From positions 1 through 38,089 of the forward strand of contig CACNXK010000008.1 of assembly GCA_902624425.1 (NCBI GenBank): a DNA stretch of 38,089 bases, written 5' to 3'. The notes beneath the pieces are model-generated. The model was not told the origin of the DNA, did no database searches, and saw only the letters and a list, made by a program, of their open reading frames with translations. The translations under genes were made by a program, and so were the position numbers. The first letter of the stretch is position 1, and each line of letters starts with the position of its first letter. The DNA comes from an uncultured SAR86 cluster bacterium (GTDB taxonomy: Bacteria > Pseudomonadota > Gammaproteobacteria > Magnimaribacterales > D2472). Below, one piece after another: positions 1 through 38,089 of this stretch.

Positions 1-2319
<2,319 letters not shown>

Positions 2320-2339
<20 letters not shown>

Positions 2340-2757
2340 TTTTAAAGATTTAGATCGAATTAATGAAATCGAAAGATATACGAATGAAAATCCTTGGAGT
2401 TTTAAAAATTTTGAATCTTCTCTTCATGCTGGTAACAGTTCGATAGTGCTAAAGATTGAAAATGAAATCATTGGCTATGCTTTCTTCTCTGTCGCAGCAA
2501 CTGATTCACACTTATTGAATATAACGGTTTCAAAAGACCATCAGAGAAATGGTTACGGAAAAAAAATACTAGAACAAGTGGTTTTTCAATCAAAAGTCTT
2601 AGGCGCAACAGTAATTTTTCTTGAGGTCAGAGTAAGTAACGATAAAGCTATCAACTTTTATGAAAGTTTTGGATTTAAGAGAGATGCTATTAGATATAAC
2701 TACTATGAAGGTGATCCAAGAGAGGACGCGTTGCTGATGTCAAAACAAGCTTTATAA
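2320..2757 (+). CDS. rimI: Ribosomal protein S18 N-alpha-acetyltransferase
   Basis: A GNAT-fold enzyme that acetylates the N-terminus of ribosomal protein S18 with acetyl-CoA. The acetyl-CoA pyrophosphate loop is QRNGYG (residues 75-80). The RimI signature LEVRVSN (101-107) holds the conserved Glu (E102), and FYESFGF with Tyr114 follows. The distinctive RYNYYEGDPREDALLM (125-140) is typical of RimI and separates it from other GNATs. At 145 residues it is close to E. coli RimI (148). The start lies inside the upstream holD candidate, implying translational coupling. The stop overlaps the convergent glutathione peroxidase gene by 6 bases, leaving no room for a separate terminator. Confidence 0.93.
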
Positions 2758-3231
2758 GATTCTTTCGATTTGCTCTTTTATGTATTTTGGTTCAACTCTC
2801 GGACTAAATCTTTCAACGATTTTGCCATTACTGTTGATTAGAAATTTTGTGAAGTTCCATTTAATAGACTGTGTTCTAAAAATACCGGGTTTGTCCCGCT
2901 TAAGAAGCTTAAAGAGAGGATGAGCGTTAGGACCATTAACTTCTATTTTGGAGAAAATAGGAAATGTTACAGAGTAATTAATATCACAAAAATCATTAAT
3001 TTCTGCATCCGTTCCTGGTTCCTGACCTCCGAACTGGTTACAGGGGAATCCAAGAACGACGAAGTTTCTCTCCTTATACCGATCGTAAAGTTCTTGCAGT
3101 CCTTCATATTGCGGCGTTAGACCACATTTACTTGCAACATTCACAACCAAAAGCGTTTTACCAGAGTACTCAGATAAAGAGATATCTTTTTTAAGTGAAT
3201 CTTTTACCTGTATATCGTATATATCATCCAT
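2752..3231 (-). CDS. Glutathione/thioredoxin peroxidase, Cys-type (BtuE/Gpx family)
   Basis: Reduces hydrogen peroxide and organic hydroperoxides in the cytoplasm. The active-site motif is NVASKCGLTPQY with peroxidatic Cys36. The rest of the family tetrad is visible: Gln70 in NQFGGQEPG, and Trp125-Asn126 in IKWNFTKF. A second cysteine, Cys82 in FCDINYSVTFP, sits where the resolving cysteine of thioredoxin-dependent members lies, so thioredoxin is a likely reductant (family inference). The 159 residues are normal for bacterial members, and there is no signal peptide. It is a single gene, divergent from the acetyltransferase gene at 3310 and overlapping rimI at its 3' end. Confidence 0.92.
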   Translation of the reverse strand: MDDIYDIQVKDSLKKDISLSEYSGKTLLVVNVASKCGLTPQYEGLQELYDRYKERNFVVLGFPCNQFGGQEPGTDAEINDFCDINYSVTFPIFSKIEVNGPNAHPLFKLLKRDKPGIFRTQSIKWNFTKFLINSNGKIVERFSPRVEPKYIKEQIERIL

Positions 3232-3259
3232 ATATCTAATGACGTAATAAAAAGTTAAT

Positions 3260-3289
3260 TTGTAGAAATATCTTCCTTAACGCTATTAT
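3260..3289 (+). promoter_or_regulatory. Candidate sigma70 promoter for the ElaA-like gene
   Basis: TTGTAG at 3260-3265 and TATTAT at 3284-3289 are separated by 18 bases and lie 20 bases before the ATG at 3310. The same site read on the other strand gives TATAAT (3290-3285), which could serve the divergent peroxidase gene. The -35 is weak, so this is a modest call. Confidence 0.4.
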
Positions 3290-3309
3290 ACAGGATTAAT
3301 TTTTATATT

Positions 3310-3774
3310 ATGACTTACAAAACTGAGTTAATTTGGCATGATTTTGAAAGTATTTCAAAAGAACAGCTTTATGATATTTTAAGCCTCCGACAAAGAGTTT
3401 TCATTATTGAGCAAGACTGTTTTTATGAAGATTTAGACTATTCAGATAAAGATGCTCATCATCTACTTTTGTACAAGAAAGAAAGGCTTATAGGCTACGC
3501 ACGAGTATTTCCACCTGGCATTAAGTACCAAACCGCTTCAATAGGCAGAATTGTGATTGAATTAGATCAAAGAGGAGAGGGCTTTGGCAAAATGATTACA
3601 GATGAATCTATCAATTACATAAGAAAGAATTTTCCTAAATCAAATGTTTCTATATCAGCACAATATAGACTTGTAAATTTTTATAAAGATTTAGGCTTTG
3701 AAAGTGAGGGCGATGTTTATCTTGAAGATGGAATAGATCATATTAAAATGATCTTAGAATTACATAAAAATTAA
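3310..3774 (+). CDS. GNAT family N-acetyltransferase, ElaA-like
   Basis: A 154-residue single-domain acetyltransferase. The N-terminal sequence LYDILSLRQRVFIIEQDCFYEDLDYSDKDAHH is characteristic of the ElaA branch (residues 20-51). The acetyl-CoA loop QRGEGFGK follows at 87-94, and the C-terminus has YKDLGFESEGD as in other GNATs. The physiological substrate of ElaA proteins is not established, so no reaction is proposed. It is a single-gene unit, divergent from the peroxidase gene and followed after 51 bases by the lipoprotein gene, which appears to have its own -10 element. Confidence 0.85.
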   Translation: MTYKTELIWHDFESISKEQLYDILSLRQRVFIIEQDCFYEDLDYSDKDAHHLLLYKKERLIGYARVFPPGIKYQTASIGRIVIELDQRGEGFGKMITDESINYIRKNFPKSNVSISAQYRLVNFYKDLGFESEGDVYLEDGIDHIKMILELHKN

Positions 3775-3802
3775 AAGCTTCTATAAAACATCTCTAATAA
3801 TA

Positions 3803-3811
3803 TGAGATAAT
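3803..3811 (+). promoter_or_regulatory. Extended -10 candidate for the lipoprotein-astAB unit
   Basis: TGAGATAAT fits the extended -10 pattern TGnTATAAT with one mismatch and ends 14 bases before the ATG at 3826. A start point about 7 bases downstream would leave a very short leader. No -35 is recognisable. Confidence 0.35.
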
Positions 3812-3825
3812 TGGCATGAAAAAAT

Positions 3826-5577
3826 ATGTTCAAAATTAATCTTCTAAAGACAATTCCTGTAATCCTTCTTCTGATGAGTTGTAGTGGTGGTGACGATGAT
3901 AATACCTTCGTTTTAGAAGCTTCTATTTCTTCCTCAAATGATAATCCTGCATATAACGAAACATATACAATCAGCTGGGAGTCAAATGCTAGCCAATGTT
4001 ATGCAAACTCAACAACAGGATCCTGGCTAGGTGAGCTTGACCCTTCGGGAAGTCAAGAATTTGTTGCAAAAAAAGGAGGCATATCCAATTATGGCGTCCA
4101 ATGTAGGAAAAGTATCAACTTTGTTAATGCTTCAACTGATGTAGATGTATCAAAGGATTTTATTGATTATTTTGATTATGAAGATGCACAAACTCTTGAT
4201 CTTGGCTCCATATCATTTGATGCAACAAGTTCTATTAAGGTATTGGATACTGCTCTGAGCGACTTCAACGGAGATTTCCGTCTTGATGTCATTCTGCTCG
4301 TTGAAGATTCAAAGACTGCAAACTTAGGAGATTCTGAATATTTCATTTTGGCTTTTTATGGTCAAGACTCATCAACAATTACTTCAGACAATCCATATGT
4401 TTTGCAAGAAATAAATAATGGTAATTGTGTTGCTAATAAATTAATTAGAGGAGATTTTAATATAGATGGTGATGTTGATATCATGACGCTATCAGGCTCT
4501 GCAGAAGAGTCAATTAACAAAAGAGGAATATGTTTCTTTCTTGGAACAGATGAAGGATTGGTTCTTCAAGAAGAAACTTTCTTAATTAATGAAACCGCTC
4601 TAGACCTCTCAAATATCGAAGTCGGATCAAATGTTTCTTATGATGTAACATCTAATTTAAGACCTGACTTTATGCTTTTAGGAAATGGTGGCACTACTGA
4701 TCTCCCATTTTATGTTTCGCCATCTGAAGATGGACCATCTATTCTTCTTTCGAATCCGCTTAGCACTCTCAGTCCCTATACAAGAAATCAAGGTTGTTTA
4801 GAAGGCATTACTTATTTATGTGATTGGCTTTCAAAAGATTATAAATTTGAATTTTCTGTCATCATAAATGCCGATGGAGATGGTGTTTTAGATATTTTAA
4901 ATTCTGTAAGTACAATTGATGGACCAAAATATGATCTATACAACACAAGGTTTGAAGATACTTTTTTTGATTGGTCTCTTCCAGTTGAGGATTACATTGA
5001 TTCATCGATTTCTTCAGGTGACGGTATCGCAGTTCGTCTAGCTCCAGCGGATGGAAATTTAGATGGAAGAACTGACTTATTCTCTCTTGAAAAAAGTATT
5101 AACTCAGATACTTATAAGTTAAGTATTTATGAGAAGTTTGTTTCAGAAGAAGATGATACAGTCAATGAAATAACAAGAACAAATAATGGAGACTTTCCGG
5201 AGGAATATACATTTGAAGATAACCTTAGTTTCTCAAATGAATTTTTAGTATTTGATTTAGATTCAAACGGCTTTCTAGATGTTTTTATTCCATACACGGA
5301 ACTTCCGTATGAGCAAGGAAATGCAGAAAGCGATAAGCATTTTCTTGCTTTTGAAAAAAGTGTAATAGTTAATGAGGATGATACAGTAACTCAGGATTGG
5401 ATTACTCAAGATATTTCTGACATCTTAGGTTTAGATTCCTCAAGCGTTAATAACTCATGGATTGATTTCGATAATGATAATGATATTGACGTTATATTAA
5501 TGATTCCCCAGATATCAAGTGATGGGAATACAGTAGAATATAATTTTAAACTATTCCTTAATAACTCATTATTTTAG
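3826..5577 (+). CDS. Outer-membrane-type lipoprotein with Ig-like domain and VCBS/FG-GAP-like repeats
   Basis: The first 19 residues are a lipoprotein signal: basic start, hydrophobic core, and lipobox LMSC with Cys19. Ser at +2 argues for the outer membrane. Residues about 30-100 form an Ig-like module with YTISWESNASQCYA and, later, NYGVQC. Cys58 and Cys93 are spaced for a disulfide, as in modules of the type 'LxWSSxNATxC...YTLxC'. The rest of the 583 residues carries spaced acidic repeats such as DFNGDFRLDVILL (146-158), GDFNIDGDVDIM (209-220), NADGDGVLDIL, DGNLDGRTDLF, DLDSNGFLDVF and DFDNDNDIDVILM. These resemble VCBS/FG-GAP calcium-binding blades of a beta-propeller. The function is unknown; surface binding or adhesion is plausible. 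The stop lies 6 bases before astA, so it is probably cotranscribed with astAB. Confidence 0.75.
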   Translation: MFKINLLKTIPVILLLMSCSGGDDDNTFVLEASISSSNDNPAYNETYTISWESNASQCYANSTTGSWLGELDPSGSQEFVAKKGGISNYGVQCRKSINFVNASTDVDVSKDFIDYFDYEDAQTLDLGSISFDATSSIKVLDTALSDFNGDFRLDVILLVEDSKTANLGDSEYFILAFYGQDSSTITSDNPYVLQEINNGNCVANKLIRGDFNIDGDVDIMTLSGSAEESINKRGICFFLGTDEGLVLQEETFLINETALDLSNIEVGSNVSYDVTSNLRPDFMLLGNGGTTDLPFYVSPSEDGPSILLSNPLSTLSPYTRNQGCLEGITYLCDWLSKDYKFEFSVIINADGDGVLDILNSVSTIDGPKYDLYNTRFEDTFFDWSLPVEDYIDSSISSGDGIAVRLAPADGNLDGRTDLFSLEKSINSDTYKLSIYEKFVSEEDDTVNEITRTNNGDFPEEYTFEDNLSFSNEFLVFDLDSNGFLDVFIPYTELPYEQGNAESDKHFLAFEKSVIVNEDDTVTQDWITQDISDILGLDSSSVNNSWIDFDNDNDIDVILMIPQISSDGNTVEYNFKLFLNNSLF

Positions 5578-5583
5578 ATTTCA

Positions 5584-6585
5584 ATGCAAATTGTAAGACT
5601 TGCAAAATCTTCTGATCGATCCCAAATTTTTAATCTTATTAAAGACGGCGATGCTGGAATGACAACATTGCCAAAAAATGAGAATGAGGTTTTAGAAAGA
5701 ATTAGATGGTCACAAAAATCTTTAAAAAAGCTGAATAAAAAGCCATCAAAAGACTGCTATTTTTTTGTCCTTGAAGAAAAGAAAAAAATAGTTGGCATTT
5801 CAGCAATTTATACTTCCGTCTCAAAAAATGGATCCTCTATCTTTTTTAAAAGAAAGAAAAAAAAATTAACATCCAAATCTTTAAATTTCGATAAAGATAT
5901 TGATGTTATTCAGCTTCACAGAGTGAATAAACCGTACACAGAATTAGGGACTCTTTTTTTGCATCCTAATTTTAGAGGGAAAGGAAGAGGTTCTTTGCTT
6001 TCTTTAGCACGATTTAAGTTTATGGCTTTATGGCCAGAAAGATTTGATAAAAGAGTTTTTGCAGAAATTAGGGGCAAGGTTGATAAAGATAACCAATCCA
6101 TCTTTTGGAAATACTTTAGTAGGCATTTTTATAATGAAGATGTTTTTGATAATGATGAAATAAGTTATATAGATAATAGTTTTATAAGTGAATCAATACC
6201 CAAACATCCATTTTTGATAAGTCCATTAAACAAAAATGCTCAATTAATAATTGGAAAGCCGAATGATAACGCATTTCCTGCTTTTAAAATGATGGAATCT
6301 CAAAACTTTAAACCAAATGGACTAGTTGACATCATTGATGCTGGTCCTTGTCTAGATTGCAATCTTGAAAATATTCAGACAATAAAGACAAATAAAGTAA
6401 TTAAAGTCCAATCATTTGGTATGCCTAAAAATGAATTTACGGGCCTAGTTTCAAATACCTCACGCAAAGATTTTAGAGTTGTAAGATCAAGTTATTCTAT
6501 AGACAAAGATAGGATAAATCTTCACAGAAGTTTATTAAGGGATCTCAACCTTAATCAAAAAAGCAAAGTTGCGATAAATGCCTGA
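5584..6585 (+). CDS. astA: Arginine N-succinyltransferase
   Basis: Transfers succinyl from succinyl-CoA to the alpha-amino group of arginine, the first step of the ammonia-producing AST pathway, in the cytoplasm. The N-terminus MQIVRLAKSSDRSQIFNLI and GMTTLPKNENEVLERI match the family. The central ELGTLFLHPNFRGKGRG (residues 120-136) carries the acyl-CoA-binding loop. FWKYFSRHFYNED (174-186) and DIIDAGPCLDCNLENI near the C-terminus are further AstA hallmarks. The 333 residues compare with 344 in E. coli. It starts 6 bases after the lipoprotein stop and overlaps astB by 8 bases. astC, astD and astE are not in this window. Confidence 0.95.
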   Translation: MQIVRLAKSSDRSQIFNLIKDGDAGMTTLPKNENEVLERIRWSQKSLKKLNKKPSKDCYFFVLEEKKKIVGISAIYTSVSKNGSSIFFKRKKKKLTSKSLNFDKDIDVIQLHRVNKPYTELGTLFLHPNFRGKGRGSLLSLARFKFMALWPERFDKRVFAEIRGKVDKDNQSIFWKYFSRHFYNEDVFDNDEISYIDNSFISESIPKHPFLISPLNKNAQLIIGKPNDNAFPAFKMMESQNFKPNGLVDIIDAGPCLDCNLENIQTIKTNKVIKVQSFGMPKNEFTGLVSNTSRKDFRVVRSSYSIDKDRINLHRSLLRDLNLNQKSKVAINA

Positions 6586-7897
6586 GGTAAATTTTGATGG
6601 TTTGATTGGACCAACGCATAATTATTCTGGACTATCTGAAGGTAACATAGCATCAAAGAAAAACTTTGCATCTCCTTCAAATCCAAAGAAAGCTGCACTT
6701 CAGGGCATAGAAAAAGCTGAGATATTAATAAAATCAGGTCTTCAACAAGGTTTTTTTCTTCCACATGAAAGACCTTTTTTGCCTGGCCTTAAACAGCTTG
6801 GATTCAATGGTTCTAACGAACAAATATTAAAATCAGCATATAAATTTTCAAAAGTTTTGTTGAGTAACTTTACATCAGCATCGTCAATGTGGGCTGCAAA
6901 TGCTGCAACCATATCTCCAAGTTTCGATACTCAAGATAAAAAAACTCATATAACTCCAGCTAACCTAAAGAGTATGTTTCATAGAAGTATTGAAACTGAA
7001 TTTACTTTTAATCAGTGCAAGCTCATTTTTAAAGGGAATTGCTTTAAAGTTCATGAGCCTGCTTTATCAATATCTGGTAGGGGAGATGAGGGAGCTGCCA
7101 ATCATCTCAGAATAAGTAGATCACACAATGAAAAAGGGTTTGAAATCTTTGTTTACGGCGATAGCGGTTTTTCTAGGGATAATTTATCAATAAAGAGACA
7201 AGCTTTAGAAGTTTCTAAATCAATTGCAAATAATCACAAACTCGATGATGAAAACACTTTTTTTCTTCAACAGAATTCTGAAGCGATTGAAATGGGAAGT
7301 TTTCATAACGATATTGTTAGCCTTTCGAATGAAAATATTTTTATAGCTCACGAAAAAGCTTTCCAAGATAGAAATAAATTGACCAAACTATTGAAGAATC
7401 TTGAGGCAAAAATAGATAATTTTCAATTTATTGAGATATCAGATTCTGAAATACCATTGAAAAATATTATTGATTCATATCTTTTAAATTCACAACTTGC
7501 TACTAATGGTCAAAATGAAATGATGTTAATTCTTCCTGAAGAGGTTAAATCGTATGAAACTTGCATGGCTTGGCTTGATAAATTAAAACAAATATCTGAT
7601 ATAAAACTGTATGATTTTGTGAATATTAGGCAAAGCATGATGAACGGTGGAGGGCCTGCATGCTTAAGATTGAAAGTAGTTCTAGATGAGAATGAGACAA
7701 AAGAACTAAATCAAAACTTCCTAATGACTTCAGAAAAACTTGACGCTATCAAATCTTTGATCGAGAGAGAGTATAGAGATAATCTGCATCCTGACGATCT
7801 TCCAGACCCTAATTTACTTGATGAAAGCAGAAGAGTTTTAGATGAACTTACACAAATATTTGATGTTGGATCAATATATGAATTCCAAAAATTATGA
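6578..7897 (+). CDS. astB: N-succinylarginine dihydrolase
   Basis: Hydrolyses N2-succinylarginine to N2-succinylornithine, CO2 and two ammonia, the nitrogen-releasing step of the AST pathway. The N-terminus VNFDGLIGPTHNYSGLSEGN is diagnostic. The catalytic triad of the family is intact: Glu171 in GRGDEGAANH, His243 in MGSFHNDIVSLSN, and Cys362 in MNGGGPACLRLK. Its 439 residues compare with 447 in E. coli. The ATG lies inside the end of astA, implying translational coupling. The gene ends 2 bases before the convergent valS stop. The normal E. coli order has astD between astA and astB, which is not the case here. Confidence 0.96.
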   Translation: MPEVNFDGLIGPTHNYSGLSEGNIASKKNFASPSNPKKAALQGIEKAEILIKSGLQQGFFLPHERPFLPGLKQLGFNGSNEQILKSAYKFSKVLLSNFTSASSMWAANAATISPSFDTQDKKTHITPANLKSMFHRSIETEFTFNQCKLIFKGNCFKVHEPALSISGRGDEGAANHLRISRSHNEKGFEIFVYGDSGFSRDNLSIKRQALEVSKSIANNHKLDDENTFFLQQNSEAIEMGSFHNDIVSLSNENIFIAHEKAFQDRNKLTKLLKNLEAKIDNFQFIEISDSEIPLKNIIDSYLLNSQLATNGQNEMMLILPEEVKSYETCMAWLDKLKQISDIKLYDFVNIRQSMMNGGGPACLRLKVVLDENETKELNQNFLMTSEKLDAIKSLIEREYRDNLHPDDLPDPNLLDESRRVLDELTQIFDVGSIYEFQKL

Positions 7898-7899
7898 TT

Positions 7900-10122
7900 T
7901 CATCTTTTTATTACTGGCTCTTTAAAAATAATTGTATGTATTTCCTCTGTAATAAATGGAGCAAAGGGATGAATAAAAGTTAGTATTTCTTTAAGGAGTG
8001 GATGCAGGTTATCTGTGTCTCCACTTTTCTTGCATTCCTCAATATAAACATCACAAAATTTATTCCAGAAGAATTCATACACATGATTAATTGCCAAATC
8101 TAATCTATAGTGATCAATATTATCTTCAACATTAGACTTTAATTCTTTAAATTCATCCATTATCCGCTTATCAGAATCAGATCTTGCTTCAAAAGCGTTA
8201 CCTTTATTCTCATAACCGTTGATGAATCTTGCAGCATTCCACATTTTTGTACAAAAATTCCTAAACCCTTTTAGTCTTCCAATTTCAAAGCTTATATCTT
8301 TAGCATTCGTTGCTATAGAAAAGAAAGTCATCCTCAATGCATCTGTTCCATATGACTCAATCCCATTAGGAAATTGTTTGGATGTTTTTCTTGATATTTT
8401 ATCAGCTAACCCTTCTTGCATAAGATTTGAGGTTCTCTTTTGTAAAAGATTCTCAAGAGAAATTCCATATATCAAATCTAGAGGATCAATTATATTACCC
8501 TTTGATTTTGACATTTTTTGCCCATTCTCATCTCTTATAAGACCAGTAACGTATACGTCCTTAAATGGAATCTTTCCTGTAAATTCGATACTCATCATTA
8601 TCATTCTTGCAACCCAGAAAAAGATTATGTCGAAACCAGTAACTAAAAGGTTTGTAGGGAAAAAGGTTTCTAAGTTTTTTGTATTATTTGGCCATCCCAT
8701 AGAAGCAAAAGGCCAAAGACTGGATGAAAACCATGTATCAAGCACATCCTCATCCTGAGTTAATTGCTTATCCCCAATTGAATAGTATGAGCGAACCTCT
8801 TCTTCGGAGTATCCAACATAAACATTTCCATCCTCATCATACCAAGCAGGAATTCTATGACCCCACCAGATTTGTCGGCTAATACACCAGTCTTCAATAT
8901 TATCCATCCAATTAAAATATGTTTTAATCCAGTTTTCAGGATGAAACTTTATTTGTCCTTTTCTTACAGCTTCATTAGCCTTAGATGCCATTTCTTTGGT
9001 TTTTACATACCACTGGTAGCTCAGCTTGGGCTCAATAACAATATTAGATCTTTCCCCTCGAGGAACACTGATATCATGGGGCTCTTCTTTTACAAATAAG
9101 TCCAAGTTCTTTATCTCTTCAAGAACTAGCTTTCTTACTTTAAATCTATCTAAGTTGTTGAATGGAGCAGGAACATTTTCATTACTCCAAGCATCATCAG
9201 TAAAAATATTAATTGGTTCAAAATCCTCAATATTTTTAGAAATATGAACCTCATTATCGACCAAGTGAAGACAATATTTTTTACCTATTTCATAATCATT
9301 AAAATCATGCCCTGGGGTTATCTTTAAGCACCCAGTTCCAAAATCCATATCTACATACTCATCACCAATTACTGGAATCTTCCTATTTACAAAAGGCAAC
9401 ACAACTTTTTTACCAATTATATTTTTATATCTTTCATCATTTGGATTAACCGCAACTGCCATGTCACCAAACATAGTTTCAGGTCTCGTCGTTGCAACTG
9501 TAACAAAACTATCAGTATCAAGAATTGGATACTTAATGTGCCAAATAAAACCTTTTTTTTCTTGTCTTATAACTTCAAGGTCTGAAACTGCAGTTTTAAG
9601 AGAGGGATCCCAATTAACTAATCTGTAGCCACGATATATTTTTTCATTCCGATAAAGCTCTACAAATGCTTTTAGTACAGCTTCATTAAAGCCATCATCA
9701 AGAGTAAATCTATAATTCTTCCAATCAACTGAATTTCCTAATCTTTTTATTTGACCAGTTATCTTTTCCTCAGAAAAATTCTTCCACTCCCAGACTTTTT
9801 TTGTAAAACTTTCTCTACCAAGTTCATTTTTATCAATACCTTCTCTTGCAAGGTTATTTTCAACTACCATTTGAGTTGCAATCCCTGCATGATCAGTTCC
9901 TATCTGCCAATGAGTATCTATTCCCTTGAGATGGTTATATCTTGCATAGAAATCCATTATGGAATATTGAAAGCTGTGCCCCATATGGAGAGTTCCGGTT
10001 ACATTTGGAGGAGGTATAACTTGTGAAAAAGTATCAGATGATTTCTTTTGCTCTAAATTTTCTTTTGCCCAAATTTCTGACCACTTTTCTTCAATCTTAA
10101 GCGGTTCATATCTTTTTTCCAT
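7900..10122 (-). CDS. valS: Valine-tRNA ligase, C-terminally shortened
   Basis: Charges tRNA-Val with valine. The class I signatures are intact: VTGTLHMGHSFQ with HMGH at 46-49, and GQKMSKSKGN with KMSKS at 536-540. The CP1 editing domain (about 200-345) has VATTRPETMFGD and GTGCLKITPGHDFNDYE. The CISRQIWWGHRIPAW region is normal. The anticodon-binding helical domain begins after 615, but the protein stops at residue 740, 20 residues after the conserved HPFAPFITEEI. E. coli ValS has 951 residues and continues through the rest of that domain, with its IRAEM segment, and a C-terminal coiled coil that holds the tRNA. Those parts are missing, and the convergent astB ends 2 bases away. The start ATG is 16 bases after the pepA stop. 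Confidence 0.93.
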   Translation of the reverse strand: MEKRYEPLKIEEKWSEIWAKENLEQKKSSDTFSQVIPPPNVTGTLHMGHSFQYSIMDFYARYNHLKGIDTHWQIGTDHAGIATQMVVENNLAREGIDKNELGRESFTKKVWEWKNFSEEKITGQIKRLGNSVDWKNYRFTLDDGFNEAVLKAFVELYRNEKIYRGYRLVNWDPSLKTAVSDLEVIRQEKKGFIWHIKYPILDTDSFVTVATTRPETMFGDMAVAVNPNDERYKNIIGKKVVLPFVNRKIPVIGDEYVDMDFGTGCLKITPGHDFNDYEIGKKYCLHLVDNEVHISKNIEDFEPINIFTDDAWSNENVPAPFNNLDRFKVRKLVLEEIKNLDLFVKEEPHDISVPRGERSNIVIEPKLSYQWYVKTKEMASKANEAVRKGQIKFHPENWIKTYFNWMDNIEDWCISRQIWWGHRIPAWYDEDGNVYVGYSEEEVRSYYSIGDKQLTQDEDVLDTWFSSSLWPFASMGWPNNTKNLETFFPTNLLVTGFDIIFFWVARMIMMSIEFTGKIPFKDVYVTGLIRDENGQKMSKSKGNIIDPLDLIYGISLENLLQKRTSNLMQEGLADKISRKTSKQFPNGIESYGTDALRMTFFSIATNAKDISFEIGRLKGFRNFCTKMWNAARFINGYENKGNAFEARSDSDKRIMDEFKELKSNVEDNIDHYRLDLAINHVYEFFWNKFCDVYIEECKKSGDTDNLHPLLKEILTFIHPFAPFITEEIHTIIFKEPVIKR

Positions 10123-10138
10123 TTAGGCAAAGTCTCTT

Positions 10139-11638
10139 TTAGGAAAGAATATGATCTAGGAGAAGTGGTACTGGTCTTCCAGTTCCACCTTTTTCATTCC
10201 CTTTAACCCACGCAGTTCCAGCAATATCTAAGTGAGCCCAGCTATAGTCTTCAGTAAACTTTGATAAGAAACATGCAGCAGTTACAGTGCCGGCACCGGC
10301 ACCACCTATATTAGCTAAATCTGCAAAATTTGTTTTAGTGCATGCCTTATACTCATCCCAAAGAGGTAATTGCCAAGCTCTATCACCAGAATTTTCACCA
10401 GCTTGAAGCAACTTATCAGCAAGCTTTTGATCATTTGCCATTAACCCAGTAGCAAAGTTACCAAGAGCAACAACACACGCTCCAGTTAATGTAGCAATAT
10501 CAATTACATGAGCAGGCTTATATCTTTTGACATAAGTGAGAGCATCACAAAGAACAAGTCTTCCCTCCGCATCCGTATTAAGAATCTCAATTGTTTGTCC
10601 TGACATCGAGGTTACAACATCTCCAGGCTTTGTAGCATGTGCAGAAGGCATATTTTCAGCACAAGCAAGTAAACCTATAACATTGACCTTTGCATTTAAT
10701 CTAGCAAGAGCAATCATTACGCCAAATACTGAAGCTGCACCACACATATCCCACTTCATTTCATCCATTGCTGGAGAGGGCTTCAAGGAAATACCCCCAG
10801 TATCAAAAGTTATACCCTTTCCAACAAGCACAATTGGTTTTTCACCTTTTTTTCCACCCTTATGCTCAATAGTCATCATTCTGGAAGGCTCGTCACTACC
10901 TCTTCCAACGCTTAGGAAAGAACCCATTTTAAGTTTAGCCAAGTCTTTTTCATTGAAGCTAGAAATTTTCAACTTTGGAAAAGGCTTCTTTAACGCCTTA
11001 ACTTTTTTCTCAATTATTCTTGGAGTACAAAGGTTCGCAGGCATATCTCCAAGATGTTTTGCTGCATTCATACCCTCACCAGCAGCGAATCCTACTTTTG
11101 CTGAATTTTTAAGTTTTTTAAGAGATGAAGCAGATACTGATCCAACAATAATTGATGCTCTTTTGAGGCTAGGTTTTACGACTGTTTTATTTTTTGAGCT
11201 TCCAAAAATATATGCTGATGCTTCTATTTGCCTGCAACAAGCTTCAATCATCCAATTATCATCTCTATTCTTAAGAGTTTTGCATGCAAACATTACTGAA
11301 ATATCTTGCTTCCCAAGTGAATTTGCGACCTTGGATATTGATTTAAAAAAGTTTAACCACACGTATGTATCTGATTTTTCAGGAGTTTTCATGAGAAGAA
11401 TTTCTTTAGATGAAACTCCAGCAACACTATGAAGATTTAGAGATTTAGCTTTTGATTTCATTAAGGAATTTATTGATCCAAAAAGACCTCCTTTAGAAAC
11501 TTTATCTAAATGAACTAATAAATTATTTTTCTTAGCAGTTTTATCTACAAGGATTACTAATAGAGAGGATTTATCCTTAGCAAGCTCTCTTCCTGAAAGA
11601 TTCTTTACTGAAATACTATTTAATACTCTATAACTCAT
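10139..11638 (-). CDS. pepA: Leucyl aminopeptidase (M17, PepA)
   Basis: A two-metal aminopeptidase that trims N-terminal residues from peptides; E. coli PepA also binds DNA. Metal ligands can be placed on the M17 pattern: Lys274, Asp279, Asp297, Asp356 and Glu358. Catalytic Lys286 and Arg360 lie within GKGITFDTGGISLK and the family signature NTDAEGRL (354-361). Its 499 residues compare with 503 in E. coli. A good Shine-Dalgarno, TAGGAGA, precedes the ATG. It is divergent from lptFG exactly as in E. coli, but valS follows directly, where E. coli has holC in between. It may share transcripts with valS. Confidence 0.96.
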   Translation of the reverse strand: MSYRVLNSISVKNLSGRELAKDKSSLLVILVDKTAKKNNLLVHLDKVSKGGLFGSINSLMKSKAKSLNLHSVAGVSSKEILLMKTPEKSDTYVWLNFFKSISKVANSLGKQDISVMFACKTLKNRDDNWMIEACCRQIEASAYIFGSSKNKTVVKPSLKRASIIVGSVSASSLKKLKNSAKVGFAAGEGMNAAKHLGDMPANLCTPRIIEKKVKALKKPFPKLKISSFNEKDLAKLKMGSFLSVGRGSDEPSRMMTIEHKGGKKGEKPIVLVGKGITFDTGGISLKPSPAMDEMKWDMCGAASVFGVMIALARLNAKVNVIGLLACAENMPSAHATKPGDVVTSMSGQTIEILNTDAEGRLVLCDALTYVKRYKPAHVIDIATLTGACVVALGNFATGLMANDQKLADKLLQAGENSGDRAWQLPLWDEYKACTKTNFADLANIGGAGAGTVTAACFLSKFTEDYSWAHLDIAGTAWVKGNEKGGTGRPVPLLLDHILS

Positions 11639-11700
11639 GAAATTCTCCTACTTCAACATTGTTAATATATTTATTGTAATGCATCATACTTACTAAAGGC

Positions 11701-12813
11701 ATGTTTAAAAAGAATATTCTTTATAAAAGCATTAACCTTGAAGTCTTTAAAAACTTTTTAGGATGCTTAACCATTTTATTTATCCTTGTAGCTAGCTCAA
11801 GGTTACTGGGATATTTTGATAAATCAATTGCGGGTAATCTAGAGTCAGAATTAATTCTTTCTATTTTAATTTTTAGATCGCCAGAATTTATAAATCTTCT
11901 CTTACCCCTAAGTTTATATTTATCAGTGCTAATTGTCCTTGGAAGACTTTACACAGATAATGAAATTTATTCTTTCTACTCAGCTGGATACTCACAAATT
12001 ACTTTTATAAGATCTTTTCTACCCCAAACATTGGTCTTATCTTTAATATCAGTTTTTCTTAGTTTTTATATAACCCCAGATTTTGAAAAGAGGGCAGATG
12101 AGGTGCTCAATTATTCTACTCTTGAGAAAAAACTAAACTTATTAAATGAGAATGAACTTAGCCTTATCTCAAATAATTCATATCTATTTTTTACTAAAAG
12201 AGATGGAGAAAACTTTAATCAAAGTATTTTTATTGAAGATGCTGATCAAGGAATTTCTGTCATATCAGCAGAAAAGCTTAAGCTAATAGAAAATAATCAA
12301 GTTACAAATTTTGAATTTGAAGATGGAAAAATTTTTATAAATATTGGTAAATCTAATTCTTTGACTAGTTCCTTTAAAAGTCTGAAAACTGATTTTAAAA
12401 AAAGTCAAACCCAACAAGAGACCTTCGAAAAAGTTTTTAACATTGATGATCTTTCTGAGAAGGCTAAATTTGAATGGGCACTTGCAATACCAATAATGAT
12501 TATAAATTTAATGATTCTAGGAGTATGTCTTTCAGGATCAGCCCCAAGGCAAGGAAGGATGATATCTCTCTTACCTGGCCTTGTAACCTTCTTCTTGTAT
12601 TTAAGCTTTTTAATTATCTTTAGAGATGGTATTTCAGAGGGCAAGCCTTTTGCCTATTTTGGAATGTGGCCTATTCATTTGTTTGTTTTGTTAATTTCAG
12701 TTCTAGTTTTTATAAAGGGCGGGGAGGATCTTGATACCTTTTTATCAAAAACCAATATCACTCGAGTGCTTATGCTACTTGTGTTACTTATTATTTTATT
12801 ATGGCTGATCTAA
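11701..12813 (+). CDS. lptF: LPS export permease LptF with an extra C-terminal hydrophobic segment
   Basis: Inner-membrane half of the LptB2FG ABC exporter that extracts LPS and passes it to LptC. Three N-terminal membrane segments (about 12-32, 58-80, 101-123) are followed by a periplasmic beta-jellyroll (about 124-262), then segments at about 264-284, 292-312 and 323-341. GRLYTDNEIYSFYSAGYS (81-98) matches the conserved cytoplasmic coupling-helix region that contacts LptB. After a hydrophilic link (GGEDLDTFLSKTNITR) the protein ends in a seventh hydrophobic stretch (about 355-370), which E. coli LptF does not have. The 370 residues are normal overall. It overlaps lptG by 13 bases. A short AAAGG precedes the ATG. 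Confidence 0.9.
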   Translation: MFKKNILYKSINLEVFKNFLGCLTILFILVASSRLLGYFDKSIAGNLESELILSILIFRSPEFINLLLPLSLYLSVLIVLGRLYTDNEIYSFYSAGYSQITFIRSFLPQTLVLSLISVFLSFYITPDFEKRADEVLNYSTLEKKLNLLNENELSLISNNSYLFFTKRDGENFNQSIFIEDADQGISVISAEKLKLIENNQVTNFEFEDGKIFINIGKSNSLTSSFKSLKTDFKKSQTQQETFEKVFNIDDLSEKAKFEWALAIPIMIINLMILGVCLSGSAPRQGRMISLLPGLVTFFLYLSFLIIFRDGISEGKPFAYFGMWPIHLFVLLISVLVFIKGGEDLDTFLSKTNITRVLMLLVLLIILLWLI

Positions 12814-13802
12814 TAGGAATCTTTTCAAGACACATAATAATCAGAACTTTTACAATTACTGTATTTGTCTATTTGGGTATCACTGCTCTCGATTTAATTT
12901 TCTCAATCATTGGTGATGCAGAAGATTTAAACAATGAATTTAATTTAAATGATTTAATCACAATAACTTTATACGGTTTGTTACATGATTCAATGGATTA
13001 CATTCAAGGATCATGCCTATTAGGCGCTTTGATTTCACTAGGCCTTTTTAATAGAGACGGAAACTTGACTGTAATCCGATCAAATGGATTATCTCCAATC
13101 AAGATATCAACGATTTTTGCACTCGGGCCAATTATTTTCTCATTGATTATGGTTTCTTTGGATAACAAAATTTTTATTCAAGCTGCAAATTATGCAGAGA
13201 CATATGAGCAACAAAAAAATAAAAATCAAAATGATATAAATTTTTCTTGGATAAAAGATGGAAATAAATTATTACGATATTCATCAAAAAATGATTTGGT
13301 CATTCTTAATCCAACATTGATAACCCTAGATGAAAACGGTTTCATAATAGAAATAAATTCATCTGAACAAGCACAATTCTCAAATGGCTATATAAATTTT
13401 GATAAATCTGAATTTATATTTTCGGTGCCAGAAGATGAAAATTTAGATAGATCAAATGTTGGGAAGATATCTATTGGAGATTTAGCGACCTATTTAAAAG
13501 AAAAAAAAATTGATAGAAAGCAAAGTAATTTTGTAAAGGTTGAATTTATAAAAAGACTCTTACTACCTTTTTCAGTTTTATTTTTAATTTTGACCGCAGC
13601 AATGCTATTTTTTAGGTCTCAAAGGAATAAATCTTTTGGACCATATGTAGTCGGAGGATTTCTTGGAGCGTTCATTTTTAATCTAATTCAAGAATTTTTT
13701 TTCAGCATGGGCTTAACAATTCAATCAAACATTATAGCTATCTCGCTAATGCCATACTTTTTGCTAATATTCCTTTTTTACTTTTTGTATAAAAGAATTT
13801 AA
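12801..13802 (+). CDS. lptG: LPS export permease LptG
   Basis: Partner of LptF in the LptB2FG transporter. The start has the family look SRHIIIRTFTITVFVYLG, with membrane segments near 10-30, 50-75 and 100-120. NRDGNLTVIRSNGLSPIKI (about 83-101) is the conserved coupling-helix region. A periplasmic jellyroll occupies about 125-235, and three C-terminal membrane segments follow, with SFGPYVVGGFLGAFIFNLIQ in the middle one. At 333 residues it is somewhat shorter than E. coli LptG (360). It is translationally coupled to lptF by the overlap, and its stop overlaps the convergent RDD gene by 4 bases. Confidence 0.92.
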   Translation: MADLIGIFSRHIIIRTFTITVFVYLGITALDLIFSIIGDAEDLNNEFNLNDLITITLYGLLHDSMDYIQGSCLLGALISLGLFNRDGNLTVIRSNGLSPIKISTIFALGPIIFSLIMVSLDNKIFIQAANYAETYEQQKNKNQNDINFSWIKDGNKLLRYSSKNDLVILNPTLITLDENGFIIEINSSEQAQFSNGYINFDKSEFIFSVPEDENLDRSNVGKISIGDLATYLKEKKIDRKQSNFVKVEFIKRLLLPFSVLFLILTAAMLFFRSQRNKSFGPYVVGGFLGAFIFNLIQEFFFSMGLTIQSNIIAISLMPYFLLIFLFYFLYKRI

Positions 13803-14224
13803 TAAGAAACAATTATTGTTTTAGATAAATAATCACTTAATGATTTTTTATCTTTATTCAGGTGCCTTAAAAGTAGGGGAATCCCTGCTAATGAAAGTGT
13901 AAGGGTGTTCATAAAGAATCTTATGACTGTTTGAAGCAAGGTTATTGGTTTTCCATTTTCAGAAACTATTCTTAATTTCCATGATGACATTCCAAGAGTC
14001 TTACCACCATAGATCCAGAACATTGCAAAATAAAGCCATGTACTAAAAATTACAAGGCTCATTCCAATTATGGGATTGAGTGATGATATTTCTTGAGTGA
14101 AGAGAAACTTTATACCCAAAGCTATTGAGCCAACAAGAAACCATACTCCCAACATCAGGAGTGAGTCATAAATAGTTGAGGCAATTATCCTCAACGTCGA
14201 AACTTTTTTATTTGTTCGTTCCAT
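13799..14224 (-). CDS. RDD family membrane protein
   Basis: A 141-residue protein with about three membrane segments (near 14-35, 50-75 and 100-118). The RDD core is recognisable as YDSLLMLGVWF (18-28) and WIYGGKTLGMSSWKLRIV (70-87), where the conserved GKTLGM motif sits. RDD proteins are found widely beside lptFG in Gammaproteobacteria; their role is not settled, and ion transport has been proposed for some. The gene is divergent from the POT transporter with a 40-base gap. On its own strand a TACTAT sequence ends 7 bases before the ATG, so its mRNA may have almost no leader. Confidence 0.85.
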   Translation of the reverse strand: MERTNKKVSTLRIIASTIYDSLLMLGVWFLVGSIALGIKFLFTQEISSLNPIIGMSLVIFSTWLYFAMFWIYGGKTLGMSSWKLRIVSENGKPITLLQTVIRFFMNTLTLSLAGIPLLLRHLNKDKKSLSDYLSKTIIVSY

Positions 14225-14227
14225 TTT

Positions 14228-14236
14228 TGGTATAGT
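14228..14236 (+). promoter_or_regulatory. Extended -10 candidate for the POT transporter gene
   Basis: TGGTATAGT fits TGnTATAAT with one mismatch and ends 28 bases before the ATG at 14265. It overlaps the palindrome TAGTACTA (14233-14240), which gives a -10-like TACTAT on the opposite strand for the RDD gene. Confidence 0.45.
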
Positions 14237-14264
14237 ACTAAATTATTATCAAAAATAAATTATT

Positions 14265-15740
14265 ATGCATACTTCTTCAGACATATTAGGTCATCCAAAA
14301 GGATTATTCGTTTGCTTTGCAACTGAAATGTGGGAGAGATTCTCTTACTACGGAATGAGAGCTCTTCTGATACTTTACTTAACAAAGCATTGGGAGTTTT
14401 CAGATGCCACAAGTTATCTTATTTATGGCGCCTATACATCATTGGTATACATAATGCCGGTTTTTGGGGGAATGTTAGCTGATCAAATATTAGGATCAAA
14501 GAAAGCTGTGACCTATGGCGCAATTCTTTTAGTTTTTGGTCATTTAGGCATGACTGTCGAGAGTAATGAACAAATCTTTTATCTCTCTTTAGCATTAATT
14601 GTTTCTGGAGTTGGATTTTTAAAACCAAATATATCGACAATGGTTGGTGCCTTGTATGAGGAAGGTGATCCAAGACGAGATTCAGGATTTACTATTTTTT
14701 ATATGGGCATAAATATAGGTGCATTTACTGCCACTCTTTTATGCGGATATCTCGGAGAAGAAATAGGCTGGGCATGGGGCTTTGGGGCTGCTGGAATTGG
14801 AATGCTGCTAGGGCTAATGATATTTCTTTGGGGACAAAAATATCTTGAAGGTTTAGCTGAGCCTCCCTCAGAACAATATAAAGAAAAAAGAGGTGGAATC
14901 ACATTTGAGAATTGGGCTTACATTTCTGGTATTGTTATGGTTTTAACTACATGGTTTCTTGTCCAAAATTCTCAACTTGTTGGACAACTTCTTGGAGGTT
15001 TTGGCTTTATATTTATTGGAGCATGGCTTTTGTATGCTTTATTAAAATGTGATCCTGAAGAGCGAGATCGCTTAATTGTTGTTGGCATATTAATTTTATT
15101 TTCATTAATATTTTGGGCACTTTTTGAGCAAGCCGGATCATCGCTCAATATTCTTACTGATAGAGGAGTGGATAGAGTAATTTTTGGCTGGGAAGTACCT
15201 GCCTCTATGTTTCAATCATTAAATGCAGGCTTTATTTTTACAATAGCGCCTCTCTTTGCTCTCCTTTGGATAGCGCTTGCAAAAAGAAACATGGAACCTT
15301 CGACTCCAATTAAGTTTTCAATTGGAATCGTTCTTGTTGGATTAGGCTTTTTGGCGCTTGTTTATGGAATGCAATCTTCCGAAGGGCTTCAGACTGGGGT
15401 TATTTGGATTATATTAATATATCTTTTACATACATTGGGTGAGCTTTGTCTTTCACCTGTTGGATTATCATCAGTAACTAAATTATCACCTCAGAGAATA
15501 GTTGGATTTATGATGGGTATGTGGTTTTTTGCATCAGCTGCTGGTAATTACGTAGCTGGATTAATCGCAAGGGCAACCTCATCAGAAAATTCAGGTGTAT
15601 CAGGAGAAGTATATAATTTAGCTCAGAAGCAATCATTCATAGATGTTTATACCGATGTAGGTTTAATGGCGATTGGGTGTGGAGTATTACTGGCTTTAAT
15701 TACTCCTTTGCTGAAAAAATTAATGCATGGTTCCAGCTAA
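14265..15740 (+). CDS. Proton-dependent oligopeptide transporter (POT/PTR family)
   Basis: An inner-membrane major-facilitator symporter that takes up di- and tripeptides with protons. The family motif EMWERFSYYGMRALL (residues 21-35) contains the ExxERFxYY proton/peptide site. FYMGINIGAFTATLLCGYLGE is the PTR2 signature region. Around ten to fourteen hydrophobic segments can be seen over 491 residues, and FEQAGSSLNILTDRGVD matches the later family motif. It resembles DtpA/DtpB. With pepA nearby it fits peptide scavenging. Its 3' end overlaps a small basic ORF in another frame. Confidence 0.93.
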   Translation: MHTSSDILGHPKGLFVCFATEMWERFSYYGMRALLILYLTKHWEFSDATSYLIYGAYTSLVYIMPVFGGMLADQILGSKKAVTYGAILLVFGHLGMTVESNEQIFYLSLALIVSGVGFLKPNISTMVGALYEEGDPRRDSGFTIFYMGINIGAFTATLLCGYLGEEIGWAWGFGAAGIGMLLGLMIFLWGQKYLEGLAEPPSEQYKEKRGGITFENWAYISGIVMVLTTWFLVQNSQLVGQLLGGFGFIFIGAWLLYALLKCDPEERDRLIVVGILILFSLIFWALFEQAGSSLNILTDRGVDRVIFGWEVPASMFQSLNAGFIFTIAPLFALLWIALAKRNMEPSTPIKFSIGIVLVGLGFLALVYGMQSSEGLQTGVIWIILIYLLHTLGELCLSPVGLSSVTKLSPQRIVGFMMGMWFFASAAGNYVAGLIARATSSENSGVSGEVYNLAQKQSFIDVYTDVGLMAIGCGVLLALITPLLKKLMHGSS

Positions 15741-15855
15741 TAAAAGAAGAGACCCGGTTAAGAAAAATATGGATAAGTTCCATAAACCTAAAACTCATAA
15801 AGATAAATCCAAATACAATAGAAAAGAAAAATCTAAGCTGATTGATGAACTTTAA
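15727..15855 (+). CDS. Small highly basic protein, 42 residues
   Basis: An ATG at 15727, inside the last codons of the POT gene, opens a 42-codon frame ending TAA at 15853-15855, 23 bases inside the convergent dapE gene. The product, MVPANKRRDPVKKNMDKFHK and onward, is Lys/Arg-rich with an acidic end (LIDEL) and no hydrophobic segment. The spacing N/D-P-V-x-K-N-x-x-K-F-x-K-x-x-x-H-x-D-x-x-K is reminiscent of tiny basic proteins in gammaproteobacterial genomes ('RNPVAKHAHKFNKAxxHxDRKK'). That comparison is from memory. Such proteins may bind nucleic acid or the ribosome, but no function is claimed. It accounts for the whole gap between the POT gene and dapE. Confidence 0.55.
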   Translation: MVPANKRRDPVKKNMDKFHKPKTHKDKSKYNRKEKSKLIDEL

Positions 15856-16969
15856 TTAGTATTTTTTTATATATTTCTTTCAAAGTATTAAGGTCTTCAA
15901 TGTCAACATGCTCATCAATTTGATGGATGGTTTTATTAAGCGGTCCAAGTTCAACAATCTCTGAACCCATAGGCGCGACCCATCTACCATCGGATGTTCC
16001 CCCACCATTATCGATTCTGGTATCAATATTGTTTATATCCTTAATTGCAGATCTAACGATATCAATAAAATCAGTTTTAGACGTCAAAAATGGAAGAGCA
16101 CTAAGTGTCCAATTAACCTCATATTTCATTTTGGATTTTTTTAGAACTGTTTCAAACTTTTCTTTAAGTTGATCTGGAGAAGATTCAGGAGAAAATCTAA
16201 AATTGAAATTCATTTCCAATAGACCAGGAACTACATTTTCCGCCCCCGTTCCAGATTTAATATTTGAAACTTGAAAGCTTGTTGGATCAAAATTTTCATT
16301 TCCGTGATCCCATTCCATATTTTTTAAATCCTCTAATGTTTTCCCAATACCTAAAATTGGATTTAATGCTTGTTTTGGATATGCAACATGCCCCTGGATG
16401 CCAAAGACTTTTAAATTTCCTGACAGCGATCCTCTTCTTCCTATTCTGATAACATCACCAACTTGTTTTGATGAGCTTGGTTCGCCAATTAAGCAGAAAT
16501 CTATAAATTGCCCATTCTCTATCATCTCATTTATAACCCTATCAACTTTACCATTTTCTAATTTACCTTCTTCATTGCTATTTAATAAAATCATTATGTT
16601 GAAATTAGGATTTTTATAATCTAAAAGGAATTCTTTTAATGCAGATATGAAACAAGATACACCACCCTTCATATCAGCTGCTCCTCTTCCATATATTTTG
16701 TTATCAACGATCTCACCAGAAAAGGGCGGAACAGTCCATTCACTCTCAGGTCCTGGTGGAACAACATCGGTATGACCTAAAAAACAAAATGTTTTATTTT
16801 TTGAATTCCCATTGGTTATGATTAAGTTACTAATATTTTTGTACTTAGTTTCTTTAAATGAAAAGTTTAGGCCATCAAATTCTTTTTTAATCACCTCAAA
16901 ACATCCATTATCGTTTGGGCTAACAGATTCAATTTCAATCAACTTTTTTAGAAGTTCTAAGTTACTCAT
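15833..16969 (-). CDS. dapE: Succinyl-diaminopimelate desuccinylase
   Basis: Cleaves N-succinyl-LL-2,6-diaminopimelate to LL-diaminopimelate and succinate in lysine and peptidoglycan precursor synthesis. The M20 metallohydrolase motifs are present: LGHTDVVPPG with His66 and Asp68, GRGAADMKGG with bridging Asp99, and the acidic pair Glu133-Glu134 in NSNEEG. The family more often has SDEEG at this last site. INNIDTRIDNGGGTSDGRW and GPLNKTIHQIDEHV carry the C-terminal dimer and metal ligands. Its 378 residues compare with 375 in E. coli. The start overlaps the map stop (TAATG), so map-dapE is one unit. Confidence 0.95.
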   Translation of the reverse strand: MSNLELLKKLIEIESVSPNDNGCFEVIKKEFDGLNFSFKETKYKNISNLIITNGNSKNKTFCFLGHTDVVPPGPESEWTVPPFSGEIVDNKIYGRGAADMKGGVSCFISALKEFLLDYKNPNFNIMILLNSNEEGKLENGKVDRVINEMIENGQFIDFCLIGEPSSSKQVGDVIRIGRRGSLSGNLKVFGIQGHVAYPKQALNPILGIGKTLEDLKNMEWDHGNENFDPTSFQVSNIKSGTGAENVVPGLLEMNFNFRFSPESSPDQLKEKFETVLKKSKMKYEVNWTLSALPFLTSKTDFIDIVRSAIKDINNIDTRIDNGGGTSDGRWVAPMGSEIVELGPLNKTIHQIDEHVDIEDLNTLKEIYKKILIKVHQSA

Positions 16970-17739
16970 TAAAAATTCTCTTCATCTCTTTTGGTAAGAA
17001 CATCGCAACCATCAGATGTAATTGCAATTGTATGCTCCCACTGTGCAGAATTTCTGCCATCTTTTGTTTCGACTGTCCATCCGTCCGAAAGTACTTTAGT
17101 AAATTTAGTTCCTTGATTAATCATCGGTTCGATTGTAAAACACATTCCCTCAATGAGCTTAATTCCTGTACCTGGCTTTCCAAAATGTAAGACTTGAGGA
17201 TCTTCATGATAGACCCTCCCAATTCCATGTCCACAATAATCTTCAACAACACTATAGTGATTCTTTTCAGCATGACTCTGTATAACATGACCAATATCTC
17301 CTAGTGTGGCACCAGGCTTTGCTACTTCAATAGCTTTATATAAGCATTCTTGCGTAACAGAGACTAATTTTTGATTATGTGGTTGCGCCTTTCCAACTAA
17401 AAACATTTTTGATGTATCTCCATACCATCCATCCTTTAAGACTGTGACATCAATATTAACAATATCATTATCCTTTAAGATTTTTTCTTGGTCTGGTATG
17501 CCATGACAAATGACTTGATTAACACTTATACATGATGTTTTCTCATATCCATTGTAGCCAATATTGGCAGGAATTGCTTTTTGCTCATTGACTATAAAAT
17601 TATGACAAATATTATCTAATTCCCCCGTTGATATCCCAGGTTTTACATACTCGGTAATCATATTAAGAACATCAGCAGCTAGCTGACCAGCATTTCTCAA
17701 TTTCTCTATCTCATTCTTATTTTTTATTGAAATATTCAT
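16969..17739 (-). CDS. map: Methionine aminopeptidase, type I
   Basis: Removes the initiator methionine from nascent proteins. On the pita-bread fold pattern the residues are His79 (CHGIPD), metal ligands Asp97 (NIDVTV), Asp108 (GDTSKMF), His171 (GHGIGRVYHEDP), Glu204 (TIEPM) and Glu235 (QWEHTIAI). The 256 residues fit the short type I form with no N-terminal extension (E. coli 264). It leads a two-gene unit with dapE and is divergent from carA. In E. coli map is next to rpsB-tsf, so this placement differs. Confidence 0.96.
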   Translation of the reverse strand: MNISIKNKNEIEKLRNAGQLAADVLNMITEYVKPGISTGELDNICHNFIVNEQKAIPANIGYNGYEKTSCISVNQVICHGIPDQEKILKDNDIVNIDVTVLKDGWYGDTSKMFLVGKAQPHNQKLVSVTQECLYKAIEVAKPGATLGDIGHVIQSHAEKNHYSVVEDYCGHGIGRVYHEDPQVLHFGKPGTGIKLIEGMCFTIEPMINQGTKFTKVLSDGWTVETKDGRNSAQWEHTIAITSDGCDVLTKRDEENF

Positions 17740-17763
17740 AGTTTTTAGAATATAGCTATAGAC

Positions 17764-17775
17764 TAATTATAATTA
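17764..17775. promoter_or_regulatory. Palindrome with TATAAT on both strands between map and carA
   Basis: TAATTATAATTA is a perfect 12-base palindrome and holds a consensus TATAAT on the plus strand (17768-17773) and on the minus strand (17771-17766). On the minus strand it would start map mRNA about 20 bases before its ATG. A second plus-strand TATAAT lies at 17806-17811, nearer carA. No good -35 is found at 17 bases for any of these, so the assignments are tentative. Confidence 0.4.
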
Positions 17776-17778
17776 TCC

Positions 17779-17791
17779 TTGTAAAGTACAA
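17779..17791. repeat. Short inverted repeat TTGTA-AAG-TACAA, possible operator
   Basis: Two perfect 5-base arms with a 3-base centre lie in the 155-base divergent map/carA region, just beyond the TATAAT palindrome. Position and symmetry suit a regulator site for carAB or map. In such AT-rich DNA a match of this size can arise by chance. Confidence 0.25.
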
Positions 17792-17894
17792 TTTTAATGC
17801 CAGCATATAATTTTAGCTCATTAAAATCTTCAAAAAAAATCTTTTTTTACCACTCTTTTTCTACTAAATCTTCCTTTCCAAGGAGCATATTTTA

Positions 17895-19019
17895 ATGCCA
17901 TTTCCTTGTATTTTAACACTTGAAGACGGGAGTACATTCATCGGTGAAGGCATTGGTGCAGAAAAAGTAGCAATTGGCGAAATTGTCTTCAATACTTCCA
18001 TGACTGGTTATCAAGAAATAATAACTGATCCTTCATACTGTAAACAAATTATTACATTTACTCATCCACATATAGGTAATACCGGCATAAATTCTGAGGA
18101 TAATGAGTCAGATCAAATTTATGCTGAAGGTATTGTCATAAGAAATTATATTTCTGAGCCAAGCAACTTCAGATCTGAAGAAAATCTTCATGAATTTTTA
18201 AAAAGACATAACTCTATTGGTATCTGTGGGATTGATACCAGGAGGTTAACCATTATTCTTAGGGAAAAAGGAGCTTTAAAAGCATGCATAAGTCCATTGT
18301 CAGAAAATAATGAAGAAGCTTCAATTAGTTTGGCAAGAAAATTTGATGGCCTAGAAGGAATGGATTTAGCAAAGGAGGTTTCAACAAAAGATACATATTC
18401 ATGGAACGAGGGAGTTTGGCCAGAGCATAAATCATCAAATAGTGATCTGCATGTCATTGCATATGATTACGGAATCAAAAAAAATATATTAAGACTTCTT
18501 ACAGAGCACGTTGGCAAGGTGACAGTGGTAAATGCAAAATGTGACATAGATGAAGTTTTGGGCATGAAGCCAGATGGCATCTTCTTATCAAATGGTCCAG
18601 GTGATCCAGAGCCATGCGAGTATGCAATTAAAAACATTAAAATGGCACTCAATAAAAAAATACCAATTTTTGGAATCTGTCTTGGGCATCAGCTTCTAGC
18701 GCTTGCAGGTGGAGCAAAAACAGAAAAAATGAAGTTTGGACACCATGGTGCTAATCATCCCGTTCAATCCTTAACAACCAAAGAAGTTCTCATAACCAGC
18801 CAAAATCATGGCTTTGCAGTTAACAAGGACTCATTACCAAATAATATCGAAATTTCTCACATATCATTATTTGATAAATCGATTCAAGGAATTTCATTTA
18901 AAGATAAACCTGCATTCAGCTTTCAGGGGCATCCAGAGGCAAGTCCTGGTCCTCAGGATATTGTAGGTTTATTTAAACAATTTAAAGAAATGATAAATAA
19001 AAATGCCAAAAAGAAATGA
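17895..19019 (+). CDS. carA: Carbamoyl-phosphate synthase small (glutaminase) subunit
   Basis: Hydrolyses glutamine and channels ammonia to CarB for carbamoyl phosphate, feeding pyrimidine and arginine synthesis. The N-terminal CarA domain (about 1-150) starts [15 protein letters not shown]. The class I glutamine amidotransferase domain follows with nucleophile Cys262 in [12 protein letters not shown] and His346/Glu348 in [11 protein letters not shown]. The 374 residues are close to E. coli (382). AAGGAG at 17880-17885, 9 bases from the ATG, is one of the clearest ribosome binding sites in the window and fixes the start. It overlaps carB by 17 bases, so the subunits are coupled. Confidence 0.97.
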
Positions 19020-22000
19020 CATAAAGTCGGTAATGATAATTGGTGCAGGCCCAATTATTATTGGTCAGGCATGCGAATTTGATTATTCTGGTGCTCAAGC
19101 ATGTAAGGCTTTGAAAGAGGAGGGCTATAGAGTAATTTTAGTTAACTCAAATCCAGCCACAATCATGACTGATCCTCTTCTTGCAGATGCAACCTATATT
19201 GAACCTATTCATTGGGAATCAGTTGCAAAAATTATTGAAAAAGAAAGACCAGATGTACTTCTTCCAACCATGGGAGGGCAAACAGGATTAAATACTGCTC
19301 TCTCACTGGCAAAAGAAGGAGTTCTAAAAAAATATAATGTTGAATTAATAGGAGCATCTAGAGAGGCAATTGATAAGGCGGAAGATAGACAACTTTTTGA
19401 TGAAACTATGAAAAAGATTAATCTGGAAACACCTCAATCTGGAATTGCGCATTCTATGGAAGATGCCCTAAAAGTTCAAAAAGAAATAGGATTTCCTTGC
19501 ATTATAAGACCTTCATTCACTCTCGGAGGTTCTGGAGGAGGAGTTGCCTACAATATTGAAGAATTCAAAACCATTTGTGAAAAAGGGTTAGATCTTTCAC
19601 CCACAAATGAGTTACTTATTGATGAATCTCTACTTGGCTGGAAAGAATATGAGATGGAGGTTGTTAGAGACAAGAATGACAATTGTATTATCATTTGCTC
19701 AATTGAAAATTTCGACCCAATGGGAGTTCATACCGGTGATTCAATAACAATAGCTCCTGCTCAAACTTTGACGGACAAAGAATTCCAAATTATGCGAAAT
19801 GCTTCTTTTAAAATCTTAAGAGAGATTGGTGTTGAAACAGGCGGTTCAAATGTTCAATTTGCAATAAATCCAGCAGATGGACGAATGGTTGTCATAGAAA
19901 TGAATCCCAGAGTTAGCAGATCTTCCGCTCTTGCTTCAAAAGCTACAGGGTTCCCCATCGCAAAAGTTGCTGCTCTTCTGTCAATTGGATATACACTCGA
20001 TGAGCTTAAAAATGATATTACCTCTGGACTCACCCCAGCATCATTCGAGCCATCTATTGACTATATAGTTACAAAAATACCAAAATTTGCATTTGAAAAG
20101 TTCCCTCAAGCAGAACCTAGACTCTCAACTCAGATGAAATCTGTTGGTGAGGTAATGTCAATTGGATCAAACTTTCAAGAATCCTTGCAGAAAGCTATTT
20201 GCAGCATGGAGGACGATAAGTGTGGATTAGAGAAAATTATTGATGACGAAGAGGAAATTCACGAAAAACTTGGATTTGAACTCACTTTCCCGGGTCCTGA
20301 AAGATTATTCTATATTGCAGACGCATTTAGATGTGGCTGGTCTCTTGAAAAGATTTTTAATTTGACATCCATAGATCCGTGGTTTTTAAGACAAATTGAA
20401 GATTTAATTAAAGAAGAAAATATTATAAAAGGATCAAAATTAGAAAAATTATCAAAACGAGATTTTTTCAGACTTAAAGCAAAAGGGTTTAGTGATCAAA
20501 GAATTGCGAATCTGCTTAACGAAGACTACGAAAAAATTAGATCAGCAAGAAAATCTCATAACATTGTTCCCTCATATAAACGGGTAGATACCTGCGCTGC
20601 TGAATTTAAAACTTCAACGTGCTATATGTACTCAACTTATGAGGGTAATTGTGAAAGCAATCCCACCAAAAAAAAGAAAATATTAGTTCTTGGCAGTGGC
20701 CCCAATAGAATAGGCCAAGGAATTGAGTTTGATTATTGCTGTGTTCACGCTTCATTGGCAATGCAGGAAGAAGGATTTGAATCGATCATGGTTAATTGCA
20801 ACCCTGAGACTGTATCAACAGATTATGACGTTTCAAATAGACTATATTTTGAACCAATTACTTCTGAAAAGATTTTAGACATAATTGATTTAGAAAAACC
20901 TGATGGCGTGATTATTCAATTCGGTGGCCAAACTCCTCTCAAGCTTTCAAATGACCTTGAAAATTACGGAGTAAATATTCTTGGAACTGAGCCAGATGCA
21001 ATTGATAGATCAGAAGATAGAAAAAGGTTTCAAGAAATAATAAACAAATTAAACCTTTTACAACCAAAAAACGCCACGGTTTCTAGCCTCCATGAGGCTC
21101 TGGAGAAATCAGATGAAATTGGATTCCCAATTGTTGTCAGGCCTTCATATGTTTTAGGTGGTAGAGCAATGGAATTAGTTAATAATAAAGATGAGCTAGG
21201 AATATATATTTCTGATGCTGTCCAAGCATCTAATGAAAGACCTATTCTGCTTGATCATTATTTAAATAATGCTATTGAGGTAGATGTTGATGTTGTTTCT
21301 GATGGAAAAGAAATAATGATAGGTGGAATTTTACAGCATATAGAACAAGCTGGTATTCATTCTGGCGATTCAGCTTGCTCTCTGCCACCTTATTCGTTGA
21401 ACAAGGAAGTTATAGAAGAACTTGAAATACAATCTAAAAAATTAGCAAAGGAACTGAATGTGATCGGCTTAATGAATGTTCAATTCGCTATTAAAAATAA
21501 TGAAGTCTATATACTAGAGGTTAACCCTAGAGCATCAAGAACTGTTCCATTCATATCTAAATGTATAGGGAACTCTCTAGTAAAAGTTGCTGCAAAAACG
21601 ATGGTTGGTAAAAGTTTATCCGAGCTTAAATTTTCTAATGCGCTCCCTCAAAATAAGTTCTTTGTGAAAGAAGCCGTTTTACCATTTGATAAGTTTCCAA
21701 ATGTAGATCCAATTCTTGGCCCTGAAATGAAATCTACAGGAGAGGTAATGGGCATAGGAAGGAATTTTGGAGAAGCTTATGGAAAAGCCCAAAAAGCTGC
21801 AAATAAAATTTTAAGAAGAAAAGGAAAAATTTTTATAAGTGTTAAGGAAGGCGATAAAAAATACCTTGATAAGATTGTAAAAAGCGTGATTAGTTTTGGG
21901 TTTGAAATTATTGCAACTAAAGGTACTGCGGAATATATAAAGAATCTTGGTTTTGAGGTGGAAGAAATAAATAAAGTTGCTGAGGGGAGACCCCATATTG

Positions 22001-22209
22001 TTGATGCACTTTTAAATGATCAAGTTTGCCTTGTAATTAATACTACCCAGGGAAGACAATCTATTAAAGATTCAGCATCAATTAGACAAACAGCATTAAG
22101 AAAAAAGATTTTATGCACAACTACGATGTTTGGAGCAGACGCATTAGTAAAGGCATTAGAAAATCGAGAAGAAGACTGGGAGTTCAGTTCTTTGCAGGAA
22201 ATTAACTAA
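19003..22209 (+). CDS. carB: Carbamoyl-phosphate synthase large subunit
   Basis: Makes carbamoyl phosphate from bicarbonate, ammonia and two ATP. Two homologous halves are evident: each begins with a nucleotide-binding start ([18 protein letters not shown] near residue 12, [16 protein letters not shown] near 563). Each also has an ATP-grasp domain with [12 protein letters not shown] or [12 protein letters not shown] and a metal site ([33 protein letters not shown]). A helical oligomerisation region links them, and an MGS-like allosteric domain fills roughly residues 930-1068, ending with [13 protein letters not shown]. At 1068 residues it is full length (E. coli 1073). Allosteric control by UMP and ornithine is expected from the family. 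Confidence 0.98.
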
Positions 22210-22220
22210 TTTTCACAAAT

Positions 22221-22229
22221 TGATATAAT
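22221..22229 (+). promoter_or_regulatory. Perfect extended -10 directly before greA
   Basis: TGATATAAT is an exact match to TGnTATAAT and ends 6 bases before the greA ATG at 22236. Transcription normally starts about 7 bases after the -10, which would place +1 on or next to the A of the ATG. There is no Shine-Dalgarno in the short space. An exact -35 is not seen, as is common for extended -10 promoters. Confidence 0.6.
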
Positions 22230-22235
22230 TAACCC

Positions 22236-22712
22236 ATGTCTAGGGTACCAATTACAAAAGAGGGTGAAATGCTCTTAAAAGAAAGGCTTACAAATCTTAA
22301 GTTTGTTGAAAGGCCAAAGATTTCAGAGGCAATAGCTGAAGCTAGAGCACATGGCGACTTAAAAGAAAATGCAGAATATCATGCTGCAAAAGAGCAACAA
22401 GGCTTAACTGAGGCAAAGATCAATGAGCTAGAGCATGCTCTAGCAAATGCGCAGGTAATCGATGTTAAAGAATTACCTTACACAGGTAAAGTAGTCTTTG
22501 GCGCAACTATTAAACTCTATAATTTAGATTCAGATGAATCAATTTCTTATAAGATTGTTGGAAATCTAGAATCAGATCCTGCAAAAGGAATGATTTCTGT
22601 TGATACACCCATTGGTAAAGGTTTGATTGGAAAGTCGGTAGGCGATGAGGTAAATATTGAAACACCATCTGGAAAGCTTAACTTTGAAATAGAAGAAGTA
22701 GAGCATATTTAA
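22236..22712 (+). CDS. greA: Transcription elongation factor GreA
   Basis: Rescues backtracked RNA polymerase by stimulating cleavage of the nascent RNA 3' end. The N-terminal antiparallel coiled coil (about 1-75) carries the tip motif [17 protein letters not shown] (residues 35-51) with the acidic Asp/Glu that bind the catalytic magnesium. The C-terminal FKBP-like domain ends with [18 protein letters not shown]. The 158 residues are exactly the E. coli length. It follows carB after 26 bases and seems to have its own promoter inside that gap. It is followed by rlmE after 3 bases. Confidence 0.97.
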
Positions 22713-22715
22713 TTC

Positions 22716-23279
22716 ATGCATGCCGATAACTGGGCTCAGAAAGCAAAATCATTAGGCTACAGATCCAGAGCTGTATTTAAATTAATACAAATATTGGAAA
22801 AAATAAAAAAATTAAAGAATCCAAGCTTAATTCTTGATATTGGATCTGCTCCTGGAGGGTGGTCTCATTATTTAAAAGATAAGTATCCGAGCTCTGAAAT
22901 TTTTGCTATTGATCTTTTAGAAATGAAAGAAATTAAAGGAGTAAATTTTTTTCAGGAGGATTTAAGGAACATTGAAAATATAGTTCAGATAAATCAGCTA
23001 AAAAATGAGTTTTGCCTTGTGATTTCTGATTTAGCCCCAAATTTAAGTGGTATACGCAGTATTGATGAAGCTAATATATATGAGCTAAATCTTTTAACAT
23101 TAGAGCAGGCTGAAAAGTTTCTAAATGATAATGGAATATTTATTGTTAAAACATTTCAAAACAGTAACTTAAAAAAATTTAGGAAAGAAATGGAAAATAT
23201 TTTCAAAATAGTTCAAACTGCTAAACCCGCTGCTTCCAAGAAGCAGTCAAAAGAGATATATTTATACGGTATTAAGTAA
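22716..23279 (+). CDS. rlmE: 23S rRNA U2552 2'-O-methyltransferase (RlmE/FtsJ)
   Basis: Methylates the ribose of U2552 in the 23S A-loop late in 50S assembly, using SAM. The SAM site is [15 protein letters not shown] (residues 39-53). The catalytic K-D-K-E tetrad is Lys22 (SRAVFKL), Asp105 ([10 protein letters not shown]), Lys145 (FIVKTFQ) and Glu180 (SKEIYLYG). At 187 residues it is about 20 shorter than E. coli RlmE (209), entirely at the N-terminus, where the first conserved block starts at residue 5. It is followed after 2 bases by ftsH, the standard rlmE-ftsH pair. Confidence 0.96.
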
Positions 23280-23281
23280 TT

Positions 23282-25192
23282 ATGAACGATTTTTTAAAGA
23301 ATATTTTTGTTTGGCTTGTATTGGGGTCAATAATATTTTTCGTATTTAATAGTGTTGAACCTACATCTCCAAGAGAAACTATTTCATACAGCCAATTTAA
23401 GCAAGAAGTTTTATCAGATAGAGTAGCTGAAGTTACATATAAAGGTGACCAAATGACTATATTTGGGCAAAGATTGGATGGATCAAAATTTAAGACGAAT
23501 CATCCAATTTATAAATCTGATCCTGTTCTAGATGCAGCTCTTCAAGATAACGGAGTTATAACTTCATATGAAGAAGTTCAACAGCCTTCGATATGGTCAC
23601 AACTTTTAGTGGGCGCATTTCCAATAATACTTCTCCTAGCAATATTCTTTTTCTTTATGAGGCAGATGCAGGGCAGTATGTCTGGAAGAGGTGGCCCAAT
23701 GTCTTTTGGTAAAAGTAAAGCCAAATTAATGGAAGGTGGAAAAGTAAAAACTACATTCAAAGATGTTGCTGGTTGCGAAGAGGCAAAACAAGATGTTCAA
23801 GAATTAGTTGATTATCTTAAAGATCCTACTAGATTCCAGAAGGTTGGAGGTAAAATTCCTCGGGGTGTTCTTATGGTTGGACCTCCTGGAACAGGTAAAA
23901 CACTTCTTGCAAGAGCTACTGCTGGTGAAGCTAGAGTACCTTTCTTTAGCATATCTGGATCAGACTTTGTTGAAATGTTTGTTGGTGTTGGTGCATCAAG
24001 AGTAAGAGATATGTTTGATCAAGCCAAAAAGAACTCACCATGCATAGTATTTATCGATGAGATTGATGCAGTGGGCAGACACAGAGGTGCTGGTCTTGGT
24101 GGTGGTCATGATGAGCGAGAACAAACGCTTAATCAGCTACTTGTCGAAATGGATGGTTTCGAAGCCAATGACGGCATAATAATTGTTGCAGCTACCAACC
24201 GACCTGATGTTCTTGATCCAGCATTATTGAGGCCTGGAAGATTTGATAGACAGGTTGTCGTAGGTTTACCTGATATAAGAGGAAGAGAACAGATACTGAA
24301 AGTTCATGTAAAAAAAGTACCTCTTGATAAAAATGTTGATTTAAGAGCTATTGCTAGAGGAACGCCCGGTTTTTCAGGGGCCGACTTGGCAAACCTCATT
24401 AATGAGGCTGCTTTGTTTGCTGCTAGATATGGTGACAAAACTGTTGAACAATCTCATTTAGATCTAGCAAAGGATAAGATAATGATGGGTCCTGAAAGAA
24501 AGTCAATGATCTTAACAGAGGAACAAAAACGTCTTACGGCATACCATGAGGCAGGGCATGCAATTGTAGGTAGAATCGTCCCTGAACATGACCCAGTTTA
24601 CAAAGTAACCATTATTCCTCGAGGAAGAGCACTTGGCGTAACTATGTTCTTACCAGAAGATGACAAATACATGCAAAGTAAAGAGTATCTTCTCAGTAGA
24701 ATATGTACTCTGTACGGTGGAAGAATTGCTGAGCAACTAATTAATGGAGAGAGAAATATTACTACCGGTGCATCAAATGATATTGAGGTTGCTACTGGAA
24801 TTGCTACAAACATGGTAACTAAATGGGGATTCTCTGATAAGGTAGGACCTCTAAAGTTTGGAGAGGATGATTCTAGTCCGTTTCTTGGTAGAACCGCATC
24901 TCAGACTTCACAGACCTACAGCGATGAAACCTCAAAACTAATTGATAACGAGATCAAGGACATTATCAATTCGTGCTACGAGAGAGCTGAAACTATTCTT
25001 AAAGAAAATATGGATAAGCTTCATACTATGGCAGAAGCACTTCTCAAATATGAAACAATTGATCAGCATCAAATCGATGACATTATGAGTGGAGCAGAGC
25101 CAAGAGAACCAAGTGATTGGAATAATGACGATGAAACTCCAAAAAAACCTTCAAAAGAATCTTCAATAAAAGGGCCGGCAGAAGAGTTATAA
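23282..25192 (+). CDS. ftsH: ATP-dependent zinc metalloprotease FtsH
   Basis: Inner-membrane AAA+ protease that degrades membrane and soluble substrates; in relatives it controls LpxC and so LPS synthesis. The two membrane segments are about 6-23 and 108-126, flanking a small periplasmic domain. Walker A GPPGTGKT is at 200-207, Walker [10 protein letters not shown] at 254-262, and the second region of homology includes [20 protein letters not shown] (304-323). The zinc site is HEAGH (422-426) with Asp500 as third ligand. The C-terminus is acidic and basic mixed (to residue 636; E. coli 644). glmM follows after 7 bases; folP, usually between them in Gammaproteobacteria, is absent. Confidence 0.98.
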
Positions 25193-25199
25193 TAGGTTT

Positions 25200-26525
25200 A
25201 TGAATCTTAAATTTGGTACCGACGGAATTAGGGGTCCAGTCGAAACTAAAGTTACTCCTGAAGCTTGTCTTCGAATAGGCCATGCAGCTGGCATTGTTTT
25301 CAAAGAGCTTGGTTGGGATACGGTATTAATTGGAAAAGACACCAGAGTCTCTGGATATATGCTTGAAGCTGCTCTTCAAGCAGGGTTTTTATCTGTTGGG
25401 ATGAATGTAAGGCTTTTGGGCCCTCTGCCAACACCTGGCGTTGCATATTTAACGAAATCTTTTAGAAATCAATGCGGAGTGGTTATCAGCGCTTCACATA
25501 ACGATTATCACGATAATGGAATAAAGATTTTCGACAATAGCGGTGTAAAAATAGATAGAAAGATTGAAATGATGATTGAAAACATTCTAAGTGAGAAAAT
25601 TACTTCGTTACCATCAGTAGAAATTGGAAAAGCAAAAAGATTTGATGAATCTGGACCCAGGTACGTAGAGTTTTGTAAATCTTCTGTTCCCGATGAAATA
25701 AGTTTTAGTGATTTAAGAATTGTCCTTGATTGTGCTAATGGTGCATCTTATAAAGTTACTCCAGATGTTTTCCATGAGTTGGGAGCGGAAATTATAGTGG
25801 TTGGTGACAAACCAGATGGCTTTAATATTAATAAGGATTGCGGCTCAACCAATCCACAGCTTGTTCAAAAACTTGTTAAAGAGCACAGAGCGGATTTTGG
25901 TATTTCCCTTGATGGTGATGCAGATAGAGTAACTATTGTTGACAGAGATTCAAACATATTAGATGGAGATGATATTCTCTACATATTGGGTTTTGCAAAT
26001 CCAAATAGAACAGGACCATGGTCTGGTATTGTTGGAACTCAGATGTCAAATGTTGGATTAGAAGACGGCCTTAATAAACTTGGATATGCTTTTAAAAGAG
26101 CAGATGTCGGTGACAAGTATGTTTCAGATCTATTATTAAAAGAGGGATGGCTTCTCGGTGGGGAACCGTCTGGTCATATTATTTGCAGAGACCTTGTAAG
26201 TACTGGAGATGGAACTATAGCGGCATTGAAAACAATTGGCTCTTTAGTAATGTTGGAGAAAGATCCAAAAGATGTGCTTGCAAACTATAATAGAATTCCT
26301 CAAATCAACGAATCAATAAGTGTTCTTAATAAAGATATTGTTAGTGATGCGGAGATAAAAACTGCTATAAATGACATTAAATCTGATTTAACAATAAACA
26401 GGGTTCTTGTTAGAGCATCTGGTACAGAAAATAAAATTAGGATAATGATTGAATCAGAAAATGAAAAAACTGCAAAGAAATATACGAATGACCTAATTAA
26501 GTTGTTTGAATCTAAAACCGCTTAA
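25200..26525 (+). CDS. glmM: Phosphoglucosamine mutase
   Basis: Interconverts glucosamine-6-phosphate and glucosamine-1-phosphate, en route to UDP-GlcNAc for peptidoglycan and LPS. Catalytic phosphoserine Ser99 lies in VVISASHNDYHDNGIK. The magnesium loop DGDADRV is near residue 240, the sugar-binding loop GGEPSGHI near 322, and the phosphate-binding loop RASGTENKIRIM near the C-terminus. Its 441 residues compare with 445 in E. coli. It is activated by phosphorylation of the serine (family knowledge). It sits between ftsH and tpiA in a tight cluster. Confidence 0.97.
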   Translation: MNLKFGTDGIRGPVETKVTPEACLRIGHAAGIVFKELGWDTVLIGKDTRVSGYMLEAALQAGFLSVGMNVRLLGPLPTPGVAYLTKSFRNQCGVVISASHNDYHDNGIKIFDNSGVKIDRKIEMMIENILSEKITSLPSVEIGKAKRFDESGPRYVEFCKSSVPDEISFSDLRIVLDCANGASYKVTPDVFHELGAEIIVVGDKPDGFNINKDCGSTNPQLVQKLVKEHRADFGISLDGDADRVTIVDRDSNILDGDDILYILGFANPNRTGPWSGIVGTQMSNVGLEDGLNKLGYAFKRADVGDKYVSDLLLKEGWLLGGEPSGHIICRDLVSTGDGTIAALKTIGSLVMLEKDPKDVLANYNRIPQINESISVLNKDIVSDAEIKTAINDIKSDLTINRVLVRASGTENKIRIMIESENEKTAKKYTNDLIKLFESKTA

Positions 26526-26526
26526 G

Positions 26527-27294
26527 ATGTCTCATCCTTTAGTTATAGCGAATTGGAAGATGAACCTTCCTAGTAAAGGCATTTCAGAATGGGTTTTGAA
26601 TGAAATGATATCAAGTAATGAGGAAAAAGACTTTGAAGAAAAAACTTCTTTTTTTAAATTCATGGGAGTTTGTCCTCCTATCTCACATTTATCTGAGTTA
26701 AAAACTCTAATGAATTTTGGACATTTTGGATCTCAAGATATTTCAAGATTTCAAGATGGGGCTAAAACAGGAGATATAAGTGCGGATATGATAATTGATA
26801 GAGGATGCACCTTTTCAATTATAGGACATTCCGAAAGAAGAGAATTTCATAACGAAACAAATGATGTTGTTTCAGAAAAACTTAAAATATGTTTAGAAAA
26901 AAATATTCTTCCAGTTGTATGCATTGGAGAATGTCTTGAAGACTATAATAATGGCGACACTCTAGATGTTCTTGAAAATCAATTAAAAGAAATATTTTCC
27001 TCAATAATTTCAGAAAATAAGTTGATAGTTGCTTATGAACCTATATGGGCAATAGGATCTGGAAAAACACCATCTGCTAAAGAGGTAAATAATATTCACC
27101 AACACATAAAAGATATAGTACAATCCGTCGCTAATATTAATGACATAAATATAATTTATGGCGGGAGTGTTAAAAGAGAAAATGCTAAAACTTTTTTCTT
27201 AGAGAAAAATATTGATGGTGCTCTTATAGGGGGCGCTTCATTAAATGGAAGAGAGTTCTTAGATATATACAATGATTTTATGGAGACTTTATAA
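26527..27294 (+). CDS. tpiA: Triose-phosphate isomerase
   Basis: Interconverts dihydroxyacetone phosphate and glyceraldehyde-3-phosphate in glycolysis and gluconeogenesis. The active site is complete: VIANWKMN (Asn and Lys), FSIIGHSERR (catalytic His), and VAYEPIWAIGSGK (catalytic Glu), with the phosphate loop IIYGGSVKREN and GALIGGASL. I start it at the ATG at 26527, one base after the glmM stop, giving 255 residues, the same as E. coli. An upstream TTG at 26506 would add seven non-conserved residues overlapping glmM. The position between glmM and secG matches Pseudomonas-type gene order. Confidence 0.97.
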   Translation: MSHPLVIANWKMNLPSKGISEWVLNEMISSNEEKDFEEKTSFFKFMGVCPPISHLSELKTLMNFGHFGSQDISRFQDGAKTGDISADMIIDRGCTFSIIGHSERREFHNETNDVVSEKLKICLEKNILPVVCIGECLEDYNNGDTLDVLENQLKEIFSSIISENKLIVAYEPIWAIGSGKTPSAKEVNNIHQHIKDIVQSVANINDINIIYGGSVKRENAKTFFLEKNIDGALIGGASLNGREFLDIYNDFMETL

Positions 27295-27297
27295 ATC

Positions 27298-27612
27298 ATG
27301 ATCTTATTTGTACAAATTCTATGCATCATACTTGCAGTTTTATTGGTTGTTTTAGTAATAATCCAACAAGGAAAAGGTTCAGATCTTGGCTCAGCATTCG
27401 GTGGCGGTTCTTCAAATTCAATGTTCGGAGCTTTAGGTCCGTCAAATCTTCTTGGACGTCTTACATGGATTGTTGGCTCACTTTTTTTAATTCTTGCAAT
27501 GACACAGGCAGTGCTTTTAAAGAATTTGAATACACAAGATAATTTAAGCTTCCCAGAGCAAGAAATCATTTTAGAGGAAGTTGACGAGCTAGATTCTTTA
27601 CCAACTGAGTAA
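27298..27612 (+). CDS. secG: Preprotein translocase subunit SecG
   Basis: Small inner-membrane partner of SecYE that assists SecA-driven export. Two membrane segments are visible (about 2-23 and 55-74), joined by a Gly/Ser-rich loop with QQGKGSDLGSAFGGGSSNSMFG (residues 22-43), the family signature. An acidic tail follows. The 104 residues are close to E. coli (110). It follows tpiA after 3 bases and ends 2 bases before the 3' end of a tRNA-Leu gene on the opposite strand. Confidence 0.95.
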   Translation: MILFVQILCIILAVLLVVLVIIQQGKGSDLGSAFGGGSSNSMFGALGPSNLLGRLTWIVGSLFLILAMTQAVLLKNLNTQDNLSFPEQEIILEEVDELDSLPTE

Positions 27613-27614
27613 CT

Positions 27615-27701
27615 TGGTGCCGAAGGCGGGACTTGAACCCGCACGAGCATTAGCTCACTACCCCCTCAAGATAGCGTGTCTACCAATTCCACCACTTCGG
27701 C
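27615..27701 (-). tRNA. tRNA-Leu(GAG)
   Basis: The 87-base minus-strand sequence folds as a class II tRNA: acceptor GCCGAAG/CTTCGGC, T arm GCGGG-TTCAAGT-CCCGC, and a long variable arm. The anticodon stem-loop is CTATC-TTGAGGG-GGTAG, so the anticodon is GAG and reads CUC/CUU. CCA is encoded (27615-27617). The same isoacceptor lies after secG in E. coli, but there it is on the secG strand; here it faces secG. AT-rich sequence upstream (TTATTATAT near 27715-27725 on this strand) could be its -10, without a clear -35. Confidence 0.95.
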
Positions 27702-27759
27702 TTTTATAAAAAAACATATAATAACTCAAAATATTTAAATAAAAAAAATTTGATATGCC

Positions 27760-27787
27760 TTGACCAACTGGCTATCATTTCTATAAA
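27760..27787 (+). promoter_or_regulatory. Sigma70 promoter for tRNA-fMet and the rimP-nusA-infB unit
   Basis: TTGACC (27760-27765) and TATAAA (27782-27787) with a 16-base spacer each match consensus at five of six positions. The expected start is near 27794, about 11 bases before the mature tRNA 5' end. Since rimP begins only 51 bases after the tRNA, the same promoter may also feed the downstream operon, as metY does in E. coli. Confidence 0.7.
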
Positions 27788-27804
27788 CTTCACTTTCGCT
27801 GCGT

Positions 27805-27881
<77 letters not shown>

Positions 27882-27901
27882 GTCAAAATTAGATTTTTGA
27901 T

Positions 27902-27921
27902 GGGGCATATGCCCTGTTTTT
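27902..27921 (+). terminator. Weak hairpin plus T-run between tRNA-fMet and rimP
   Basis: GGGCATATGCCC (27903-27914) is a perfect palindrome that can form a 4-bp GC-rich stem with an AUAU loop (plus a G-U pair), followed after TG by five Ts. It could trim or partly end transcription after the tRNA while letting some polymerase through to rimP. The stem is short, so a partial attenuator or processing site is more likely than a full stop. Confidence 0.4.
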
Positions 27922-27932
27922 GTATATGGAAT

Positions 27933-28412
27933 ATGGAAAAAGAGAAAATAAAAGAAATTATTGAACCAATTGCTCAAGATCATGGTTGTGACTTTTGGGG
28001 CTTAGAGATATCTCAAGGTAAAAATATACCAACTTTAAGGGTTTTTATAGATGCTATTAATGGAGCAACTATTGAAGATTGTGAGAATGTTTCTAGAGAC
28101 TTAAATTTAGAACTTTCTTTGGATTCAGACTTCATAGAGGACTATATACTTGAAGTTTCCACTCCAGGACTTGATAGAAAATTTTTTTACAGTTATCAGT
28201 TAAATGACTTTATTGGGAAAAAACTAAAAATTAAACTCAAAGATAAAATAAATGAAAAAAAAACCTTCAAAGCTGTTTTAAATTCTGTTGATGATGATTT
28301 TTTAGAGCTAAACGTAGGAAAGGAAAAATTGACTGTAGATTTTAGAAAAATAGATATGTGCAAATTAATGCCAAATTACAAAGAAATTTTGAGGGAAAAA
28401 AATGGAAGGTAA
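27933..28412 (+). CDS. rimP: Ribosome maturation factor RimP
   Basis: Helps 30S subunit assembly. The ATG at 27933 starts MEKEKIKEIIEPIAQDHGCD, aligning with the family N-terminus; longer starts would run through the tRNA 3' region. The core motif LEVSTPGLDRKFF (about residues 72-84) is the RimP signature, in the N-terminal alpha/beta domain. The C-terminal SH3-like domain contains KKLKIKLKDKINEKKTF. The 159 residues compare with about 150 in E. coli. Its end overlaps nusA by 11 bases. Confidence 0.94.
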   Translation: MEKEKIKEIIEPIAQDHGCDFWGLEISQGKNIPTLRVFIDAINGATIEDCENVSRDLNLELSLDSDFIEDYILEVSTPGLDRKFFYSYQLNDFIGKKLKIKLKDKINEKKTFKAVLNSVDDDFLELNVGKEKLTVDFRKIDMCKLMPNYKEILREKNGR

Positions 28413-29862
28413 AGAAATTTTAGCTGTTGTTGATTCTGTCTCTTCTGAGAAGGGTCTTGAGAAGGATGTTATTTTTGTTGCAATGGAGTTAGCAATTGCA
28501 TCTGCTTCACAAAGACATTTTCATGAAGATGCTCAATTAGTTGTTGAGGTTGATAGAGAATCTGGAGAATTTATAACAAAAAGACAATGGGAAGTGCTTG
28601 ATGAAAATGATGAAGAATTCCACAAGGAGTCTCATGTATCTCCAGCTGATTCTTCGTTAACTATTGGAGAGCATTATTTTGAACAAGTTGATAATGTTGA
28701 ATTTGGAAGGATTGAAACTCAAGCGGCAAGACAGGTAATGCTCCAAAAAGTCAGAGAGGCTGAAAAAGAGCTAATAGTTTCAAAATTTAGATCAAGCGAT
28801 AATAATTTAGTATCTGGATTTGTTAAACGAGTAACAAGAGATAATATCATTATAGACTTGGGACAAGATGCTGAAGCTATTCTTCCAAGAGACCAGATCT
28901 TACCTGGAGAAATCTTTAAAATTAACGACAGAGTGAGGGCTGTTTTACAAATAAAAGAAATTGAGGGAAGGGGCCTTCAATTAATGCTAAGCAGAATCTG
29001 TGCTGAGATGGTTACAGAGCTCTTTAGGATAGAAGTACCTGAAGTTAATGAAGATGTAATTGAAATTCGAGGAGTAGCAAGAGACCCAGGATCAAGATCT
29101 AAAATAGCCGTAAAAACTAATGATGGCAGGATTGACCCTGTTGGAGCATGTGTTGGTATGAGAGGCTCAAGAGTGCAAGCAGTTTCAGGTGAATTGGGCA
29201 ACGAAAGAATTGATATCGTTATCTATGATGATAATCCTGCTCAATTGGTAATTAATTCTTTGGCGCCTGCAAAAGTTGAATCAATTGTTTTAGATGAAAC
29301 ATCCAAATCTATGGAGATTGCAGTAAACCAAGAAAATCTTGCTTTGGCTATTGGTGCAAGAGGTCAAAACATAAGACTGGCTTCTAAGTTATCGGGTTGG
29401 GATTTAAACATTATCAGCAGCGAAGAAGCGGAAGCTAAAGAAAAAGTAGATGAAACTGAATTTCTTGGAAAGCTTGTATCGAGCTTAGAAATTAGTGAAG
29501 AATCAGCTGAATCAATCATTGAATTAGGATTAAGAAATTTTGACGACATCGCATATGCATCAAAGAAGAAACTCTCAAATATTTTTGAAGACGAAGAAGA
29601 GGTACAAAGAGTAAAAAGTGCAGCTGAGGATGCAGCTCTTTTAGAGGCAATGAGCGAAGTCGAACAAGATGAACAAGATCAAGAGTCACTAAGTGATTTA
29701 GATCTTAGCGATGAGAATATCAATGCGCTCAGCTCATCCGGTATCAAAAATAAAGACGATCTAGCTGAACTTGCTACAGATGAACTTATGGATATTATTG
29801 ATATTTCTGAAGAAGCAGCTTCAGAAATGATTATGAAAGCAAGGGAGCATTGGTTTAAATAA
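28402..29862 (+). CDS. nusA: Transcription termination/antitermination factor NusA
   Basis: Binds RNA polymerase and nascent RNA to regulate pausing, termination and antitermination. The order is: N-terminal polymerase-binding domain (about 1-130), S1 domain (about 133-200, with GFVKRVTRDNIIIDLGQDAEAILPR), and KH1/KH2 domains (about 200-345, with VGACVGMRGSRVQAVSGELGNE and LAIGARGQNIRLASKLSGW). Two acidic C-terminal repeats follow (about 355-415 and 430-483) with the E-L-x-x-x-G-I/L spacing of the autoinhibitory AR domains. The 486 residues compare with 495 in E. coli. infB follows after 4 bases. Confidence 0.97.
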   Translation: MEGKEILAVVDSVSSEKGLEKDVIFVAMELAIASASQRHFHEDAQLVVEVDRESGEFITKRQWEVLDENDEEFHKESHVSPADSSLTIGEHYFEQVDNVEFGRIETQAARQVMLQKVREAEKELIVSKFRSSDNNLVSGFVKRVTRDNIIIDLGQDAEAILPRDQILPGEIFKINDRVRAVLQIKEIEGRGLQLMLSRICAEMVTELFRIEVPEVNEDVIEIRGVARDPGSRSKIAVKTNDGRIDPVGACVGMRGSRVQAVSGELGNERIDIVIYDDNPAQLVINSLAPAKVESIVLDETSKSMEIAVNQENLALAIGARGQNIRLASKLSGWDLNIISSEEAEAKEKVDETEFLGKLVSSLEISEESAESIIELGLRNFDDIAYASKKKLSNIFEDEEEVQRVKSAAEDAALLEAMSEVEQDEQDQESLSDLDLSDENINALSSSGIKNKDDLAELATDELMDIIDISEEAASEMIMKAREHWFK

Positions 29863-29866
29863 AAAT

Positions 29867-32149
29867 ATGGCACAAACGACTGTTAAAGACTTTGCAAAGA
29901 CCTTAAAGATTTCTGAGGAAGCTTTGCTTAAAAGGATGTCATCAGCTGGATTGTCACACAGCAGCGCATCAGATGAAGTGACAACTGCTCACAAACAAAT
30001 TCTTCTAAGGTCTCTAAAACAGAAGCAAAAACAAACATCATCCTCAATATCTTCATCATCGGGGGTTGGCATAAAAGTTAAATCTAAGGGTGGTAAGGCT
30101 GTTGTTGATTCAGGTGAAACTAAAAGCTACTCAGACAATATAGAGGCAAAAAGACAGGCAGCATCAGAGGCTCTAAAAGCTGAGCAAGTCAAAAGGCAAG
30201 AACAACTGAAAGAAGCTGCCACTAAAAGAGAAGCCAAAGTTAAAGCAGAACAAAAGAATAAGGCAAGCAAAAAGGTTGCTGATAAGCCTCAAAATGTGAA
30301 AGAGGAGCTTTCTAAAGCTGCAGAAAAGTATGCTGAGAAAGATGGTATGGATGTTGATGATTCAAAACATAAGTTTGAAAAACCACAAGAATTCATAAAA
30401 AAAGATATTGAAATACCAGAATCAATTCAGGTTGGAGAATTAGCAAAGTTAATGGCTATTAAAGGTGGTGAGCTGGTCAAAACTCTAATGAGTCTTGGTG
30501 TTTCTGCAACAATTAATGACGTGCTTGATCAAGAAACTGCTATTTTAGCAGTTGAAGAAATAGGACATAACAGTATTGCAAAAGCCTCAGATGATGTTGA
30601 GGAAGAGTTATTAAATCAGATTACATATGATTGTGATGAAGAAATAAGATCTCCTGTTGTGACGGTAATGGGTCATGTAGATCATGGTAAAACTACGCTT
30701 TTGGATTTCATTAGAAAGGCAAAGGTTGTAGATTCTGAGGCTGGAGGAATAACCCAACATATTGGTGCTTATGAAGTAAAATCTAAAGATTCAAGTATTA
30801 CTTTTATAGATACTCCAGGTCATGCTGCTTTCTCCTCTATGAGAGCAAGGGGCGCGAATACAACTGACATAGTTGTTTTAGTGGTAGCTGCAAATGACAG
30901 CATAATGCCACAAACTGAAGAAGCGATTAATCATGCAAAAGCTGCCGATGTTTCCATAATAGTTGCAATTAATAAAATGGATTTACAAGGCGCTGATGCT
31001 GAAAAGGTAAAAGGAGATTTGGGAACTAAAGACTTGGTGCCAGAAGACTGGGGTGGCAATACCCAAATGATTCCCGTTTCAGCTCTTAATGGCGATGGAG
31101 TAGATAAACTTCTTGAAGCCATTTCTTTAGAAGCAGAAATGCTAGAACTTAAAGCTTTTCATAAGGGGGACGCTCAAGGAGTTGTAATAGAATCCGAATT
31201 AGATAAATTTAGAGGAGCTGTTTCAACGTTCTTGGTCCAAAATGGATGTTTAAAAGTTGGAGATGTTGTAATTAGTGACATGTCTATGGGAAAGGTAAAA
31301 GCAATTACTAATTCATCTGGAGAGAAGATTAAACAAGCTGGGCCATCATCAGCTGTAGAGGTTTTGGGCTTAGATAGTGCTCCTAATGCAGGAAGTTCCT
31401 TTCAAGTAGTTAAAAATGAAAAAGCTGCCAGAGAGGTTATTGACTTTAGAGATAGTAAGGAAAAAGAAAAGAAACAAATTAAACAAAAAGATGACACTAT
31501 GGGTGATATTTTTGAGTCCATGGGACAAGCCTCAATGAAGTTTTTAAATTTAATCATAAAGACTGATGTTGCAGGAACAGCTGAAGCAATAAATGCTTCA
31601 CTTTCAAAAATTGGGAATGATGAAGTTTCAGTGAAGATCGTTGCATCTGGTGTTGGTGGTATTTCAGAATCTGATGCAAATCTCGCTATTACTACAAACT
31701 CTAGCATCATTGGCTTTAATGTGAGGGCAGATAATGCAGCTAAAAAAATAATTGAAAAAGAAGAAATTGATTTAACTTACTACAGCATAATTTATGAACT
31801 TATAGATGATGCAAAAGCTAAATTAAGCGGCTTGCTTGATCCAATTATAAGAGAGGAGATAGTCGGAACAGCAGATGTTCTTGAAGTTTTTAACTCGCCA
31901 AAATTTGGTCAAGTTGCTGGATGTGTTGTTGTGGAGGGTACAGTTCTAAGAAATAAGCCTGTTAGGGTTCTAAGGGATGACATAGTAATCTTCCAAGGTG
32001 AGCTAGACTCATTGAGAAGATTTAAAGATGATGTTAACGAAGTAAAAAATGGAACTGAATGCGGAATGGGTATTAAAAATTATAAAGATATTCGTGAGGG
32101 AGATAAGATTGAGGTGTTTGATAGAAAAGAGGAATCTCAATCAATTTAA
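29867..32149 (+). CDS. infB: Translation initiation factor IF-2
   Basis: GTPase that brings initiator fMet-tRNA to the 30S subunit and promotes subunit joining. The N-terminal IF2_N domain (residues 3-50) is followed by a Ser- and Lys/Ala/Glu-rich linker (about 51-180) and a second IF2_N-like domain (about 183-233, IQVGELAKLMAIKGGELV). The G domain has P-loop GHVDHGKT (269-276), DTPGHAAF and NKMD. Domains II-III and the C-terminal fMet-binding domain complete it. At 760 residues it is shorter than E. coli IF2-alpha (890), the difference lying in the linker. A relatively compact linker fits a reduced genome. Confidence 0.97.
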   Translation: MAQTTVKDFAKTLKISEEALLKRMSSAGLSHSSASDEVTTAHKQILLRSLKQKQKQTSSSISSSSGVGIKVKSKGGKAVVDSGETKSYSDNIEAKRQAASEALKAEQVKRQEQLKEAATKREAKVKAEQKNKASKKVADKPQNVKEELSKAAEKYAEKDGMDVDDSKHKFEKPQEFIKKDIEIPESIQVGELAKLMAIKGGELVKTLMSLGVSATINDVLDQETAILAVEEIGHNSIAKASDDVEEELLNQITYDCDEEIRSPVVTVMGHVDHGKTTLLDFIRKAKVVDSEAGGITQHIGAYEVKSKDSSITFIDTPGHAAFSSMRARGANTTDIVVLVVAANDSIMPQTEEAINHAKAADVSIIVAINKMDLQGADAEKVKGDLGTKDLVPEDWGGNTQMIPVSALNGDGVDKLLEAISLEAEMLELKAFHKGDAQGVVIESELDKFRGAVSTFLVQNGCLKVGDVVISDMSMGKVKAITNSSGEKIKQAGPSSAVEVLGLDSAPNAGSSFQVVKNEKAAREVIDFRDSKEKEKKQIKQKDDTMGDIFESMGQASMKFLNLIIKTDVAGTAEAINASLSKIGNDEVSVKIVASGVGGISESDANLAITTNSSIIGFNVRADNAAKKIIEKEEIDLTYYSIIYELIDDAKAKLSGLLDPIIREEIVGTADVLEVFNSPKFGQVAGCVVVEGTVLRNKPVRVLRDDIVIFQGELDSLRRFKDDVNEVKNGTECGMGIKNYKDIREGDKIEVFDRKEESQSI

Positions 32150-32155
32150 GATAAT

Positions 32156-32485
32156 ATGTCTTTAAGACCTGAAAGAATTGCAGATTATCTAAAAAAAGAA
32201 ATTTCAAATATTATCCTTCAAAAAGTAAGAGACCCGAGACTTCAGTCCATAGTTATCAACCATATAACTGTTTCACCAGACATCTCCATTGCAAAAGTTT
32301 ATTACTCCTCTTATGAGGACAAAGTTGAATTAAACGAAAAAATCCTCTCAAAATTTTCGGGAATGATCAGAAGTGAAATTTCAAAATCTATGAAAATTAA
32401 AAGAGTTCCTAAGATCATATTTGTTTTTGATAAGACACCTGAAGAAGCAGACAACATCGAAAACCTTTTGAAAAATATTAAATGA
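32156..32485 (+). CDS. rbfA: Ribosome-binding factor A
   Basis: Cold-linked 30S maturation factor that binds near the 5' helix of 16S rRNA. The N-terminus RPERIADYLKKEISNIILQKVRDPRL is the family signature. The KH-like core holds VSPDISIAKVYYS (about residues 42-54), and the C-terminal part includes KRVPKIIFVFDKTPEEADNI. Its 109 residues fall short of E. coli (133), lacking the variable tail. It lies 6 bases after infB and overlaps truB by 4 bases (ATGA). Confidence 0.94.
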   Translation: MSLRPERIADYLKKEISNIILQKVRDPRLQSIVINHITVSPDISIAKVYYSSYEDKVELNEKILSKFSGMIRSEISKSMKIKRVPKIIFVFDKTPEEADNIENLLKNIK

Positions 32486-33156
32486 ATTCAGGTATTTTTT
32501 TAATAAATAAAGACAAAGGCATTTCATCTAATCAAGCAATTCAGAAAATCAAAAAAAGGCTAGATATAAAAAAGATTGGCCATTTTGGCACGTTAGATCC
32601 TCTAGCAGAGGGTCTATTAATTTGTGGAATAAATAAGGGTACAAAGCTTTCAAATAAGTTTCTTAATTTAGACAAGTCATATTTTTCAAGGATTATGTTA
32701 GGCATTCAAACTTCCACTGATGATTCTGAGGGAGACATAATTTTAAAGAAAGAGATACAAGTAGATGAAAATGAGATCATTGAAATGATAAAAACTTTTA
32801 TTGGAGAGTCAAAGCAGAAACCTCCATTTTTTTCTGCTCTCAAGCACAAAGGAAAACCCCTATATAAATATGCAAGAGAGGGAAAGTTTGTAGAAAAACA
32901 ACCAAGACATATTAATGTTTACAACATATCGAGAATTACAGTAGATAATCCTTTTGTCTCATTTGAAATATCTTGCTCTAAAGGCACCTACATAAGATCT
33001 ATTGCAAGGGACTTAGGTAACAAGCTTAACTGTGGAGGTCACTTGGTAGAGCTTGTGAGGTTATCTCAGGGCAAATTTGAACTCAATGATGCAAAAAAAG
33101 TGGATGATGTTGAGATGGAGGATTTAATTGATATCGAGAAATTAGCTTTTAATTAA
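32482..33156 (+). CDS. truB: tRNA pseudouridine-55 synthase, catalytic domain only
   Basis: Converts U55 in the T loop of tRNAs to pseudouridine. The start SGIFLINKDKGISSNQAIQK and catalytic HFGTLDPLAEGLL with Asp39 are typical. Further family blocks are KPPFFSALKHKGKPLYKYAREG and CSKGTYIRSIARDLG. The protein ends at residue 224, soon after GGHLVELVRLSQGKF. E. coli TruB has 314 residues with a C-terminal PUA-like domain, which is missing here. The downstream bases to rpsO show no continuation. The gene is coupled to rbfA by an ATGA overlap. Confidence 0.94.
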   Translation: MNSGIFLINKDKGISSNQAIQKIKKRLDIKKIGHFGTLDPLAEGLLICGINKGTKLSNKFLNLDKSYFSRIMLGIQTSTDDSEGDIILKKEIQVDENEIIEMIKTFIGESKQKPPFFSALKHKGKPLYKYAREGKFVEKQPRHINVYNISRITVDNPFVSFEISCSKGTYIRSIARDLGNKLNCGGHLVELVRLSQGKFELNDAKKVDDVEMEDLIDIEKLAFN

Positions 33157-33271
33157 AAAAGAAATTAGTTGTTAATATCTTTAAATACCTTTAAGCTACG
33201 CACTCAAACTTTAGACATGCGAGGTTTGACAGGTGTAAATAAATTAAAATGTATGTCCTAGGAGATATATT

Positions 33272-33541
33272 ATGGCGCTTTTAAAAGACGAAAAAGCTGA
33301 CTTGGTCAAGAAATTCCAAAAGGATGAAAACGATACTGGATCATCAGAGGTCCAGATTGCTTTGCTAACGGAAAATATTAATAAACTTCAAAGTCATTTC
33401 AAGACACATAAAAAAGATCATCATTCCAGAACAGGGCTAATTAGGATGGTTAATCTCAGAAGAAAACTTTTAGCATATTTAAAAAGAACAAACCCTGAAA
33501 GTTACAAAAAAATCATTACAGATCTTAATTTAAGAGGATAA
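33272..33541 (+). CDS. rpsO: 30S ribosomal protein S15
   Basis: Primary 16S rRNA-binding protein of the platform. All 89 residues match the family in length and in motifs such as [16 protein letters not shown] (about residues 21-36), [20 protein letters not shown] (about 49-68) and a closing KRTNPESY. The Shine-Dalgarno TAGGAG lies just upstream (33259-33264). The 115-base gap from truB contains a perfect -35 hexamer TTGACA at 33226-33231, but no good -10 at 16-18 bases, so a separate rpsO promoter is only suggested. S15 often represses its own mRNA through this leader; the fold was not identified here. pnp follows after 3 bases. Confidence 0.97.
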
Positions 33542-33544
33542 AAC

Positions 33545-35629
33545 GTGGAAAAACACTTAGAACCAAAATCAATATCATTTGAATATGGGGGTAAAGAAAT
33601 TACCCTCGAAACAGGAAGAATTGCTAGACAGGCAACCGCTGCTGTACTTGTAACAGTAGATCAAACACAAGTACTTACAACCGTTGTTGCAAAAAAAGAG
33701 GCCGATCCTGGCAAAGATTTCTTTCCACTTGCAGTTTTTTATCAAGAAAAATTTTATGCGGCTGGAAAAATTCCTGGGGGATATTTCAAAAGAGAAGCAA
33801 GACCAACCGAAAAAGAAACACTCACTTCGAGATTAATCGATAGACCTATAAGGCCGTTGTTCCCAGATGAATTTAAAAATGACGTTCAGATAATGTCTAC
33901 AGTTATCTCATCTGATAAAGAATTTTCTTCTGACATCGCAGCTATGATTGGAGCATCTGCTGCATTGTCCTTGTCTGGTGTTCCTTTTCAAGGACCAATA
34001 GGCGCTGCAAGAGTTGGTTTTATTGATGGAAGTTATGCACTCAATCCATCCAAAGAAATCATGGATCAATCCTTCCTTGATATGGTTGTTGCTGGGACGT
34101 CTGAAGCAGTCCTAATGGTTGAGTCTGAGGCAAATGAGCTAAATGAAGACCTCATGCTTGGTGCAGTATTATTCGGCCATAAATCTATGCAAATAGTTAT
34201 AGATAAAATAAAAGAATTTAAAGAAATAGTTGGGGTTGAAGATTGGATAATTGAAAAAGATGAAGAAACACCAAGATTTTTATCTGAACTTGAAGCAGAT
34301 TTTTCATCTAAAATTGAAGAAGCATTCACAATTGCTAAGAAATCAGAAAGATCTGAAGCAATTAATGCGGTCCGTCTTGAAATTCTTGAAAAATACGAAG
34401 ATCTTGATGAATTAACCATTGGAAAAGTAATGGGAGCATTTAAAAAGCTTGAAAGTCAAATAGTAAGAAAGAATATTCTTTCAGGAAAACCAAGAATTGA
34501 TGGACGAGACCCAAATACAGTGAGACAACTTACCGTTGAAACTGATGTTCTTAAAAGAGCACACGGCTCAGCTTTATTCACAAGAGGCGAAACTCAGGCA
34601 TTGGTTGCTGCAACTCTTGCATCTCCAAGAGATGCTCAAAGACTTGAATCACTTGATGGAGAAGAGCATGACCATTTTATGCTTCACTACAACTTCCCTG
34701 CATATTGTGTGGGTGAGATTGGAATGCCAATGGGGCCAAAAAGAAGAGAAATTGGTCATGGAAATTTAGCAAAAAGAGCTATTAAAGGTGTTCTCCCTGA
34801 TTTCGATGCTTTTGGATATACAGTTCGAATAGTATCTGAAATAACAGAATCAAATGGCTCAAGCTCAATGGCAACTGTTTGTGGTACCTCTTTATCATTA
34901 ATGGATGCTGGAGTGCCATTAACAGCTCCTGTTGCTGGAATAGCAATGGGGTTAATTAAAGATGGTGATGAATTTGCAGTTCTTACAGATATCCTTGGAG
35001 ACGAGGATCACCTTGGCGATATGGATTTTAAAGTTGCTGGTTCTGAGAAAGGCATAACTGCTCTTCAAATGGACATTAAAATTGATGGAATCAATGAAAA
35101 AATAATGGATGAGGCTCTAAGTAGTGCAAAGGAAGCAAGAATGCATATTTTAGAAAAAATGAATGAAGTGCTTTCAAAGCCTAAAGAGCTAGCTTCAGAT
35201 GCTCCATCAATGCAAAAATTTATGGTCAATAAGGATAAAATTAAAGAAATTATTGGAAAGGGCGGAGCAGTTATAAAGTCTATACAGGAAGAATCTGGTG
35301 CAGTAGTAGATATAAACGATTCAGGAGAAATATCGGTGTTTGGTGATAACCAAGCGAAAATGCAAGCAGCACTTGATATTATTGACAAAATTATCGAAGA
35401 ACCAGAAGTTGATAAAATTTACGAAGGTACCGTTGTGAAGATCGTAGACTTTGGAGCTTTTGTAAATATCTTACCTGGTAAAGATGGACTACTTCATATT
35501 TCAGAGATTTCTGAAGAGAGAACTGAGGATGTTTCAGCTGTACTCGAAGAAGGGCAGAAGGTTACTGTTAAGCTAATAGGCTTTGATAGAGGCAAAATGA
35601 AGCTATCAATTAAAGCACTTAGTAAATAA
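33545..35629 (+). CDS. pnp: Polynucleotide phosphorylase
   Basis: A 3'-to-5' phosphorolytic exoribonuclease, a core part of the RNA degradosome. Two RNase PH-like domains flank a helical linker. The second has the catalytic region [17 protein letters not shown], with [18 protein letters not shown] further on. A KH domain (about 558-615; [15 protein letters not shown]) and an S1 domain (about 622-690; [18 protein letters not shown]) close the protein. Its 694 residues compare with 711 in E. coli. The start is GTG (33545), three bases after the rpsO stop. Two stem-loops follow the stop. Confidence 0.97.
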
Positions 35630-35640
35630 ATATCTAAAAG

Positions 35641-35676
35641 TCAAATTACGTTAAAAATACAATTAATGTAATTTGA
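35641..35676 (+). terminator. Long AU-rich stem-loop after pnp
   Basis: TCAAATTACGTTAA at 35641-35654 pairs with TTAATGTAATTTGA at 35663-35676, giving a 14-bp stem with one G-U pair and an 8-base loop. There is no T-run after it, so it may protect or process the pnp mRNA 3' end rather than terminate on its own. Confidence 0.5.
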
Positions 35677-35683
35677 AATCAAC

Positions 35684-35697
35684 AACCAATTTTGGTT
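35684..35697. repeat. Perfect palindrome AACCAATTTTGGTT
   Basis: Six-base arms around TT, seven bases after the long stem-loop and 39 bases before the first small membrane-protein gene. It may be a second small hairpin or a protein-binding site in that gene's upstream region. Confidence 0.35.
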
Positions 35698-35736
35698 TCA
35701 TATGCGTGTTAACCATTACCTTTATAGGGGGGAATT

Positions 35737-35955
35737 ATGGAAACTGGATTGAAAATGATAATGGATATAGTAGCAAGTCTTACTAAGATTCTTGTTGCTG
35801 TTATCGGATTAGGTGTTGTAGCTGGTATCGTTTTTGGCGATGCTTTCTTTGTCGGCGATGTTTTAGGTAATCTTCTAGGTGTTGTTTCAATGCTTGGTGA
35901 TGCTGGACTAGTCGGACTACTTGTAGCTGCTATCTTAATAGGATTGCTTAAGTAA
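35737..35955 (+). CDS. Small two-helix membrane protein A (unknown family)
   Basis: A 72-residue, very hydrophobic protein I do not recognise. A short N-terminal amphipathic stretch is followed by a membrane segment (about 17-34, KILVAVIGLGVVAGIVFG), a central motif DAFFVGDVLGNL (35-46), the turn MLGDAG and a second segment (about 55-71). It has a single acidic cluster and a terminal Lys. An unusually strong Shine-Dalgarno, AGGGGGGA, lies just before the ATG (35726-35733), suggesting high translation. It is about 36% identical, by hand alignment over roughly 56 positions, to the gene at 36011. Possible roles include holin-like, small channel or accessory subunit, but none is supported by a motif. 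Confidence 0.75.
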   Translation: METGLKMIMDIVASLTKILVAVIGLGVVAGIVFGDAFFVGDVLGNLLGVVSMLGDAGLVGLLVAAILIGLLK

Positions 35956-35967
35956 TCATTTATTCCT

Positions 35968-35995
35968 TCAAAGGGAGATTAATTTCTCCCTTTGA
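35968..35995. terminator. Strong 11-bp stem-loop between the two small membrane-protein genes
   Basis: TCAAAGGGAGA (35968-35978) and TCTCCCTTTGA (35985-35995) form a perfect 11-bp stem with a 6-base loop. It has a GC-rich middle but no clean T-run after it. It may terminate or attenuate transcription after protein A, or protect its mRNA, lowering expression of protein B. Confidence 0.6.
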
Positions 35996-36010
35996 TCTTA
36001 AAACTTTAGA

Positions 36011-36247
36011 ATGAAGTTAGATTTTTATTACTCATTAAATAAAATCAAAAGCTACCTTAAACAGGTAACCGATGTGTTGCTTGTTGTAGTTGCAGTTGCA
36101 TTGTTGCTCGGGGTTCTTTTTGGACCTGATGCTCCATTTGTTGGAACTGTATATGCAAATCTTGTTAACATTTTAGATACTATTGGCGATAGTGGAGTAG
36201 TAGCGCTCGTATCGCTAATAATAATTTTTTTAATAAACAAGAAGTAA
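36011..36247 (+). CDS. Small two-helix membrane protein B, paralogue of A
   Basis: A 78-residue protein with a basic N-terminal stretch (MKLDFYYSLNKIKSYLKQ), a membrane segment at about 21-38, the motif PDAPFVGTVYANL (39-51), the turn TIGDSG and a second membrane segment at about 61-75, ending NKK. The pattern FG-x-DA-x-FVG-x-V-x-x-NL-(8)-GD-x-G-x-V is shared with protein A, so the two arose by tandem duplication. The ATG has no good Shine-Dalgarno, unlike A. It ends 4 bases before the 3' end of the opposing tRNA-Met gene. Function unknown. Confidence 0.7.
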   Translation: MKLDFYYSLNKIKSYLKQVTDVLLVVVAVALLLGVLFGPDAPFVGTVYANLVNILDTIGDSGVVALVSLIIIFLINKK

Positions 36248-36251
36248 GAAT

Positions 36252-36328
36252 TGGTGGCTATGGGTGGAATTGAACCACCGACCCCAGCGTTATGAGTGCT
36301 GTGCTCTAACCATCTGAGCTACATAGCC
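36252..36328 (-). tRNA. Elongator tRNA-Met (CAT)
   Basis: The 77-base minus-strand gene has acceptor GGCTATG/CATAGCC, D arm GCTC-AGATGGTTA-GAGC, T arm GGTGG-TTCAATT-CCACC and encoded CCA (36252-36254). The anticodon arm is CAGCA-CTCATAA-CGCTG. Its last pair is A31-C39, a mismatch, where E. coli has A-U. Overall it resembles elongator tRNA-Met more than the lysidine-type tRNA-Ile(CAT), which is the main alternative. Confidence 0.9.
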
Positions 36329-36339
36329 ATTGACCCGAA

Positions 36340-36367
36340 ATAATAATTTACTCTGAATAAAAGTCAA
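36340..36367 (-). promoter_or_regulatory. Sigma70 promoter for elongator tRNA-Met
   Basis: On the minus strand TTGACT (36367-36362) and TATTAT (36345-36340) are 16 bases apart, each five of six to consensus. The -35 overlaps the ychF stop codon. Transcription would start around 36333, just before the tRNA. A GC-rich stretch (CGGGTC) follows the -10, as in stringently controlled stable-RNA promoters. Confidence 0.65.
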
Positions 36368-37455
36368 ACATTAAATTTAAAGTGAGCAATATCTCCATCT
36401 TGAAAAACATAATCCTTTCCTTCTAATCTTAATTTACCATTTTCTTTTGAACCCACCTCACCACCAAAAGAAATATAGTCTTCAAAGCTTACAACCTCTG
36501 CCTTAATGAAGCCTCTTTCAAAGTCTGTATGAATTCTTCCAGCTGCTTGCGGAGCAAGAGAACCACTTTTTACTGTCCATGCACGCAACTCATTTGGACC
36601 AGCTGTAAAAAAGGTATCCAAACCAAGGATTTCATAGCCTTTCTTTATGATTTTATTGAGGGCTGGCTCTTTAATTCCTTCTAACTCTAAAAAATCTTTT
36701 TTATCTTGTTCATCAAGACTAGCTATTTCTTCCTCAAGTTTTATCTGCACCTCAATGACATCTTGATTCATACCCTTAGCATACTCATTAAGATCATTGA
36801 GATTTTTTTTTGAGTGCTCTGTATCAGATACATTTGCAATAAAGAAAATAGGTTTTACAGTAAGAAGCTGAAAAGATTTAATTATTTTTATATCCTCTTT
36901 ATTTGAGTATTTATCTAATTTTATAAAATCACCAGATTCTAGAGTCTTTAAACAATCCTCAATTAAAGTAAATTCATTTGCTAAATCTTTATCACCAGAT
37001 CTTAATTTTTTTTCTATCTTTTCTTTTCTCTTATTCAAGGTTTCAAGATCAGCAAAAATCAGCTCAAGATTAATTACTTCTGCATCTCTAGTTGAATTAA
37101 TTTCTCCATCAACATGAGTAATATTATCGTCATCAAAACACCTTACTACATGGGCTAATGCATTCATTTCTCTTATATTTGATAGAAAACTATTCCCAAG
37201 ACCTTCTCCCTTAGAGGCACCTTTTACTAATCCAGCAATATCAACAAGATTCAAAGTTGTAGGAATGACTTTTTTTGCATTTACAATTTCTTGTAAGGCA
37301 TTGAGCCTTGAATCAGGTACTTCAACTACCCCAATATTTGGCTCAATTGTGCAGAAAGGAAAATTCTCTGCAGGGATCGAGGATTGTGTTATTGCATTGA
37401 ATAAGGTTGATTTTCCAACATTTGGCAAACCAATAATTCCACATTTAAAACCCAT
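36364..37455 (-). CDS. ychF: Ribosome-associated P-loop ATPase YchF (OLA1 type)
   Basis: Obg-family nucleotide hydrolase that binds ribosomes and prefers ATP in relatives. The P-loop is GLPNVGKST (residues 8-16), followed by switch region DIAGLVKGASKGEGLGNSFL. The base-recognition site is NVSD in place of a GTPase NKxD, consistent with the ATP preference of the subfamily. A coiled-coil insertion spans about 130-200, and a C-terminal TGS domain follows with AAGRIHTDFERGFIKAEV. The length of 363 residues equals E. coli YchF. It follows pth after 1 base, giving rplY-pth-ychF. Confidence 0.96.
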   Translation of the reverse strand: MGFKCGIIGLPNVGKSTLFNAITQSSIPAENFPFCTIEPNIGVVEVPDSRLNALQEIVNAKKVIPTTLNLVDIAGLVKGASKGEGLGNSFLSNIREMNALAHVVRCFDDDNITHVDGEINSTRDAEVINLELIFADLETLNKRKEKIEKKLRSGDKDLANEFTLIEDCLKTLESGDFIKLDKYSNKEDIKIIKSFQLLTVKPIFFIANVSDTEHSKKNLNDLNEYAKGMNQDVIEVQIKLEEEIASLDEQDKKDFLELEGIKEPALNKIIKKGYEILGLDTFFTAGPNELRAWTVKSGSLAPQAAGRIHTDFERGFIKAEVVSFEDYISFGGEVGSKENGKLRLEGKDYVFQDGDIAHFKFNV

Positions 37456-37456
37456 G

Positions 37457-38011
37457 CTAGTTTACCAAGTTTTGAAGATCTTCAATTTCAAGATTAAAAA
37501 TCTTGTCTTGGTGAATAAAAATCTTGTCATATAAATCTTCAAGGAGTAGCATTTCATTTGGATTGAATTTTCCTAAGACCCAGTTCGTAACATCATCCTT
37601 AACACCAGGATGACTTACACCTATTTTTAATCTTTTAAAGTTTTTTCCAATAGTATTCGATAAATCTTTGACTCCATTATGGCCCCCATCTCCGCCACCA
37701 GATTTAAATTTTGCAGCACCAATCTGTGTATCAATATCATCATGCAATACCAAGATTTGCTCTGCATTGGCATTAAGATACCTTTTGAGCAAAGCAGCAA
37801 CTTTCCCGGTTTCATTAACATAAACATGAGGAACCACTAAAAAAATGTTGGGTTTTATTTCACAGATACTGCATTTGAGTTTTGATTTCTTAATGAAAGA
37901 GCAGTTATGATCTTTTGCTAACCTCTCTATCCAGTCTTTGCCGATGTTATGTCTGGTATTTTTATATTTATCCTCAGGGTTTCCGATACCAAGAATAAAT
38001 ACCTTCTGCAC
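37457..38011 (-). CDS. pth: Peptidyl-tRNA hydrolase
   Basis: Recycles peptidyl-tRNA released from stalled ribosomes. I start it at GTG (38011-38009), 7 bases after the rplY stop, giving 184 residues beginning MQKVFILGIGNPEDKYKNTR (E. coli 194). A longer frame upstream only reads the rplY tail out of frame and is not conserved. Catalytic His21 is in NTRHNIG, with Asn11 nearby. YVNETGK carries the second substrate-binding Asn, and LHDDIDTQIG the catalytic Asp. KSGGGDGGHNGVKDL is the family's glycine-rich signature. The family's FMN before SGK is YVN here. Confidence 0.95.
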   Translation of the reverse strand: MQKVFILGIGNPEDKYKNTRHNIGKDWIERLAKDHNCSFIKKSKLKCSICEIKPNIFLVVPHVYVNETGKVAALLKRYLNANAEQILVLHDDIDTQIGAAKFKSGGGDGGHNGVKDLSNTIGKNFKRLKIGVSHPGVKDDVTNWVLGKFNPNEMLLLEDLYDKIFIHQDKIFNLEIEDLQNLVN

Positions 38012-38018
38012 TAGATTG

Positions 38019-38089
38019 CTATTCTGAAGCTTCTTCTTTTTCTTCTGTATTCGCAGAATCTTCGTCAGAAGTTTCTTCAGTGACTTCAC
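38019..38089 (-). CDS. rplY: 50S ribosomal protein L25 (CTC type), C-terminal tail only
   Basis: Only the last 22 codons are present, running from the window edge to TAG at 38021-38019. The peptide is acidic (EVTEETSDEDSANTEEKE and so on), like the tails of longer L25/Ctc proteins. The identity rests on this tail and on position directly before pth, the standard rplY-pth pair. It lies out of frame with pth, which starts 7 bases later. Confidence 0.65.
   Translation of the reverse strand, partial: EVTEETSDEDSANTEEKEEASE

Follow-up and report, generated by a model that had tools for sequence, protein, structure and literature searches.

Small membrane proteins common to marine hosts and T4-like phages are already a known kind, an example being the hli proteins of cyanobacteria and cyanophages, with one membrane helix and a chlorophyll-binding motif. 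Other described systems of similar scale include the class II holins, which have 65-95 aa, two hydrophobic segments and both ends in the cytoplasm (holins being diverse as a rule), and the Imm protein of phage T4, which stops the DNA entry of a second phage. In the puf operon, the small membrane-protein genes that come first are followed by a hairpin, which determines how far their products exceed those of the later genes. In this work we describe a pair of small hydrophobic genes, here termed A and B, from an uncultured member of the SAR86 cluster, which ranks among the most abundant bacteria of the surface ocean. The pair is nearly universal in SAR86, yet nameless in the libraries searched, and searches of the open literature brought up no paper that could be recognised as dealing with it.

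Results

The pair lies near one end of the window, by which we mean the whole stretch of 38,089 nt that was analysed, taken from a genome (G000) of 963,240 bases in 31 contigs. Its features are collected in Table 1.

Table 1. Features in and around the A/B locus, with positions in the window.
Feature	Position	Strand	Basis or remark
pnp (polynucleotide phosphorylase)	33545..35629	+	ORF; conserved neighbour 5' of A
Probable A promoter (TTGAAA, 17 nt, extended -10 TGG-TTTCAT)	35673..35701	+	
Strong Shine-Dalgarno of A, AGGGGGGA	35726..35733	+	Sequence and duplex energies
Gene A, 72-aa hydrophobic protein, predicted helical hairpin	35737..35955	+	ORF, searches, AlphaFold, dN/dS
Intergenic hairpin A-B: 11-bp stem (35968-35978 / 35985-35995), 6-nt loop	35968..35995	+	
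Gene B, 78 aa, paralogue of A, basic N-terminal segment, without Shine-Dalgarno	36011..36247	+	
tRNA-Met (CAU), between B and ychF	36252..36328	-	ARAGORN, Rfam
ychF, conserved 3' neighbour, opposite strand	36364..37455	-	ORF

An earlier note on this DNA had pointed out a tandem pair of small hydrophobic ORFs after pnp, about 36% identical when aligned by hand, and had proposed that they are paralogues. Both ORFs are present, and 55 nt separate the stop of A from the start of B. Compared directly by BLAST the two proteins are 44% identical (17/39, E=3e-7), and A used as a query against its own genome retrieves B at 38% over residues 5-70 (E=6.3e-8), so that A and B are paralogous. The gap between pnp and A also holds a spaced inverted repeat (GTCAAAT...ATTTGA, 35639-35677) that recurs in relatives and overlaps the predicted -35 of A; it may be a pnp terminator or a regulator site.

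Within the SAR86 family of the window, A finds a match at E<=1 in 97 of 107 genomes, five of these being weak (E 0.01 or worse; G022, G023, G024, G026, G089), and at least two matches in 91 of 107 by hand count; all 19 family genomes that are at least 90% complete match. Seventy family loci were read, selected for an A match rather than drawn at random, and B follows A in every one. Wherever the neighbours are in reach, pnp lies 5' of A on the same strand (69/69 loci, about 1 kb off in L095) and ychF lies on the opposite strand (69/69). At the level of the order, a profile (A1) matches 99 of 121 genomes and 36 of the 39 that are at least 90% complete; the three that gave no match, G282 (97%), G488 (93%) and G500 (93%), again gave none with a further profile (A3) at E<=0.1, and a re-search of 27 matchless genomes with A3 added four weak matches. 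In a second SAR86 family (f183) the pair sits behind pnp in three of the four loci read (L161-L163), the other (L164) giving a weak partial match, while in three loci from two further families (L104, L159, L160) the pair sits elsewhere.

Both genes are under purifying selection: among equal-length pairs with dS between 0.1 and 1.5, dN/dS has a median of 0.21 in A over 542 pairs and of 0.12 in B over 210 pairs. Together with the constant presence of B behind A in the loci read, these values argue that the pair is not there by chance. The broken copies of pnp, ychF and B alike in one locus (L082, of genome G043) suggest errors in the sequencing or assembly of the genome concerned.

The signals for expression differ sharply between the two genes, as the earlier note had seen when it described an exceptional Shine-Dalgarno for A and none for B. 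In the window, the duplex with the anti-Shine-Dalgarno sequence has an energy of -11.0 kcal/mol for A and +0.6 kcal/mol for B. Over the family loci the median for A is -11.0 kcal/mol, with 70/70 at -6 or better, a count owed in part to the choice of the A start as an ATG with GGGG before it, whereas the window itself needs no such choice. For B, whose start was chosen by length alone, the median is +0.7 kcal/mol with 0/69 at -6 or better, as against a median of -0.9 kcal/mol and 15/350 in random 17-mers. An extended -10 of the form TGnTnnnAT lies 25-60 nt 5' of A in 70/70 loci compared with 10% of 1,400 shuffles, and a -35 matching at least four of six positions precedes A in 50/70; a simple sigma-70 scan of the window did not include the predicted A promoter in its output. 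The earlier suggestion that paralogous subunits are made in unequal amounts thus stands as regards paralogy and unequal translation signals, the amounts themselves being predicted from sequence.

Between the genes, the stem-loop of 11 bp reported earlier proves to be a constant of the locus: a hairpin of 9-15 pairs occurs there in 70/70 loci, with a median fold energy of -19.6 kcal/mol and shuffle z-scores from -2.9 to -8.4 (median -5.3, 67 distinct sequences). Compensatory changes support 9 of 10 consensus pairs in 23 sequences chosen from the 67 distinct ones. At least five T occur within the eight bases 3' of the hairpin in just 34/70 loci, so termination is not its sole role, and the candidate function of pure terminator was kept in part only.

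With regard to structure, the earlier description of A and B as two-helix proteins needs slight revision: AlphaFold predicts with low confidence three helices in each, a long one, a second and a short third (mean pLDDT 74.6 for A and 70.5 for B; pTM 0.38 and 0.37). Because of the low pTM, packing was not considered predicted and only secondary structure was used. The invariant glycines of A (G24, G26, G34, G57, G60) fall in or beside predicted helices. Among 54 A, 64 B, 46 phage and 9 other sequences, none has a loop of net positive charge between its hydrophobic segments; the mean charge of the C-terminal segment is positive in every one of these groups; the N-terminal segment averages +2.56 in B, -0.70 in A and +0.07 in the first of two phage groups described below. 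From these charges we infer that both ends probably lie inside, in the cytoplasm, less surely for A: with the N-terminus negative in A and neutral in the first phage group, the assignment is drawn from B, from the loop and from the C-terminus. Across 62 loci, distances in A and B correlate beyond what pnp accounts for (partial r 0.575, a value that none of 2,000 permutations equalled), and as permutation was by taxa, shared ancestry is not fully removed. The correlation is consistent with contact between A and B and does not demonstrate it.

Fold searches with these low-confidence models gave only generic helix bundles as a clue to function, a lead that was dropped: A matched ribosomal S20-like bundles alone (Z <=7.2), B had no match in the PDB, and a viral fold library gave nothing below E 7.6.

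The family of A and B is unnamed in every library searched, and the earlier note, which recognised no described family, was supported: Pfam, NCBIfam, PHROGs and PADLOC gave no credible profile match for A, B or their relatives. The nearest approaches were B against TrbL/VirB6 of Pfam (E 0.021, 15.1 bits, cut-off 25.9), an isolated low score of one B relative against ECF_trnsprt (E 0.0066), DUF5989 for 5 of 19 B relatives (best E 0.008), a best NCBIfam match at E 0.014 and a best PADLOC match at E 0.013 among six members. Profile searches of the PDB returned a best E of 0.4 with A1, none with A5, and with A2 long RecA chains at a whole-chain E of 3.7e-7 in which no stretch passed alone. Four queries (B and three relatives, not A) found no match at E<=1 in 50,697 phage records, and plasmids queried with one A relative and one phage copy carried no relatives.

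Beyond SAR86, profile A5 run class-wide against 369 genomes found eight matches at E<=1e-4, of which three are in SAR86, and profile A2 gave weak class-wide matches in G188 and G303 (E 0.0035 and 0.005, over 25-28 positions). Phylum-wide, profile A5 recovered G000 only among 398 genomes, and a search with one copy in 299 genomes recovered G000 and two weak matches inside frames of about 330 aa. In the order of genome G430, 46 of 80 genomes match. In one of its genera (g428) 23 of 27 genomes match and 19 of 27 have at least two copies by hand count; in another (g120), of small, mostly one-contig genomes, 0 of 12 match, possibly a loss that came with intracellular life. In the loci of this order that were read by eye, every copy comes with a ribosome site of its own and with a terminator-like hairpin, and the copies are adjoined by a ubiA-like gene. 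Tandem pairs also occur in G325 and G208 (family f104), again with a hairpin between the copies by eye and with 2 of 6 genomes of that order matching, and in G446 (family f134). In the G446 locus (L255:3-638) a gene judged by eye to encode a PilT-like ATPase lies two genes 3' of the pair. G333, from an order in which 1 of 4 genomes match, has one copy; there (L105:1165-1716) the family member bears a long lysine/threonine-rich repeat tail, for a total of 183 aa, and lies beside a hemL-like gene.

Relatives are also present in uncultured T4-like phages. In IMG/VR, a phage copy as query gave 109 stretches, of which 80 were kept (group 1), and another bacterial copy gave 87, of which 80 were kept (group 2); a scan with a G430-order copy gave a list of four stretches, which overlaps with that of the phage-copy scan. 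Each of the 160 kept stretches, which were read as stretches rather than whole contigs, holds one copy. The constant co-occurrence of two copies, which the earlier note had proposed to check, nearly holds within SAR86 and fails for phages and some other bacteria, whose single copies imply that the family does not strictly require a partner of the B type. Short-pattern viral scans with an A relative and B found no close viral relatives; close viral relatives of the SAR86 genes were thus discarded as a candidate, though profiles link the two.

The best 80 of the 109 group 1 copies are 65-100% identical to the query. The gene lies directly behind a gp23-like major capsid gene in 11 of 80 loci, and its 3' neighbours, called with a simple ORF caller, comprise six recurrent families (47, 7, 7, 6, 5 and 3 loci) besides five that occur once. 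Behind the gene, the sequences viewed by eye show a terminator-like hairpin. Directly 5' of the family member, 14 of the 80 loci of this group have a carbamoyltransferase-like gene, and in the uncultured viral contigs L245 (4342-5358) and L246 (6204-7808) a glutamine synthetase-like and a GroEL-like gene, respectively, adjoin it. One group 1 capsid protein matches Pfam Gp23 at E 1.1e-82 and is 67% identical to the capsid protein of Flavobacterium phage immuto. Marine Far-T4-like viruses are predicted in one paper (PMC7198788) to infect Bacteroidetes. Group 1 probably belongs with these viruses.

For group 2, 12 of the 80 loci were viewed by eye for the 5' neighbour, which resembles dUTPase in eight, a phosphoribosyltransferase in three and gp23 in one (those of L273, L267 and L304 were confirmed by PHROGs), and in most loci viewed the gene lies among replication genes. 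Among 20 viewed, also by eye, some show a hairpin behind the gene and others a promoter-like stretch. In L304, whose gp23 has 58% identity with its counterpart in Methylophilales phage Melnitz, the family gene stands between gp23 and the tail tube gene; Melnitz has a 189-residue protein, taken as the tail tube, directly behind gp23 with no family gene between, and immuto has a 90-residue protein behind gp23 that by eye lacks such helices. Hence in both L165 and L304 the family gene occupies a place empty of it in the nearest cultured capsid relative. A ribosome site at -6 kcal/mol or better precedes the phage gene in 48/79 group 1 and 72/80 group 2 loci. In general, presence in phages points to a membrane job in the cell that phages also want done.

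To assess whether these groups form one family, a profile of each of five groups was set against 8,800 block-shuffled decoys. The profile of A scores B, G430-order, phage group 1 and phage group 2 sequences at 20.4 bits or more, its best decoy reaching 15.4; the B profile gives A a median of 13.0, below its best decoy (25.6), and the phage group 1 profile gives A a median of 20.9, below its best decoy (24.1). The links of A to the other groups depend on the A profile, direct BLAST and, as intermediates, the copies of the G430 order. In a tree of 73 rows picked by hand, with few columns and bootstrap support not settled, A and B are mostly separate (two changes each), each phage group forms one side of a branch, group 2 goes with the G430-order copies, the f104 and f134 copies stand together, and a long-branched f112 copy falls among B. 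This pattern suggests that tandem doubling probably happened more than once.

Discussion

The reading that we prefer, to which we give a probability of a little under 0.4, is that A is the major and B the minor member of a pair of abundant, oligomeric inner-membrane helical hairpins with a general membrane function that phages supplement. A and B would represent an undescribed inner-membrane family of about 70-80 aa, with a spanning helix, an acidic helix outside and a short second spanning helix, and probably with both ends cytoplasmic. Its own promoter and strong ribosome site would cause A to be made in large amounts, and the hairpin behind A would end or protect the A message and so leave less B. 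The conserved small residues probably pack the proteins into homo- or hetero-oligomers, which may serve as a scaffold, leak or small pore, and T4-like phages would carry one copy as a useful extra gene. It is the signals, the conserved glycines and the A-B distance correlation beyond pnp that suggest an abundant oligomeric membrane protein with A in excess.

Three other explanations bear on the same observations. In superinfection exclusion or another anti-phage role, which we judge unlikely, the phage copy would block entry of a second phage's DNA and the bacterial copies would be domesticated and always on; two phage groups carry the gene, in several contexts and in most loci with its own ribosome site, which fits such a role, as does the lack of any match in the 12 genomes of genus g120, which we take to be intracellular symbionts. 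However, the constancy of the bacterial copies beside pnp is unlike the patchy occurrence of defence genes, and PADLOC gave no credible match. A holin-like pore, with the phage copy as a two-helix, both-ends-in class II holin and the bacterial pair as holin and antiholin, seems to us distinctly improbable. Size, two hydrophobic segments, an acidic loop and a basic C-terminus speak for it, along with weak similarities to PHROG holins (B, E 0.36; one phage copy, E 3.2) and to Pfam holins (single B relatives, E 0.081 and 0.13), but the best 80 group 1 copies are more alike than is usual for holins, no lysis gene is named among the annotated phage neighbours (many neighbours being without annotation), the group 2 gene sits mostly among replication genes, and a lethal pore behind so strong a ribosome site as that of A would be hard to keep.

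We give very little credence to a pilin-like subunit pair, whether of the VirB2/TrbC kind or from some other secretion system or type IV pilus, even though the two paralogues are small and hydrophobic, a single A relative out of 19 touches Pfam T4SS_pilin (E 0.87), B touches TrbL/VirB6 and the G446 pair has a PilT-like gene nearby. A signal peptide is lacking as judged by eye, the SAR86 neighbours are pnp, tRNA-Met and ychF with no secretion gene beside the pair, and phages carry single copies of a protein that has no credible family match.

The occurrence of the same protein in many uncultured T4-like phages implies that its function bears on how phages handle host membranes. It is possible, if doubtful, that this undescribed family, core to open-ocean SAR86, present in other Gammaproteobacteria, repeatedly doubled in tandem and captured by two groups of T4-like phages, forms an oligomeric membrane device, whether a pore, a leak or a barrier to entry, at the centre of the struggle of these bacteria with their phages. 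Both proteins are small enough for expression tests in a laboratory strain.

Among the known systems, the hli proteins too are small, hydrophobic, multicopy in marine hosts and present in T4-like phages; they are set apart by description, having a single chlorophyll-binding helix, and A and B have no Pfam match toward them. T4 Imm is likewise phage-encoded, of about 80 aa and with two hydrophobic segments, whereas the A/B family is also a core bacterial gene pair, and the PHROG scans gave no match bearing the Imm name, although PHROGs may hold no family so named. To judge from sequence, class II holins appear similar in hydrophobicity and in the charge of loop and C-terminus and differ from A in the charge of its N-terminus; family matches to them are weak (E 0.08 or worse), and A and B are, again, core bacterial genes. 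For expression the parallel is the puf operon, where a hairpin also follows small membrane-protein genes. Here the hairpin stands between two paralogues, and by analogy with puf its effect on the RNA may be to favour the first of them.
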